Assembly: GCF_006088715.1 (NCBI RefSeq)
Contig: NZ_CP030771.1
Coordinates: 3,348,001 to 3,412,000, forward strand
Length of the DNA: 64,000 nucleotides
Direction: 5' to 3'
DNA from: Streptomyces sp. YIM 121038
Lineage (GTDB): Bacteria; Actinomycetota; Actinomycetes; Streptomycetales; Streptomycetaceae
How positions within the stretch are numbered: the stretch's first letter is position 1; each line of letters starts with the position of its first letter. The notes beneath the pieces are model-generated. The model was not told the origin of the DNA. It worked only from the letters and a program-made list of their open reading frames with translations, and searched no databases. The position numbers and the translations under genes were made by a program. This document shows, piece by piece, positions 1 to 64,000 of the stretch.

Positions 1-35
1 CCTCACAAACGCCCCAGCGCCTCGTAGAGGCCCCC

Positions 36-73
36 GTACCGGAGGCGTAACCCGCCGGGGGCGGGCGGGAAAC
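36..73 (+). promoter_or_regulatory. GlnR-like box upstream of nasA
   Basis: Half-sites spaced exactly 11 bp apart start at 36 (GTACC), 47 (GTAAC), 58 (GGGGC, weak) and 69 (GAAAC). This is the phase of the Streptomyces GlnR box, gTnAC-N6-GaAAC repeated. It lies 24 bp before the nasA start codon. GlnR is the nitrogen regulator known to control nasA and nirB in Streptomyces, so activation under nitrogen limitation is likely. The third half-site is poor, so the call rests on three sites plus the gene context. Confidence 0.55.
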
Positions 74-96
74 ACGCGCGGGGGAAGGTGGCGGGC

Positions 97-2229
97 ATGC
101 AGCTCTCCCCTCCCGTTCAGGGCGCCGTGTCCGGTGCCGTCACGCCCACCCACTGTCCGTACTGCGCGCTCCAGTGCGGCATGGGGCTCGCGCGGGAGGG
201 CGGCGGCGTGAAGGTCGTGGAGCGGCCCGCGTTCCCCGTCAACGGGGGCGCGCTGTGCGGCAAGGGCCGTACGGCACCCGAGGTGCTCTCCTCCCGGGTG
301 CGTCTGACCGAGCCCCTCGTCCGGTCCCACGCCACGGGCGGGCTCGTACCGGCCACCTGGGAGGAGGCCCTGGACCGCGTGGCCGAGGGGCTCGCCCGGA
401 CGCGCGCGGCGCACGGCGCGGACGCGTGCGGGGTGTTCGGCGGGGGCGGGCTCACCAACGAGAAGGCGTACGCGCTCGGCAAGTTCGCGCGGGTGGTGCT
501 CGGGACCTCGCAGATCGACTACAACGGGCGGTTCTGCATGTCGTCCGCAGCGGCGGCGGGGCAGCGGGCGTTCGGCCTCGACCGGGGGCTGCCTTTCCCG
601 CTGGCGGACGTGGCCCGCACCGGGTGCGTGCTGCTCGTCGGCTCGAACCTGGCGGAGACGATGCCGCCCGCGCTGCGCTACCTGACGGAGATGAGGAACA
701 ACGGCGGCACGCTGGTCGTCGTCGACCCGCGCCGCACCCGCACCGCCGAGCAGGCCGATCTGCATCTGGCGCCGCGCCCCGGCACGGATCTGGCGCTCGC
801 CCTCGGCCTGCTGCACCTGGTGGTGACCGAGGGCCACGTCGACGAGGAGTACGTGGCCGCGCGCACCAGCGGCTGGGCCGGGGCGCGGGCGGCGGCGATG
901 GCGCACTGGCCGGAGCACGTGGAGCGGATCACGGGCGTGCCGGTGCCCCGGCTGCGGGAGGCCGTACGGCGGTTCTGCGCGGCCGAGCACGCCATGGTGC
1001 TCACCGCGCGCGGCCCCGAGCAGCAGGCGAAGGGCACGGACACGGTGACCGCGTGGATCAATCTGTGCCTGGCGACGGGCAGGCCCGGACGGCCGCTGTC
1101 CGGGTACGGCTGTCTGACCGGGCAGGGCAACGGGCAGGGCGGCCGTGAGCACGGCCAGAAGGCCGACCAGCTGCCGGGCTACCGCAAGCTGACGGACCCC
1201 GCGGCGCGGGCGCACGTGGCGGCGGTGTGGGGCGTGGACCCGGACTCCCTGCCGGGGCCCGGGCGTTCGGCGTACGAACTCCTCGACGCGCTCGGCGGGG
1301 ACGTGCGGGCGCTGCTGCTCATGGGCTCCAATCCGGTGGTGTCGGCGCCCCGGGCCGCGCACGTGGAGGAGCGGATCGGGTCCCTGGACTTCCTGGCGGT
1401 CGCGGACGTGGTGCTCTCGGAGACCGCCGCGCTCGCCGACGTCGTCCTGCCGGTGACGCAGTGGGCCGAGGAGACGGGCACGGTGACGAACCTGGAGGGC
1501 CGGGTGCTGCTGCGCCGCAAGGCGGTGGACCCCCCGCCCGGGGTGCGGACCGACCTCGACGTCCTGCACGGACTCGCTGCCCTGCTCGGTCACGGGAAGG
1601 GATTCCCCGCCGACCCGGAGGAGGTCTTCGACGAGCTGCGGCGAGCCGGCGCGGGCGGCCCCGCGGACTACGCGGGCATCACGTACGAACGCCTCGCGGA
1701 GGGCGACGGCGAGGGGGTGTTCTGGCCCTGCCCGGAGACCGCGGACGCGGGGGCGGCGCACACCGGGACGCCCCGGCTGTTCCTGGAGCGGTTCGCCACC
1801 GGGGACGGGCGGGCCCGGTTCGTGGCGGTGGCGCACCGGGAGGCCGCCGAGGAGCCGGACGCGGAGTACCCCGTGGTCCTCACCACGGGGCGGGTGCTCG
1901 CCCAGTACCAGTCGGGGGCGCAGACGCGGCGCGTGGCCGAGCTGAACGCCGCCGCGCCGGGGCCCTTCGTGGAGCTCCATCCGCGGCTCGCGGCGCGGGT
2001 CGGGGTGGCCGACGGGGAGCCGGTCGTTGTGGTGTCGCGGCGCGGCCGGGCCACCGCGCCCGCGCGGGTCACGCCGGACATCCGGCCCGACACGGTGTTC
2101 ATGCCGTTCCACTGGCCCGGCGAGGGACGGGCCAACGTCCTGACCCACCCCGCGCTCGACCCGGTGTCGCGGATGCCGGAGTTCAAGGTGTGCGCGGTCC
2201 GCCTGGAGGCGCCGGCGGGACCGGGGTGA
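97..2229 (+). CDS. nasA: assimilatory nitrate reductase catalytic subunit (molybdopterin oxidoreductase)
   Basis: Cytoplasmic enzyme reducing nitrate to nitrite, the first step of nitrate assimilation; the nitrite reductase is encoded at 9.4-13.5 kb. The 710-residue protein opens with a [4Fe-4S] motif, Cys20-x2-Cys23-x3-Cys27 and Cys54 (GALCGKG), followed by the bis-MGD oxidoreductase core (GVFGGGGLTNEKAY, LLVGSNLAETMPP, LMGSNPVVSAP) and a C-terminal molydopterin-binding domain beginning near YPVVLTTGR. The length suits bacterial NasA lacking an extra C-terminal BFD iron-sulfur domain. I chose ATG 97 because GGGGAAGG at 81-88 is correctly spaced for it; the in-frame GTG at 88 sits inside that ribosome site. 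Its 3' end overlaps the convergent gene by 47 bp. A formate dehydrogenase-like enzyme is the alternative, less likely given the nir genes and GlnR box. Confidence 0.85.
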   Translation: MQLSPPVQGAVSGAVTPTHCPYCALQCGMGLAREGGGVKVVERPAFPVNGGALCGKGRTAPEVLSSRVRLTEPLVRSHATGGLVPATWEEALDRVAEGLARTRAAHGADACGVFGGGGLTNEKAYALGKFARVVLGTSQIDYNGRFCMSSAAAAGQRAFGLDRGLPFPLADVARTGCVLLVGSNLAETMPPALRYLTEMRNNGGTLVVVDPRRTRTAEQADLHLAPRPGTDLALALGLLHLVVTEGHVDEEYVAARTSGWAGARAAAMAHWPEHVERITGVPVPRLREAVRRFCAAEHAMVLTARGPEQQAKGTDTVTAWINLCLATGRPGRPLSGYGCLTGQGNGQGGREHGQKADQLPGYRKLTDPAARAHVAAVWGVDPDSLPGPGRSAYELLDALGGDVRALLLMGSNPVVSAPRAAHVEERIGSLDFLAVADVVLSETAALADVVLPVTQWAEETGTVTNLEGRVLLRRKAVDPPPGVRTDLDVLHGLAALLGHGKGFPADPEEVFDELRRAGAGGPADYAGITYERLAEGDGEGVFWPCPETADAGAAHTGTPRLFLERFATGDGRARFVAVAHREAAEEPDAEYPVVLTTGRVLAQYQSGAQTRRVAELNAAAPGPFVELHPRLAARVGVADGEPVVVVSRRGRATAPARVTPDIRPDTVFMPFHWPGEGRANVLTHPALDPVSRMPEFKVCAVRLEAPAGPG

Positions 2230-2632
2230 CCCAGGAGCCGCCGCGCAGCGGCTCCGCCGTGGCCCGCAGGCGTGCCGCCAGGGGCGGGGCCGCCACGTAC
2301 ACCCAGGCCCGCGCCGTGGTGCCGTCCTCGCGGACGACGGCGAGGGCCTCGCGGAGGTAGAGGCTGCGGGGGTCGCCGGGGACGTACTCCTCCAGGTGGT
2401 CGAGGTCGGCGAGCAGCCGCCCGTACGTCTCGGGGCGCGCGGTCACGAGGTCGCCGTGGACGGGGCCCGCGCCGGGGGCCCGGACCGCGTACGGGTAGCC
2501 GGGTCCGGCGTAGAGGACGGCGTCGGGGAGCAGGGCGGGCGCGCGGGCCAGGACGCGTCCGGCCAGGAAGGCGTGGTTGCGCTCGCCCGGGCGCAGCGTT
2601 CCGTACACGAAGAACGGCAGCCGCTCGGTCAC
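2183..2632 (-). CDS. gamma-glutamylcyclotransferase (AIG2-like) family protein
   Basis: A 149-residue AIG2/GGCT-fold protein. The family marker near the N-terminus, FVYGTLRPG, forms the substrate loop. An acidic residue in LDHLEEYVPGD is in the place of the catalytic glutamate, and YLREALAVV and ARAWVYVA continue the fold. Family members turn gamma-glutamyl compounds into 5-oxoproline, but the substrate cannot be read here. The start is GTG 2632, four bases overlapping the cutA stop (GTGA), so it is probably translated by coupling from cutA. Its last 47 bp run into the end of nasA on the other strand. Confidence 0.75.
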   Translation of the reverse strand: MTERLPFFVYGTLRPGERNHAFLAGRVLARAPALLPDAVLYAGPGYPYAVRAPGAGPVHGDLVTARPETYGRLLADLDHLEEYVPGDPRSLYLREALAVVREDGTTARAWVYVAAPPLAARLRATAEPLRGGSWVTPVPPAPPGGPRTP

Positions 2633-2964
2633 TCGGCGGTCTCCGCCGCGAGCCAGCCCAGATAGGCCGCGCTGCCCCGGGTCACGGGGGTGGCGATGAT
2701 CTCCGGCGTCTCGTAGTCGTGGGTCTGGAGCAGCCAGGCCTCCAGGGCGGCGTACCGCTCCTGCGTCGTCTTCAGGAAAACCTGCCACTCGCGGGCCGTC
2801 TCCACGGCGCCCTCCCAGCGGTAGACGGAGGTGACGGGGCCGTTGATCTGGGCGCAGGCGGCGAGGCGGGCCTCGACCGCGGCGCGCGCCAGGGTGTCCG
2901 CCTTGTCGGCGGTGTCCGTGGTGGTCAGGACCAGCAGGAAGGCGGGCGTGCTCGGTTCCGTCAC
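2629..2964 (-). CDS. cutA: CutA divalent-cation tolerance protein
   Basis: A 111-residue CutA1 protein, a small cytoplasmic trimer. Recognisable elements are the first strand FLLVLTTTDTADKADTLA, then EARLAACAQINGPVTSVY, the central YRWEGAVETAREW, and the C-terminal HDYETPEIIATPV. Together these are the whole family signature at normal length. CutA has been tied to divalent metal tolerance in E. coli; the true role is uncertain. ATG 2964 is preceded by a purine-rich GAAAGGAA site. It is first in a two-gene operon with the AIG2-like gene, coupled through a GTGA overlap. Confidence 0.88.
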   Translation of the reverse strand: MTEPSTPAFLLVLTTTDTADKADTLARAAVEARLAACAQINGPVTSVYRWEGAVETAREWQVFLKTTQERYAALEAWLLQTHDYETPEIIATPVTRGSAAYLGWLAAETAE

Positions 2965-3214
2965 GGCGTGTGTTCCTTTCGTACGGGAAGGCCCCGCGCG
3001 CGGGGAGAGTCCGGTGCGCTGGGGAGGCTACCGGCCTGGCCGAAGGTCCCGAGCCGGAGGTTTTCCCACCTTTGGGGGCGACTGTTACACAACCTCCCGG
3101 TTTCCGTGATGCGTCCTTCCTAGCGTCGACCTCAGGTGGCCGGTCCCGTGCCGCACTCCCGGTGCTTCCCTCGGGCCGGCCGCCGTTCAGCCGCCGTCGT
3201 CCATCGGTCCCGTC

Positions 3215-3946
3215 ATGACTCTGCGTCTCCGCCTCCTCCTGGGCGTGCCCCTGGCCGTCCTGACCGTCGTCGTGCTCTGCGCCTGCGGGTCGACGGGCGG
3301 CCTCGACGCGTCCGAGCCCGCGCCGCCGGTGTCGGTGCAGCCGAGCCCGAAGCCGCTGTGGCCCGGCTGGTCGGGTACGACGCCGTCGGCGCCGGGCGCC
3401 GAGACCGCGACGAAGCTGCCGCCGCCCGAGCCGCTCGACGGCCTCGGCGCGCTCGGGCCCGGCGGGCTCGCCAAGCTCGACGTGCGCGAGCTGCTGCGCG
3501 CGGACCCGCGCCTCAGGACGTTCGCGGACCGGCCGATGATCGAGAAGCCGGGGCGGTCCGGGATCCGGCCGCCGGTGCTCGTGGACCTGTCGGGGGACGG
3601 CAGGCCCGAGCTGCTGCTCGCGATCGACCTGGAGAGCGGGCGCAGCGCGGTCGTCGTCTACGCCGAGCGCGGCGGCAAGGTCTACCCGGTGCTGTTCACC
3701 GCGGGCAAGCGGATCGCCGTGGAGGTGCTCGGCACCGATCTGCTGGTGCGCAGCCCGTGCGCCGACGGCGGCGAGCAGGCCGTGCGCTACCACTGGGACG
3801 GCAAGCGGATGTCGACGGTCAGCGACACCAAGAGCTACCGGAAGCCGGACCGCTCCCCCGGCCACGGTGGGGCTGCCTCCCCGTCAGCCAGGCCGTCGTC
3901 CACGCCACCGCCCACGCCCTCCGCCCGCCCGGGAACCCGCCCGTGA
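3215..3946 (+). CDS. secreted lipoprotein with FG-GAP-like region
   Basis: A 243-residue lipoprotein. The N-terminus is a signal peptide (MTLRLRLLLGVPLAV...) ending in the lipobox LCAC, so residue 23 or so becomes the lipidated Cys. A proline-rich linker follows, then a beta-rich part (VLVDLSGDGRPELLLAI, then SAVVVYAERGG) that resembles an FG-GAP or VCBS-type calcium-binding loop. The C-terminal 35 residues are a Pro/Ser/Thr tail. The stop overlaps the GTG of the histidine kinase (GTGA), so the two are co-translated and the lipoprotein may modulate the sensor, as CseA does for the CseBC system. That role is inferred from position. A TAGCGT at 3121-3126 could be the promoter -10 element. Confidence 0.7.
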   Translation: MTLRLRLLLGVPLAVLTVVVLCACGSTGGLDASEPAPPVSVQPSPKPLWPGWSGTTPSAPGAETATKLPPPEPLDGLGALGPGGLAKLDVRELLRADPRLRTFADRPMIEKPGRSGIRPPVLVDLSGDGRPELLLAIDLESGRSAVVVYAERGGKVYPVLFTAGKRIAVEVLGTDLLVRSPCADGGEQAVRYHWDGKRMSTVSDTKSYRKPDRSPGHGGAASPSARPSSTPPPTPSARPGTRP

Positions 3947-5385
3947 CGCCCGGACAGGTCAGCGGCATGGACGGTCGCGCCTTCGACAAGGGCGGCGGCG
4001 CCGCCGAGAGCGGCGCCGCCGAGCAGGGCAGCGTCCCCGAGCAGGGTGGCGCCCCCGCCGAGGGCCGCGCCCGCGCGCGGTGGCTCGTGCGGGCCCCGCG
4101 CCGCGTGCTCGGCGCGCTCAACACGCTCGGCCTGCGGTGGAAGATCGCCGCGCTGCTCGCCGCGGGCTGCGCGGTCGTGGCCGTGGCGATCGGGCTCCTC
4201 ATCCACCAGGCGCGGCTCGACCAGGTCGGCGCGAGCGCGCGCTCCGGGGCGACCGCGCAGCTGGTGCGGGTGCGGCAGCTGTACGAGCTGACGGGCCAGG
4301 TCGACCAGGACGGCACCCGGGACGGCACGCGCGCCGCCCTCGACGCGCCGGGCCTGCCGGAGCCGCTGCGCGCGGCGGCGCTCGCCGGGCGGCGCGGCAC
4401 GTACCTCGACATGGAGTCGGGCGACCCGTCGGTGTGGGCGGCGCGCCCGGTCGGCGACCGGGTCCTGTCCGTGCGGCTGCCGCTGCGCGAACAGGCCGAC
4501 GAGATGGCCGAGTTCGACCGGCAGCTCCTGGTGTCCGGCGCCGTGGTCGTGGCGCTCGCCGCGCTCGGGGGCGCCGCGCTCGCCAGCAGGCTCAGCCGGG
4601 ATCTGCGGGCCGCGGCCGCCATCGCCCGCCGCATCAGCCAGGGCGATCTGGACGCCCGCATCGGCCATCCGCTGCCGCCCGGCTTCCGGCACGGCAGGAA
4701 CGAGGTCGCCGACCTGGCGACGGCCGTCGACACCATGGCCGCGACGCTCCAGCGGCGCCTGGAGGCCGAGCAGCGGTTCACCGCGGACGTGGCGCACGAG
4801 CTGCGCACCCCGCTGACCGGGCTGCACACCGCCGCCGAGCTGCTTCCGCCGAGCCGCCCCACGGAGCTGGTGCGCGACCGGGTGTGCGCGCTGCGCGCGC
4901 TGACGGAGGACCTCCTGGAGGTGGCGCGGCTCGACGCGGACGTGGAGCGGCCCGACCTGGACGTGCACCCGCTCGGCGCGCTCGTCGGGGGGATGGCCCA
5001 ACGGGGGCTCTTCGCGGGGCAGTCCACGGACCGCGGCGTACGGTTCGCCAGTGCCGGGGAGCGGCTGGTGCGGACCGACGCGCGCCGCCTGGAGAGGATC
5101 CTGGCGAACCTCGTCGGCAACGCACGGCGGCACGGCGGCGACCCCGTCGAGCTCAGCGTCGACGGGGCCGTGGTGACCGTGCGCGACCACGGGCCCGGCT
5201 TCCCCGAGCACCTGCTGCGCGAGGGCCCGCAGCGGTTCGAGACCGGCGCCCGTGAGCGCGGCCAGGGCACCGGGCTCGGCCTGACCATCGCGCTCGGCCA
5301 GGCCGCGGTCGTCGGGGCCCGGGTGGAGCTGGCCAACGCGCCGGACGGCGGCGCGGTCGCGGTCGTCCGGCTGCCGGAGGCGTGA
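3943..5385 (+). CDS. membrane sensor histidine kinase, no adjacent response regulator
   Basis: A 480-residue class I histidine kinase. After a Gly/Ala/Glu-rich tail there is TM1 (WKIAALLAAGCAVVAVAIG, about residues 65-85), a short extracellular domain of about 110 residues, TM2 (VSGAVVVALAALGGAALA) and a HAMP domain. The H-box FTADVAHELRTPLTG holds the phospho-accepting His. N-box (NLVGNARRHG), G1 (VRDHGPGFP) and G2 (GTGLGLTIAL) complete the ATPase. GTG 3943 overlaps the lipoprotein stop; ATG 3967 is a possible later start. No response regulator is in the operon or the flanking genes, so its partner is elsewhere or it acts as an orphan. Confidence 0.85.
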   Translation: MTPGQVSGMDGRAFDKGGGAAESGAAEQGSVPEQGGAPAEGRARARWLVRAPRRVLGALNTLGLRWKIAALLAAGCAVVAVAIGLLIHQARLDQVGASARSGATAQLVRVRQLYELTGQVDQDGTRDGTRAALDAPGLPEPLRAAALAGRRGTYLDMESGDPSVWAARPVGDRVLSVRLPLREQADEMAEFDRQLLVSGAVVVALAALGGAALASRLSRDLRAAAAIARRISQGDLDARIGHPLPPGFRHGRNEVADLATAVDTMAATLQRRLEAEQRFTADVAHELRTPLTGLHTAAELLPPSRPTELVRDRVCALRALTEDLLEVARLDADVERPDLDVHPLGALVGGMAQRGLFAGQSTDRGVRFASAGERLVRTDARRLERILANLVGNARRHGGDPVELSVDGAVVTVRDHGPGFPEHLLREGPQRFETGARERGQGTGLGLTIALGQAAVVGARVELANAPDGGAVAVVRLPEA

Positions 5386-5400
5386 GCGGGGCGGACGGGG

Positions 5401-6036
5401 TCAGCTCCCGTACGGCCGGACCTCCTTGGCCGCGCGCAGCGCCCACGCCCACCACGCGAGCTGGTCCAGCATCGCCTTCGCGGCGGCGTCGGCGGCCGCG
5501 GGCTCCTTGTGGTTGCCCTCGTCGTCGAAGAGGGCGCCCGCGTTGTGGAAGGAGACGGTGTCGCGGATGGTGACGGCGTGCAGCTCGGCGAAGACCGGGC
5601 GCAGGTGCTCGACCGAGCGCAGGCCGCCGGAGAGCCCGCCGTAGGAGACGAACGCGATGGGCTTGGCCTGCCACTCCGGGTGGTGCCAGTCGATCAGGCT
5701 CTTCAGGGACGCGGGGTAGGAGTGGTTGTACTCGGGGGTGAGGACGACGAAGGCGTCGGCGGCGGCCAGCTTCGGGGAGACCTTGGCGAGTTCGGCGCGG
5801 GTCGCGGCGTCCGGCCGGTGCGAGAGGGAGGTCGGCAGGTCGACCTCGGCGAGGTCGACGACGTCGACCTCGAAGCCCTGGTGCGCGCGCACGTGGCGCA
5901 GCAGCCACTCGGCGACGACCGGGCCGAAGCGGCCCTCGCGGTTGCTGCCGACGACGACGGCGACCTTCACGGGCTTCGCGGCCGTGGCGGACAGGGCGGC
6001 GGCGGGGGACGGGGAGACGTCGGTGGTGGTGTTCAT
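5401..6036 (-). CDS. NADPH-dependent FMN reductase family protein
   Basis: A 211-residue flavodoxin-fold reductase. The phosphate loop of the FMN site is GSNREGRFGP, and the family signature TPEYNHSYPASLKSLIDW follows, then FVSYGGLSGGLRSVEHLR. It probably reduces FMN, quinones or azo compounds with NAD(P)H. It is divergent from soxR, with a SoxR-type operator between them, and S. coelicolor SoxR is known to control reductases of this kind, so redox-active metabolites probably induce it. ATG 6036 has AAGAGG nine bases upstream. Its stop is 15 bp from the end of the convergent histidine kinase gene. Confidence 0.85.
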   Translation of the reverse strand: MNTTTDVSPSPAAALSATAAKPVKVAVVVGSNREGRFGPVVAEWLLRHVRAHQGFEVDVVDLAEVDLPTSLSHRPDAATRAELAKVSPKLAAADAFVVLTPEYNHSYPASLKSLIDWHHPEWQAKPIAFVSYGGLSGGLRSVEHLRPVFAELHAVTIRDTVSFHNAGALFDDEGNHKEPAAADAAAKAMLDQLAWWAWALRAAKEVRPYGS

Positions 6037-6049
6037 GCGGCAAGCCTCT

Positions 6050-6074
6050 TAGTTAAACCTTGGTTCAGGTCAAG
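6050..6074 (-). promoter_or_regulatory. candidate SoxR operator between soxR and the FMN reductase gene
   Basis: Read on the minus strand, a TTGACC -35 box (6073-6068) runs directly into an imperfect dyad, CTGAACC-AA-GGTTTAA, with perfect inner arms AACC/GGTT. SoxR sites sit exactly like this, just after the -35 box and inside a stretched spacer, as in E. coli soxS. The arrangement would make SoxR an activator of the FMN reductase gene. The outer arms are degenerate and the -10 element is weak. Confidence 0.55.
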
Positions 6075-6099
6075 CGGCTTCCGTGGCTAATCTGTCGGC

Positions 6100-6558
6100 A
6101 TGACCTCGCACCTCGCACCGGACGCCAGGGAAGCCACCGTCGGCGAGCTCGCCGAGCGCAGCGGAGTGGCACCCTCCGCCTTGCGCTTCTACGAGCGGGA
6201 GGGGCTCATCAACAGCCGCCGCACCACCGGCAACCAGCGCCGCTACAGCCGGGACACGCTGCGCCGCGTCGCCTTCATCCGCACCTCGCAGCGGCTCGGC
6301 ATCCCGCTGGCCACGATCCGCGAGGTGCTCGCCCTGCTGCCGGAGGACCGCACGCCGACCCGCGAGGACTGGGCCCGGATATCCGAGTGCTGGCGGGAGG
6401 ACCTCGACCGGCGCATCCGCACCCTGCGGCGGCTGCGCGACAACCTCACGGACTGCATCGGCTGCGGCTGCCTCTCGCTCGACAAGTGCGCCCTGTCCAA
6501 CCCGTGGGACGAGCTGGCCGCGCACGGGCCGGGACCGCGCCGTCTGATCGAGGACTGA
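6100..6558 (+). CDS. soxR: redox-sensitive transcriptional activator SoxR
   Basis: A 152-residue MerR-family regulator. The N-terminal winged helix has VGELAERSGVAPSALRFYE and the wing TTGNQRRYSRDTLRR. A dimerisation helix follows, and then the [2Fe-2S] site CIGCGCLSLDKC, the diagnostic SoxR Cys-x2-Cys-x-Cys-x5-Cys. Oxidation of the cluster by redox-cycling compounds switches its target promoters on. The ATG has no ribosome site; a TAATCT element at 6088-6093 would start the transcript at about 6100, so the mRNA is probably leaderless. It is divergent from its probable target. Confidence 0.93.
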   Translation: MTSHLAPDAREATVGELAERSGVAPSALRFYEREGLINSRRTTGNQRRYSRDTLRRVAFIRTSQRLGIPLATIREVLALLPEDRTPTREDWARISECWREDLDRRIRTLRRLRDNLTDCIGCGCLSLDKCALSNPWDELAAHGPGPRRLIED

Positions 6559-6663
6559 CCGGGGGCCGCGCCGGGCACGGGGGCCGGGGCGCCATCCGCC
6601 CCTCCACGCCGGGGGCGCCGCCCGCCCGTCCGCGCCGGTGCCCGCGTCCGTACGGTGGTCCCC

Positions 6664-7512
6664 ATGACGACATCGAACCCCGCCGCCCCCGACCGCCTGG
6701 AGATCGACGGGGCCCCGGCCACCGCCGAGCAGCTGCGCGCCCGCGCCCTCGACGGCTTCGGGCACTTCACCGCGATGCAGGTCAGGGGCGGTACGGTACG
6801 CGGCCTCTCCCTCCACCTGGAGCGGCTCGACGCGGCGAGCCGCGAGCTCTTCGACCAGGGTCTCGACGGCGACCGGGTCCGCGCGGCGATCCGGCACGCG
6901 CTCGCCGGGGACGGCTCCGCGAACGGCGGGGCGGGCGGCGGGACGGGCAGCGGGGTGCTCCAGAACGCCGCCGTGCGCGTCTACGTGCACGCCCCGGACG
7001 GCGAGCCCTCCCTGATGGTCACCGTCCGCCCGCCCGTCGAGCTGCCCGCGACCATGGCCGAGCGGGCGCAGTCCCTGAAGTCCGTCCCGTACGTACGGCC
7101 CGTCGCGCACCTCAAGCACCTGGGCGGCTTCGGGCAGACGTACCACCGGCGCGAGGCGGAGCGGCTCGGCTACGACGAGGCACTGCTCACCGGCCCGGAC
7201 GGCGCGGTCAGCGAGGGCGCGGTGACGAACGTGGCCTTCTTCGACGGGCGCGAGGTCGTCTGGCCCGAGGCGCCGCACCTGCGCGGCATCACCATGGGGC
7301 TGCTCGAACCCCGGCTCGCGGACGCCGGGCTGCCCACCCGGCGGGGTCCGGTGTTCCTGCGGGACCTGCCCTCGTACCGGGCCGCCTTCGTCACGAACTC
7401 CTGGGGCGTCTCCCCCGTGCGGCGCGTCGACGACCAGGACTTCCCCGTCGACGAGCAGCTCATGGCGACGGTCGCCGACCTGTACGAGGGCGTGCCCGGC
7501 GACGTGATCTGA
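6664..7512 (+). CDS. aminotransferase class IV family protein
   Basis: A 282-residue fold-type IV PLP enzyme, the family of branched-chain aminotransferase, D-amino-acid transaminase and aminodeoxychorismate lyase. SLHLERLDAASRELF is near the N-terminus. The probable PLP lysine is in PVAHLKHLGGFG, and the C-terminal cofactor loop is VSEGAVTNVAFF, whose Glu normally contacts the pyridine nitrogen. The ending SYRAAFVTNSWGVSPVRRV also fits. The substrate cannot be told. ATG 6664 has GGTGG at 6654-6658; the GTG at 6655 overlaps that site and is less likely. Confidence 0.8.
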   Translation: MTTSNPAAPDRLEIDGAPATAEQLRARALDGFGHFTAMQVRGGTVRGLSLHLERLDAASRELFDQGLDGDRVRAAIRHALAGDGSANGGAGGGTGSGVLQNAAVRVYVHAPDGEPSLMVTVRPPVELPATMAERAQSLKSVPYVRPVAHLKHLGGFGQTYHRREAERLGYDEALLTGPDGAVSEGAVTNVAFFDGREVVWPEAPHLRGITMGLLEPRLADAGLPTRRGPVFLRDLPSYRAAFVTNSWGVSPVRRVDDQDFPVDEQLMATVADLYEGVPGDVI

Positions 7513-7716
7513 GGCCGGGTCACCCATTCACAGGTGCCGCGCCGCGCCTTCGGAGTCTTTCCGCCGATACGCCGGTGACCTGCTGGAACGCGACCGCGGA
7601 AGCGCCGGGGCACGGACCGGCGCGGCATTTCTGATGGGGCATCAGCAGGCGTGCGGGGCGGAGTGCACGTTACCTCGGAGGTGTGTCCCGTACGCGGCCC
7701 GACAGGAGCACGCCCC

Positions 7717-8262
7717 ATGCGCACCGCCCGCCACCTGACGACCACCGCCGCACTCGCCGTCGCCTCGGCGGGCCTGCTGGCAGGCCCCGCGTCGGCGGCG
7801 GGCACGGGCGGCCTCGGCATCGCGCCGTCGCCGGTGACGCCGGGCACCACCGTCACGGTGCGCACGGCGGCGTGCGGCGCGGACGGCACCGCCGCGGGTG
7901 ACGCGAGCGCGGTGGGGGCGGGCACCTTCGCCCTGGCCTCCGCGACGGGCGCGGCCGAGGCGACCGGGCGGTTCCGGGTGCCGCCGTCCGCGCAGCCCGG
8001 CACGTACGAGATCGTGGCCCGCTGCTCCGGGTCCGCCGCCCGCGGCCGGACGGTCACCGGCGATCTGACGGTGACGCTCACCTCCACGGCGGCCGCGCGC
8101 GAGCAGGTGCCCGCGCATCCCAGGGGACACGTGAAGACGGGGGTCGGCGGCGCGCTCGGGCCCGACCCCGCCCAGACCGCGGCGGGCGTGGCTGCTCTCG
8201 CCGTCGCCGCCGCGGGCGGTACCTGGCTCCTGCATCGCCGGGCGAGAGGCGACAGGATCTGA
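7717..8262 (+). CDS. secreted wall protein with C-terminal sorting-signal-like tail
   Basis: A 181-residue exported protein. A signal peptide (about residues 1-28) ends at GPASAA. The mature part is an Ig-like beta domain of about 100 residues with two Cys (TAACGADG and IVARCSGS) placed for a disulfide. The end looks like a cell-wall sorting signal: HVKTGVGG, a hydrophobic helix (TAAGVAALAVAAAGGTWLL) and a basic tail HRRARGDRI. LPXTG is absent; HVKTG keeps only its Thr-Gly. A sortase gene follows 109 bp downstream, so this is probably its substrate. ATG 7717 has CAGGAG at 7703-7708. Confidence 0.72.
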   Translation: MRTARHLTTTAALAVASAGLLAGPASAAGTGGLGIAPSPVTPGTTVTVRTAACGADGTAAGDASAVGAGTFALASATGAAEATGRFRVPPSAQPGTYEIVARCSGSAARGRTVTGDLTVTLTSTAAAREQVPAHPRGHVKTGVGGALGPDPAQTAAGVAALAVAAAGGTWLLHRRARGDRI

Positions 8263-8371
8263 CGGACACCCTCCGCAGTCCGCAGGTACCACCGTCCCCT
8301 CCCCCCGCCGGGCCGCCGTGTCCCTCGCGGCCGCGGCGGCGGGGAGGGGCCCCGACCTCCGAGGGGACGCC

Positions 8372-9019
8372 ATGGCAGACCGCTCGCGCGCGGGCCGCGG
8401 CAGGGCCGGGACCGCGCTCATAGGGACCGTCACCGCGCTCGCCCTGTGCTCCGGCGCGTGGCTGCTGCACAGCGGCACGGCCGGGCATCCGCCGCCGCAG
8501 CCCTCGGCCGCGCAGGCCGCGTCGCCGGGGGCGCGTTCCGTGTCCGCCGCCGCGCCGCTGCCGCCCTCGCCGCCCGACCGCGTCCGCGTCCCCGCCATCG
8601 GCGTGGACGCGCCGCTGATGGGGCTCGGCCTGACCCGCCAGGGCAGCCTCGACGTGCCGCCGCCGCGGCACACGAACCTCGCCGGGTGGTACGAGGCGGG
8701 CACCACGCCCGGCGAACGCGGCACGGCGGTCGTCGCCGGGCACGTCGACAACGCCGACGGGCCCGCGGTCTTCTACCGCCTCGGCGCCCTCAGGAAGGGG
8801 CAGGTGATCGAGGTGGAGCGGCGCGACGGCACGGTCGCGCTCTTCGCGGTGGACGCGGTGGAGGTGTACGACGCGAAGTCCTTCCCGGACGAGAAGGTGT
8901 ACGGGGCCGCGGCGCGGGCCGAGCTGCGGGTGATCACCTGCGGCGGGGCGTACTCCAAGCGCACGGGCTACCAGGGCAACGTGGTCGTCTTCGCCCACCT
9001 GACGGGCTCCCGCCAGTAG
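8372..9019 (+). CDS. class F-like sortase
   Basis: A 215-residue membrane-anchored cysteine transpeptidase. An N-terminal helix (ALIGTVTALALCSGAWLL) anchors it outside the membrane, followed by a Pro/Ala linker. The sortase beta-barrel carries all three catalytic residues: His in VVAGHVDN, Cys in LRVITCGG and Arg in SKRTGYQGNVVVFAH. The TCGG instead of TLTC and the short size are typical of the actinobacterial class F group rather than SrtE. It should attach proteins to peptidoglycan, the upstream secreted protein being the obvious candidate. ATG 8372 has a good ribosome site (GAGGGGAC). Confidence 0.85.
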   Translation: MADRSRAGRGRAGTALIGTVTALALCSGAWLLHSGTAGHPPPQPSAAQAASPGARSVSAAAPLPPSPPDRVRVPAIGVDAPLMGLGLTRQGSLDVPPPRHTNLAGWYEAGTTPGERGTAVVAGHVDNADGPAVFYRLGALRKGQVIEVERRDGTVALFAVDAVEVYDAKSFPDEKVYGAAARAELRVITCGGAYSKRTGYQGNVVVFAHLTGSRQ

Positions 9020-9366
9020 CGGGCGCCCCGCCCCGCGCGGCCCTTCCCCGCCGCCCGGCGGTCCTTCCCCGCCGCTCCGCGGCGGATTCTCCCACCCGCC
9101 CACCCGTGACTCCCGGCTTCGCCCGGCCCGGCCCCGACGCGGGGCGCCGCGGCCGAGTGGGTGGCTCCGCCGCTGCCGCGGCGGTGGTTTCCCTTCGCGG
9201 ACCCGGGTGGGGGCGGGTGGGTGGGACCGCCCCGCGGTTCACGGCCGTCGGCCCCTGCCCTCCCCGACCCCTCCCGCTGTGGGCAGCTGGTCCGCCCAGG
9301 GGCGGAACGGGTGGGCACAGCCGACCGCCGCCCCGCACCTCACAGCTCCCCGGGCCGGGGCCTGAG
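9020..9366. other. non-coding stretch between sortase and nitrite operon
   Basis: No believable gene. Just after the sortase there are G/C-rich near-repeats of CTTCCCCGCCGC that can fold and probably end transcription. The distal part holds the dispersed repeat listed separately and then the GlnR box. Confidence 0.5.
9277..9320 (+). repeat. dispersed Streptomyces short repeat, copy 1
   Basis: A 44-bp unit starting CTGTGGGCAGCTGGTCCGCC and ending GGAACGGGTGGGCACAG. It occurs again at 35653-35697 with about 90 percent identity by eye, and in a variant inverted form at 35774-35814. The ends CTGTG/CACAG are inverted, so it can form a hairpin. All copies are intergenic. Confidence 0.75.
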
Positions 9367-9372
9367 GTCACC

Positions 9373-9410
9373 GTTCCCCCGGGGAAACACCGTGGTGGCC
9401 GTCGGGTAAC
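9373..9410 (+). promoter_or_regulatory. GlnR box upstream of the nitrite reductase operon
   Basis: Four half-sites lie in perfect 11-bp phase: GTTCC (9373), GAAAC (9384), GTGGC (9395) and GTAAC (9406), each separated by six bases. Against gTnAC-N6-GaAAC-N6-gTnAC-N6-GaAAC the matches are 4/5, 5/5, 3/5 and 4/5. The box ends 23 bp before the first gene of the operon. It is a better match than the nasA box. Confidence 0.7.
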
Positions 9411-9433
9411 ACCCGGCCCGCAGGCTGCGGGGC

Positions 9434-10651
9434 ATGACCAGTGACTGCGCGCGGACCGTCGTGGTGGGGGCCGGGCTCGCCGGAGCCCGGCTCGCCGCGC
9501 GGCTCGGCCCGGACGCCCTGCTGATCGGGGAGGAACCGTACGCCCCGTACAACCGCGTCCTGCTCACGGACGTGCTCGCGGGACGGCTCGCCCCCGAGGT
9601 GATCGCGCTGCCCGCCCCGGCCCGGCACCTGCGCACCCGGGCGGTGCGGATCGACCGCGCGGAGCGGGTGGTCCGGTGCGCGGACGGCTCCCGGGTGCCG
9701 TACGGCACCCTCGTGCTCGCCACCGGCGCGAACCCGGTCCTGCCCCCGCTGCGCGGCCTCTTCCCGCCGGGCGCCACGGACCTGCCCGGCGGCGTGCACG
9801 CGTTCCGCACCCTCGACGACTGCCTGGCGCTCTCCGCCGCCGTGACGCCCGGCTGCCGCGCCGTGGTCATCGGCGGCGGCCTCCTCGGCGTCTGCGCGGC
9901 CCGCGCGCTCGCCGACCGGGGCGCCCGGGTCGTCCTGGCCCAGCAGGGCGGCCGGCTGATGGAGCGCCAGCTCGACCCGGCCGCCTCGGGCCTGGTGCGC
10001 GAGCACCTGACGCGGCTCGGCGTGGAGGTGCACACGGAGTGCCGGGTGCGGGGCGTGCGCCGCGACGGGGACGCCGTGACGTCCGTCGAGCTCGCGGACG
10101 GGTTCGTGCTCGACACCGAGCTGACCGTCCTCGCCTGCGGCGTCCGCCCCCGCGTCGGGCTGGCCCGCGCCGCGGGCCTCGCCGTGCGCCGGGGCGTCGT
10201 CGTCGACGACGCGCTGCGCACCGACGACCCCCGCGTCCGCGCCGTCGGCGACTGCGCCGAGCACGACGGCCGCGTCCCCTGCCTGGCCGCGCCCGCGCTC
10301 GACCAGGCCGACGCGCTGGCCGCGGCCCTGACCGCGCCGGAGTCGGCGCGGCCCTACGCGGGCACCCGCTCGCTGACCCGCCTCACGCTCCCGCACGCCG
10401 AACGCCCACTGGACGTGGCCGCGTTCGGGGAGCCCGAGGCCCGCCCCGACGACGACGTCCTGCGTCTCGCGGACGCCACCCGCGGCACGTACCGCAAGGT
10501 CGTGGTGCGCGGCGACCGGCTCGTCGGCGGCGTCCTGCTCGGCGATCTCGCGGCGGTCGGCGCGCTCGCCCGCGCCTGGGAGGCGGACGAACCCCTGCCG
10601 GACGACGGCGTCCCGCCGCTGCATCTGCTCACCCACGACGGAGGTCACTGA
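9434..10651 (+). CDS. NAD(P)/FAD-dependent oxidoreductase of the nitrite reductase operon
   Basis: A 405-residue pyridine nucleotide-disulfide oxidoreductase-type protein. The FAD site is VVVGAGLAGARLAARL, the second Rossmann motif VVIGGGLLGVCAARAL binds NAD(P)H, and AVGDCAEHDG is the second FAD motif. EEPYAPYNRVLLTDVLAG is the sequence typical of NirB-like and assimilatory nitrite or nitrate electron donors. It has no iron-sulfur or siroheme part. It repeats the N-terminal half of the NirB encoded two bases downstream, so it probably feeds electrons to nitrite or nitrate reductase. GlnR control is expected from the upstream box. Confidence 0.8.
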   Translation: MTSDCARTVVVGAGLAGARLAARLGPDALLIGEEPYAPYNRVLLTDVLAGRLAPEVIALPAPARHLRTRAVRIDRAERVVRCADGSRVPYGTLVLATGANPVLPPLRGLFPPGATDLPGGVHAFRTLDDCLALSAAVTPGCRAVVIGGGLLGVCAARALADRGARVVLAQQGGRLMERQLDPAASGLVREHLTRLGVEVHTECRVRGVRRDGDAVTSVELADGFVLDTELTVLACGVRPRVGLARAAGLAVRRGVVVDDALRTDDPRVRAVGDCAEHDGRVPCLAAPALDQADALAAALTAPESARPYAGTRSLTRLTLPHAERPLDVAAFGEPEARPDDDVLRLADATRGTYRKVVVRGDRLVGGVLLGDLAAVGALARAWEADEPLPDDGVPPLHLLTHDGGH

Positions 10652-10652
10652 C

Positions 10653-13199
10653 ATGCCGCCCACCCTTGTCCTCGTCGGCCACGGCATGGTCGGCCAGCGC
10701 TTCCTCGAGGAGCTGGCCGAGCGCGGGGTCACCGCCACGCACCGCGTGGTCGTCCTGTGCGAGGAGCCGCGCCCCGCCTACGACCGCGTCCGGCTCACCT
10801 CGTACTTCGAGGGCCGCACGCCGGACGAACTCTCCCTCACCGACCCGGAGTTCCTCGCCCGGCACCGCGTCGAGCTGCGCGTGGACGACCCGGCCGAGCG
10901 GATCGACCGGCAGGCGCGCACGGTCACCGCGCGCTCCGGGTTCACGGTCGCGTACGACACGCTCGTGCTGGCCACCGGCTCGTACCCGTTCGTGCCGCCG
11001 GTGCCGGGGCGGGACGCCACCGGCTGTTTCGTCTACCGCACCGTCGAGGACGTCCTCGCCATCGAGGAGTACGCGACCAAGCACGCCACGACGGGTGCGG
11101 TGGTCGGCGGCGGGCTGCTCGGCCTGGAGGCGGCGGGCGCGCTCCAGGGCCTCGGACTCGCCACGCACATCGTGGAGTTCGCGCCCCGCCTGGTGCCCGC
11201 CCAGGTGGACGAGGGCGGCGGCGCCGCGCTGCTGCGCACCCTGACCGGGCGCGGCCTGAGCGTGCACACGGGCGTCGGCACGCGGGAGATCGTCGCGTCG
11301 GACGAGGGCGCCGTGGCGGCGATGCGCCTGTCCGACGGCTCGGAGCTGGCCACCGAGATGGTGGTGTTCTCCGCCGGCGTCCGCCCCCGCGACCGGCTGG
11401 CCCGCGACTGCGGCCTGCCGGTGGGCGAGCGCGGCGGGATCACCGTCGACGGCCTGTGCCGCACCGGCGACCCCGCGGTGTACGCGATCGGCGAGTGCGC
11501 GCAGGCCGCGGACGGGCGCGTGTACGGCCTGGTCGCGCCCGGCTACGAGATGGCGCGCACGGCCGCCCAGGCCATCGCCTCCGGTACGGGGCAGGCGTTC
11601 ACCGGCGCCGACCTGTCGACGAAGCTGAAGCTGCTCGGCGTGGACGTCGCGTCGTTCGGCGACGCGCACGGGGCCGCCGAGGGCTGCCTCGACGTCGTCT
11701 ACTCCGACTCGCGCTCGGGCACGTACAAGAAGCTGGTCGTCGGCGCGGGCGGGGAGCTGCTCGGCGGCGTCCTCGTCGGCGACGCGGCGGCGTACGGCAC
11801 GCTGCGGGCGCTGACCGGGCAGGTCCCGCCGGTCCCCGCCGAGCAGCTGGTGCTTCCCGCGGGCGCGGGCGCGGCGAAGGCGCTCGGCCCCGAGGCGCTG
11901 CCCGGCGACGCGGTGATCTGCACCTGCCACAACGTCACGAAGGCCGCGATCCAGGCCTGCGCGACACTGCCCGAGGCGCGGAAGTGCACCAAGGCCGGTA
12001 CGGGTTGCGGCAGTTGCGTGAAGGTCATCGGGCAGCTCCTGCCGGACTCCGGCGACCAGGGGCTGTGCGGCTGCTTCCCGCACACCCGCGCCGAGCTGTA
12101 CGAGATCGTCCGGGTCCGCCGTGTGACCTCGTACGCGGAGCTGCTTGACACCTGCGGCCGGGACGGCGCGCGCGGCGGCGAGGGCTGCGAGACGTGCAAG
12201 CCCGCCGTCGCCTCGGTCATCGCCTCGCTCGCGCCCTCGATCGGCGCGGACGGCTACGTCCTGGACGGCGAGCAGGCGGCGCTCCAGGACACCAACGACC
12301 ACTTCCTCGCCAACCTCCAGAAGAACGGCTCCTACTCGGTCGTGCCGCGCGTGCCCGGCGGCGAGATCAGCCCGGAGAAGCTCATCGTGATCGGCGAGGT
12401 GGCCCGGGACTTCGGCCTCTACACGAAGATCACGGGCGGGCAGCGCATCGATCTGTTCGGGGCGCGCGTCGAGCAGCTCCCGCCGATCTGGGCGCGGCTC
12501 GTGGACGCGGGCTTCGAGTCCGGGCACGCGTACGGCAAGGCCCTGCGCACGGTGAAGTCCTGCGTCGGCTGGACCTGGTGCCGCTACGGCGTGCAGGACT
12601 CGGTGCGCATGGCCATCGGCCTGGAGCTGCGCTACCGGGGCCTGCGCGCGCCGCACAAGCTGAAGTCGGCCGTGTCGGGCTGCGCGCGCGAGTGCGCGGA
12701 GGCCCGGTCGAAGGACTTCGGCGTGATCGCCACGTCGGGCGGCTGGAACCTGTACGTCGGCGGGAACGGCGGCGCGAGCCCGCGCCACGGCGACCTGCTC
12801 GCCCAGGACCTGGACGACGGCGAACTGGTGCGCCTGATCGACCGGTTCCTGATGTTCTACATCCGGACGGCGGACCGTCTGGAGCGCACCTCGACGTGGC
12901 TGGAGCGGATCGAGGGCGGCGTCGAGCACGTGCGGGACGTCGTCGTCCACGACTCGCTGGGCCTCGGCGCCGACCTGGAGGCGCTGATGGCCGAGCACGT
13001 GAGCCACTACCGCGACGAGTGGGCGGCGACCCTCGACGACCCCGAACGCCTCGCGCGCTTCGTGTCGTTCGTGAACGCGCCCGGGGCCCCCGACCCGACG
13101 GTGGCCTTCGTACCGGAGCGCGAGCAGATCAAGCCGGACCTGCCGCTGCTGGCCATCGGCCCCCGCCGGGCCGCCGACCTGGAAGGAACCTCCGCGTGA
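10653..13199 (+). CDS. nirB: nitrite reductase [NAD(P)H] large subunit
   Basis: Cytoplasmic siroheme enzyme reducing nitrite to ammonium. Of its 848 residues, about 1-400 are the FAD/NAD(P)H reductase (LVLVGHGMVGQRFLEELAER, AVVGGGLLGLEAAGAL, YAIGECAQAADG). Two BFD-like [2Fe-2S] segments follow (ICTCHNVTK with GTGCGSCVKV, then a second with EGCETCKPAV). The C-terminal 300 residues are the nitrite/sulfite reductase half-domain, with siroheme and [4Fe-4S] cysteines in KSCVGWTWCRYG (Cys-x5-Cys) and SGCARECAEA (Cys-x3-Cys). Full length for the family. The start is one base after the preceding stop, and its own stop overlaps the GTG of nirD. Confidence 0.95.
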   Translation: MPPTLVLVGHGMVGQRFLEELAERGVTATHRVVVLCEEPRPAYDRVRLTSYFEGRTPDELSLTDPEFLARHRVELRVDDPAERIDRQARTVTARSGFTVAYDTLVLATGSYPFVPPVPGRDATGCFVYRTVEDVLAIEEYATKHATTGAVVGGGLLGLEAAGALQGLGLATHIVEFAPRLVPAQVDEGGGAALLRTLTGRGLSVHTGVGTREIVASDEGAVAAMRLSDGSELATEMVVFSAGVRPRDRLARDCGLPVGERGGITVDGLCRTGDPAVYAIGECAQAADGRVYGLVAPGYEMARTAAQAIASGTGQAFTGADLSTKLKLLGVDVASFGDAHGAAEGCLDVVYSDSRSGTYKKLVVGAGGELLGGVLVGDAAAYGTLRALTGQVPPVPAEQLVLPAGAGAAKALGPEALPGDAVICTCHNVTKAAIQACATLPEARKCTKAGTGCGSCVKVIGQLLPDSGDQGLCGCFPHTRAELYEIVRVRRVTSYAELLDTCGRDGARGGEGCETCKPAVASVIASLAPSIGADGYVLDGEQAALQDTNDHFLANLQKNGSYSVVPRVPGGEISPEKLIVIGEVARDFGLYTKITGGQRIDLFGARVEQLPPIWARLVDAGFESGHAYGKALRTVKSCVGWTWCRYGVQDSVRMAIGLELRYRGLRAPHKLKSAVSGCARECAEARSKDFGVIATSGGWNLYVGGNGGASPRHGDLLAQDLDDGELVRLIDRFLMFYIRTADRLERTSTWLERIEGGVEHVRDVVVHDSLGLGADLEALMAEHVSHYRDEWAATLDDPERLARFVSFVNAPGAPDPTVAFVPEREQIKPDLPLLAIGPRRAADLEGTSA

Positions 13200-13540
13200 C
13201 GACGACCGACGCGAGCGTGCAGCTGCGGCTCGACGGCGGCTGGCTGACCCTGTGCGCCGCCTCCCGGCTCACGCCGGGGCGCGGGGTGGCCGTCCTGCTG
13301 CCCGACGGGCGGCGGCAGGCGGCGGTGTTCCTCGACCGGTCCCGGCGCGTGTACGCCATCGACAACCGCGACCCGTTCTCCGGCGCGGCCGTGCTCTCGC
13401 GCGGCCTGCTCGGCTCGGCGGACGGCCGCGTGTTCGTGGCCTCGCCGCTGCTGAAGCAGCGCTTCGACCTGGCGACGGGGCAGTGCCTGGACGATGACGA
13501 CGTCCGGGTGGGGGTGTACGCGGCGCGGCTCGGGACCTAG
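13196..13540 (+). CDS. nirD: nitrite reductase [NAD(P)H] small subunit
   Basis: A 114-residue Rieske-fold protein, the NirD subunit. GRGVAVLLPDGRRQAAVF, VYAIDNRDPFSGAAVLSRGL and PLLKQRFDLATGQCLDD follow the family. NirD proteins usually lack the Rieske cluster Cys/His pairs, and none are visible here. It forms the active nitrite reductase with NirB. GTG 13196 overlaps the nirB stop by four bases (GTGA), so translation is coupled. Last gene of the operon. Confidence 0.93.
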   Translation: MTTTDASVQLRLDGGWLTLCAASRLTPGRGVAVLLPDGRRQAAVFLDRSRRVYAIDNRDPFSGAAVLSRGLLGSADGRVFVASPLLKQRFDLATGQCLDDDDVRVGVYAARLGT

Positions 13541-13543
13541 TAT

Positions 13544-13559
13544 TGGATCGCTCGGTCCA
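13544..13559. promoter_or_regulatory. TetR-type palindromic operator upstream of SDR gene
   Basis: TGGATCGCTCGGTCCA is a 16-bp pseudo-palindrome with one broken arm pair, of the TGGACCG-CGGTCCA kind bound by many Streptomyces TetR regulators. It lies 43 bp before the SDR start. No TetR gene is adjacent. Confidence 0.5.
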
Positions 13560-13602
13560 GAATGGGGCCGGGCCCGTCCGCGTCCCGCCGTAGGAGTCCG
13601 CC

Positions 13603-14379
13603 ATGACCGTCGCCCCCCGCACCCGCTTCACCGGCCGCACCGCCCTCGTCACCGGCGGCGGCTCCGGACTCGGCCGCGCCGTCGCGCTCGCCCTCGCCGC
13701 CGAGGGCGCGAACGTCGTCGTCGCCGGGCGCTCCGAGGCCCCGCTCAAGGAGACGGTCGCGCTGATCGAGGAGGCGGGCGGCACGGGGCTCGCGCACGTC
13801 GCCGACGTCACGCGCGCCGCCGAGGTCCAGGCCCTGGTGCGGGCCGCCGTCGACCGCTTCGGCTCGCTCGACGTGGCGGTGAACAACGCGGGCGTCTTCA
13901 AGGGCGGCGCGCCCGTCGCCGAGCTCTCCGAGGACGACTGGCGCACACTGCTCGACGTCAACGTCAGCGGCGTGCTGTTCGCCCTCCAGGCCCAGGTGCG
14001 CCAGATGCGCTCCCAGACCGGCGGCGGCGCCATCGTGAACATCGCCTCCAACCTGGGCGCCCACAAGCGCCGCCCGGGCATCGCCGGGTACGTCGCCTCC
14101 AAGGCCGCGGTGTCCGCGCTGACGCGCGCGGCCGCCCTGGACCACATCCAGGACGGCGTGCGCATCAACGCCGTGTCCCCCGGCGCGTCCGCCACCACCA
14201 TGTCGCTGCGGCCCGGCGAGACCGAGGCGGATCGCGCTGCGCGGATGCTGAACGAGTCGCCGCTCGGCCGGGTCGTGGACTCGGCCGAGATCGCGGCCGC
14301 CGTGCTGTACCTCGCGTCGGACGACGCGGCGTCGGTGGTGGGCACGGACCTCGTCGTGGACGGCGGGGCCTCTTCCTGA
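13603..14379 (+). CDS. SDR family oxidoreductase
   Basis: A 258-residue classical short-chain dehydrogenase. The cofactor loop is TGGGSGLGRA, followed by DVNVSGVLFA, NNAG in VAVNNAGVFKGG, the catalytic Ser in IVNIASNLG, and the Tyr-x3-Lys motif YVASKAA. RINAVSPGASATTM and VVDGGASS end it as usual. The substrate is unknown. The arginine-type loop (VVAGRSEAP) suggests NADP preference. AGGAG at 13592-13596 serves ATG 13603. The palindrome at 13544 suggests control by a TetR regulator encoded elsewhere. Confidence 0.85.
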   Translation: MTVAPRTRFTGRTALVTGGGSGLGRAVALALAAEGANVVVAGRSEAPLKETVALIEEAGGTGLAHVADVTRAAEVQALVRAAVDRFGSLDVAVNNAGVFKGGAPVAELSEDDWRTLLDVNVSGVLFALQAQVRQMRSQTGGGAIVNIASNLGAHKRRPGIAGYVASKAAVSALTRAAALDHIQDGVRINAVSPGASATTMSLRPGETEADRAARMLNESPLGRVVDSAEIAAAVLYLASDDAASVVGTDLVVDGGASS

Positions 14380-14403
14380 CGTGGGCGTCCTGCGCGGGTT
14401 ATC

Positions 14404-14440
14404 GGCCTTCGGCCTCGTCCTCAAACGCCGGACGGGCTTG
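14404..14440 (+). repeat. dispersed Streptomyces repeat (GGCCTTCGGCC family)
   Basis: GGCCTTCGGCC followed by TCGTCCTCAAACGCCGGACG and GGCTTG. I recognise this unit from many Streptomyces intergenic regions. The first 11 bases form a GGCC-TTC-GGCC hairpin. It lies between two SDR genes and is the only copy I found in the window. Confidence 0.6.
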
Positions 14441-14486
14441 AAAACGCCGCTCGTCCGTTCACGTGTTCCGGCGTACGCTCGCGCGC

Positions 14487-15419
14487 ATGGGATGGAGCGC
14501 TGCCGACATGCCCGATCTGAGCGGACGCGACGCCGTGGTCACCGGGGCCAACAGCGGCCTCGGTTACTGCACGGCACGGGAGCTGGCGCGGCGCGGCGCC
14601 CGGGTGGTGCTCGCCTGCCGCAGCGAGGCGCGCGGCGCCGCCGCCCTGGACCGGCTCGCCGCCGAGGTGCCGTCCGCCGACGCGCGGGTGTGGCCGCTCG
14701 ACCTCGGAGACCTCGGCTCCGTACGGGAGTTCGCGGAGCGCCACGACCGCGAGCGCGGCGGGCGGCTCGACCTGCTCGTCAACAACGCGGGCGTGATGGC
14801 CCTGCCCCACCGCCGCACCGCCGACGGCTTCGAGACGCAGTTCGGCGTCAACCACCTGGGGCACTTCGCGCTGACCGGGCTGCTCCTGCCGGCGCTCCTT
14901 GCCGCCCCGGGCGCCCGGGTCGTCACCGTGTCCAGCATGCTCCACCTGCTCGCCACCGTGGACCCGCGCGATCTCAACAGCGAGCACCGCTACCGCCGGT
15001 GGCTCGTGTACGCGCGCTCCAAGTCCGCGAACCTGCTGTTCACGCACGAACTGGCCCGCCGCCTGCGCAGTGCGGGCGCGGACGTCGTCGCGGCCGCCGC
15101 CCACCCCGGCTACGCCTCGACGAACCTCCAGGCGGCCGGGCCGAGGATGGAGGGCCGCAAAGCCGTGGAGGCGGTCATGGCGCTCGGCAACCGCCTGGTC
15201 GCCCAGCCCGCGGAGGCCGGGGCGCTCCCCGTCCTGTACGCGGCCACGGCGCCCGGCGTGCGCCCGGACTCCTTCACCGGGCCCCGCCTGCTCAACTGGC
15301 GCGGCTCCCCCGCGCCGTCCCTGCGCGCGAAGTGGACCCGCGACGACCGGGCCGCCGCACGGCTGTGGAAGGCGTCGGAGGAACTGACCGGCGTGCGGTA
15401 CGAGGCCCTCAAGGGCTGA
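14487..15419 (+). CDS. SDR family oxidoreductase, retinol dehydrogenase-like
   Basis: A 310-residue short-chain dehydrogenase of the WWOX/retinol dehydrogenase branch. It has the cofactor loop TGANSGLGYCTAREL, NADP-type ACRSEARGAAA, LVNNAGVMALP, GVNHLGHFALTGLLLP, catalytic Ser in VVTVSSMLH, and Tyr-x3-Lys in YARSKSANLL. The C-terminal extension (EAGALPVLYAATAPGV, DSFTGPRLL) is standard for the branch. No good ribosome site precedes ATG 14487; GTG 14463 is the alternative. Substrate unknown. Confidence 0.83.
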   Translation: MGWSAADMPDLSGRDAVVTGANSGLGYCTARELARRGARVVLACRSEARGAAALDRLAAEVPSADARVWPLDLGDLGSVREFAERHDRERGGRLDLLVNNAGVMALPHRRTADGFETQFGVNHLGHFALTGLLLPALLAAPGARVVTVSSMLHLLATVDPRDLNSEHRYRRWLVYARSKSANLLFTHELARRLRSAGADVVAAAAHPGYASTNLQAAGPRMEGRKAVEAVMALGNRLVAQPAEAGALPVLYAATAPGVRPDSFTGPRLLNWRGSPAPSLRAKWTRDDRAAARLWKASEELTGVRYEALKG

Positions 15420-15432
15420 CCGCACCGCCGCG

Positions 15433-16017
15433 TCAGCGCAGGCCCGACGCCTCGAAGACGGCCTTCGCGCAGCTGCCGTCCAGGCGAGCCGTGAGCCGGG
15501 CGAGGTCGGTCACCCCGCAGCGCAGCAGGCCCGACGCCCGGGCGGCGCGGGCCCCCGCGTCCAGGCGGTGCAGCAGCAGCGGGTTCTCGGCCAGGACCCT
15601 CGGGTCGAACTCGACCCGGTGGCCGAGCGAGTCGCACAGGACGAGCCGCGCGGCGACGGTCCGGCTGACGTGGACGCTGGTCAGCAGGTTCGTGCACACG
15701 TGCCGCTGCCGCAGCGGGCCGCGCACCGCGAGCCAGCCGGGGCCCGCCGTGACCCGCGCCGGGTGCAGGATCACGTACAGGAGCACCGCGAGGACCGCCC
15801 ACAGGGTGACGCGGAGCGCGCTCAGCGTGCCCGCGCCCAGGTCGACGAGGACGATCAGGACGAGCAGGGCCAGCGAACAGAAGACGGCGGCCCGCAGGTC
15901 GGCCCCCCAGCGCCGGTCGGTCACCACCTCGTCCCGCGTCGGCATCCGGTGCTCGCGCGTCCCCCCGCGGACGGCGCCGCGGTGCGCCGCGGCCCGCGTC
16001 CTCCAGTCACGTCCCAT
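15433..16017 (-). CDS. hypothetical membrane protein with PH-like domain
   Basis: A 194-residue protein I do not recognise by name. A basic N-terminal segment is followed by two hydrophobic helices in tandem (AAVFCSLALLVLIVLVDLG and LRVTLWAVLAVLLYVIL), then a soluble part (GWLAVRGPLRQRHVCTNLLTSVHV) resembling the PH-like domain of small actinobacterial membrane proteins. I chose ATG 16017; a possible TACGGT -10 lies ten bases ahead, so the mRNA may be leaderless. An internal ATG at 15945 is possible. Convergent with the SDR gene, divergent from the permease. Confidence 0.6.
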   Translation of the reverse strand: MGRDWRTRAAAHRGAVRGGTREHRMPTRDEVVTDRRWGADLRAAVFCSLALLVLIVLVDLGAGTLSALRVTLWAVLAVLLYVILHPARVTAGPGWLAVRGPLRQRHVCTNLLTSVHVSRTVAARLVLCDSLGHRVEFDPRVLAENPLLLHRLDAGARAARASGLLRCGVTDLARLTARLDGSCAKAVFEASGLR

Positions 16018-16090
16018 GAGCCGCACCGTAGAGCGGCCGCACGGGCCCGGACGCGCTGTTGACGTACCGCATACACATTCATGCCACACC

Positions 16091-16120
16091 TTGACGCGAA
16101 GCTGACAGCTCTCCTTAACA
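16091..16120 (+). promoter_or_regulatory. candidate promoter of the KimA-like permease
   Basis: TTGACG at 16091 and TTAACA at 16115 are 18 bp apart. This would give a leader of about 115 bases before ATG 16242. The leader contains an inverted repeat, GCTGAC-N6-GTCAGC, at 16188-16205. I could not fit a known riboswitch. Confidence 0.35.
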
Positions 16121-16241
16121 AGCCGTCAAGAAGCAGCTCACCCCCGCCAAGGAGCCGCCAAGAACGGGCGCCGGGGCAGGTCCGCGCGCTGACGCTGAGG
16201 TCAGCCGCGTTTTTGGCCATCCCGTTCGAAAGGCACCCACC

Positions 16242-18101
16242 ATGACGACCGTCTCCCAGCGCCCCGGCGCCCCGGCCATCGAGGAGCCCCCCGATACCGG
16301 TACCGGCGTCCCGGACCCGGGCGACCGTCACCGCCTCACCGCGCTGCAGGGCCTCGCCGCCCTCTCCCTGGACGCCATGGCCTCCGTGGCCTACGGGCCC
16401 GAGGCCATCGTGCTCGTCCTCGCCGCCGCCGGCGGCTACGGCCTCGGCTTCACGCTGCCCGTGACGCTCGCGATCGCCGGTCTGCTCGCCGTCCTCGTCG
16501 CCTCCTACCGGCAGGTCATCGCCGCCTTCCCCGACGGCGGCGGCTCCTACGCGGCCGCGAAGACGCATCTGGGCCGCCGCGCGGGCCTGGTAGCCGCCGC
16601 GTCCCTCGTCCTCGACTACGTCCTGAACGTGGCCGTGGCCGTGACCGCCGGTGTGGCCGCCCTGACCTCCGCCTTCCCCGAGCTGTACGGCGAGCGGCTG
16701 TGGCTGTGCCTGGGCGTCCTCGTCCTGATCACCGCCGTGAACCTGCGCGGCATCGTCGACTCGGCGCGGGTGTTCATCGTGCCGACCGCCGTGTTCGTGG
16801 GCGCGATCCTCACCATGGTCGCCGTCGGCCTGTTCCGGGACGGACCGGTCTCCACCGAGGCCGCCGCGGGCCACGCCTCCGCCCTGGCCGACAACGCCAC
16901 CACGGTCGGCGCGCTGCTCCTCCTCAAGGCCTTCGCATCCGGCTGCTCGGCCCTCACCGGCGTCGAGGCGATAGCCAACGCGGTGCCGTCCTTCCGCTCC
17001 CCGCGCGTCAAGCGGGCCCAGCACGCGGAGGTCGCGCTCGGCGCGCTCCTCGGCGTGATGCTGATCGGCCTGTCCGTCCTGATCTCCCGCTTCGGGCTCC
17101 AGCCCGTCGAGGGCGTCACCGTGCTCGCGCAGCTCACGGACGCGTCCCTGGGCCACAACTGGGCCTTCTACGTGGTGCAGTTCGCCACCATGATCCTGCT
17201 CGCCCTGTCCGCGAACACCTCCTTCGGCGGACTGCCCGTCCTGATGAGCCTGCTGGCCCGGGACAACTACCTGCCGCACGTGTTCGCCCTCAAGGCCGAC
17301 CGGCAGGTCCACCGCCACGGCGTGCTCGCGCTGGCCGTCGCGGGCGCGGCCCTCCTGGTCTTCTCCGGCGGCGACACCAACACCCTCGTGCCGCTCTTCG
17401 CCATCGGCGTCTTCGTCGGCTTCACGCTCTGCCAGACCGGCATGGTGCTCCACTGGCGCGCGGCGGGCCGGCCCGCGAAGGCGTTCCTGAACGGCTTCGG
17501 CGCGGTCCTCACCGGCGTCTCCGCGGTCGTCGTGACCGCCACCAAGTTCACCGAGGGCGCCTGGCTGATCGTGCTCGCGCTGCCCGCGATCGTGTGCGGC
17601 TTCGAGGTCGTGCACCGGGCGTACGGGCGCATCGGCGAGGACCTCGGCCTCGGCCGCGTACCCGAGCCGCCGCACCGCGACCACTCCCTGGTGATCGTGC
17701 CGGTGTCCGGCCTGTCCCGGCTCACCTGCGAGGCGCTCAACGCCGCCGTGTCCCTGGGCGACGAGGTCCGCGCCGTCACCGTCACGCACGACGACCCCGA
17801 GGACCGCGCGGCCACGGCGGCGCTGCGGCGCGACTGGGAACTGTGGAACCCCGGCGTCGACCTGGTCGAACTCCCCTCGGCCGCGCGCACGGTCGGGCGG
17901 CCCGTCGCCGCGTACGTCCGCCGGGTGTACCAGTACCACCCCGGCACCCGGGTCACCGTCCTCATCCCCGAGGTCGAGCCCGCGCACCTGTGGCAGCGGC
18001 TGCTGCAGAACCAGCGCGGCGCCGTCCTCGCCCACGCGGTGCGCCGCGACACGGACGCGGTCATCTGCCGCCTCCGCTTCCGGCTCGCGGCCCGCAGGTA
18101 G
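16242..18101 (+). CDS. APC-superfamily permease, KimA-like (potassium uptake?)
   Basis: A 619-residue inner-membrane transporter with about 12 hydrophobic helices (residues 25-460) and a cytoplasmic C-terminal domain of about 150 residues with a USP-like start (HSLVIVPVSGLSRLTCEAL). LDAMASVAYGPEAIVLVLA and FPDGGGSYAAAKTHLG match the helix 1 and helix 3 signatures of KimA (YdaO) of Bacillus, a high-affinity potassium importer controlled by cyclic di-AMP. Length and layout agree with KimA at about 607 residues. An amino-acid permease is the alternative. The gene stands alone and ends at a strong hairpin. Confidence 0.72.
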   Translation: MTTVSQRPGAPAIEEPPDTGTGVPDPGDRHRLTALQGLAALSLDAMASVAYGPEAIVLVLAAAGGYGLGFTLPVTLAIAGLLAVLVASYRQVIAAFPDGGGSYAAAKTHLGRRAGLVAAASLVLDYVLNVAVAVTAGVAALTSAFPELYGERLWLCLGVLVLITAVNLRGIVDSARVFIVPTAVFVGAILTMVAVGLFRDGPVSTEAAAGHASALADNATTVGALLLLKAFASGCSALTGVEAIANAVPSFRSPRVKRAQHAEVALGALLGVMLIGLSVLISRFGLQPVEGVTVLAQLTDASLGHNWAFYVVQFATMILLALSANTSFGGLPVLMSLLARDNYLPHVFALKADRQVHRHGVLALAVAGAALLVFSGGDTNTLVPLFAIGVFVGFTLCQTGMVLHWRAAGRPAKAFLNGFGAVLTGVSAVVVTATKFTEGAWLIVLALPAIVCGFEVVHRAYGRIGEDLGLGRVPEPPHRDHSLVIVPVSGLSRLTCEALNAAVSLGDEVRAVTVTHDDPEDRAATAALRRDWELWNPGVDLVELPSAARTVGRPVAAYVRRVYQYHPGTRVTVLIPEVEPAHLWQRLLQNQRGAVLAHAVRRDTDAVICRLRFRLAARR

Positions 18102-18114
18102 CCCGTACGCCGAA

Positions 18115-18143
18115 GGGGCGGCGCCCTGTGCGGGTGCCGCCCC
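18115..18143 (+). terminator. hairpin terminator after the KimA-like gene
   Basis: A 12-bp stem GGGGCGGCGCCC / GGGTGCCGCCCC with a five-base loop and one G-U pair, 13 bases after the stop. No U-tract, as is usual in Streptomyces. It has the same GGGGCGGC-GCCGCCCC design as the hairpins at 26856 and 27383. Confidence 0.65.
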
Positions 18144-18328
18144 CGCTGCCGCACCGAGCCGCGCTCGCAGCGGCCGCTCGGGCGCGGGCCTCCCACCGCG
18201 GGCCGGTCAGGGCCTGAGGGGAGCCGACCGGGGCAAACACACGGCCGCAATACGCCTGTCGTAATCCCCCTGCATGGTTGATCGTTGGGCCCGACACGTA
18301 CCCGTCGATCCACGCAGGGGGACACGTC

Positions 18329-19588
18329 ATGACCATCAACCGCAGGACACTGCTCGGCTCGGCCGCCGCGCTCGGGCTGCTCACCGCGTGCGGCTCCAAC
18401 ACCGGCCGCGACGGCGGCGGTTCGGGCGGCAAGGGACCACGGCTCTCGCACTGGTACCACCAGTACGGCGAGGCGGGCACCGAGCAGGCCGTCAAACGGT
18501 ACGCGGCCGCGTACCGCGAGGCGGACGTCGCGGTCCAGTGGCGCCCGGGCAACTACGACGAGCAGACCGCCGCGGCCCTGCTCACCAAGTCCGGCCCCGA
18601 CGTCTTCGAGGTCAACGGCCCCAGCCTGGACCAGATCCGGGGCGGCCAGGTCGTGGACGTCACCGACCTGCTCGACGGGGTGAAGGACGACTTCAACCCG
18701 GTGGTGCTCGCGCCCAAGACGTACGACGGCCGGATCTGGGCGGTCCCGCAGGTCGTCGACATGCAGCTGCTGTACTACCGCAAGAGCCTCCTGGCCGACG
18801 CGGGCGTCGAGCCGCCGCGCACCCTCGACGCGCTCGTCGACGCGGCGAAGGAGCTGACCACCAAGAAGACCAAGGGGCTCTTCCTCGGCAACGACGGCGG
18901 CGCGGGCGTCCTCGGCGGCACCCCCCTGTACGCGGCGGGCCTCACCCTCGTCACCGACGACGGCAAGGTCGGCTTCGACGACCCGGCCGCCGCCCGCGCG
19001 CTCGCCAAGGTGCGCGAGCTGTACAAGGCGAAGGCGCTGCTGCTCGGCGCGCCCTCCGACTGGTCGGACCCGTCGGCGTTCGTGCAGGGCCTCACCGCCA
19101 TGCAGTGGTCGGGCCTGTGGGCGCTGCCCGCCGTGCAGAAGGCGCTCGGCGACGACTTCGGGGTGCTCGCGTTCCCCGCGGACGGTCCCGACGGCAGACC
19201 CGCCGTGCCGGTGGGCGCGTACGGCGCGGCCGTCAGCGCCCGCACCCGGCACAAGGACGCGGCCAAGGACTATCTGAAGTGGCTGTGGGTCGACAAGACC
19301 GCCTACCAGCGGGACTTCGCGCTCAGCTACGGCTTCCACATCCCCGCCCGGCTCTCCCTCGCGAAGAAGGCCGACGCGCTCGCCGAGGGCCCCGCGGCCG
19401 ACGCCGTGCGCTTCTCCACCGAGAACGGCCACGCCGAGCCGCTCCTGTGGACACCCGCGAGCCGCGTCGCCTACCAGGACGCGCTCAGCCGCGTCATCAA
19501 GTCCGGCGCGAATCCGGAGAGCGAGCTGCGGTCCGTCGTCCGCAAGGTGTCGGCGGAGCTGTCCCGCGTGCGGAAGAAGTACGCGTGA
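18329..19588 (+). CDS. ABC transporter extracellular solute-binding lipoprotein (sugar type)
   Basis: A 419-residue family 1 solute-binding protein. The signal peptide has a twin-arginine start (NRRTLLG) and the lipobox LTAC, so it is probably a Tat-exported lipoprotein. PEVFEVNGP-like and YDGRIWAVPQVVDMQLLYY segments, MQWSGLWALP, and AKDYLKWLWVDKTAYQRDF are typical of carbohydrate binders of the MalE type. The sugar is unknown. ATG 18329 follows CAGGGGGAC. The stop overlaps the GTG of the first permease, making a three-gene importer operon. Confidence 0.85.
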   Translation: MTINRRTLLGSAAALGLLTACGSNTGRDGGGSGGKGPRLSHWYHQYGEAGTEQAVKRYAAAYREADVAVQWRPGNYDEQTAAALLTKSGPDVFEVNGPSLDQIRGGQVVDVTDLLDGVKDDFNPVVLAPKTYDGRIWAVPQVVDMQLLYYRKSLLADAGVEPPRTLDALVDAAKELTTKKTKGLFLGNDGGAGVLGGTPLYAAGLTLVTDDGKVGFDDPAAARALAKVRELYKAKALLLGAPSDWSDPSAFVQGLTAMQWSGLWALPAVQKALGDDFGVLAFPADGPDGRPAVPVGAYGAAVSARTRHKDAAKDYLKWLWVDKTAYQRDFALSYGFHIPARLSLAKKADALAEGPAADAVRFSTENGHAEPLLWTPASRVAYQDALSRVIKSGANPESELRSVVRKVSAELSRVRKKYA

Positions 19589-20529
19589 GCGGCGGCCGCC
19601 CCGGCCTCGCGCGGCGGCTCGCCGGGCCGCAGAACCGCAACCTGTGGTTCTGGGTGTTCGTCGGCCCCTTCGTGCTCGGCCTGTTCGTCTTCACGTACGT
19701 CCCGCTCGGCTGGAGCGTCTACCTCAGCTTCTTCGACGCCCACAACACCGTCTCGCCCACGGAGTTCGTCGGCCTCGACAACTACACGGCGATGCTGAGG
19801 AACGACGCGTTCACCGACAGCCTGTGGACGTTCGCCGTGTTCACGGCCTTCATCGTGCCGACGACGTTCGTCCTTTCCCTGTCGCTCGCCCTGATGGTGA
19901 ACCGGCTGCGGCGCGCGCAGGCGTTCTTCCGGTCGGTGTTCTTCCTCCCGGCGGCGTGCAGCTATGTCGTGGCCGCCCTGATCTGGAAGATGTCGATCTT
20001 CAACGGGGTGCGGTTCGGGCTCGCGAACACCGTGCTCGGCTGGTTCGGCGCCGACCAGACGGCCTGGCTTTCGACCACGGACCCGCCCTGGTACTGGCTG
20101 GTGATCGTCACCGTACGCCTGTGGCTCCAGGCCGGTTTCTACATGGTCCTCTTCCTCGCGGGGCTCCAGCGGATCTCGCCCACCCTGTACGAGGCGGCCG
20201 CCGTGGACGGCGCCCGGCCCGGCTGGCAGGTGCTTCGCCACATCACGCTGCCGCAGCTGCGCGCCACGTCCGTCGCCGTGGCGCTGCTCCTGGTCATCAA
20301 CGCCTTCCAGGCCTTCGACGAGTTCTACAACCTGCTCTCCGACGCCCGCGGCTACCCGCCGTACGCCCGGCCGCCGCTGGTCTACCTCTACTACACGGCG
20401 CTCGGCCAGGGGCAGAACCTCGGCCTCGGCAGCGCGGGCGCGGTGCTCCTCGCCCTGATCATCGCGGTGGTGACGGTCGGGCAGGCGCGCTGGTTCGGGC
20501 TCGGCCGGAGCGACGAGAAGGGAGCCTGA
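19585..20529 (+). CDS. sugar ABC transporter permease (MalF type)
   Basis: A 314-residue membrane subunit with six helices, the first being FWVFVGPFVLGLFVFTYVPLG. The cytoplasmic EAA loop that docks the ATPase is EAAAVDGARPGWQVLRHITL. It starts at GTG 19585, four bases overlapping the binding-protein stop. It pairs with the next permease. No ATPase gene is nearby; Streptomyces importers of this class share the MsiK ATPase encoded elsewhere. Confidence 0.88.
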   Translation: MSGGRPGLARRLAGPQNRNLWFWVFVGPFVLGLFVFTYVPLGWSVYLSFFDAHNTVSPTEFVGLDNYTAMLRNDAFTDSLWTFAVFTAFIVPTTFVLSLSLALMVNRLRRAQAFFRSVFFLPAACSYVVAALIWKMSIFNGVRFGLANTVLGWFGADQTAWLSTTDPPWYWLVIVTVRLWLQAGFYMVLFLAGLQRISPTLYEAAAVDGARPGWQVLRHITLPQLRATSVAVALLLVINAFQAFDEFYNLLSDARGYPPYARPPLVYLYYTALGQGQNLGLGSAGAVLLALIIAVVTVGQARWFGLGRSDEKGA

Positions 20530-20532
20530 GCC

Positions 20533-21369
20533 ATGCACGACGCGTGGGTGCGCGTGGGCCGGGCACTGCGGCTCGCCCTGCTGATCGCCCTTGCCCTGCT
20601 CTTCCTGGTCCCGTTCTACCTCCTGGTGCGCAACGGCCTCGCCGCGGAGGAGGACATCACCTCGCCCGACTGGACGTTCTTCCCGTCCACGCTGCACTTC
20701 TCGAACGTCACCGAGCTGTTCCGGGACTCGACGGTGCCCATGGCCCGCTCCCTGCTCAACTCGGCGCTCATCGCGGTCCTGACGACCCTCGGCACGCTGC
20801 TGCTCGCCTCGCTCGCGGGCTACGGCCTGGCCCGCATCCCCTACCGCTACGCCAACCACGTGTTCTACGCGATCCTCGCCACGCTGATGGTCCCGGCCGC
20901 CGTCACCTTCGTGCCGAGCTTCGTCCTCGTGTCGTCGCTCGGCTGGGTCTCCACCCTGCGTGGCCTGATCGTGCCGACGCTGTTCTCGGCCTTCGCCTGC
21001 TTCGTCTTCCGCCAGTACTTCCTGGGCTTTCCCCGGGAGCTGGAGGACGCGGCGCGCGTGGACGGGCTCGGCTACTGGCGCACGTACTGGCGCGTGGTCG
21101 TGCCGAACACGCGGCCGGTGTTCGCGGCGGTGGGGACCATCGTGTTCATCGGCGCCTGGAACTCCTTCCTGTGGCCGCTGGTGATCGGCCAGGACCGGGA
21201 GGCGTGGACGGTCCAGGTGGCGCTCGCCTCGTTCACGACCTCGCAGGTGATCCGGCTGCACGAGCTGTTCGTGGCGGCGGCGGTGTCGATCCTGCCGCTG
21301 CTCGTGGTGTTCCTGTTCTTCCAGCGGTGGATCGTGGCGGGGGTGGAGCGGTCGGGCATCGACGACTGA
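20533..21369 (+). CDS. sugar ABC transporter permease (MalG type)
   Basis: A 278-residue second permease with six helices. The EAA loop is ELEDAARVDGLGYWRTYW with VVVPNTRP behind it. The start of the permease domain, ARSLLNSALIAVLTTLGTLL, is also typical. ATG 20533 is three bases after the preceding stop, with GAAGGGAG upstream. It ends the operon, 22 bp from the convergent peptidase gene. Together the two permeases form the channel of a carbohydrate importer. Confidence 0.88.
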   Translation: MHDAWVRVGRALRLALLIALALLFLVPFYLLVRNGLAAEEDITSPDWTFFPSTLHFSNVTELFRDSTVPMARSLLNSALIAVLTTLGTLLLASLAGYGLARIPYRYANHVFYAILATLMVPAAVTFVPSFVLVSSLGWVSTLRGLIVPTLFSAFACFVFRQYFLGFPRELEDAARVDGLGYWRTYWRVVVPNTRPVFAAVGTIVFIGAWNSFLWPLVIGQDREAWTVQVALASFTTSQVIRLHELFVAAAVSILPLLVVFLFFQRWIVAGVERSGIDD

Positions 21370-21391
21370 CCGGCCCACCCCCGCGGGGCCG

Positions 21392-22927
21392 CTAGAAGGC
21401 GTTCGGCGCGGCTCCGGCACGGCGCTGGCCGGGCGTGACGCGACACGTCACGTCCTTGGCCGGGAGCTTGCCGGTGGCCAGGTAGCGCATGGACGGGTTC
21501 TCCACGCACGGGTAGCGGTGCTCGCCGTTGAAGAGGACGCCGTGGCCCTCGCCCCCCTCGACGGTGATCATCCGCGAGCCCTTGAGGGCGCGGTGCATGT
21601 TCCGCGCGCCGGGGAGCGGGGTCTGCGAGTCCCACTCGTTCTGCACGAGGAGCAGCGGGACGCCGTTGTCCACCTCGGTGACGGGCTCGGCGCCCTCGGG
21701 CCAGTACGCGCACGGCGCGATGCCGGACGTGAAGTCCCCGTACAGCGGGTAGCGGACGGTGTCGCGCACCACGTCGCGGTAGTACGTCTCCGGGTCGCGG
21801 GGCCAGGCCGCGTCGGCGCAGACCACGGCGAACTGGGCGGCGAGTTCGTTGTCCTCGACCGGCGCCGCCGAGGGCCCGGACACCGTGGCGCCCGCCGCGG
21901 CGCGCTTGAGCTCGCGCACCAGCTCGGCCCCGCTGCGGACGGTGAAGAACTCGGGCCGGACGAGGTCACGCACTCCGGCGCCGTCGAGCTTCTGGCCGTC
22001 GACCACGATGGGCTCGCGGTCGGCCCGCTCCACGAGCTTCCAGAAGGTCCGCTGGACCTTCGCCGGAGAGGTGCCGAGGTGGTAGGTCGCGTCGCGCCCG
22101 GCGGTCCACTTCGACCAGCGCTCGAAGGCCGGTCCGACCTCCTGCGCCCAGATGCGGAACATGCCCCGCCACATCAGCCCGGGGTCGACGGCGCTGTCGA
22201 GGACGACCCGGTCCGCGCGCTTCGGGAACAGCTGCGTGTACACGGAGCCGAGCGCGGTGCCGTAGGAGACGCCGTAGTACGACAGCTTCTTCTCGCCGAG
22301 GGCCGCCCGCATGACGTCCATGTCGCGCGCGGTGTTGCGGGTGTTGATGTACGGCAGCACGCCGGGGTTCTTCGTGCGGCACCTGTCCGCGACGGACTTG
22401 GACCACTTCGCGTTCCGGTCGAACTCGGCCCGGGACCGGGTCGGCCGCGGGAAGTACTGGTCGGCCTCCGTGAGCCCGCAGCTCAGCGGCGAGCTCCTGC
22501 CGATGCCGCGCGGGTCGAAGCCGATCAGGTCGTACCGTTCGAGGACGGCCTTGGGCAGGCCCCGGGACGCGGCCAGGGGCAGGTCGAGCCCCGACGCGCC
22601 GGGGCCGCCCGGGTTGAAGGTCAGGATGCCGTGGCGCTTGCCGGGCTTGCTGGTCCTCACCCGGGAGATCTCGACCTTGAGGGTCTTGCCCCGCGGCGCG
22701 CCGTAGTCGAGCGGCACCTTGAGCGTCGCGCACTGGAACTTCGCGGGCATGTCGGCCGCGCACCGCTTCCAGGTGAGCTGCTGCTGGGTGTACCGCGTGA
22801 GGTCGCGCGCCCCGGCGTCGTCGGGCGCGGCCGCCGCCGGGCCCGCGGCCAGGGAGGGCGCGAGGGTCGCCGTCAGGCCGAGCGCGAGCAGTGGCACGAC
22901 GAGGCGTCTCGGTGCGGAGTGGGCCAC
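21392..22927 (-). CDS. secreted tripeptidyl aminopeptidase-like alpha/beta hydrolase
   Basis: A 511-residue exported hydrolase of the Streptomyces Tap/SlpD/SlpE family, which trims tripeptides from protein N-termini outside the cell. A signal peptide (RRLVVPLLALGLTATLAPSL) ends near AAGPAAAAP. The oxyanion region is FNPGGPGASG, the nucleophile Ser lies in GVSYGTALG, the acid in VQNEWDSQTP and the His in EGGEGHGVLF. C-terminal TAP-domain Cys residues (ADAAW preceded by VVCADA, and YPCVENPS) are present. GTG 22927 has GGGAG about six bases upstream and is preferred over the ATG at 22963. It is divergent from the SARP regulator. Confidence 0.88.
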   Translation of the reverse strand: MAHSAPRRLVVPLLALGLTATLAPSLAAGPAAAAPDDAGARDLTRYTQQQLTWKRCAADMPAKFQCATLKVPLDYGAPRGKTLKVEISRVRTSKPGKRHGILTFNPGGPGASGLDLPLAASRGLPKAVLERYDLIGFDPRGIGRSSPLSCGLTEADQYFPRPTRSRAEFDRNAKWSKSVADRCRTKNPGVLPYINTRNTARDMDVMRAALGEKKLSYYGVSYGTALGSVYTQLFPKRADRVVLDSAVDPGLMWRGMFRIWAQEVGPAFERWSKWTAGRDATYHLGTSPAKVQRTFWKLVERADREPIVVDGQKLDGAGVRDLVRPEFFTVRSGAELVRELKRAAAGATVSGPSAAPVEDNELAAQFAVVCADAAWPRDPETYYRDVVRDTVRYPLYGDFTSGIAPCAYWPEGAEPVTEVDNGVPLLLVQNEWDSQTPLPGARNMHRALKGSRMITVEGGEGHGVLFNGEHRYPCVENPSMRYLATGKLPAKDVTCRVTPGQRRAGAAPNAF

Positions 22928-23040
22928 GTGGAGCTCCCTTCGGTTCGTGTGGACGTACCGCACTGTGGGACGCGAACGCGGGCACCTCGCCTCCGCCCGC
23001 CGCGCTCGGAACGAGCCAAAGGTGGCGTGAACGCGGCCAA

Positions 23041-23103
23041 CCGGTGAAGGAGGGCGGCCCTCCGGTACAGGAAGGCGGCCGGCCGGTGCAGGAAGGCGGC
23101 GGC
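23041..23103 (+). repeat. three 21-bp direct repeats upstream of the SARP gene
   Basis: Units of CCGGTNNAGGANGGCGGCC begin at 23041, 23062 and 23083, exactly 21 bp apart, or two helix turns. They lie between the divergent peptidase and SARP starts, 45-108 bp before the SARP start codon. SARPs bind in-phase direct repeats, so this may be an autoregulatory site. It could also be a minisatellite. Confidence 0.7.
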
Positions 23104-23148
23104 GGGCCCTCCGATAAACTGACCGCTTTCCCCCTGGAAGGTGCGCAC

Positions 23149-25920
23149 GTGGAGTTCCGGCTGCTCGGAGCGGTGTCCGTCGGCACCGAGGCCGGTGAGC
23201 TGCACCTCGGTCCCGCCAAGCGGCGCAGCCTCCTCGCCGCCCTGCTGCTGCGGCCCAACCGCCCCGTTCCGGTCGAGCAGCTGACCGCCACCCTGTGGGA
23301 GGACGAGCCGCCGCCGCGCGCCCGCAGCGTCATCCAGGGCCATGTGTCGCGGCTGCGGAGCCTGCTGGCCGACGCGGGCGCCGAGGTGTTCGGGGTCGAG
23401 CTGGTCACGCGGGGCACGGCGTACCTCCTGCGGATGCCCGAGTCGCTGCTCGACGCCCACCGCTTCGAGGAGCTGGTGACGCTGGCCCGCGAGCAGCGCG
23501 CGCCCGGCGACGCCGTGGCCATGTACGAGGAGGCCCTGTCCCTGTGGCAGGGGCCCGCGCTGACCGGGGCCTATCCGAGCCCGCCGCTACTCGCCGCCGC
23601 GCACGCCCTGGAGGAGCTGCGGCTCGCCTCGGTGGAACTGCTCGCCGCGGCCTACGCGCGCCAGGGCGAGCACCACCGGGCGGCGGCCGTCCTTCGCGCG
23701 GAGGCCGAGGCCCATCCGCTGCGCGAGTCCCTCGCGGCCTCGCTGATGCGGGCGCTCCAGCGCGCGGGGCGCCGCTCGGAGGCGCTCGACTGGTTCCACC
23801 GCACCCGGCGGCTGCTCGCGGACGAGCTGGGCGTGGACCCGGGCCGAGAGCTCGCGGACGCGTACGCGGCGGCGCTGCGCGGCGCGGACGACGAAGCGGA
23901 CGCCCCGGCACCGGCCCCTCCGGCGGCGTCCGCCCCGCCCGCCGCCCCGCCCGCGCCCGCCGCCCCGCTTCCCGCCCCGCTCGCGCCCCCGCCGCCCCGG
24001 CCCGCCGTCACCGTCGACCTGCTGCCCCGGATGCCCCGCGGCTTCCACGGGCGCGCCGCCGAGCTCACCGCGCTGTCCCGCGCCGCCGCGGGCGAGGCGC
24101 CCGTGTGTCTGGTGACCGGGCCCGCGGGCGTGGGCAAGACGGCGCTCGCCGTGCACTGGGCGCACCGCGAGCGCGCCGCCTTCCCCGGCGGCCTGCTCTA
24201 CGCCGATCTGCGCGGCTTCAGCGACACGGGCGAGCCGGACCACCTCGAAGTGCTGCGCGAGTTCCTGCTCGCGCTCGGGGTCGGGCCGCGCCGGATACCG
24301 GAGTCGGCGGGCGGCGCCTCCGCCCTGTACCGCTCGCTCGCCGCCGACCGGCAGCTCCTCGTCGTCCTCGACAACGCGCGCGACTCCGCGCAGGTCAGGG
24401 AGTTGCTGCCGGGCGGCGCCCGGTGCGTCACGGTGGTCACGAGCCGGTACCGCCTGCGCGGCCTGATCGCCTCGGACGCGGCCCGGCCCGTGCCGGTGGA
24501 CGTCCTCGAACCGGACGACGGCACGGCCCTGCTCTGCGCGGTCCTCGGCGAGGATCGGGTGCGCGCGGAGGCGGTGGCCGCCCGGCGCCTGGCCGAGCTG
24601 TGCGGCGGGCTCCCGCTCGCGCTGCGGGTGGCCGCGGCGCGGCTCGCGGACCAGCCGGACTGGTCCCTCGGCGCGATGAGCGCCGAACTGTCCGACGAGT
24701 CGCGCCGACTGGGCCTGCTCGACGTGGAGGACACGGGCGTACGGGCGGCGCTGCGGCTCACCGTGCGCCGCCTGCCCGCGGACGTCGCGCACCACTTCGC
24801 CCATCTGGGCCGCCACCCGGGCACGCACGTCGACCGGTTCACGGCCGCCGCCCTCGCGGGCACCGACCCGGAGGCGGCCGAGGCCGCCCTGGAGCGGCTC
24901 GCCGCGGCCCACCTCGTCACCCGCTCCGCGCCGGGGCGCTGGTCGCTGCACGACCTCGTGCGCCTCTACGCGCGTGACCTGGACGCCGGGCCCGAGGCGG
25001 TGCCCCGGGTGCTCGACCACCAGATCGCCACCGCCCTCGCCGCGATCGCCGCGGCCGAGCCGGGCGAGGAGGCCTGCTTCGGCCTGCCCGAGGACTTCCA
25101 CCGGCCCGCCGCCGTACGGGAGTTCGGCGGCCGCGAGGAGGCCATGGCCTGGTACGCGGCCGAGCGCGACGATCTGACCCTGGCGGTCGGCGCGGCCCGT
25201 GCCGCCGCCCTGCACGGCAGGACCTGGCGGCTCGTGCTCGCGCTGTGGCCGCACATCGTGTGGCGGCACCGGGACGGCTGGGCCCCGCTCCTTCAGACCG
25301 CGCTCGACGCCGCCCGGGCCGACGCGGACGTGCGGGCCGAGGCGCGGGTGCGGGCCCTGCTCGGCTGGGTCCTCGCCGAGGAGGGCCGCACCGGCGAGGC
25401 CCTGGCCCATCTGGAGGCCGCGACCGGGCTCGCCGCGCGCGCCGGTGACGTGCCCGGGGAGGCGACGGCGCTGATCAACCTGTCGCTCGTCCAGGCCGCC
25501 CTCGGCGACCCCGAGGAGGCCGCGGAGGGCTGTCTGCGGGCCGCCTCCCTCGCGCGCGAGGCGGGCGACCGGCACACCGAGCGGCTCGCCCTGCACCATC
25601 TGGCCCGGCACCGCCTCGTCCTCCAGGAGTGGCGGGCGGCCCTCGACACGGCCACCGCCGCGCTCGCCGTCGACATTCCCCCGCAGACGTCGGCGGCGTC
25701 GCGGGTGCTGCTCCTCACCACGGCCGGAGAGGCCCTGATCGGCCTCGGCGACGAGGGCGGGGGCGTGTCCCGCCTGGAGCAGGCGGCCCACGAAGCGGAA
25801 GCGTCCGGTTTCGACGAAGGGGCTGTCGGGGCGCTCGGCGCGCTGCTGCGCGTCTCGGCGGACGTGGGCCTGCGGGCCCGCTACGACACAGCGGTGATGC
25901 GGTTCAGGGCACAGCCCTGA
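23149..25920 (+). CDS. AfsR-like SARP transcriptional regulator with NB-ARC ATPase
   Basis: A 923-residue regulator built like AfsR. The N-terminus is an OmpR-type winged helix (EFRLLGAVSVG to about residue 90, with RSVIQGHVSRLRSLL), then a bacterial activator domain (BTAD, about 95-240; HPLRESLAASLMRALQRAGR). A Pro/Ala linker leads to an NB-ARC ATPase whose Walker A is VTGPAGVGKTALAVHW and Walker B LLVVLDNARD. The C-terminal third is TPR-like helices (EARVRALLGWVLAEEGRTGE). ATP binding should trigger DNA binding. GTG 23149 has GGAAGG seven bases upstream, so an in-frame extension to 22891 is rejected. It is followed by a lipoprotein gene with SARP-type repeats in its promoter. Confidence 0.9.
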   Translation: MEFRLLGAVSVGTEAGELHLGPAKRRSLLAALLLRPNRPVPVEQLTATLWEDEPPPRARSVIQGHVSRLRSLLADAGAEVFGVELVTRGTAYLLRMPESLLDAHRFEELVTLAREQRAPGDAVAMYEEALSLWQGPALTGAYPSPPLLAAAHALEELRLASVELLAAAYARQGEHHRAAAVLRAEAEAHPLRESLAASLMRALQRAGRRSEALDWFHRTRRLLADELGVDPGRELADAYAAALRGADDEADAPAPAPPAASAPPAAPPAPAAPLPAPLAPPPPRPAVTVDLLPRMPRGFHGRAAELTALSRAAAGEAPVCLVTGPAGVGKTALAVHWAHRERAAFPGGLLYADLRGFSDTGEPDHLEVLREFLLALGVGPRRIPESAGGASALYRSLAADRQLLVVLDNARDSAQVRELLPGGARCVTVVTSRYRLRGLIASDAARPVPVDVLEPDDGTALLCAVLGEDRVRAEAVAARRLAELCGGLPLALRVAAARLADQPDWSLGAMSAELSDESRRLGLLDVEDTGVRAALRLTVRRLPADVAHHFAHLGRHPGTHVDRFTAAALAGTDPEAAEAALERLAAAHLVTRSAPGRWSLHDLVRLYARDLDAGPEAVPRVLDHQIATALAAIAAAEPGEEACFGLPEDFHRPAAVREFGGREEAMAWYAAERDDLTLAVGAARAAALHGRTWRLVLALWPHIVWRHRDGWAPLLQTALDAARADADVRAEARVRALLGWVLAEEGRTGEALAHLEAATGLAARAGDVPGEATALINLSLVQAALGDPEEAAEGCLRAASLAREAGDRHTERLALHHLARHRLVLQEWRAALDTATAALAVDIPPQTSAASRVLLLTTAGEALIGLGDEGGGVSRLEQAAHEAEASGFDEGAVGALGALLRVSADVGLRARYDTAVMRFRAQP

Positions 25921-25946
25921 GGGCGGCCCGCAGGGGTGCGGGCGGC

Positions 25947-25990
25947 ACGTCAGCGGGACATCAGCCGGGCGTAAGCGGAACGCCAGCGGG
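25947..25990 (+). promoter_or_regulatory. SARP-type binding site: four tandem 11-bp repeats
   Basis: Four contiguous 11-mers with consensus ACGTCAGCGGG start at 25947, 25958, 25969 and 25980 and match it at 11, 9, 8 and 10 positions. The core (T/C)CAGC recurs every 11 bp on one face of the helix, the pattern SARPs recognise next to the -10 region. A possible -10, TAGTGC, lies at 26002-26007, 11 bases after the last repeat. The site is between the SARP stop and the DUF4232 lipoprotein gene. Confidence 0.75.
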
Positions 25991-26070
25991 GGCGACGAAA
26001 GTAGTGCTCACAGCGGGGGCGACCCCGCGAGGACCGCACCGACCAGCACCACCGCACAGGGGGACCTTCC

Positions 26071-26820
26071 ATGCGTACGTCGCGTATCCACACCACCGCT
26101 CTCGCCGCCGCGGCCACCGCCGCCCTGGCTCTGTCCCTGACCGCCTGCGGCAGCTCGGACGACAACGGCGCGGGGAAGCCCCGGGTGAGCACGGTCGGCA
26201 AGACCACGGAGTCGTCCGGCAAGTCCGCGGGCACGGACGCGGCGGGCACGGCGGACACGGCGGCGGGCACGGCGGCGAAGACCGGCGGCCAGGCCGCGGC
26301 GGGCGGCGGGCAGGCCGGGCCGTCCCGCTCCGCGTCGGCCTCGGTCGCGAAGGGCTCCGGCGCCGCCGTCGACGCCGCGCGCTCCGCCTCCGTGCGCCAG
26401 TGCGACGGTACCGAGATGTCGTACTCCGTCCTCCACCGCTTCGCGAAGCAGCGCGGCGAGCACCTGCTGATCACCGCGGTGAACGCCGACACCAAGCCGT
26501 GCTGGGTCACCTCGTACCCGTCGGTGATGCTCGGCAACACCGTGAACGTCCTCGGCCACTCCGCCAAGGACGCCCCCGGCGGCGCCGCCCGCATCACCGT
26601 CAAGCCCGGCGGCAAGGTCTACTCCGCCGTGAGCCTCTTCGCCGACGGCCCGCGGTCGCACACCTCGTCGAGCCTGTCCCTGGCGCTGCGCGACCGCACC
26701 GGCGACACCGGCCCCGGTACCGACCAGGAGGCCTTCGACGCCAAGGGCGCGCCGTCGAAGTTCACCTGGTCCAGCGCGGACGTCACCAACTGGAACACCG
26801 CCAAGCCGTACGGCTTCTGA
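26071..26820 (+). CDS. DUF4232 domain lipoprotein
   Basis: A 249-residue exported lipoprotein. The signal peptide (ALAAAATAALALSLTAC) has lipobox LTAC. About 100 residues of Gly/Ala/Thr/Ser-rich linker follow, then a C-terminal DUF4232 domain starting near SVRQCDGTEMSYSVL with the second Cys in TKPCWVTSYPSVML; the two Cys probably pair. DUF4232 proteins are common surface proteins of Streptomyces with no known activity. The four 11-bp repeats in front make it the likely direct target of the upstream SARP. It ends at a perfect hairpin. ATG 26071 has AGGGGGA upstream. Confidence 0.82.
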   Translation: MRTSRIHTTALAAAATAALALSLTACGSSDDNGAGKPRVSTVGKTTESSGKSAGTDAAGTADTAAGTAAKTGGQAAAGGGQAGPSRSASASVAKGSGAAVDAARSASVRQCDGTEMSYSVLHRFAKQRGEHLLITAVNADTKPCWVTSYPSVMLGNTVNVLGHSAKDAPGGAARITVKPGGKVYSAVSLFADGPRSHTSSSLSLALRDRTGDTGPGTDQEAFDAKGAPSKFTWSSADVTNWNTAKPYGF

Positions 26821-26855
26821 GACCTGCCCGGACACCCCCCAGTCCCGGGCAGCCC

Positions 26856-26891
26856 GAAGGGGCGGCACCCCGTGCGGGGTGCCGCCCCTTC
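26856..26891. terminator. 16-bp perfect hairpin, bidirectional terminator
   Basis: GAAGGGGCGGCACCCC pairs perfectly with GGGGTGCCGCCCCTTC across a GTGC loop. It sits between the convergent ends of the DUF4232 gene and the 73-residue gene, so it probably serves both. Confidence 0.85.
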
Positions 26892-26916
26892 ACCGTCGAC
26901 CGGAGCCGTGTCCGCG

Positions 26917-27138
26917 CTAGACGGTGTGCCTGACCTGGTGGCTGTAGACGCCGACGAAGTAGTGCCCGAACTGCGGCGTGGAGAAGACGTAGTACGGCTC
27001 GTTCATGCCGGGGAAGAGCGGCCAGCGCAGGTCCACCTCGTTGACCGGACCGGTGTAGTGGGCCTTCTCCCGGAGGATCTTGTCCGCCTCGGTGAGTTCG
27101 AGGTTGACGGGCCAGGGGATGATCCGGTCCCCCGCCAT
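26917..27138 (-). CDS. small hypothetical protein, 73 residues
   Basis: I do not recognise this protein. It reads MAGDRIIPWPVNLELTEADK and goes on to a Tyr/Phe/Pro-rich second half with FPGMNEPYYVFSTPQFGHYF and a His-containing end YSHQVRHTV. No signal peptide, membrane helix or metal site is evident. ATG 27138 is chosen because GAGGAG lies eight bases before it; ATG 27153 is an in-frame alternative. It stands alone, pointing towards the DUF4232 gene, with a hairpin just after its stop. Coding is supported by the ribosome site and the non-repetitive sequence. Confidence 0.6.
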   Translation of the reverse strand: MAGDRIIPWPVNLELTEADKILREKAHYTGPVNEVDLRWPLFPGMNEPYYVFSTPQFGHYFVGVYSHQVRHTV

Positions 27139-27382
27139 GTACTCGCTCCTCATGAGGGTCGGGTGGTGGAGCCTGGGCGCACGGAGAGGCCACCGGGCAC
27201 CGAGTGCGGATCCGACAGTGCCGGGGCAGCGGTGAATTGCGCCTCTTGTGCGCTGGATGGGCAACTGAAGCGCCTTGCCCGTAAAGGGAATTGTTACGCC
27301 CGGCTCTCGTGCCGCACCAGGAGCGGATTCGGTCAGCGGACACGTGACGCGATCAATCCTGCGCAGAGGTTGACGCTACGCA
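27139..27382. other. intergenic region upstream of the 73-residue gene
   Basis: No coding potential I believe. It is AT-richer than its surroundings around 27280-27300 (GTAAAGGGAATTGTTACG) and 27345-27365, as expected of a promoter zone, but I cannot assign clean -35/-10 pairs. Confidence 0.4.
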
Positions 27383-27417
27383 CAGGGGCGGCACCCCCGC
27401 ACAGGGTGCCGCCCCTT
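27383..27417. terminator. hairpin terminator downstream of ppdK
   Basis: AGGGGCGGCACCC pairs with GGGTGCCGCCCCT, loop CCGCACA. It lies about 100 bases beyond the ppdK stop in the ppdK direction and resembles the 26856 hairpin so closely that the two may share an origin. Confidence 0.7.
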
Positions 27418-27512
27418 CCTCGTGGACCGGGGCCGTCGCCGCATCGGTTGAGGGTCGGGGACACGGCGACGGACCCGGGGTCTCTTCGGGCGGTGGGCGC
27501 CGCCCGGATTCC

Positions 27513-30239
<2,727 letters not shown>

Positions 30240-30492
30240 GGGTCTCGACTCCTCGAGGACGCGGCTGCCCTGACGGCGAGGAACATACCCAGATCGAAGG
30301 CTTCTGGGTACGTCCACTTGTGGGTCATGCGGTCGCAACCACCCGTGTGCCAGCAGATCGAAAGTAACGCGCGAGTAATGATCTTGACGAGAGCGATTTC
30401 ACCTCTTGAAGACATAGATGCGCACCGTGAGGCGATACCCGCGGGCGGCCACGGAACGTAGCAATGTGATCGATCATTTGAAGTGTCAACGC

Positions 30493-30509
30493 GTGGCACT
30501 CAGTGCCAC
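30493..30509. promoter_or_regulatory. 17-bp palindrome upstream of ppdK
   Basis: GTGGCACTCAGTGCCAC has perfect 8-bp arms around one C. It lies 254 bp before the ppdK start in a 441-bp gap. It has the form of a dimeric repressor site, but the regulator is unknown. Confidence 0.5.
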
Positions 30510-30590
30510 CCTTTGGAAAGGTGCAGCGGGGCAAGATCCGCTCATCTGAGCGTAGGGGCGATCAGGGGTGGCGAGAATCACGCCCCGACT

Positions 30591-30606
30591 TGCCAAAGTT
30601 TTGGCA
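30591..30606. promoter_or_regulatory. 16-bp palindrome between ROK gene and ppdK
   Basis: TGCCAAAGTTTTGGCA has perfect 7-bp arms around GT. It lies about 100 bp beyond the palindrome at 30493. Its AT-rich centre favours an operator over a terminator. Confidence 0.45.
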
Positions 30607-30614
30607 TCTGAGCG

Positions 30615-30646
30615 CCCCTCGGCTCACCCGAGAGGTGACCGAGGGG
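30615..30646 (-). terminator. hairpin terminator of the ROK gene
   Basis: CCCCTCGG pairs with CCGAGGGG, and inside that CACC pairs with GGTG. It begins 35 bases beyond the ROK stop codon. Confidence 0.6.
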
Positions 30647-30680
30647 GGTGGGGCGAAGACCGGGGCACCCGGTGCCCGGC

Positions 30681-31931
30681 TCAGAAACCGAGGGCCGCGA
30701 GCCGCTCCTCCGCACGCTGCGGCGCGTACAGGTGCTCCACGACCAGGGCCCCCGCCCCGGTCACGGCAGCCCGCTCGCCGAGCCGCGAGGTGACGATCTC
30801 CAGATGAGCGGTGGAGCGCGGCAGGGCCCGCTGGTAGAGCAGCTCCCGCACCCCTGTCAGGAAGGGCGTTCCGGCCAGATCTCCCGCGATCATCAGAACG
30901 CCCGGGTTGAGGAGCGTCACGACCGTGGCGAGCACCTCGCCGACCCGCTGCCCCGCCTCGCGCGCGAGGCGCACCGCCTGCGGGTGCCCGGCCGCGAGCA
31001 GCTCCGCCACGTCGGAGCCGGAGGTCACGTCCGCGCCGGAGGGCGCGGGCACGCCCGCCGCCGCGAGCCGCCCGGCGAGCGCGCGCCCGCTGGCCACCGC
31101 CGCCAGACAGCCGTACGAGCCGCAGCGGCACAGGGCGGACTCGCTCCCCGGCACCCACGGCACCCGTATGTGCCCGATGTCGCCCGCCCCTCCGTCCGCG
31201 CCCCGGTACACGGAGCCGTCCACGACGACGCCCGCGCCGATGCCGGTGGAGACCTTGACCAGGGCGAAGGCCGAGCAGTCGGGATAGGCGGCGCGCTGCT
31301 CCCCGTACGCCATGAGGTTGGCGTCGTTGTCGACGAGGACCGGCACCCGGGCGGAGCCGCCCGCCCGCGCGGCGAAGGAGCGGCGCAGCCGTGCTCTTAT
31401 GTCGTAGCCGTCCCAGCCCGGCATGATCGGCGGCTGCACCACGCGGCCCGTCTCGCTGTCGACCGGGCCCGGCACGGCGAGCCCGATGCCGCACACCGCG
31501 CGCGCGGTCCTGCCGCCCTCGCGAAGGAGCGCGGCGAACCGGCCCCCCAGCTCGTCCAGGACCCGCTCCGGCCCCTCGTCCACCCGCAGGGGCCCGGTGT
31601 GCTCGGCGAGGACGTCCCCGGTGAGGGTGAGCAGGGCCGCGCGGGCGTGCCGGGTCTCCAGGCCCGCGGCGAGGACCACGGCGTGTCCGTCGTCGAACTC
31701 CAGACGCGCCGCGGGGCGGCCGCCGAGCGGGGAACCCGCCACCGTTCCGGAGCCCTCGCGCAGCCAGCCCGCGCGGAAGAGGCGGTCGAGGCGCTGGCCG
31801 ACCGTGGCCCTGGAGAGGCCCGTGACCTGCTGGAGGGCGCCGCGTGTGGTGGCGCGGCCGCTGCGCACGAGGTGCAGCAGGTCGCCCGCGCTCGCCTGGG
31901 CGGTCCCGCGCACCGAGGTCCCGTTCCTCAT
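30681..31931 (-). CDS. ROK family transcriptional regulator
   Basis: A 416-residue ROK repressor (NagC/XylR type). The N-terminal winged helix contains TTRGALQQVTGLSRATVGQR. The sugar-kinase-fold body has the phosphate loop AVCGIGLAVPGPVD, the acidic sugar contact VLVDNDANLMAYGE, GIGAGVVVDGSVYRGADGGAGDIGH, and the zinc site CRCGSYGCLAAVASG, which matches the ROK Cys-x-Cys-Gly-x2-Gly-Cys-Leu consensus. It most likely represses the divergent glycoside hydrolase pair until a sugar binds. ATG 31931 has GAGGAG five bases upstream. Confidence 0.9.
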   Translation of the reverse strand: MRNGTSVRGTAQASAGDLLHLVRSGRATTRGALQQVTGLSRATVGQRLDRLFRAGWLREGSGTVAGSPLGGRPAARLEFDDGHAVVLAAGLETRHARAALLTLTGDVLAEHTGPLRVDEGPERVLDELGGRFAALLREGGRTARAVCGIGLAVPGPVDSETGRVVQPPIMPGWDGYDIRARLRRSFAARAGGSARVPVLVDNDANLMAYGEQRAAYPDCSAFALVKVSTGIGAGVVVDGSVYRGADGGAGDIGHIRVPWVPGSESALCRCGSYGCLAAVASGRALAGRLAAAGVPAPSGADVTSGSDVAELLAAGHPQAVRLAREAGQRVGEVLATVVTLLNPGVLMIAGDLAGTPFLTGVRELLYQRALPRSTAHLEIVTSRLGERAAVTGAGALVVEHLYAPQRAEERLAALGF

Positions 31932-31994
31932 GGCCACTCCTCGTCCCCTGCTTCCTTGCCTACCCACGTCTCCCCTTGCGCGCGTCAACTCGAC

Positions 31995-32031
31995 GTTACA
32001 TATTGGGTTTTGCGTGTTAAGTAGACGTAAC
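31995..32031. promoter_or_regulatory. candidate ROK operator / divergent promoter region
   Basis: An AT-rich island in the 172-bp gap between ROK and hydrolase starts. GTTAC at 31995 and GTAAC at 32027 are inverted and 32 bp apart, around CATATTGGGTTTTGCGTGTT. ROK operators are long, AT-rich and imperfect like this. The exact site cannot be set. Confidence 0.4.
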
Positions 32032-32103
32032 CCTAGGGTGGAAACAGCCGAACTGACAGCCTGTCGGCACGGGAAGCGCGCTGCCGGGCTGAGGGAGAGA
32101 CGC

Positions 32104-33618
32104 GTGGACCGCACCACCACGGGCGCCGCGGTGACGGCGCCGTCCTCCCCGGCGGCCGCGGGCCGGGCCGACGGGGCGACGAGCGGCGCGAGCGCGCCGA
32201 AGAGCACGGCCGAGGCGGGCGCGAGGGGCGACCCCGACCCCTTACGCGCGGCCGCCGCCCGGGTGCTGCACGGCAACTGGACCGGCGCCTCCACCGTCCC
32301 GTCCCGCGAGCTGTACCCCCACCAGTGGTCCTGGGACTCCGCGTTCATCGCGATCGGTCTGCGCCATCTTTCGCCGCTGCGCGCCCAGCTGGAGCTGGAG
32401 ACGCTGCTCGGCGCGCAGTGGGGCGACGGCCGCGTCCCGCACATCGTGTTCAACCCCTCCGTGCCCCTTGACGCGTACTTCCCCAGCCCCGACTTCTGGC
32501 GCTCCGCCACCGCGGGGCGCGCGGCTGGCGCGCCGGGCGGCGTGCAGACCTCCGGCATCGTGCAGCCGCCGGTGCACGCCCTCGCCGCCTGGCTGGTGCA
32601 CCTCGCGGACCCCGGTCTGTCCCGGGCCCGCTCCTTCCTCGCGCGCCTCCACCCGCGCCTCGCGGCCTGGCACCGCTTCCTGCTGCACCGGCGCGACCTC
32701 GGCGGCGCGGGGCTCGCCGCCGTCGTCCACCCCTGGGAGCAGGGCATGGACAACAGCCCCTGCTGGGACGGCCCGCTGAGCCGCGTGCCCCCCGCGCGGC
32801 CGCGCACCTTCCGCCGCGCCGACCTGGACCACGGCTGCCCGCGCGACCGGCCGACGGACCTCGACTACGGGCGGTACGTACGGCTCGCGGCGGACTACCG
32901 CGACCGCGGGTACGGCGCCGCCGACCCCCGGCCCGCCGAGCGGCAGGGCGGCTTCGCCGTCGAGGATCCGGCCTTCAACGCCCTCCTGATCGCCTCCGAG
33001 CACGCCCTCGCCCGCATCACCGGCGAGCTCGGCGTCGCCGCGACGGCCCGGCACGAGCGCGCGGAGCGGCTCACCCGGGCCCTGGTGGAGCGGCTGTGGG
33101 ACCCGGGCTCCGGGATCTTCCGGTGCCGCGACCTGCGGGCCGGGCCGGACGGGGGCGCGCTGGTGGCGGAGCGGGGGGTCACCGGGCTCGTCCCGCTGCT
33201 CCTTCCGGGCCTGCCGGGCGAGGTCGTCACCGCCCTGGTGGACACGGTGTGCGGCCCGCACTTCGCCCTCGGCGGCCGGGCCCGGCTCGTGCCCAGCCAC
33301 GACCTGCTGAGCCCGGCCTTCGACGCCCGCAGGTACTGGCGCGGGCCCGCCTGGATCAACACCAACTGGCTGGTCGAGCGCGGCCTCAGGCTGCACGGCG
33401 AGCGGGCGCGGGCCGACGCCCTGCGCGCGGCGCTGCTCGACGTGGCCGTGGCCTCCGGCTTCTCCGAGTACGTCGATCCGTACACAGGGCGCGGCTGCGG
33501 CACCCGCGGCTTCAGCTGGAGCGCGGCACTGGCACTGGATCTGCACCTGGACGCGGACCACGCGTCCGCCCACCACACAGCGGGGGCTGGCAGGAGCGAG
33601 AGGGCCCGACATGACTGA
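32104..33618 (+). CDS. GH63-type glycoside hydrolase (glucosyl/mannosylglycerate hydrolase-like)
   Basis: A 504-residue (alpha/alpha)6-barrel enzyme. LYPHQWSWDSAFIAIGLRHL carries the Asp used as general acid in this family. AAVVHPWEQGMDNSPCWD and the ending YWRGPAWINTNWLVERGL are the other conserved blocks, shared with glucosylglycerate and mannosylglycerate hydrolases. The first 45 residues are a low-complexity Ala/Ser/Gly tail. Codon 47 is TTA (32242-32244), so translation should need the bldA leucyl-tRNA, tying it to late growth. GTG 32104 follows GGGAGAG. It overlaps the next gene by eight bases and is divergent from ROK. Confidence 0.75.
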   Translation: MDRTTTGAAVTAPSSPAAAGRADGATSGASAPKSTAEAGARGDPDPLRAAAARVLHGNWTGASTVPSRELYPHQWSWDSAFIAIGLRHLSPLRAQLELETLLGAQWGDGRVPHIVFNPSVPLDAYFPSPDFWRSATAGRAAGAPGGVQTSGIVQPPVHALAAWLVHLADPGLSRARSFLARLHPRLAAWHRFLLHRRDLGGAGLAAVVHPWEQGMDNSPCWDGPLSRVPPARPRTFRRADLDHGCPRDRPTDLDYGRYVRLAADYRDRGYGAADPRPAERQGGFAVEDPAFNALLIASEHALARITGELGVAATARHERAERLTRALVERLWDPGSGIFRCRDLRAGPDGGALVAERGVTGLVPLLLPGLPGEVVTALVDTVCGPHFALGGRARLVPSHDLLSPAFDARRYWRGPAWINTNWLVERGLRLHGERARADALRAALLDVAVASGFSEYVDPYTGRGCGTRGFSWSAALALDLHLDADHASAHHTAGAGRSERARHD

Positions 33619-35638
33619 CCGGCACCACCACCACCTGCTCGTACGCGGTACGACGTTCGCGGCCGTCGGCCCGGGCGGCGACATCCGCGGCGTTCCGGGC
33701 GGCGGCTCCCCCGACGGCCTCTTCGTGCGCGACGCGCGGCACCTGAGCCGCTGGCAGCTGACCGTGGACGGCGCCGTCCCGGAGGTCCTGAGCCCCGCCG
33801 GGGGCGGACGCACCGGGACCGGCGGGCCCGCCCCCGGGACCGGCGGCGGGGGCGTGGGCGCGGACGTGGCGCGCTGCGTGCTCGTGCCGCGCGGCGGCCG
33901 TCAGGAGCCGCCCGCCTACACGCTCTTCCGCGAGCAGGCCGTCACCGACGGCACGCTGGTCGAGGCCGTGCGGATCACCAGCAACCGCCCGGTGCCGACG
34001 ACGCTGCGGCTCGCGCTGACCGCCGACGCCGACTTCACCGACCAGTTCGAGCTGCGCGCGGACCACCGTACGTACGCGAAGCCGGGCGCGGTCCGGTCCC
34101 GGCGGGTCCTGGAGGCCCCGGGCGACGCGGACGAGCGGGGGCCCGGCGGCATCGAGTTCGCCTACCGCCGCGGGGACTGGCTGGCCCGCACCACCGTCAC
34201 CGCCGAGCCCGCGCCGGACGCCGTGGAGGAGACGGGCACCGGGGCCCGGCGGCTCGTCTGGGCGCTCGAACTGGCCGCACACGCCTCCGCCGAGCTGGCC
34301 CTGACCGTCGCCGCGGCGCCGCACGGCGCGCCGCCGCTGCCGCCCGTGCCCGTGTCACCGAGCGCCGCCATCTCCCAACTGGCCGCGGTCCAAAGGGAGT
34401 TCACCGCCGACGTGCCGCTGCCCGCGGCCTGGCCCGAGCTGGCCGCGGCGTGTACGCGCGGGCTCTTCGACCTCGCCGCGCTCCAGGTGCCCGCGCGCGG
34501 ACCCGACGGCGAGGAGCTGCGGGTGCCCGGGGCCGGGGTTCCCTGGTTCCTCACCCTGCTCGGCCGTGACGCGCTGTTGACCTCGCTCTTCGCGCTGCCG
34601 TATCTGCCGCGCCTGGCCGCCGCGACGCTGCCCGCGCTCGCCGCGACCCAGGCCACCGAGGCCACTCGGGGGCGGGCCGCGCAGCCCGGCAAGATCGTGC
34701 ACGAGGTGCGGCACGGCGAGCTCGCCCACTTCGAGCAGGTCCCGTACGGGCGTTACTACGGCTCCGTGGACGCCACTCCGCTCTTCCTCGTCCTGCTCGG
34801 CGCGTACACCGAGCAGACCGGTGACACCGCGCTCGCCCGCCGGTTGCAGGCGCACGCGCGCGCCGCCGTCGGCTGGATGCTCGACCACGGCGGGCTCACC
34901 GCGCGCGGCTACCTCGTCTACCGCGCCGACGAGGGCGGGCTCGCCAACCAGAACTGGAAGGACTCCCCCGGCGCGATCTGCGGCGCCGACGGGGACCGGC
35001 CGACCGGGCCCGTCATGGCCGCGGGCGCCCAGGGCTACGCGTACGACGCGCTGCGGCGCACGGCCTGGCTCGCGCGGGCCGTCTGGGACGACCCCGTCTA
35101 CGCGGACCTGCTCACCCAGGCCGCCGCCGACCTGCGGGACCGCTTCCAGCGGGACTTCTGGATGGCCGGTCGCGGCTTTCCCGCGCTGGCCCTCGACGGG
35201 GAGGGGCGGCAGGTCGACGCGCTCGCCTCCGACGCGGGGCACCTGCTGTGGTCCGGGCTCCTCGACAAGGAGTACGGCGAGGCGGTGGGGCGCCGTCTCC
35301 TCGAACCCGACTTCTTCTCCGGCTGGGGCGTGCGCACGCTGGCCGCCGGGCAGGGGGCGTACCACCCGCTCTCCTACCACCGCGGGTCGGTGTGGCCCCA
35401 CGACAACGCGCTCATCGCGCTGGGGCTCTCGCGGTACGGGCTGCACGACGAGGCCCGCGTCGTGGCCCACGCCCTGGTGGACGCGGCCGGCACCGCCTCC
35501 GGGCGGCTGCCCGAGGTCCTGGCCGGCTACGAACGCACCGCCTACCCCGAGCCGGTCCCCTACCCCCACGCCTGCACCCAGGACTCCCGCTCGGCAGCGG
35601 CCCCCCTGGCCCTGCTCACCGCGGTGACGGGCGGCTGA
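33611..35638 (+). CDS. glycogen debranching-type amylo-alpha-1,6-glucosidase
   Basis: A 675-residue cytoplasmic protein. The N-terminal 200 residues are the glycogen debranching enzyme N-terminal domain (FVRDARHLSRWQLTVDG, LFREQAVTDGTLVEAV, YRRGDWLARTTVTAEP). The rest is an (alpha/alpha)6 glucoamylase-like barrel with VPWFLTLLGRDALLTSLFAL, GRYYGSVDATPLFLVLL, NQNWKDSPGAICGADG and YHRGSVWPHDNALIALGL. It should remove branches from, or hydrolyse, alpha-glucans or related oligosaccharides. It starts inside the upstream hydrolase gene (ATG 33611, overlap eight bases), so the two are co-translated and under the ROK regulator. Confidence 0.82.
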   Translation: MTDRHHHHLLVRGTTFAAVGPGGDIRGVPGGGSPDGLFVRDARHLSRWQLTVDGAVPEVLSPAGGGRTGTGGPAPGTGGGGVGADVARCVLVPRGGRQEPPAYTLFREQAVTDGTLVEAVRITSNRPVPTTLRLALTADADFTDQFELRADHRTYAKPGAVRSRRVLEAPGDADERGPGGIEFAYRRGDWLARTTVTAEPAPDAVEETGTGARRLVWALELAAHASAELALTVAAAPHGAPPLPPVPVSPSAAISQLAAVQREFTADVPLPAAWPELAAACTRGLFDLAALQVPARGPDGEELRVPGAGVPWFLTLLGRDALLTSLFALPYLPRLAAATLPALAATQATEATRGRAAQPGKIVHEVRHGELAHFEQVPYGRYYGSVDATPLFLVLLGAYTEQTGDTALARRLQAHARAAVGWMLDHGGLTARGYLVYRADEGGLANQNWKDSPGAICGADGDRPTGPVMAAGAQGYAYDALRRTAWLARAVWDDPVYADLLTQAAADLRDRFQRDFWMAGRGFPALALDGEGRQVDALASDAGHLLWSGLLDKEYGEAVGRRLLEPDFFSGWGVRTLAAGQGAYHPLSYHRGSVWPHDNALIALGLSRYGLHDEARVVAHALVDAAGTASGRLPEVLAGYERTAYPEPVPYPHACTQDSRSAAAPLALLTAVTGG

Positions 35639-35652
35639 CCCCCTGCCCTCCC

Positions 35653-35697
35653 CTGTGGGCGGCTGGTCCGCCCAGGGGACGGAACGGGCGGGCACAG
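35653..35697 (+). repeat. dispersed Streptomyces short repeat, copy 2
   Basis: A 45-bp unit nearly identical to 9277-9320, with one added A and two or three changes. It lies 15 bases after the debranching-enzyme stop and can form a hairpin, so it may act as a terminator. Confidence 0.75.
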
Positions 35698-35773
35698 GGG
35701 CGGACCCGCGCCGCCGGGCTGCGCGCCCCGCCTGCACCCCAGCCCGAGCGGAACGGCCCGGGGCACCTCGGCG

Positions 35774-35814
35774 CTGTGCCCACCCGTCCCGCCCTGCGGG
35801 ACGATTGCCCACAG
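35774..35814 (-). repeat. dispersed Streptomyces short repeat, inverted variant
   Basis: Read on the minus strand it begins CTGTGGGCAATCGTCCCGCA and ends GACGGGTGGGCACAG. It is the same family as copy 2 in opposite orientation, 77 bp away. It lies downstream of the minus-strand dus gene. Each convergent gene thus ends in its own copy. Confidence 0.7.
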
Positions 35815-35838
35815 CAGGCAGCGGGGGGCGGAGGGCGG

Positions 35839-36990
35839 TCAGCCGCCGGAGGTGTCCAGTTCGGCTTCCTCGGAGACGCCCGCGCAGTCGTAGGGGTCGC
35901 GGAGCCACCCGTCCGGCAGGACCACCCGGTTGTTGCCGGAGGTCCGCCCGCGCGGCCCGTCCGCCCCGTCGGGCCACGCCTGGTCCAGGTCCAGCTCGTC
36001 GAGCCCGCCCCGCAGCTCCGCGAGGGACGACGTGATCGCGAGGCGCTTGCGCATCTCGGAGCCGACCGAGAACCCCTTCAGGTACCAGGCCACGTGCTTG
36101 CGGAAGTCGATGACGCCCCGCGCCTCGTCCCCGATCCACTCGCCGAGGAGCCCGGCGTGCCGGACCATGACGTCGGCGACGGTCCGCAGCGTGGGCCGGG
36201 CCAGGTCCTCCGTACGGCCCTCGAAGGCCGCCACCAAGTCGCCGAACAGCCACGGCCGCCCCAGGCAGCCGCGCCCGACGACCACGCCGTCGCACCCGGT
36301 CTCGCGCATCATGCGCACGGCGTCCGCCGCCGACCAGATGTCGCCGTTGCCGAGGACGGGGATCTCCGGGACGTGCTCCTTGAGGCGGGCGATCGCGGAC
36401 CAGTCCGCGGTGCCGCCGTAGTGCTGCGCGGCCGTCCGCCCGTGCAGGGCGATCGCGGTGACGCCCTCCTCCACGGCGATGCGCCCGGCGTCCAGGTACG
36501 TGATGTGGTCGTCGTCGATGCCCTTGCGCATCTTCATCGTGACCGGCAGGTCGCCCGCCCCGCTCACGGCCTCCTTCAGGATCGCGCGCAGCAGGTGGCG
36601 CTTGTACGGCAGCGCGGAGCCGCCGCCCTTGCGCGTGACCTTGGGGACCGGGCAGCCGAAGTTCAGGTCGATGTGGTCGGCGAGGTCCTCTTCCGCGATC
36701 ATGCGGACGGCCTTGCCGACGGTGGCCGGGTCGACGCCGTACAGCTGGATCGAGCGCGGCTTCTCGCTCGCGTCGAAGTGGATCAGCTGCATGGTCTTCT
36801 CGTTGCGCTCGACGAGCGCACGCGTCGTGATCATCTCGCTGACGAAGAGGCCCTTGCCGCCGCTGAACTCCCGGCACAGGGTCCGGAACGGCGCGTTCGT
36901 GATCCCCGCCATGGGCGCGAGCACGACGGGCGGCTGCACCAGGTGGGGACCGATCGACAGCGTCGACGGGGCGGTCTGCGGCTGGGACAT
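35839..36990 (-). CDS. dusB: tRNA dihydrouridine synthase
   Basis: A 383-residue flavoenzyme that reduces uridines in tRNA D-loops with NADPH. The FMN TIM-barrel opens with VVLAPMAGITNAPFRTLCRE. The catalytic Cys is in DLNFGCPVPKVTRKGGGSAL. IALHGRTAAQHYGG, LGNGDIWSA and VVVGRGCLGRPWLF are further FMN and tRNA contacts, and a helical tRNA-binding domain follows. DusB is the usual actinobacterial paralogue. ATG 36990 has GGAG upstream; a GACAAT -10 near 37046 would give a leader of about 50 bases. Confidence 0.92.
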   Translation of the reverse strand: MSQPQTAPSTLSIGPHLVQPPVVLAPMAGITNAPFRTLCREFSGGKGLFVSEMITTRALVERNEKTMQLIHFDASEKPRSIQLYGVDPATVGKAVRMIAEEDLADHIDLNFGCPVPKVTRKGGGSALPYKRHLLRAILKEAVSGAGDLPVTMKMRKGIDDDHITYLDAGRIAVEEGVTAIALHGRTAAQHYGGTADWSAIARLKEHVPEIPVLGNGDIWSAADAVRMMRETGCDGVVVGRGCLGRPWLFGDLVAAFEGRTEDLARPTLRTVADVMVRHAGLLGEWIGDEARGVIDFRKHVAWYLKGFSVGSEMRKRLAITSSLAELRGGLDELDLDQAWPDGADGPRGRTSGNNRVVLPDGWLRDPYDCAGVSEEAELDTSGG

Positions 36991-37052
36991 CGGGCGGCTC
37001 TCCGGGAACGTACGGGACTCACGATGAGGAGCGGGCAAGCATCCATTGTCCC

Positions 37053-38006
37053 TCAGCCCGCGACCGGCCCGTCCCCCGAGCCCGCCGGGCCCCTGCCCCG
37101 GACCCCGGCGGGCTCGGGGGACGGGCCGTCCGCCAGCTCCGCGAGCCGCTCCAGGCGCTCCTCGGTGGCGTCGTCGGCGGGCACGTACGCGACGAGCCGG
37201 TAGGCCTGCGACTCCGGCGCGAGCCACATAGTGCGGTGCTCCAGGCTGAGCAGCCCCACCTCGGGGTGCTCATAGCGTTTGACGTGCGGCGACATCGCGC
37301 CCAGCTCATGGCGCCGCCACAGCGCGCGGAACTCCGCCGACTCCTGGAGCAGCCCGTCGAGCCGCTCCTTCCAGGCGGGCTCGGCCACGTGCTCGGCCAT
37401 GCCCGCGCGGAACTTCGCGATCAGGTCGCGCAGCATCTCGTCCCGGTCGAGGAAGGTCTCGCGCCAGCGCCTGCTGGTGACGAGCAGCCACAGGCAGTTG
37501 CGCTCCCGGGGCGGCAGCTCGGTCAGGTCGCCGAAGACCTGACCGAAGGGGCCGTTGTGGGCGAGCACGTCGTAGCGGGCGTTCTGCAGGCTCGCCGGGT
37601 AGGGCGCCATGCGGTGCATCAGGCGCAGGGCGGTGCCGGTCACGAGGGGGCACTCGGTCTCGGGGCGCGGGTCGACGGCGCCGGCGAGCGCGAAGAGGTG
37701 GCCGCGCTCGGTCTGGTCCATGAGCAGCGCGCGGGCGATGGCGTCGAGGACCTGCGCGGAGACCCGGATGGGCCGCCCCTGCTCCAGCCACGTGTACCAG
37801 GTGACGCCCACCGCGGAGAGCTGCGCGACCTCCTCGCGGCGCAGGCCGGGCGTGCGCCGCCGCGGGCCGCGCGGCAGGCCCGCCTGCTCGGGCGTGATCC
37901 GCTCGCGGCGGCTGCGCAGGAAGGCGGCGAGCTCCCGCCTGCGGGTGGCGTCGTCCGCGACGGGCCCGGTGGGCGTCAGCGGCTCTGCGGTCATGGCCAT
38001 GGTCAC
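37053..38006 (-). CDS. MmyB-type XRE transcriptional regulator
   Basis: A 317-residue regulator. The N-terminal helix-turn-helix has the family mark GPRRRTPGLRREEVAQLSAVGVTWYTWLEQGR (contiguous over about residues 47-78). The C-terminal MmyB ligand-binding PAS-like domain spans residues 120-280 (NARYDVLAHNGPF, HPEVGLLSLEHRTMWL) and in relatives binds a fatty-acid-like ligand. It is divergent from an efflux pump gene, with an inverted repeat between, so it probably controls that pump and itself. ATG 38006 or ATG 38000 or 37991 could be the start. Confidence 0.88.
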   Translation of the reverse strand: MTMAMTAEPLTPTGPVADDATRRRELAAFLRSRRERITPEQAGLPRGPRRRTPGLRREEVAQLSAVGVTWYTWLEQGRPIRVSAQVLDAIARALLMDQTERGHLFALAGAVDPRPETECPLVTGTALRLMHRMAPYPASLQNARYDVLAHNGPFGQVFGDLTELPPRERNCLWLLVTSRRWRETFLDRDEMLRDLIAKFRAGMAEHVAEPAWKERLDGLLQESAEFRALWRRHELGAMSPHVKRYEHPEVGLLSLEHRTMWLAPESQAYRLVAYVPADDATEERLERLAELADGPSPEPAGVRGRGPAGSGDGPVAG

Positions 38007-38052
38007 GCTCCCAGCCTCGCGCAGCCCGCGCCCCGCTTCCAGGTGCGCCTAC

Positions 38053-38076
38053 TACCAGGATAAAGACACTCTGGTA
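38053..38076. promoter_or_regulatory. inverted repeat operator between MmyB regulator and efflux gene
   Basis: TACCAG at 38053 and CTGGTA at 38071 are perfect inverted arms, 12 bp apart, around GATAAAGACACT. The site is 47 bp upstream of the regulator and 32 bp upstream of the MFS gene, in the only gap between them. It is the obvious binding site for the MmyB-type regulator. Confidence 0.65.
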
Positions 38077-38107
38077 CCCGTCTTGGCGACCGCTCATCGT
38101 CGTATCC

Positions 38108-39592
38108 GTGACTCGCACAACGACTCCTACGACGACTCCTACGACGACCCCCGCGACGCCCCCGACGACGGCTGCCCCCACGACCGGGACCGCCGCCGCG
38201 GCCGCGGCTCCCGCGCTCGGCGCCCTGGGCCTGTTCGCCCTCCTGCTCGGCACCTCCCTGCCGAGCACCGACTTCTTCGTCGTCAACGTGGCCCTGCCCG
38301 ACATCGAGCGCGACCTGGGCGCCTCCCCGTCCGCCCTGGAGATGGTCGCCGCCGGATACGCCGTCGCGTACGCCGTGCTGCTGGTCCTCGGCGGCAGGCT
38401 CGGGGACGCGTACGGGCGGCGCAGGCTGTTCCTGTGGGGCGTCGCCGGGTTCGGGATCACCTCGCTGGCCTGCGGTGTCGCCCCCGACGCCTGGTCGCTG
38501 GTGGCGTTCAGGGCCGCGCAGGGCGCCGCGTCCGCGCTGTTGCTTCCGCAGGTGCTCGCCACCCTCCACGCGACGACGCGCGGCGAGCGGCGCGCGCGGG
38601 CCGTCGCCCTGTACGGGGCGGTGAGCGGGCTCGCGATGGTGCTCGGGCAGGTGCTCGGCGGGGTCCTGGTGTCGGCCGATCTGGCGGGGACCGGCTGGCG
38701 CATGGCGTTCCTGATCAACGTGCCGGTCGTCGCGCTCGCGTGGCCGCTCGCGCTGCGGGCGGTGCCGGACAGCCGGGCCGGGCGGCCGGGGCGCGGTGAC
38801 GTCGGCGGCAGCGTGCTGCTTGCCGCCGCGCTGCTCGCGCTGCTGCTGCCGCTGACCGAGGGCCGCTCGGCGGGCTGGCCGCTGTGGTCGGTGCTCACGC
38901 TCCTTGCCGCGCCCCTGCTGATCTGGGCGTTCGCCACCGTGGAGCGGCGCGCGGAGCGCACCGGCGGCAGCCCGCTCCTGCCCCCGTCGCTGCTGCGCGA
39001 GCCCGGGGTCGTCCGGGGGCTGCTGATCGGCGCCCCGATCTTCATCGGCTTCAGCGGCTTCATGTTCGTCAGCGCCGTGACGCTCCAGAAGGGCCTGGGC
39101 TACGGCGCCCTGAAGGCGGGCCTGACGCTGGTCCCCATGGGGATCGCGCAGTTCGGGGCGTCCCTGCTGCTGCCGCGCGTGGTGGACCGGTTCGGCAGCC
39201 GCACCCTGCCCCTGTGCGCCCTGGTGCACGGCGCGGGCCTGTCCGTGCTCGCCGCCACCGTCCTGTGGGCCCCGTGGTCCGCGCTCGGCCCGCTGACGCT
39301 CGCCCCCGGCCTGCTCCTGTGCGGCCTCGGCCAGGGCATCCAGCTGCCGCTGTACTACCGCGTGCTGCTGGCCGCCGTGCCCGCGGCGCGGGCGGGCGCG
39401 GGCAGCGGCCTCGCGGCGACCGCCCAGCAGTCGGGCCTGGCCGTCGGCGTCGCCACGCTGGGCTCGCTGTTCCTGGCCCTGGAGCCGGGCCTCGGCCTGC
39501 GCGCCGCGTTCGCGATCGTGCTCGGCGCGCAGCTCGCGGGCCTGCTCGGCCTGGCCGCGCTGAGCCTCAGGCTGCCGCGCGACCCGGGCTGA
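38108..39592 (+). CDS. MFS efflux transporter, DHA2 type
   Basis: A 494-residue drug:proton antiporter-type protein with about 14 hydrophobic helices. The first is GLFALLLGTSLPSTDFFVVN, ending in NVALPDIERDLGASPSALEM. Loop motif A is GGRLGDAYGRRRLFLWG, and motif C-like VLGQVLGGVLV marks exporters. The first 30 residues are a Thr/Pro tail encoded by imperfect tandem copies of ACGACTCCT. GTG 38108 lacks a ribosome site, so the mRNA may be leaderless or the true start slightly downstream. Probably induced through the divergent MmyB regulator. Confidence 0.85.
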   Translation: MTRTTTPTTTPTTTPATPPTTAAPTTGTAAAAAAPALGALGLFALLLGTSLPSTDFFVVNVALPDIERDLGASPSALEMVAAGYAVAYAVLLVLGGRLGDAYGRRRLFLWGVAGFGITSLACGVAPDAWSLVAFRAAQGAASALLLPQVLATLHATTRGERRARAVALYGAVSGLAMVLGQVLGGVLVSADLAGTGWRMAFLINVPVVALAWPLALRAVPDSRAGRPGRGDVGGSVLLAAALLALLLPLTEGRSAGWPLWSVLTLLAAPLLIWAFATVERRAERTGGSPLLPPSLLREPGVVRGLLIGAPIFIGFSGFMFVSAVTLQKGLGYGALKAGLTLVPMGIAQFGASLLLPRVVDRFGSRTLPLCALVHGAGLSVLAATVLWAPWSALGPLTLAPGLLLCGLGQGIQLPLYYRVLLAAVPAARAGAGSGLAATAQQSGLAVGVATLGSLFLALEPGLGLRAAFAIVLGAQLAGLLGLAALSLRLPRDPG

Positions 39593-39611
39593 GCCCCGGG
39601 CGGCCCGGGGC
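39593..39611 (+). terminator. hairpin directly after MFS stop
   Basis: GCCCCGGG pairs with CCCGGGGC over a three-base loop, starting at the base after the stop codon. It separates the two MFS genes. Confidence 0.55.
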
Positions 39612-39643
39612 ACGGCACCCGCCCCGGGGATACCGTCGGCTGT

Positions 39644-41101
39644 ATGCCCGAGTCCGAGCTGAGCCCCCGGCGCCGCCAACTGGTGCTCGCGATCTGCTGC
39701 ATGAGCCTGCTGATCGTGAGCCTGGACAACACCATCCTGAACGTCGCCCTGCCCACCATGGCCAGGGAGTTCGACACCAGCATCTCGGGCATGCAGTGGA
39801 CCGTCGACGCGTACACCCTCGTCCTCGCCTCGCTCCTGATGCTGGCGGGCTCGACGGGGGACCGCGTCGGGCGCCGCCGGGTGTTCCAGGCGGGCCTCGC
39901 CGTCTTCACCCTCGGCTCGGTCCTGTGCTCCCTCGCCCCGAACCTGGAGTCGCTCGTCGCCTTCCGCATGATCCAGGCGGTGGGCGGCTCCATGCTCAAC
40001 CCCGTGGCCATGTCGATCATCACGAACACCTTCACCGAGCCGCGCGAGCGGGCCCGTGCCATCGGGGTGTGGGGCGGCGTCGTCGGCATCTCCATGGCGG
40101 CGGGCCCGCTGGTGGGCGGCCTGCTCGTGGACGCGGTGGGCTGGCGCGCGATCTTCTGGGTGAACCTGCCGGTGGGCCTCGTCGCGCTGTTCCTGACCAC
40201 CCGGTACGTCCCGGAGTCCCGCGCGCCGAAGCCGCGCCGCGCCGACCCGGTCGGGCAGGTCCTGGTGATGCTGCTGCTCGGCGCCCTCACCTACGCGATC
40301 ATCGAGGCGCCCACGGCGGGCTGGACCTCGCCGCTGATCATGCTGTGCGCGGGCACCGCGGCGGCGGCGCTCGCGGGGCTGCTCCGGTACGAGCCGCGCC
40401 GCGCGGAGCCCCTGATCGACCTGCGGTTCTTCCGCTCGGCGCCGTTCAGCGGGGCCACGGTCATCGCGATCAGCGCGTTCGCCGCCCTGGGCGGTTTCCT
40501 GTTCCTGTCCACCCTCTACCTCCAGGACGTACGCGGTCTGGACGCGCTGCACGCGGGCCTGTGGATGCTGCCCATGGCGGCGATGACCCTGGTGTGCGCC
40601 CCGCTCTCCGGCCGCCTGGTCGGCAGCCGGGGCCCACGGCTCTCCCTGCTGATCGCGGGGGTGGCGATGACGGCCTCCGGCGTCCTCTTCGCCGCCTTCG
40701 ACGCGGCGGCGGAGCCCGCCACCCGCCTTGTCGCCTACGTCCTCTTCGGCATCGGCTTCGGCGTCGTGAACGCGCCGATCACCAACACCGCCGTGGCCGG
40801 GATGCCCCGCGCCCAGGCCGGTGTGGCCGCCGCCGTGGCCTCCACCAGCCGCCAGATCGGCCAGACCCTCGGCGTCGCGGTGATCGGCGCGGTCCTGGCC
40901 TCCGGCGTCACGACGTCGTACGCCCGGGACTTCACGGCGGCGAGCCGCCCGGCCTGGTGGATCATCACGGCCTGCGGCGCGGCGGTCCTCTGCGTGGGCG
41001 CCCTGACCAGCGGCCCCTGGGCCCGCGCCACGGCCCGGCACACGGCGGCCCGCCTGACACCGGAGCCGGACGGGGCGCCCCCGGTGTCCAGGCCCACCTG
41101 A
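39644..41101 (+). CDS. MFS efflux transporter, EmrB/QacA type
   Basis: A 485-residue DHA2-family exporter with 14 predicted helices. Typical parts are the helix 1 motif LLIVSLDNTILNVALPTMAR, MQWTVDAYTLVLASLLMLAG, motif A GSTGDRVGRRRVFQAGL, and motif C GVVGISMAAGPLVGGLLV with AIFWVNLPVGL after it. It likely extrudes a drug or a secondary metabolite. It has no ribosome site; TACCGT at 39631-39636 sits eight bases before the ATG, suggesting a leaderless transcript. Only distantly similar to the upstream pump. Confidence 0.87.
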   Translation: MPESELSPRRRQLVLAICCMSLLIVSLDNTILNVALPTMAREFDTSISGMQWTVDAYTLVLASLLMLAGSTGDRVGRRRVFQAGLAVFTLGSVLCSLAPNLESLVAFRMIQAVGGSMLNPVAMSIITNTFTEPRERARAIGVWGGVVGISMAAGPLVGGLLVDAVGWRAIFWVNLPVGLVALFLTTRYVPESRAPKPRRADPVGQVLVMLLLGALTYAIIEAPTAGWTSPLIMLCAGTAAAALAGLLRYEPRRAEPLIDLRFFRSAPFSGATVIAISAFAALGGFLFLSTLYLQDVRGLDALHAGLWMLPMAAMTLVCAPLSGRLVGSRGPRLSLLIAGVAMTASGVLFAAFDAAAEPATRLVAYVLFGIGFGVVNAPITNTAVAGMPRAQAGVAAAVASTSRQIGQTLGVAVIGAVLASGVTTSYARDFTAASRPAWWIITACGAAVLCVGALTSGPWARATARHTAARLTPEPDGAPPVSRPT

Positions 41102-41250
41102 CGGAACGGCACCTACGGCCCGCGAGGGCCCTTGGGTCGCGAGGGTTCAGCCCATCTGCCAGGGAGGTCCCGTAAACGCGTAGCCAGTCACCGGCCGGGC
41201 TCCGCGCGGGTTCCCGCCAGGGCCGGGGCAGTCGCGACCCGAGCCGAAGT
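41102..41250. other. intergenic region after the EmrB-type pump
   Basis: A short GGCCC-GCGA-GGGCC hairpin (41117-41130) could end transcription of the pump. The octamer CGCGAGGG occurs twice. I see no gene and no riboswitch I can name. Confidence 0.4.
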
Positions 41251-41256
41251 TACAAA

Positions 41257-41278
41257 TTACAGAACTTGAAATCTGTAA
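41257..41278. promoter_or_regulatory. palindromic operator upstream of the aldo/keto reductase operon
   Basis: TTACAGA and TCTGTAA are perfect 7-bp arms around ACTTGAAA. A further TTACA at 41250 makes an overlapping GTTACA...TGTAAC pair. It is strikingly AT-rich for this DNA and lies 94 bp before the reductase. The TetR regulator two genes along is the candidate binder; a MarR or HxlR protein from elsewhere is also possible. Confidence 0.6.
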
Positions 41279-41371
41279 CCGGAGGGGGCATGCTGGAGGC
41301 ACGGCGCTCGTCCGGGCCCTTTCCGGGGACCGCGGCGCCGTCCCCTACCCAGCACACCCCCAGGAGCCCTC

Positions 41372-42388
41372 ATGCGCACCCTGAAGCTCGGCAGCACCGG
41401 TCCCGTTTCCTCCGCTCTCGGCCTCGGCTGCATGGGGATGTCCGCGCTGTACGGCGAGGCGGACCGGGGCGAGTCGATCGCCACCCTCCACGCCGCGCTC
41501 GACGCGGGCGTCACCCTGCTGGACACCGGCGACTTCTACGCCATGGGCCACAACGAGCTGCTGATCGGCGAAGCCCTGCGCACCGCGCCCGCCGCGCACC
41601 GCGAAAGGGCGCTCACCAGCGTGAAGTTCGGCGCCCTCCGCGACCCGGACGGCGGCTGGGCCGGCTACGACGGCCGCCCGGCCACGGTGAAGAACTTCGC
41701 CGCGTACTCGCTCCAGCGCCTCGGCGTCGACCACATCGACGTCTACCGCATCGCCCGCGTCGACGAGACCGTGCCGATCGAGGAGACCGTCGGCGCCATC
41801 GCCGAGCTGGTCGAGAAGGGCCACGTGCGGCACATCGGCCTTTCCGAGGTCGGCGCCGACACGCTGCGCCGGGCCGCCGCCGTCGCACCGATCTCGGACC
41901 TCCAGATCGAGTACTCCCTGATCTCGCGCGGCATCGAGGACGAGATCCTGCCCACCGCCGCCGAGCTCGGCATCGGCGTCACCGCGTACGGCGTGCTCTC
42001 GCGCGGCCTGATCTCCGGGCACTTCGCGCGCGACCGCAAGCTCGCCGCGAACGACTTCCGCGGGGTCAGCCCCCGCTTCCAGGGCGAGAACCTCCAGCGC
42101 AACCTCGACCTGGTCGACGCCCTGCGGAAGATCGCGGAGGCGAAGGGCGTGAGCGTCGCGCAGACCGCGATCGCCTGGGTGCTCGCGCAGGGCCCCCGGT
42201 TCGGCGCGAGCATCGTGCCGCTGGTCGGCGCCCGCCGCCGGGACCGCCTCGCCGAGGCCCTCGGCGCCCTGGACGTCCAGTTCGACGCCGCCGACCTCGC
42301 CGCCGTCGAGGAGGCCGTGCCCGCGGGCGCGGCGGCGGGCGACCGCTACCCCGAGGCACAGATGGCACACCTCGACAGCGAGCGCTGA
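41372..42388 (+). CDS. aldo/keto reductase
   Basis: A 338-residue NADPH-dependent TIM-barrel oxidoreductase. GLGCMGMSALYG opens it. The catalytic Asp and Tyr are in LLDTGDFYAMGHNE and the Lys in ALTSVKFG. The fourth position, normally His in a YQHRVD-like block, reads YRIARVD, so the tetrad His appears to be Ala. That variant may alter substrate choice. IGLSEVGADTLRRA, DLQIEYSLISRGIE and VPLVGARRRDRLAEAL form the cofactor end. ATG 41372 follows CCAGGAG. It is followed 35 bp later by a TetR gene, which probably controls it. Confidence 0.87.
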   Translation: MRTLKLGSTGPVSSALGLGCMGMSALYGEADRGESIATLHAALDAGVTLLDTGDFYAMGHNELLIGEALRTAPAAHRERALTSVKFGALRDPDGGWAGYDGRPATVKNFAAYSLQRLGVDHIDVYRIARVDETVPIEETVGAIAELVEKGHVRHIGLSEVGADTLRRAAAVAPISDLQIEYSLISRGIEDEILPTAAELGIGVTAYGVLSRGLISGHFARDRKLAANDFRGVSPRFQGENLQRNLDLVDALRKIAEAKGVSVAQTAIAWVLAQGPRFGASIVPLVGARRRDRLAEALGALDVQFDAADLAAVEEAVPAGAAAGDRYPEAQMAHLDSER

Positions 42389-42423
42389 CGGGGGCGCCGA
42401 CGGCGCCCGGTACCGTCTTGACC

Positions 42424-43017
42424 ATGGCTACGACCGAGACCCTGACCGCCGAGCGCATCCTCGCCACGACCGAGGACGTGCTGCGCCGCCACGGGGCCGC
42501 CAAGGCCACGGTGGTGGACGTGGCCCGCGCGCTCGGCGTCAGCCACGCCGCCGTGTACCGCCACTTCCGCACGAAGGCGGCGCTGCGGGAGGCGGTCACC
42601 GAGCGCTGGCTGGACCGGACGACGGCCGAGCTCCAGCGCGTCGTGGACGACCGCTCGGTGGGCGCGGACGAGCGGCTGCGCCGCTGGTTCACGGTGCTGT
42701 TCGCGGCCAAGCGCAAGAAGGCGGGCGACGACCCGGAGCTGTTCGCGACCTACGAGGTCCTGCTCGGGGAGAACAGCGGCGTGGTGGAGGCGCACATCGC
42801 CGACCTGGTCTCCCATCTGCGCCTGATCGTCGAGGAGGGCGTCGCCCGGGGCGAGTTGGCCTCCCCCGTCGCGGACGCGGGGCGCACGGCCCGCGCGGTC
42901 TTCGACGCCACCGGCCGGTTCCACGACCCGGGCTACTCCCGCGAGTGGTTCACACCTGGCATCGACGAGGCCTTCGCGGCGGTCGTCGACCTGACCCTCG
43001 CCGCCCTCCGGCCCTGA
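42424..43017 (+). CDS. TetR family transcriptional regulator
   Basis: A 197-residue TetR repressor. The DNA-binding part is TVVDVARALGVSHAAVYRHF followed by RTKAALREAV. The C-terminal ligand domain has the SHLRLIVEEGVARGELASP region and RFHDPGY typical of a YbiH/DUF-type family. It is last in an operon with the aldo/keto reductase, so autorepression through the palindrome at 41257 is likely. The ligand is unknown. Confidence 0.85.
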   Translation: MATTETLTAERILATTEDVLRRHGAAKATVVDVARALGVSHAAVYRHFRTKAALREAVTERWLDRTTAELQRVVDDRSVGADERLRRWFTVLFAAKRKKAGDDPELFATYEVLLGENSGVVEAHIADLVSHLRLIVEEGVARGELASPVADAGRTARAVFDATGRFHDPGYSREWFTPGIDEAFAAVVDLTLAALRP

Positions 43018-43108
43018 GTCCCCCGCGGTTTCGGCGTTTCGCTGCGCCCCGGCCGCCCCTCCTGATTGCCTGGCCCCACTCATCACCCAGGCAGACAGGA
43101 GGAGCCAA

Positions 43109-44638
43109 GTGGCTTTAGGGGCAAGGGAGTTGGCGGCGGAGTACGACTACGTCGTCGTGGGGGCCGGGTCCGCCGGATGTGTCGTCGCGGCCCGGCTCAG
43201 CGAGCAGCGGGACCGCGCCGTACTGCTCCTCGAAGCGGGCCCCGAGCGCCCCAAGGCGGACCTCGCGACGCCGTACGCGTGGCCGTCGCTCATGGGCGGC
43301 GACGCCGACCACGGCTACCGGACGGTGCCGCAGCCGGGCGTCGGCGGGATCTCGCTGCCGTGCCCGAGGGGCCGGACGCTCGGCGGGTCGAGCGCCGTCA
43401 ACGGCCTGGTGTTCCTGCGCGGGCACCGCGCGGACTACGACCGCTGGGCGGCGGCGGGCTGCGCGGGCTGGGGCTTCGACGACCTGCTCCCCCACTTCAA
43501 GCGGATGGAGTCGGTGCCGGGCGGCGACCGGGCGTACCGCGGGGACGCGGGCCCGCTGCGGGTCGCGCCCGTGCGGCCCGAGGACGCCAACCCGCTGTCC
43601 GCGGCCTTCGTCGAGGCCGCCGTCGCGGCGGGCCACGCGCGCACCGACGACTTCAACGGCGCGGCCCAGGAGGGCGTCGGCTGGCCCGATCTGACGATCG
43701 CCGACGGGGTCCGGCAGAGCGCCGCCGACGCGTATCTGCACCCCCTCGACGGCACCCGGCCGAACCTCACGGTGTCCGCCGACTCCCGCGCGCACAGGCT
43801 CCTTCTCGACGGCGACCGGTGCACGGGCGTGGGGTTCAGCCGCCGCGGCGCCCCGGTCACGGCGCACGCGCGCGCCGAGGTGATCGTGTGCGCGGGCGCC
43901 GTCGACTCGCCCCGCCTGCTGCTGCTCTCGGGCGTCGGCCCCGCCGACGAGCTGCGCGCGGCGGGCGTCGACCCCCGGCACGAGCTGCCGGGCGTGGGCC
44001 GCGCGCTCCAGGACCATCCGCTGTGCGGGGTGGTCTTCGAGGCGGACCTGCCGATCCCGGCGGGCCGGGCGAACCTGTCGGAGGCGTCGTTGCACTGGCG
44101 CAGCGAGGCGTCCCTGCCGGGCCCCGACATGCAGGTGCTGTGCGTCCACGTCCCGTACCACCCGCCGACGCTCGCGGCGCCGGAGAACTGCTTCACGCTC
44201 GGCGTGGCCACGGTGCCGCACTCCCGGGGCGCGGTGCGGATCGCGGACGCGGACCCGGACACGCCGCCGCTGATCGATCCGGGCTATCTGACCGACGAGG
44301 ACGACGTACGGCGCATGCTGCACGGCATCGAGGTGGCGCGGGAGATCGCGGCCGCCGGACCGCTCGCCCGCTGGGGTGCGCGGGAGGTGCTGCCCGGCCA
44401 GGCGCGCGCCCGGGCGTTCCTGACGGCGGCGACGGGACCGTACTTCCATCTGGCGGGCAGCTGCGCGATGGGCACGGGGGCGGACGCGGTGGTCGACCCG
44501 GAGCTGCGGGTGCGGGGCCTGCGCGGCCTGCGCGTGGCGGACGCGTCGGTGATGCCCTCGATCGTGTCCGTGAACACGCACGCGGCGGCGCTGGTGATCG
44601 GCGAGAAGGCGGCGGACCTGGTGCGGTCAGGAACCTGA
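43109..44638 (+). CDS. GMC family FAD-dependent oxidoreductase (choline dehydrogenase-like)
   Basis: A 509-residue flavoenzyme of the glucose-methanol-choline family. The FAD loop is VVVGAGSAGCVVAARLSE, with LLLEAGP after it. GMC signature 1 is RGRTLGGSSAVNGLVFLRGH and signature 2 GAVDSPRLLLLSGVGP. Near the C-terminus the catalytic His is in YFHLAGSCAMG, and the second active residue is in SVNTHAAALVIGEKAADLV. It oxidises an alcohol; choline is one possibility but no betaine genes are near. GTG 43109 has a strong AGGAGGAG site. The gene stands alone. Confidence 0.88.
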   Translation: MALGARELAAEYDYVVVGAGSAGCVVAARLSEQRDRAVLLLEAGPERPKADLATPYAWPSLMGGDADHGYRTVPQPGVGGISLPCPRGRTLGGSSAVNGLVFLRGHRADYDRWAAAGCAGWGFDDLLPHFKRMESVPGGDRAYRGDAGPLRVAPVRPEDANPLSAAFVEAAVAAGHARTDDFNGAAQEGVGWPDLTIADGVRQSAADAYLHPLDGTRPNLTVSADSRAHRLLLDGDRCTGVGFSRRGAPVTAHARAEVIVCAGAVDSPRLLLLSGVGPADELRAAGVDPRHELPGVGRALQDHPLCGVVFEADLPIPAGRANLSEASLHWRSEASLPGPDMQVLCVHVPYHPPTLAAPENCFTLGVATVPHSRGAVRIADADPDTPPLIDPGYLTDEDDVRRMLHGIEVAREIAAAGPLARWGAREVLPGQARARAFLTAATGPYFHLAGSCAMGTGADAVVDPELRVRGLRGLRVADASVMPSIVSVNTHAAALVIGEKAADLVRSGT

Positions 44639-44656
44639 GTCCCGAAGCCCGGGGCG

Positions 44657-44866
44657 CTAGGGCCTGGCCGCCGGGTTCACCGTCGCCTGGTGGATGCGCT
44701 CCAGATGTTCCTCGGCCTGGAGCCACGGCAGGAACCGTGCCCTCGCGCGCCAGCCGCACGTGTCACAGACCAGCTGCCGCCGCACGCCCGCCCGGTGCAG
44801 GCGCACGACGTGTCCGCGCCCGTGCTGGTCCCATCTGCTGACCTTGCTCGTGGCCGTCGTCCGCAT
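44657..44866 (-). CDS. small zinc-finger-like protein, 69 residues
   Basis: A basic 69-residue protein. HVVRLHRAGVRRQLVCDTCGW holds a Cys-x2-Cys pair, and EEHLERIHQ supplies two His five apart, so it may bind one zinc. Small proteins like this are conserved next to glyS in Streptomyces as far as I recall. Function unknown. It lies 75 bp downstream of glyS in the same direction and converges with the GMC gene. ATG 44866 is the only good start. Confidence 0.65.
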   Translation of the reverse strand: MRTTATSKVSRWDQHGRGHVVRLHRAGVRRQLVCDTCGWRARARFLPWLQAEEHLERIHQATVNPAARP

Positions 44867-44941
44867 GGCCCTCAGTGTGCACCGGAGCCCCCGGTTCCGT
44901 TCCGGGAACCGGGGGCTCGGTGGCGCAGTGGTGCGGTCGCG

Positions 44942-46324
<1,383 letters not shown>

Positions 46325-46574
46325 GGTGCTCTCTTCATTACGACGACGACGAAACGGCCGCCCTGTGGGCGGCGGCTCCAGGAGCGAATGCTTCAGGTTA
46401 CCGGCGCCCGCACCCCCCGGATCAAATCGGTTCTCCCCCCGGCCGATTCCCTCCCGCCCGCCCGCCCCTCTCCTCCGCCTTCGCCCCATTCCCCGCCACC
46501 GCCCGGCCGGGCCCGGGGGCGGGAGAGGGCCGGGGCGCGGGGCGTGAGCCCGCGCACAGGCACCGCCCCTTTGT

Positions 46575-46613
46575 TGACAATCGTTTCCATAATTGTTGAA
46601 AATGACTGTCATG
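46575..46613 (+). promoter_or_regulatory. two tandem Zur boxes at the znuA promoter
   Basis: TGACAATCGTTTCCATA (46575-46591) and TGAAAATGACTGTCATG (46597-46613) match the Zur-type sequence TGAAAATGATTTTCATA at about 13 and 14 of 17 positions. They start 22 bp apart, two helix turns. They cover a CATAAT -10 element (46588-46593) and both candidate start codons, so bound Zur would block transcription outright. The Zur gene is the last of this locus. Confidence 0.8.
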
Positions 46614-47585
46614 AACGTACGACGCCACCTCATACCCCGCACCGCCCTCGCCGCCGCCGCGGCCCTCGGCCTCGCCACGCTCTCGGCGTGCGCCTCCGAC
46701 GACGCGGCGGCCACGAACAACAAGGGCAAGCTCGACGTGGTGGCGTCGTTCTACCCCATGCAGTACCTCGCGGAGCAGATCGGCGGGAAGCACGTCGAGG
46801 TCACCAGCCTCACCGAGCCCGGCCAGGAGCCGCACGACCTGGAGATCAGCGCCAAGCAGCGCGCCCAGCTCGAGGAGTCCGACGCGGCCCTCTATCTGAA
46901 GGGCCTCCAGCCGAACGTGGACGAGGCGATCAGCCAGTCCGCCATCAAGACGAAGATCGACGCGACGACCCTCACCAGCCTGGAGGAGCACGGCACCGAG
47001 GTGGGCGGCCACGCCGAGGAGCACGACGAGCACGAGGGCCACGACCACGGCCATGACCACGGCGGCAAGGACCCCCACATCTGGCTGGATCCGGTCAGGT
47101 TCGGCGAGGTCGCCGAGGGCGTCGGCAAGGCCTTCGCGAAGGCCGACCCCAAGCACAGGGCCACGTACGAGAAGAACACCGAGGCCCTGGTGAAGAAGCT
47201 CAAGGGCCTCGACACGGAGTTCAGGAACGGCCTGAAGGACACCAAGTCCAAGGTCTTCATCACCACGCACGCGGCCTTCGGCTACCTCGCCGAGCGCTAC
47301 GGCCTCACCGAGGAGGCCATCTCGGGCCTCGACCCCGAGGGCGAGCCGAGCGCGAACCGCGTGCGGGAGCTCCAGAAGACGGCGAAGGCCGACGGCGTGA
47401 CGACGGTGTTCTACGAGACGCTCGTGAGCGACAAGACCGCGCGGACCCTCGCGGACGACACCGGGCTCAAGACGGACGTACTCGACCCGATCGAGGGCAT
47501 CACGGAGAAGTCCCGGGGTGACGACTACGTCCAGGTGATGCGGTCGAACCTGAAGTCCCTGCGCACGGCGCTGGGCGCCGAGTGA
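46611..47585 (+). CDS. znuA: zinc ABC transporter substrate-binding lipoprotein
   Basis: A 324-residue cluster 9 metal-binding lipoprotein. The signal peptide ends in lipobox LSAC. Metal ligands are His in [10 protein letters not shown], His in [10 protein letters not shown], His in [16 protein letters not shown], and the acid near YVQVMRSNL; a His/Asp/Glu loop ([17 protein letters not shown]) marks zinc rather than manganese transport. ATG 46602 is an alternative start; both lie inside the second Zur box, and the -10 implies a leaderless or nearly leaderless mRNA. First gene of znuACB. Confidence 0.92.
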
Positions 47586-47626
47586 CCACCGGCCGAGGGC
47601 CGACCCCCTCCGGAAAGGGGCCCGAC

Positions 47627-48421
47627 ATGGGCGACGCGACAAGCGCCACGAGCGGCGCGGGTGAGCCCGTCATATCCCTGCGCCGGGTGACCGCCGAGCT
47701 CGGCGCGCGCCCGGTCCTGCGCGGCATCGACCTGACGGTCGGCGCGGGCGAGGTCGTCGCGCTGCTCGGCGCGAACGGCTCGGGCAAGTCCACCGCGGTG
47801 CGCGCGGTCATCGGCCAGGTGCCGGTGACGGGCGGCGCGATCGAGCTCTTCGGCACGCCGCGCCGCCGCTTCCGCGCCTGGTCGCGGGTGGGCTACGTCC
47901 CGCAGCGCACCACGGCCGCGGGCGGCGTGCCCGCGACCGTCACGGAGGTCGTGGCCTCCGGCCGCCTCTCGCGCGCCCGCTTCGGCGTGCTGCGCAAGGC
48001 CGACCGGGAGGCCGTGCGGGACGCCCTGGAGCAGGTCGGCATGGCCGACCGGGCCAAGGACTCCGTGAACGCCCTGTCGGGCGGCCAGCACCAGCGGGTG
48101 CTCATCGCCCGCGCCCTGGTCTCCGAGCCCGACCTGCTGATCATGGACGAGCCGATGGCGGGCGTGGACCTCGCCAGCCAGGAGGTCCTCGCGGCCACCC
48201 TGCGCCGCCAGGTGGAGCGCGGCACCTCGGTCCTGCTCGTGCTGCACGAGCTGGGCCCCCTGGAGCCGCTGATCGACCGCGCGGTGGTGCTGCGCGACGG
48301 CTGCGTGCTGCACGACGGGCCGCCCCCGAAGGCCGTGGGCCAGCACGCGCTGCCCGGCCACGACCACGTACATCCGCACGAAGCCGACGCGGCCCCCGTC
48401 CGCACCGGCCTGCTGACCTGA
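47627..48421 (+). CDS. znuC: zinc ABC transporter ATP-binding protein
   Basis: A 264-residue ABC ATPase. Walker A is LLGANGSGKSTAVRAV, the Q-loop YVPQRTTAAGG, the signature NALSGGQHQRVLIARAL, Walker B LLIMDEPMAGVD, and the switch His is in LLVLHELG. The His-rich C-terminus (PGHDHVHPHEAD) may sense zinc. ATG 47627 has GGAAAGGG seven bases upstream; GTG 47582, overlapping the znuA stop, is an alternative that adds 15 low-complexity residues. It energises ZnuB. Confidence 0.92.
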   Translation: MGDATSATSGAGEPVISLRRVTAELGARPVLRGIDLTVGAGEVVALLGANGSGKSTAVRAVIGQVPVTGGAIELFGTPRRRFRAWSRVGYVPQRTTAAGGVPATVTEVVASGRLSRARFGVLRKADREAVRDALEQVGMADRAKDSVNALSGGQHQRVLIARALVSEPDLLIMDEPMAGVDLASQEVLAATLRRQVERGTSVLLVLHELGPLEPLIDRAVVLRDGCVLHDGPPPKAVGQHALPGHDHVHPHEADAAPVRTGLLT

Positions 48422-48431
48422 GGACCCGGCG

Positions 48432-49325
48432 ATGGAAATCCTGAACTACGCGTTCATGCAGCGGGCGCTGCTCGCGGCCGTCCTCGTCGGCATCACGGCC
48501 CCGGCCGTCGGCATCTATCTGGTGCAGCGCCGCCAGGCCCTGATGGGCGACGGAATCGGCCATGTGGCGATGACGGGCGTCGGCCTGGGCTTCCTGCTCT
48601 CCACGTCTCCGGTGTGGATGGCGACGGCCGTCGCCGTCGTCGGCGCCGTGATCATGGAGCTGATCCGCTGGTACGGCCGCACGCGCGGTGACATCGCGCT
48701 CGCGATGCTGTTCTACGGCGGCATGGCGGGCGGCGTGATGTTCATCAACCTCGCGCCGGGCGGTTCGAACGCGAACCTCAGCTCGTATCTGTTCGGCTCG
48801 CTCTCCACCGTCTCGCAGGACGACGTGACGGCGATCTGTCTGCTCGCCGCGTTCGTGGTCCTGGTGACCGTCGGACTGCGCCGCCAGCTGTTCGCGGTGA
48901 GCCAGGACGAGGAGTTCGCGCGGGTCACGGGCCTGCCGGTGCGCGCGCTCAACCTCCTCACCGCGGTCACCGCGGCGGTCACCGTCACCGTCGCCATGCG
49001 CGTGGTGGGCCTGCTGCTCGTGTCGGCCCTGATGGTGGTCCCGGTGGCGGCGGCGCAGCAGCTCACCCGCAGCTTCGCGGCGACGTTCGCGATCGCGGTG
49101 GCGATCGGCGTCTCCGTGACGATCGGCGGCACGGTCACCTCGTACTACCAGGACGTGCCGCCCGGCGCGACGATCGTGCTCCTGACGATCGGGGTGTTCA
49201 TCGCCCTGACGATCCTGGCCGCGCCGCTCGCCCGCAGAAGGGCGCGATCGCTGGCCAGGGGGGACGCGGCGTGCACGGCGGACGTGCCGGGCGCGCGAGG
49301 CACGGCGGACGGGGTCAAGGTCTGA
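48432..49325 (+). CDS. znuB: zinc ABC transporter permease
   Basis: A 297-residue ABC-3 family membrane protein with about eight helices. It begins NYAFMQRALLAAVLVGITAP, with the conserved YLVQRRQALMGDGIGHVAMTG in the first cytoplasmic loop region. RWYGRTRGDIALAMLFYGGM and VGLLLVSALMVVPVAAAQQL are the other family blocks. ATG 48432 follows the znuC stop by ten bases with GAGGA before it. It forms the zinc channel with ZnuC. The last 20 residues are hydrophilic. Confidence 0.93.
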   Translation: MEILNYAFMQRALLAAVLVGITAPAVGIYLVQRRQALMGDGIGHVAMTGVGLGFLLSTSPVWMATAVAVVGAVIMELIRWYGRTRGDIALAMLFYGGMAGGVMFINLAPGGSNANLSSYLFGSLSTVSQDDVTAICLLAAFVVLVTVGLRRQLFAVSQDEEFARVTGLPVRALNLLTAVTAAVTVTVAMRVVGLLLVSALMVVPVAAAQQLTRSFAATFAIAVAIGVSVTIGGTVTSYYQDVPPGATIVLLTIGVFIALTILAAPLARRRARSLARGDAACTADVPGARGTADGVKV

Positions 49326-49484
49326 GGCGGCTTCCGTCGGGGCAGTGATCGAAGAGGCATGGTCCAGACCGCGCCGGATCACTGTCCGAGAGCACTCTGG
49401 TCACGGTGGAGTATCGACCTGGCACAATGGCGGGACGAGAGACGACCTGTGACAGCTGTGCGGACGAGCGCTGAGGAGGCATCT

Positions 49485-49895
49485 GTGACGACGGCGGGAC
49501 CCCCCGTGCGAGGCCGGGCCACACGGCAAAGAGCCGCGGTGGCGGCGGCTCTCGACGAGGTGGACGAGTTCCGCAGCGCGCAGGACCTCCACGACATGCT
49601 CAAGCACCGCGGCGACTCGGTCGGCCTGACCACGGTCTACCGCACGCTCCAGTCCCTCGCCGACGCCGGCGAGGTCGACGTCCTGCGGACCAACGACGGC
49701 GAGGCGGTCTACCGCCGCTGCTCGACCGGCGAGCACCACCACCACCTGGTGTGCCGCGTCTGCGGCAAGGCCGTGGAGGTCGAGGGCCCGGCGGTGGAGA
49801 AGTGGGCGGAGGCCATCGCCGCGGAGCACGGGTATGTGAACGTGGCGCACACGGTCGAGATCTTCGGCACGTGTTCCGACTGCGCCAAGAAGTAG
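49485..49895 (+). CDS. zur: zinc uptake regulator, Fur family
   Basis: A 136-residue Fur-family repressor. The winged helix holds QRAAVAAALDEVDEFRSAQD and GLTTVYRTLQSLADAGEVD. The structural zinc Cys pairs are CRVCGK and CSDC, and the regulatory zinc ligands are in GEHHHHLVC. Zinc-loaded Zur represses znuACB through the boxes at 46575-46613. GTG 49485 has GAGGAGG five bases upstream; an in-frame extension to 49359 is less likely. CACAAT at 49423-49428 is a possible -10 of its own promoter. Confidence 0.93.
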   Translation: MTTAGPPVRGRATRQRAAVAAALDEVDEFRSAQDLHDMLKHRGDSVGLTTVYRTLQSLADAGEVDVLRTNDGEAVYRRCSTGEHHHHLVCRVCGKAVEVEGPAVEKWAEAIAAEHGYVNVAHTVEIFGTCSDCAKK

Positions 49896-49905
49896 CGGCA
49901 CGCAC

Positions 49906-49942
49906 GAGGGCCCGCACCGCCGGTACGGCGGTGCGGGCCCTC
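49906..49942. terminator. 17-bp perfect hairpin between zur and uppS
   Basis: GAGGGCCCGCACCGCCG pairs fully with CGGCGGTGCGGGCCCTC over a GTA loop. It lies between convergent gene ends, 11 bases from each stop, so it should end transcription both ways. Confidence 0.9.
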
Positions 49943-49952
49943 TGCCGTGCGC

Positions 49953-50774
49953 CTAGCCCTTCTTGAGCTGGTCCTCGTTCGGGATCGCGCCGCCGAAGCG
50001 GCGGTCGCGCGAGGCGTACTCCAGGCACGCCCGCCACAGGTCGCGACGGTCGAAGTCCGGCCACAGGACGTCCTGGAAGACCATCTCGGCGTACGCGCTC
50101 TGCCAGATCAGGTAGTTGGAGGTGCGCTGCTCGCCGCTCGGGCGCAGGAACAGGTCCACGTCCGGCATGTCGGGGTAGTACAGGTACTTCGCGAGGGTCT
50201 TCTCGGAGACCTTGGACGGGTCGAGCCGCCCGGCGCGCACGTCCTCGGCGAGGGCCTTCGCGGCGTCGGCGATCTCGGCGCGGCCGCCGTAGTTCATGCA
50301 GAAGTACAGCGTCAGCTTGTCGTTGTCCTTGGTCTGCTCCTGGGCGACCAGGAGTTCGTTGGCCACGGACTTCCACAGCTTGGGCATGCGGCCCACCCAG
50401 CGCACGCGCACGCCGAGCCGGTCGAGCTGGTCGCGGGACTTGCGGATGAAGTCCCGGTTGAAGTTCATCAGGAAGCGGACCTCGTCGGGCGAGCGCTTCC
50501 AGTTCTCGGTGGAGAAGACGTACAGGGAGATGCTTCCCACGCCCATCTCGATCGCGCCCTGGAGGACGTCGAGGACGCGCTCGGCGCCGACCTTGTGCCC
50601 TTCGGTGCGCGGCAGGCCCCGCTCCTTGGCCCACCGGCCGTTGCCGTCCATGACGACGGCGACGTGCTGCGGGACGAGCTCGCCGGGGATCTTCGGCGGC
50701 CGCGCGCCCGAGGGGTGGGGCTCGGGCGAGGCGTACTCACGGCGGGACCGTCCGAGGATTCCGCGTCGTGCCAT
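49953..50774 (-). CDS. uppS: isoprenyl transferase (undecaprenyl diphosphate synthase family)
   Basis: A 273-residue cis-prenyltransferase making polyprenyl diphosphate carriers for the cell wall. Conserved region 1 is [20 protein letters not shown] with the catalytic Asp. [16 protein letters not shown] is region 2-3, and [20 protein letters not shown] is the C-terminal region with the diphosphate Arg residues. An N-terminal basic tail of about 30 residues is common in actinobacteria. ATG 50774 follows GGGGAG. It follows recO by 58 bp and is probably in the same operon. Confidence 0.94.
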
Positions 50775-50832
50775 GGGGAGCTACTCCAGTTCTTAGCGAT
50801 CTTCGCGGGCCGCGCGCCGCTCCGGCACGCGG

Positions 50833-51579
50833 CTACTTCTCCACGTACCGAAGCGAGCGCAGCCCGCGCTCCAAGTGCCAGTGCAGATAAGCCGATACGA
50901 GCCCGCTGCCCTCGCGCGCGTGCCGGGACTCGCAGGCGTCCGCCGTCCGCCAGTCCCCGGTCAGGAGCGCCGCGAGGTGCGTCAGGGTCTCCGCCGACGG
51001 TACGACGCTGCCCGGCACCCGGCAGTCCACGCAAATCGAGCCGCCCGCGGCGACCGAGAAGAAGCGGTTGGGGCCCGGCATGCCGCATTTGGCACAGTCG
51101 GTGAAGCTCGGCGCGTAGCCGTTCACGGCGAGCGAGCGCAGCAGGAAGGCGTCGAGGACGAGGTGCGGCTCGTGCTCGCCGCGCGCGAGCGTCCGAAGGC
51201 CGCCGACGAGCAGCAGGTACTGCTGCACCGCGGGCTCGCCCTCGTGGTCGGTGAACCGCTCCGCCGTCTCCAGCATCGCCGTGCCCGCCGTGTACCGCGC
51301 GTAGTCGGTGACGATGCCACTACCGTACGGAGCGATGGTCTCGCTCTGCGTGCACAGCGGGAGGCCGCGGCCGATCAGCTCGCTGCCCCGCGCGAAGAAC
51401 TGCACGTCCACGTGCGAGAACGGCTCCAGGCGCGCCCCGAACTTCGACTTCGTCCTGCGCACCCCGCGGGCCACGGCCCGCACCCGCCCGTGCCCGCGCG
51501 TGAGCAGCGTGATGATGCGGTCCGCCTCACCCAGCTTCTGGGTGCGCAGCACGACACCGTCGTCACGGAACAGGCTCAT
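50833..51579 (-). CDS. recO: DNA repair protein RecO
   Basis: A 248-residue recombination mediator that helps load RecA on SSB-coated DNA. The N-terminal OB fold begins SLFRDDGVVLRTQKLGEADR and has RGHGRVRAVARGVRRTKSKF. The helical C-terminal domain carries a four-Cys zinc site, CAKCGMPG and CVDCRVPG. ATG 51579 lacks a ribosome site; a GACAAT -10 on the minus strand (51591-51586) is six bases away, so the transcript should be leaderless. Usually next to uppS in Streptomyces. Confidence 0.93.
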   Translation of the reverse strand: MSLFRDDGVVLRTQKLGEADRIITLLTRGHGRVRAVARGVRRTKSKFGARLEPFSHVDVQFFARGSELIGRGLPLCTQSETIAPYGSGIVTDYARYTAGTAMLETAERFTDHEGEPAVQQYLLLVGGLRTLARGEHEPHLVLDAFLLRSLAVNGYAPSFTDCAKCGMPGPNRFFSVAAGGSICVDCRVPGSVVPSAETLTHLAALLTGDWRTADACESRHAREGSGLVSAYLHWHLERGLRSLRYVEK

Positions 51580-51608
51580 GCGCCCATTGTCCCGTACCCC
51601 CGCCGTCG

Positions 51609-51704
51609 CTTTGCCTGCGGGCCGTCTGCGGCTGGTCGCGCCCGCGCGGCGGAGCCGCAGATGAGCACAGCCCCGCGCCCCTTCGGGGCGCTGCCCCCGG
51701 CCCG
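51609..51704 (+). repeat. Streptomyces dispersed repeat with hairpin, plus orientation
   Basis: Begins CTTTGCCTGCGGGCCGTCTG and ends in the hairpin GCGCCCC-TTC-GGGGCGC (51676-51692). I recognise this long unit from many Streptomyces intergenic regions. It lies between the recO promoter and the end of the small gene at 51708. A shortened copy in opposite orientation lies at 53300-53350. Confidence 0.7.
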
Positions 51705-51707
51705 CAG

Positions 51708-51923
51708 TCAAGGCACCTCCCCCCTGCTCCGGGCGTTCGCGTACGCCGTTGCCGCGCGCAGGCGCTCCGCCGACGTCGCCGTCCGGAGCTTCTCCGGGGC
51801 GCAGTCCCACTCCCGCCCCCCTCCGTACGGGCGCAGCTGTACGTACGGCCCCTCGTGGCCCATCACCCTGCCGACCCTTCCCGTCCGGGTGTCCACCGCG
51901 TACGTCCCGATGGGGAGCCTCAT
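51708..51923 (-). CDS. small hypothetical protein of the XRE/DUF397 cassette
   Basis: A 71-residue protein. MRLPIGTYAVDTRTGRVGRV starts a short beta-rich domain (VMGHEGPYVQLRPYGGGREW) that looks SH3- or KOW-like. The C-terminus is Ala/Arg-rich helix. I recall similar short proteins beside Streptomyces XRE/DUF397 pairs, but no function is known. ATG 51923 overlaps the stop of the upstream gene (ATGA), so the two are coupled. Confidence 0.65.
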   Translation of the reverse strand: MRLPIGTYAVDTRTGRVGRVMGHEGPYVQLRPYGGGREWDCAPEKLRTATSAERLRAATAYANARSRGEVP

Positions 51924-52162
51924 GGGTGCATCCCCTTGCCCGGCAGCAGGGCCGCGAGGCGCGCCGCCGCCTCCACCGAGCACCGCCCCAGGTCCACCAG
52001 CGGGCACGGCGCCTGCCGCGCGACGGTCGCCGGGTCCACCCGCAGCGACGGCAACGACATTCCCGCCCTCTCCAGGGCAGCGCGCAATTCTTTCACCGTG
52101 TCCTCCGCCTCTTCCACACACGCCCGCGAGTGCGACTCGCCGGTGGCTCCATTCGCCGTCAC
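51920..52162 (-). CDS. small hypothetical protein divergent from the XRE regulator
   Basis: An 80-residue protein I cannot name. The first half is an acidic helix (ACVEEAEDTVKELRAALERA) that could form a coiled coil; then comes a linker with LPSLRVDPA and a Cys pair (APCPLVDLGRCSVEAAARLA). GTG 52162 has AAGGGGAG four bases upstream. It is divergent from the XRE regulator over a 115-bp gap containing two small palindromes, and is co-transcribed with the next small gene through an ATGA overlap. Confidence 0.65.
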   Translation of the reverse strand: MTANGATGESHSRACVEEAEDTVKELRAALERAGMSLPSLRVDPATVARQAPCPLVDLGRCSVEAAARLAALLPGKGMHP

Positions 52163-52187
52163 GTGGCTCCCCTTGGCCGTTGAATTT

Positions 52188-52221
52188 CACGCTTCGTGTC
52201 TCCACCGTGACGCAGTGCGTC
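52188..52221. promoter_or_regulatory. paired palindromes in the XRE divergent promoter
   Basis: CACG-CTT-CGTG (52188-52198) and GACGCA-G-TGCGTC (52209-52221) are both of the ACGC-N-GCGT kind with centres about 22 bp apart. They lie between the divergent small gene and the XRE gene, where an autoregulator would bind. Confidence 0.5.
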
Positions 52222-52277
52222 TACTGTTGGCAGGAGTCTGTGCTCTACAACGTCGGCGCAGAGGAGGGGAGTTATCC

Positions 52278-53120
52278 ATGGCCAAAGGTGCCCATGGGTC
52301 ACGCCAGGCGGCCTGGGAGTTCTTCGGGGCGGAGTTAAAGCGACGGCGCGAGAACGCGGGCCTCACCCAAGTGGAGTTGGGGGCCCGCGTTTTTGTGTCC
52401 GGCGGCTACATCGGCCAATTCGAACAGGCCATTCGGAAGCCGCAGTTGGATGTGGCCCAACGGATCGACGAGGTCCTGCAAACCGAGGGCTTTTTCGAAC
52501 GTACCTGGCGCAAGTTGATCGACGACAAGCGCTACGCGGACTATTTCGCCGCCGTCGCGGACCTGGAGGCCCTGGCCACCAAGATCTGCGAGTTCGCTCC
52601 GTCGGTGGTCCCGGGTCTGTTACAGACGGCGCCGTACGCGAAGGCGGTCACCCTGGCGGCCAATCCGTTCGCCGCCGACGAGTACGTCGACGACATGGTG
52701 TCCGCCCGGCTGGACCGGCAACGCATCCTCGCGGACGCGGCGCGACCTGTGTATTGGGCGATCCTGCACGAGAACCTGCTGTCCGTGCCGGTCGGCGGCT
52801 GCACCGCGATGGCAGAACAGCTGGAGCACATCGCCGCGCTGGCGCGCGAGCGCAAGGCGCTGGTGCTGGTGCTGCCGCGCGCGGAAGGAGCCTGTGCCTC
52901 CATGACCGGAGATCTCAGGCTTATGGAGTTCGACGATGCTCCGCCCACGGTCTATACAGAGACCTCGTTTTGGGGCGAACTGCTGGACGATCCGGCCGTA
53001 GTGAAGCGTGCGCGGCACGCATACGATCTGCTCAGGGGCGCCGCGCTGTCGCCGGGGGTGTCCCTCGCCCGGATCGAATCGGCGGCTAAGGACTTCAGAC
53101 GATGCGCGAGTACGACCTGA
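52278..53120 (+). CDS. XRE family regulator (WhiJ-like) with two TTA codons
   Basis: A 280-residue Streptomyces-type regulator. The helix-turn-helix (residues 18-72) contains RRRENAGLTQVELGARVFVSGGYIGQFEQ (split over two helices). The C-terminal DUF5753 domain has FAPSVVPGLLQTAPYA, LDRQRIL and VYWAILHENLLSVPVGG. Leucines 20 and 115 are coded by TTA (52335-52337 and 52620-52622), so translation should need the bldA tRNA. Codon use is also less GC-biased than the neighbours. ATG 52278 follows GGAGGGGAG. It overlaps the DUF397 gene by 19 bases, the usual whiJ/abaA pairing that tunes development and antibiotic production. Confidence 0.88.
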   Translation: MAKGAHGSRQAAWEFFGAELKRRRENAGLTQVELGARVFVSGGYIGQFEQAIRKPQLDVAQRIDEVLQTEGFFERTWRKLIDDKRYADYFAAVADLEALATKICEFAPSVVPGLLQTAPYAKAVTLAANPFAADEYVDDMVSARLDRQRILADAARPVYWAILHENLLSVPVGGCTAMAEQLEHIAALARERKALVLVLPRAEGACASMTGDLRLMEFDDAPPTVYTETSFWGELLDDPAVVKRARHAYDLLRGAALSPGVSLARIESAAKDFRRCASTT

Positions 53121-53296
53121 GCAACGCCCGCTGGCGCAAGAGCAGTTACAGCAACGGCGAGGGTGGCAACTGCGTCGAGGTCGCTGACGGACGTGACGGC
53201 GTCGTCCCCGTTCGGGACAGCAAGGTCCCGGGCGGCCCCGCCCTGGTGATAGGCGGGGCCGCCTGGGAGGCCTTCATCCGCGAGGTGGCCCGCTGA
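53102..53296 (+). CDS. DUF397 domain protein
   Basis: A 64-residue DUF397 protein, one domain throughout: LSNARWRKSSYSNGEGGNCVEVAD, then VPVRDSKVPGGPALVIGGAAW and a closing WEAFIREVAR helix. DUF397 proteins act with the adjacent XRE regulator, probably as an antagonist, much as in toxin-antitoxin logic. ATG 53102 lies inside the XRE gene, so the two are co-translated. Confidence 0.9.
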   Translation: MREYDLSNARWRKSSYSNGEGGNCVEVADGRDGVVPVRDSKVPGGPALVIGGAAWEAFIREVAR

Positions 53297-53299
53297 GGG

Positions 53300-53350
53300 G
53301 CGCCCCTTAAGGGGCGCGGGGAACTGCGCGATCAGCCACAGCGAACCGGC
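53300..53350 (-). repeat. Streptomyces dispersed repeat, short copy in opposite orientation
   Basis: An 18-bp perfect palindrome GCGCCCCTTAAGGGGCGC (53300-53317) continues as GGGGAACTGCGCGATCAGCC and ACAGCGAACCGGCAG. It shares the hairpin and the GCGCGA-CAGCC core with the minus strand of 51609-51704 but lacks its middle 25 bases or so. It fills the gap between the DUF397 and NRPS stops and can terminate both. Confidence 0.7.
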
Positions 53351-53353
53351 AGG

Positions 53354-59965
<6,612 letters not shown>

Positions 59966-60524
59966 AAGAAACTCCTACTGATTCCGGAATAGGCCGAACG
60001 TGAGGTCAACCCGGACCCAGAACCGGGGCACACGGCAGGAGCGAACCGGTGCGCACGGAGTCTCTTTTCCGCGCGCACGGCTCTGCCGCGTGCAAGGAGC
60101 GCGGCAGCCGACGCGGGCGGGGGGACGCGCACGTCAGCAGCCGCTCGGCGACGGCCGTCACGGGCGGGGGGCGCGCGTGTCGGCAGCCGCGTACAGCTGT
60201 TGTGAATGGTGAAAGCAGGAGCGCCGCGCGTGCGGCGCCACGACCGGGGCGGAAATCGGCTCAGCGAAGTGCCGGAATCCGCCCGGTCCCTTTGCCGGAC
60301 CTTAACTCGCTCTCTCGTACGAGGAAAAGACCGCAGCGCATTGCTGCCGCACGGCGCGGGACCGGCTCAAGGGGATGGAAGCCGTCCGTATTTCTGGAAC
60401 ACCCGGGCGGGGTGTCTGGTCGACGAGACAGCGGGCGGAAGGGAATTCCCGTGCCTTCCGGCTCCGCTCCATAACCGCGTACGCCCCGGATTCCCTTGAC
60501 CGAGGGCGCCCTCCGAGGACGCCC
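59966..60524. other. 559-bp non-coding leader region of the NRPS
   Basis: No convincing gene; short open frames here lack ribosome sites and family resemblance. It contains the direct repeat given separately, a 10-bp palindrome CTCGTACGAG (60317-60326) and AT-richer DNA around 60295-60345. The NRPS promoter should be here. Confidence 0.45.
60112..60190 (+). repeat. imperfect 33-bp direct repeat upstream of the NRPS
   Basis: CGCGGGCGGGGGGACGCGCA continuing to GTCAGCAGCCGC (60112-60144) recurs as CACGGGCGGGGGGCGCGCGT to GTCGGCAGCCGC (60159-60190), 47 bp on. It lies about 150-225 bp before the NRPS start. It may be a regulator site or only chance in GC-rich DNA. Confidence 0.5.
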
Positions 60525-61127
60525 TCAATCGAGCACGTTCGCCACGTACGCGGCGAGCCGCTCCCGCTGCTGGCGTGCCGTCAGGCCCTCGACCGCCGCC
60601 AGGTGTTCCACGAGGTCCGCCCGCACGGCCGCGAGCAGCGCGTGCGCCGCGTACCCCGGGTCGGGCACGCCTCCGGCCGCCGCGAGGGCGTCCCGCAGGA
60701 CGCCGTGCCACCAGGCGTAGTGCGCGGACCGGTAGGGGCTGTTGCCGCCGGGCTCCTCCAGGGCGAGCGCGAGGGGGCGGTTGTCGAGCTTGAAGCCGAG
60801 GAGCGCGTCCAGGAGCGCGGGGACGCGCTCGCGCGCGGGGGTGTCCGGGCCGAGCGGCGCGGGCCCCGACTCCACCGCCGCGCGCAGCGCTCCGCTGCGC
60901 GCGTCGAAGACGGCGCGGATCAGGCCGTCCCGGTCCCCGAACCGCCGGAACAGCGTGCCCTTGCCGACCCCGGCCGCCGCCGCGACCTGGTCCATGGACA
61001 CGCCGCGCGGGCTCTCGCTGCGGGCGAAGAGGGCGTCGGCGGCGGCGAGGACGGCCTCACGGTTGCGGGCCGCGTCGGCGCGGGCCTTGCGCACGGGCGT
61101 CTCGGGGCTCTCAGGGCTCTCGGGCAT
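60525..61127 (-). CDS. TetR family transcriptional regulator
   Basis: A 200-residue TetR repressor. The DNA-binding part is SMDQVAAAAGVGKGTLFRRF with GDRDGLIRAVFDAR after it. The C-terminal half has the SPYRSAHYAWWHGVLRDAL block found in many actinobacterial TetR proteins. ATG 61127 has GGTGAG close upstream; a longer in-frame extension runs back through the operators and is rejected. It is divergent from the SnoaL/NmrA pair with two operators between, so it most likely represses both directions. Confidence 0.88.
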   Translation of the reverse strand: MPESPESPETPVRKARADAARNREAVLAAADALFARSESPRGVSMDQVAAAAGVGKGTLFRRFGDRDGLIRAVFDARSGALRAAVESGPAPLGPDTPARERVPALLDALLGFKLDNRPLALALEEPGGNSPYRSAHYAWWHGVLRDALAAAGGVPDPGYAAHALLAAVRADLVEHLAAVEGLTARQQRERLAAYVANVLD

Positions 61128-61141
61128 CAGCTCACCTTTAC

Positions 61142-61192
61142 AAAGCGGACCGCCGGTCCGTATCGTCAAAGCGGACCAGCAGTCCGAATCGT
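61142..61192. promoter_or_regulatory. two tandem TetR operators
   Basis: The unit AAAGCGGAC-N5-GTCCG-NATCGT occurs at 61142-61166 and 61168-61192, a 26-bp repeat. Each has inverted arms GGAC/GTCC; in the first the palindrome extends to GGACCG-C-CGGTCC. They fill the 83-bp gap between the divergent TetR and SnoaL-like genes. Confidence 0.75.
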
Positions 61193-61210
61193 AAGGGACG
61201 GTACTCACCC

Positions 61211-61642
61211 ATGCCCACCACCCCACCCCCGGCCCCCGGCCCCGCCGAGCTGTTCCGGCACGGCCTCGACCTCCTGATCCGCGGTGACATGGAGGGCTGG
61301 ATCGCCCTCTTCGCCGAGGACGCCGTCGCCGAGTTCCCCTTCGCGCCCGACGGCTACCCCCGGCGGCTCGACGGCCGCGCCGCCCTCGGCCCGTATCTGC
61401 GCGGCCTCGCCGGCCACATCGCGTACGACGCGTTCCCGTACGTGGAGGTCCACGAGACCGGCGACCCGGGCACGATCGTCGCGGAGATGCGCTCCGAGGG
61501 CCGCGTGCTCGCCACCGGCGGCCCCTTCGCCATGGCCTACGTCGCCGTCGTCACGGTCCGGGACGGCCTGATCGTGCGCTACCGCGACTACTGGAACCCG
61601 CTCGCCGTCCCCGCGTCCCTGACGGCGGCCGTCCATGACTGA
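61211..61642 (+). CDS. SnoaL-like (NTF2 fold) protein
   Basis: A 143-residue cone-fold protein of the SnoaL/ketosteroid isomerase-like group. ELFRHGLDLLIRGDMEGWIA gives the first helices, then FAEDAVAEFPFAPDG forms the pocket strand, and VVTVRDGLIVRYRDYWNPLA ends it. Members act as isomerases, cyclases or binding proteins, so the activity is open. ATG 61211 overlaps no ribosome site clearly. It overlaps the NmrA-like gene by eight bases and is under the two TetR operators. Confidence 0.82.
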   Translation: MPTTPPPAPGPAELFRHGLDLLIRGDMEGWIALFAEDAVAEFPFAPDGYPRRLDGRAALGPYLRGLAGHIAYDAFPYVEVHETGDPGTIVAEMRSEGRVLATGGPFAMAYVAVVTVRDGLIVRYRDYWNPLAVPASLTAAVHD

Positions 61643-62546
61643 GCCGCCGCGGGCGGCCGAGCCGCTGACGGCGGCCCGGCCGCTGACCGTCCTCGTCACG
61701 GGCGCGACCGGCACCACCGGCAGCCGCGTCGCCGCCCGGCTCGCCGCCCTCGGCCACACCGTGCGCGCCGCGAGCCGCCGGGGCGAGGCGGGCCGTGGCC
61801 CTGTCCGGTTCGACTGGTACAACCCGGACACGCACGCCGCCGCCCTGCGCGGAGCCGACCGCGCCTATCTGGTCCCGCCCGTCGCCGAGCCCGAACCGGT
61901 CGCCGTCATGCGGCCCTTCCTGGAGCGGGCCCGCGCGGCGGGCGTGACGCGCGTGGTGCTCCTCAGTTCCTCGGCCATCGAGGCGGGCGGGCCCGGCGTG
62001 GGACAGGTGCACCAACTCCTCGCCGACAGCGGCCTGTTCGACGAGTGGTCCGTGCTCCGCCCGTCGTGGTTCATGCAGAACTTCACCGGGGACCACCTGC
62101 ACGCCGACAGCATCCGCGGCGACGGCGTGCTCACCACCGCGACCGGCACCGGACGCGTCGGCTTCGTCGACGCCGACGACATCGCCGCCGTGGCCGCCCG
62201 CGCCCTCACCGACCCGCTCCCGCCGGGGCCCGACCTCGTCGTCACCGGCCCCGAGGCGCTGTCGTACGCCGACGTGGCGGCGGTCGTCGGCCGCGTCACG
62301 GGCCGCGCCGTGCGCCACCGGGCCGTGCCGCCCGACGCGCTCGCCGCGCGGCTGACCGGGGGCGGCATGCCCGCCGCGTTCGCGGAGCTCCTGGCCGCGC
62401 TCGACGACGGGATAAGCCGGGGCGCCGAGGACCGGGTCACCGACACCGTCGAGCGCGTCACGGGCGCGGGGCCCCGCAGCTTCGCGCGGATGTACCGGGA
62501 GGCCTACGCGTCGTCCCGCTCGACGGCCACCGCCCCGTCGCGGTAG
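61635..62546 (+). CDS. NmrA-like NAD(P)-binding protein (atypical SDR)
   Basis: A 303-residue atypical SDR. The Rossmann loop is TVLVTGATGTTGSRVAARLA, followed by VRAASRRGE, which suits NADP. RVVLLSSSAIEAGG, WSVLRPSWFMQNFTGDH and GFVDADDIAAVAARAL are the typical blocks of NmrA/QOR2-type proteins, which reduce quinones or sense NADP. It is translated together with the SnoaL-like gene. Its last 43 bases overlap the 3' end of the convergent beta-galactosidase gene. Confidence 0.85.
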   Translation: MTEPPRAAEPLTAARPLTVLVTGATGTTGSRVAARLAALGHTVRAASRRGEAGRGPVRFDWYNPDTHAAALRGADRAYLVPPVAEPEPVAVMRPFLERARAAGVTRVVLLSSSAIEAGGPGVGQVHQLLADSGLFDEWSVLRPSWFMQNFTGDHLHADSIRGDGVLTTATGTGRVGFVDADDIAAVAARALTDPLPPGPDLVVTGPEALSYADVAAVVGRVTGRAVRHRAVPPDALAARLTGGGMPAAFAELLAALDDGISRGAEDRVTDTVERVTGAGPRSFARMYREAYASSRSTATAPSR

Positions 62547-64000
62547 TCGAGCCGCACCCGCAGCCGCTCCCCCGCCGCCGTGACCCGGGTGCGCACCTGC
62601 ACGCCCGCGGCGAGCCCCGCCGCCACCGGGCGCACCCCGCACTCCGCGCGCACCCGGTCCAGCAGGGCGCGCAGCGCCTCGGGGCCGGGGTCGCACGCCA
62701 CGTACCAGGCGGTGCCCCGCCCGTACGCGTGCCGGGTCACGGCGGGGCCTTCACCGCCGCCCTCGCCGTCCCCGCCATCCGCACCGCCCTCGCCGCCGAA
62801 GCCCGGCACGGCCTCGGCGCCCTCCAGGCGGAGCACCTCCGCCCAGCCGCCGTCCGCGCGCGGCGCGAACTCCTCCACCGTCAGGCCGAGCACCTCCCGG
62901 AACGGCCCCGGATAGCCGCCCAGGTACACCCGGTCGTGCTCGTCGGTGATCCCGGAGAAGTACGACATCACGAGGGTGCCGCCGCCCTCCACATACGCCA
63001 CCAGGCGCGCGGCCGCCGCCCGCGACACGGAGTACAGGTGCGGCACGAGCAGCAGCCGATAGCCCGTCAGATCCCCGTCGACCGGCACCACGTCGCACGC
63101 TACAGACGCGTCGTGGAGAGGCCGGTGGTAGGCGAGCGCGCCCTGAAGGTAGTCCACCTCGCTCGGGTGGGCGCCCGTGTCCAGGGCCCACCAGGCGCCC
63201 CAGTCGAACAGGAGCGCCGCGTCGGCCCGCTCGGGCACCGCGCCGAGCAGCTCGGGCCGCCCGGCCAGCTCCGCGCCGAGCGCGCTCACCTCGCGGAAGA
63301 TCCGGGTGTCGGGGCCCGCGTGCGGCACCATCGCCGAGTGGAACTTCTCGGCGCCGCCGCGCGACTGGCGCCACTGGAAGAACAGGACCGCGTCGGCGCC
63401 GTGCGCCACCGCCTGCCAGCTGTCCAGGCGCATCCGGCCGGGCGGTTTGCGGCCGTTGTGGGGCCGCCAGTTGACCGCCGACGGCGCCTGTTCCAGGAGC
63501 AGCCAGGGGCGCCCGCCCTTCAGGCCGCGCATCACGTCGTACGAGAAGGCCGCGCGCCGGGCGGCGTCCGGGTCGTGCGGGTCCGGATAGGAGTCGTACG
63601 AGACGACGTCGAGGTGCGGCGCCCAGCGGAAGAGGTCCAGGGTCCTGGCGACGGGGACGAAGTTGGTGGTGACGGGCACACCGGGGGTGAGCCGGGCGAG
63701 CACGGCCTTCTCCGCCAGATAGCAGTCGAGCAATTCATCCGATGAGAAGCGCCAGTAGTCGGCGAGCTGGGCGGGGTTGCGGAAGGACGGCGCGGCGCGC
63801 GGGGTGTGGATCTCGTCCCAGGCGGCGTAGTGCTGCGACCAGAAGTCCGTGGACCAGGCCTCGTTGAGCGCGTCCAGGGTCTGGTAGCGGGCGCGCAGCC
63901 AGGTGCGGAAGGCGGCCGTGGACACCGCGCAGTGGCAGTGCCGCGAGACGTGGCAGCCGTACTCGTTGCCGATGTGCCACAGGGCGAGCGCGGGGTGGTC
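62504..64000 (-). CDS. GH42 beta-galactosidase, C-terminal part (cut by window end)
   Basis: A family 42 enzyme whose N-terminus lies beyond the right edge; 498 residues are present and the frame is open at 64000. The first visible residues, LALWHIGNEYGCHVSRHCHC, hold the acid/base Glu (NEYG) and two or three zinc-site Cys. RWAPHLDVVSYDSYPDP is the family barrel core, and the nucleophile Glu is in WLLLEQAPSAVNWRPHN. The trimerisation domain begins near DAALLFDWGAWWALD, and a small C-terminal beta domain follows. A Gly/Asp-rich linker lies at about 62740-62800. It cleaves beta-galactosides inside the cell. Confidence 0.9.
   Translation of the reverse strand, partial: DHPALALWHIGNEYGCHVSRHCHCAVSTAAFRTWLRARYQTLDALNEAWSTDFWSQHYAAWDEIHTPRAAPSFRNPAQLADYWRFSSDELLDCYLAEKAVLARLTPGVPVTTNFVPVARTLDLFRWAPHLDVVSYDSYPDPHDPDAARRAAFSYDVMRGLKGGRPWLLLEQAPSAVNWRPHNGRKPPGRMRLDSWQAVAHGADAVLFFQWRQSRGGAEKFHSAMVPHAGPDTRIFREVSALGAELAGRPELLGAVPERADAALLFDWGAWWALDTGAHPSEVDYLQGALAYHRPLHDASVACDVVPVDGDLTGYRLLLVPHLYSVSRAAAARLVAYVEGGGTLVMSYFSGITDEHDRVYLGGYPGPFREVLGLTVEEFAPRADGGWAEVLRLEGAEAVPGFGGEGGADGGDGEGGGEGPAVTRHAYGRGTAWYVACDPGPEALRALLDRVRAECGVRPVAAGLAAGVQVRTRVTAAGERLRVRLDYRDGAVAVERDDA

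Follow-up and report, generated by a model that had tools for sequence, protein, structure and literature searches.

A conserved SARP-type operator and promoter predicted ahead of DUF4232 lipoprotein genes in Streptomyces

Judged by its sequence and its conservation, an array of four 11-bp repeats in the window (the whole 64-kb stretch of DNA analysed here) is a real, conserved SARP-type operator, and with the -10 hexamer behind it forms the predicted promoter of a DUF4232 lipoprotein gene (Table 1). We regard it as probable, at roughly 85%, that positions 25947-26002 act as an activator-dependent promoter of this gene, read by the SARP encoded directly upstream or by its orthologue. The most likely arrangement across species is a conserved SARP switch that acts on DUF4232 genes both in cis and in trans. 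Since the same repeats are found before related lipoprotein genes in many Streptomyces species, the switch is testable. We know of no function for DUF4232 proteins, and no regulator tied to the family was found in the open-access papers searched; linking a SARP group to this family of surface proteins would give them both a regulator and a testable context.

RESULTS

The repeat array and its promoter elements

The array spans 25947-25990 and consists of four contiguous 11-mers, identical to the first at 11, 9, 8, and 10 of 11 positions. These in-phase repeats had been described in an earlier note on this DNA, and on rereading the sequence we confirm their letters, match counts, and positions, as well as their placement between the SARP gene (26 nt past its stop codon at 25918-25920) and the lipoprotein gene (ATG at 26071). 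With a self-similarity of 27/33, the array ranks first among all positions on both strands of the window when scored as four in-phase 11-mers, and no dinucleotide-shuffled version of the intergenic stretch, out of 5000, equals this value (shuffle maximum, 23). The pattern AGCSG, repeated four times at 11-bp steps, has a single exact match in the 11.1-Mb genome, namely the array itself. With up to two mismatches allowed, 22 matches are found in the genome versus 21 for the reversed control, and relaxed patterns in the window's own genome stay close to control level.

The position of the -10 hexamer is an addition to the earlier note, which gave none. A plain sigma-70 promoter scan called no promoter in the region of 25997-26002, an expected outcome because a -35 element is absent. 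The hairpin just past the SARP stop codon was not called by the terminator scan, and by eye it is not seen in locus L001. In the region of the predicted transcript start, window positions 26011-26023 carry CAGCGGGGGCGAC, a repeat of 25984-25996; by eye, many loci of the L021-L043 kind show TGTCAGCAG in the equivalent region.

Table 1. Features of the predicted operator region, its flanking genes, and a second site in the same genome
Feature	Position	Strand	Basis or remark
Gene for a large SARP regulator (923 aa; starts with GTG)	23149..25920	+	Trans_reg_C, BTAD, NB-ARC, and TPR-like end
G+C-rich hairpin, 10-nt arms, 4-nt loop	25923..25946	+	Just past the SARP stop codon; possible terminator
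SARP operator repeat 1, ACGTCAGCGGG (predicted)	25947..25957	+	-62 to -52 if the afsS geometry holds
SARP operator repeat 2, ACATCAGCCGG (predicted)	25958..25968	+	Sequence
SARP operator repeat 3, GCGTAAGCGGA (predicted)	25969..25979	+	Putative counterpart of the upstream afs box repeat, -40 to -30
SARP operator repeat 4, ACGCCAGCGGG (predicted)	25980..25990	+	Putative counterpart of the downstream afs box repeat, -29 to -19
Predicted -10 hexamer, GAAAGT	25997..26002	+	6 nt (GGCGAC) past repeat 4; placed by cross-species comparison
Predicted transcription start	26009..26010	+	By analogy with the position of the afsS box
GGGGGA, ribosome-binding-site-like	26059..26064	+	Sequence; about 60 nt past the -10 hexamer
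Gene for the 249-aa DUF4232 (PF14016) lipoprotein; lipobox LTAC, last residue 26	26071..26820	+	Pfam; lipobox by eye
Second SARP-type site, GCGTCAGCGGA ACATCAGCCGG ACGTGAGCGGC GGGCGC CAACCT (-10, CAACCT)	L236:5435-5478 = G000:C1:1031434-1031477		Three-repeat pattern; window's genome

The regulator belongs to a SARP group distinct from AfsR

The window's SARP has the layout of a large SARP (SARP-NOD-TPR), a class of about 1000 aa with OmpR-type DNA-binding, BTAD, NB-ARC, and TPR domains, although its match to TPR_12, at 25 bits, lies below the cut-off of 30.1. Full-length AfsR from the PDB aligns to it over residues 2-841. The earlier description of the protein as AfsR-like is therefore apt for its domain layout and does not extend to AfsR identity: as a candidate AfsR orthologue it is rejected by NCBIfam NF053617 (401 bits against a cut-off of 1430), and the true AfsR of this genome is encoded elsewhere (C1:4375320; 1664 bits). 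A tree built from 98 N-terminal domains places the window's SARP within an 83-row group with support of 100/98, separate from AfsR and from six other sampled SARPs of the same genome. The recognition helix reads QGHVS in all 34 group members printed, out of the 83 in the tree, and RTYAS in AfsR, where the alignment places it at R87-S91 in the numbering used in excerpts of PMC10936776. The regulator is thus a member of a separate, well-supported SARP-NOD-TPR group, distinct from AfsR.

The lipoprotein and the DUF4232 family

The protein encoded downstream matches DUF4232 (PF14016) with 32 bits, above the gathering cut-off of 27, and its signal peptide with lipobox LTAC (Cys26) marks it, by pattern alone, as a bacterial lipoprotein. 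The lipobox cysteine is absent from the proteins of L008, L034, L036, L052, L202, and L203, so lipidation is not a family-wide trait; these proteins retain a signal-peptide-like start and are perhaps secreted rather than lipid anchored. Structure prediction suggests a beta-sandwich for the DUF4232 domain, and no telling relative was found. Past the lipoprotein gene, the minus strand of the window contains a 115-aa open frame (26917-27264) that matches nothing in Pfam or NCBIfam at E <= 0.001. Scans of the SARP's neighbours identified a TAP-like hydrolase and the DUF4232 gene and left one frame unmatched.

Conservation of the operator beside the SARP gene

We found 69 loci with a SARP of the window's type; 14 without the SARP 3' end were dropped, and the remaining 55 together with the window make up 56 loci. 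Scores of the four-unit block are bimodal, with 35-44 in 31 loci and 26-30 in the other 25. The control, 934 stretches of 700 nt, has a 99th percentile of 31 and a maximum of 35, a value at which three of the high-scoring loci (L018, L019, and L048) lie exactly. A -10 of the form NANNNT follows the block at a gap of exactly 6 in 30/31 high-scoring loci and in 0/25 low-scoring ones, a count free of selection for the -10. At other gaps in the high-scoring loci we observe none at 2-5, 7, 8, or 10-13 and two at gap 9; the exception to the gap of 6, L018, is one unit out of register. Direct repeats with 11-bp spacing, here four in phase, and a constant short gap between the 3' repeat and the -10 (30/31 sites) are the marks of a SARP operator.

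The block also goes with the lipoprotein gene. Where a DUF4232 gene lies just downstream on the same strand, the block is present in 25 of 26 loci, and where none does, in 6 of 30 (one strand, 1800 nt; Fisher p 3e-9 with relatedness ignored, the locus counts not being independent because the loci are related by descent). The DUF4232 profile used for this count leans towards sites because it was built from proteins behind them. All 45 proteins scanned with Pfam downstream of sites match DUF4232 (E <= 0.001). In total, 51 frames had been called behind sites (none in L011), and six were dropped ahead of the Pfam scan: those of L012, L018, L019, and L037 (other genes), L039 (no plausible frame), and L132 (wrong strand). 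The lone exception among the 26 loci, L010, has a short remnant.

Six loci carry the block without a DUF4232 gene just downstream on the same strand (L011, L012, L018, L019, L037, and L039). In L011 and L012 the gene is lost or reduced to its first codons, and in L037 the block stands ahead of a second SARP gene. In L018 and L019 it precedes another secreted protein, which has HC and GDSGG motifs by eye and no Pfam match. These two loci (L018:5032-6369 and L019:9234-10568) have the appearance of a target exchange behind a kept promoter, with the secreted protein replacing the DUF4232 gene.

Extending the search to both strands of the whole loci yields a DUF4232 gene in 30/56 loci and a site in 28 of those 30. 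The loci that gain a gene are L010, L017, L038 (where it is convergent), L045 (where it lies upstream of the SARP), and L052 (where it lies 2 kb downstream). A site precedes the added gene in L010, L017, and L052; in L038 and L045 no site scores 34 or more on either strand of the whole locus. In L010 (minus strand, near 9905) and L017 (minus strand, near 8866), the DUF4232 gene is inverted relative to the SARP with the site kept ahead of it.

The operator profile comprises 47 sites (42 after thinning at 80% identity), from which L018 (off register), L132 (wrong strand), and L200, L201, and L205 (divergent) were omitted. Information per column averages 1.09 bits within the block, against 0.11 for the upstream flank and 0.21 for the gap, with sites chosen by score. 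The 100% A and T in the -10 of the profile are partly selected, because added sites required the -10.

The operator follows the DUF4232 gene when the SARP lies elsewhere

We sampled 199 genomes of the genus, spaced evenly through a larger set; 17 of them encode a DUF4232 homologue scoring at least 79 bits. The SARP group (61-100% identity over the N terminus) is present in 13 of those 17 and absent from G016, G193, G148, and G192. Calling a site at a score of 32 or more with a -10 at gap 6, we find the operator in 12/13 genomes with the SARP group versus 0/4 without it. The miss is G103, where the SARP adjoins the DUF4232 gene and the best block scores 32 without a -10 at gap 6. The earlier note's reading of the repeats as a SARP-type operator thus stands, with conservation and a fixed -10 where both genes adjoin (25/26 loci); its proposed check, that species keeping both genes should also keep the repeats, is largely borne out, with L038, L045, and G103 as exceptions.

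The SARP and DUF4232 genes lie far apart or on other contigs in G137, G055, G165, G150, G064, G194, and G086, and where they are apart, the predicted operator goes with the DUF4232 gene. G137 has three DUF4232 copies, and the one that is a pseudogene is without a site. Upstream of the DUF4232 gene in the SARP-less genomes (L134, L137, L138, and L142), we observe by eye a common, different element, TGTTACSGAATGCGGACA. These genes carry TGTTACSGAATGCGGACA instead and therefore have a different promoter, possibly one for another sigma factor or regulator.

In G031 and G154, the SARP group and DUF4232 are each represented by two genes, and G137 is similar. The second DUF4232 gene of G031 and G154 bears the operator variant that genomes of the basal SARP clade also show, and this suggests a pairing of SARP paralogue with operator variant in these three genomes. 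In-trans sites of the basal clade have scores of 32-36, a range that overlaps the control (maximum 35); their support also comes from the -10 and from an unvarying location, -117 to -120 relative to the start. The recognition helix gives no explanation for the difference in the basal-clade operator.

Further sites and the breadth of the switch

Searching 22 genomes picked for having the SARP with a three-repeat pattern, we obtain 45 matches versus 4 for the reversed control; the 45 count overlapping registers separately, and three of them, in G206, belong to a different GGGAGCCGTAC array. The 30 loci fetched represent 21 distinct ones, of which 15 have a rightly placed -10, and 10 of those 15 precede DUF4232 genes. 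A sixteenth -10, in L253, is printed at an unrelated place. In 11 of the 22 genomes, the SARP is not directly followed by a DUF4232 gene on its own strand. Four of these 11 have an in-trans DUF4232 gene with a site (L237, L238, L242, and L247), two (L248 and L252) have a site without such a gene, L012 retains the site before a cut-down gene, and the remaining four gave no credible site in the three-repeat search.

The same pattern reveals a second SARP-type site in the window's genome (Table 1). It precedes a LuxR-type regulator gene whose neighbours are a type II thioesterase and a type I PKS. A near relative keeps the site (L250): the NRRL B-1347 genome matches in layout and encodes an 83% identical LuxR protein. 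Among the genome's matches to the window's SARP, none lies between 874 and 1378 kb. In the window's species, the SARP may act on this polyketide-cluster regulator gene as well. The earlier proposal of a switch dedicated to the lipoprotein is not supported: the DUF4232 target is often in trans, targets are swapped (L018/L019 and L037), and the second site precedes a gene of a PKS cluster, so the switch is probably not dedicated.

DISCUSSION

Proposed mechanism and competing explanations

We propose that SARP-NOD-TPR protomers, encoded upstream or by an orthologue elsewhere in the genome, would line up on the four 11-bp repeats, one beside the other. By analogy with AfsR at afsS, the two repeats nearest the -10 would replace the -35 element and recruit sigma-HrdB RNA polymerase, with protomers contacting sigma region 4 and the polymerase and so offsetting the poor -35. 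A second protomer pair would sit on the two outer repeats, and four units could seat two dimers. Binding of the SARP at the array would lead to activation rather than repression, with gating by the NOD and TPR domains a possibility. The SARP, which has an NB-ARC domain, may be gated by ATP, as the earlier note put forward, or by phosphorylation. As a four-unit operator with a fixed -10, the array offers material for studying the action of large SARPs.

An unlikely alternative accepts the site as a SARP site and holds that the SARP chiefly controls a biosynthetic cluster, with the lipoprotein as a minor or accessory target. The three-repeat site with CAACCT before the LuxR-type gene by the type II thioesterase and type I PKS, kept in a near relative, speaks for such a role; this second site is found in only two close genomes, however, whereas the association with DUF4232 spans the SARP group and accounts for two-thirds (10/15) of the distinct sites with a -10.

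Somewhat less probable again is that the operator is read by another regulator of 11-bp repeats, be it AfsR, another SARP of the genome, or PhoP, whose PHO box consists of 11-nt repeats around GTTCACC. The field of candidates is wide, as the genome has 40 matches to the window's SARP at E <= 1e-3 (AfsR, the SARP itself, and split genes counted), and at afsS the repeat sites of AfsR and PhoP overlap, as described in excerpts of PMC10972967. For AfsR, its own afsS box in this genome, CGTTCATCGAA CGTTTATGACG, is near the AfsR consensus and unlike the window's block apart from TCA, and the recognition helix differs. AfsR homologues are moreover present in all Streptomyces tested by that review, yet the block is missing in the 4 SARP-less genomes. 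The SARP-linked distribution of the block speaks indirectly against PhoP. A chance or mutational tandem array without function can practically be set aside: short repeats are common in G+C-rich DNA and the controls are above zero, but the array ranks first in the window, is unmatched in the 5000 shuffles, and stays in phase with a fixed -10 across diverged species.

With the predicted DUF4232 promoter, read by the upstream SARP or its orthologue, as the preferred reading, a broader one can be offered tentatively, at odds below even. The genus might have a non-AfsR SARP group whose conserved core target is DUF4232 surface proteins and not an antibiotic cluster, with paralogous SARP-operator pairs (G031, G154, and G137). 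In the window's species, the group would in addition turn on a polyketide cluster via the LuxR-type gene. If so, envelope state and antibiotic production would come under one ATPase-type switch. The second site is also a lead for waking the polyketide cluster.

Comparison with known systems

In excerpts of PMC10972967, SARPs appear mainly as activators of antibiotic clusters, alongside the global regulator AfsR, and the SARP sites listed there have two or three repeats. The closest parallel is AfsR-afsS of Streptomyces coelicolor, in which a SARP-NOD-TPR gene is likewise followed directly by its target gene, and 11-bp direct repeats end at -19; the relevant part of PMC10936776 gives the afs box as -40 to -19 with a -10 of CACTGT, and as a rule for SARPs a 3' repeat about 8 bp from the -10. 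The window genome's own afsS box is followed after 6 nt by CACTCT (the 6-nt gap being a search condition), a gap like that of the window's block and hence the same arrangement. The systems differ in that afsS has two units and the window four, in the SARP group, and in the target, AfsS versus a DUF4232 lipoprotein. The operator letters also differ, about ACGTSAGCGGR in the window versus CGTTYATCGNN for AfsR; the array was rejected as an AfsR afs box, sharing only TCA with the consensus CGTT(T/C)ATCGNN quoted from PMC10972967.

PimR-pimM, with a SARP-LAL operator of three heptamers, and other cluster SARP sites are comparable in having direct repeats at 11-bp steps before the target, according to excerpts of PMC5930380 and PMC10972967. 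From the same excerpts, PimR-pimM resembles the second site in that three repeats stand ahead of a LuxR-type gene, and PimR differs from the window's regulator as a SARP-LAL encoded inside its gene cluster, with a main operator that does not overlap the -35.
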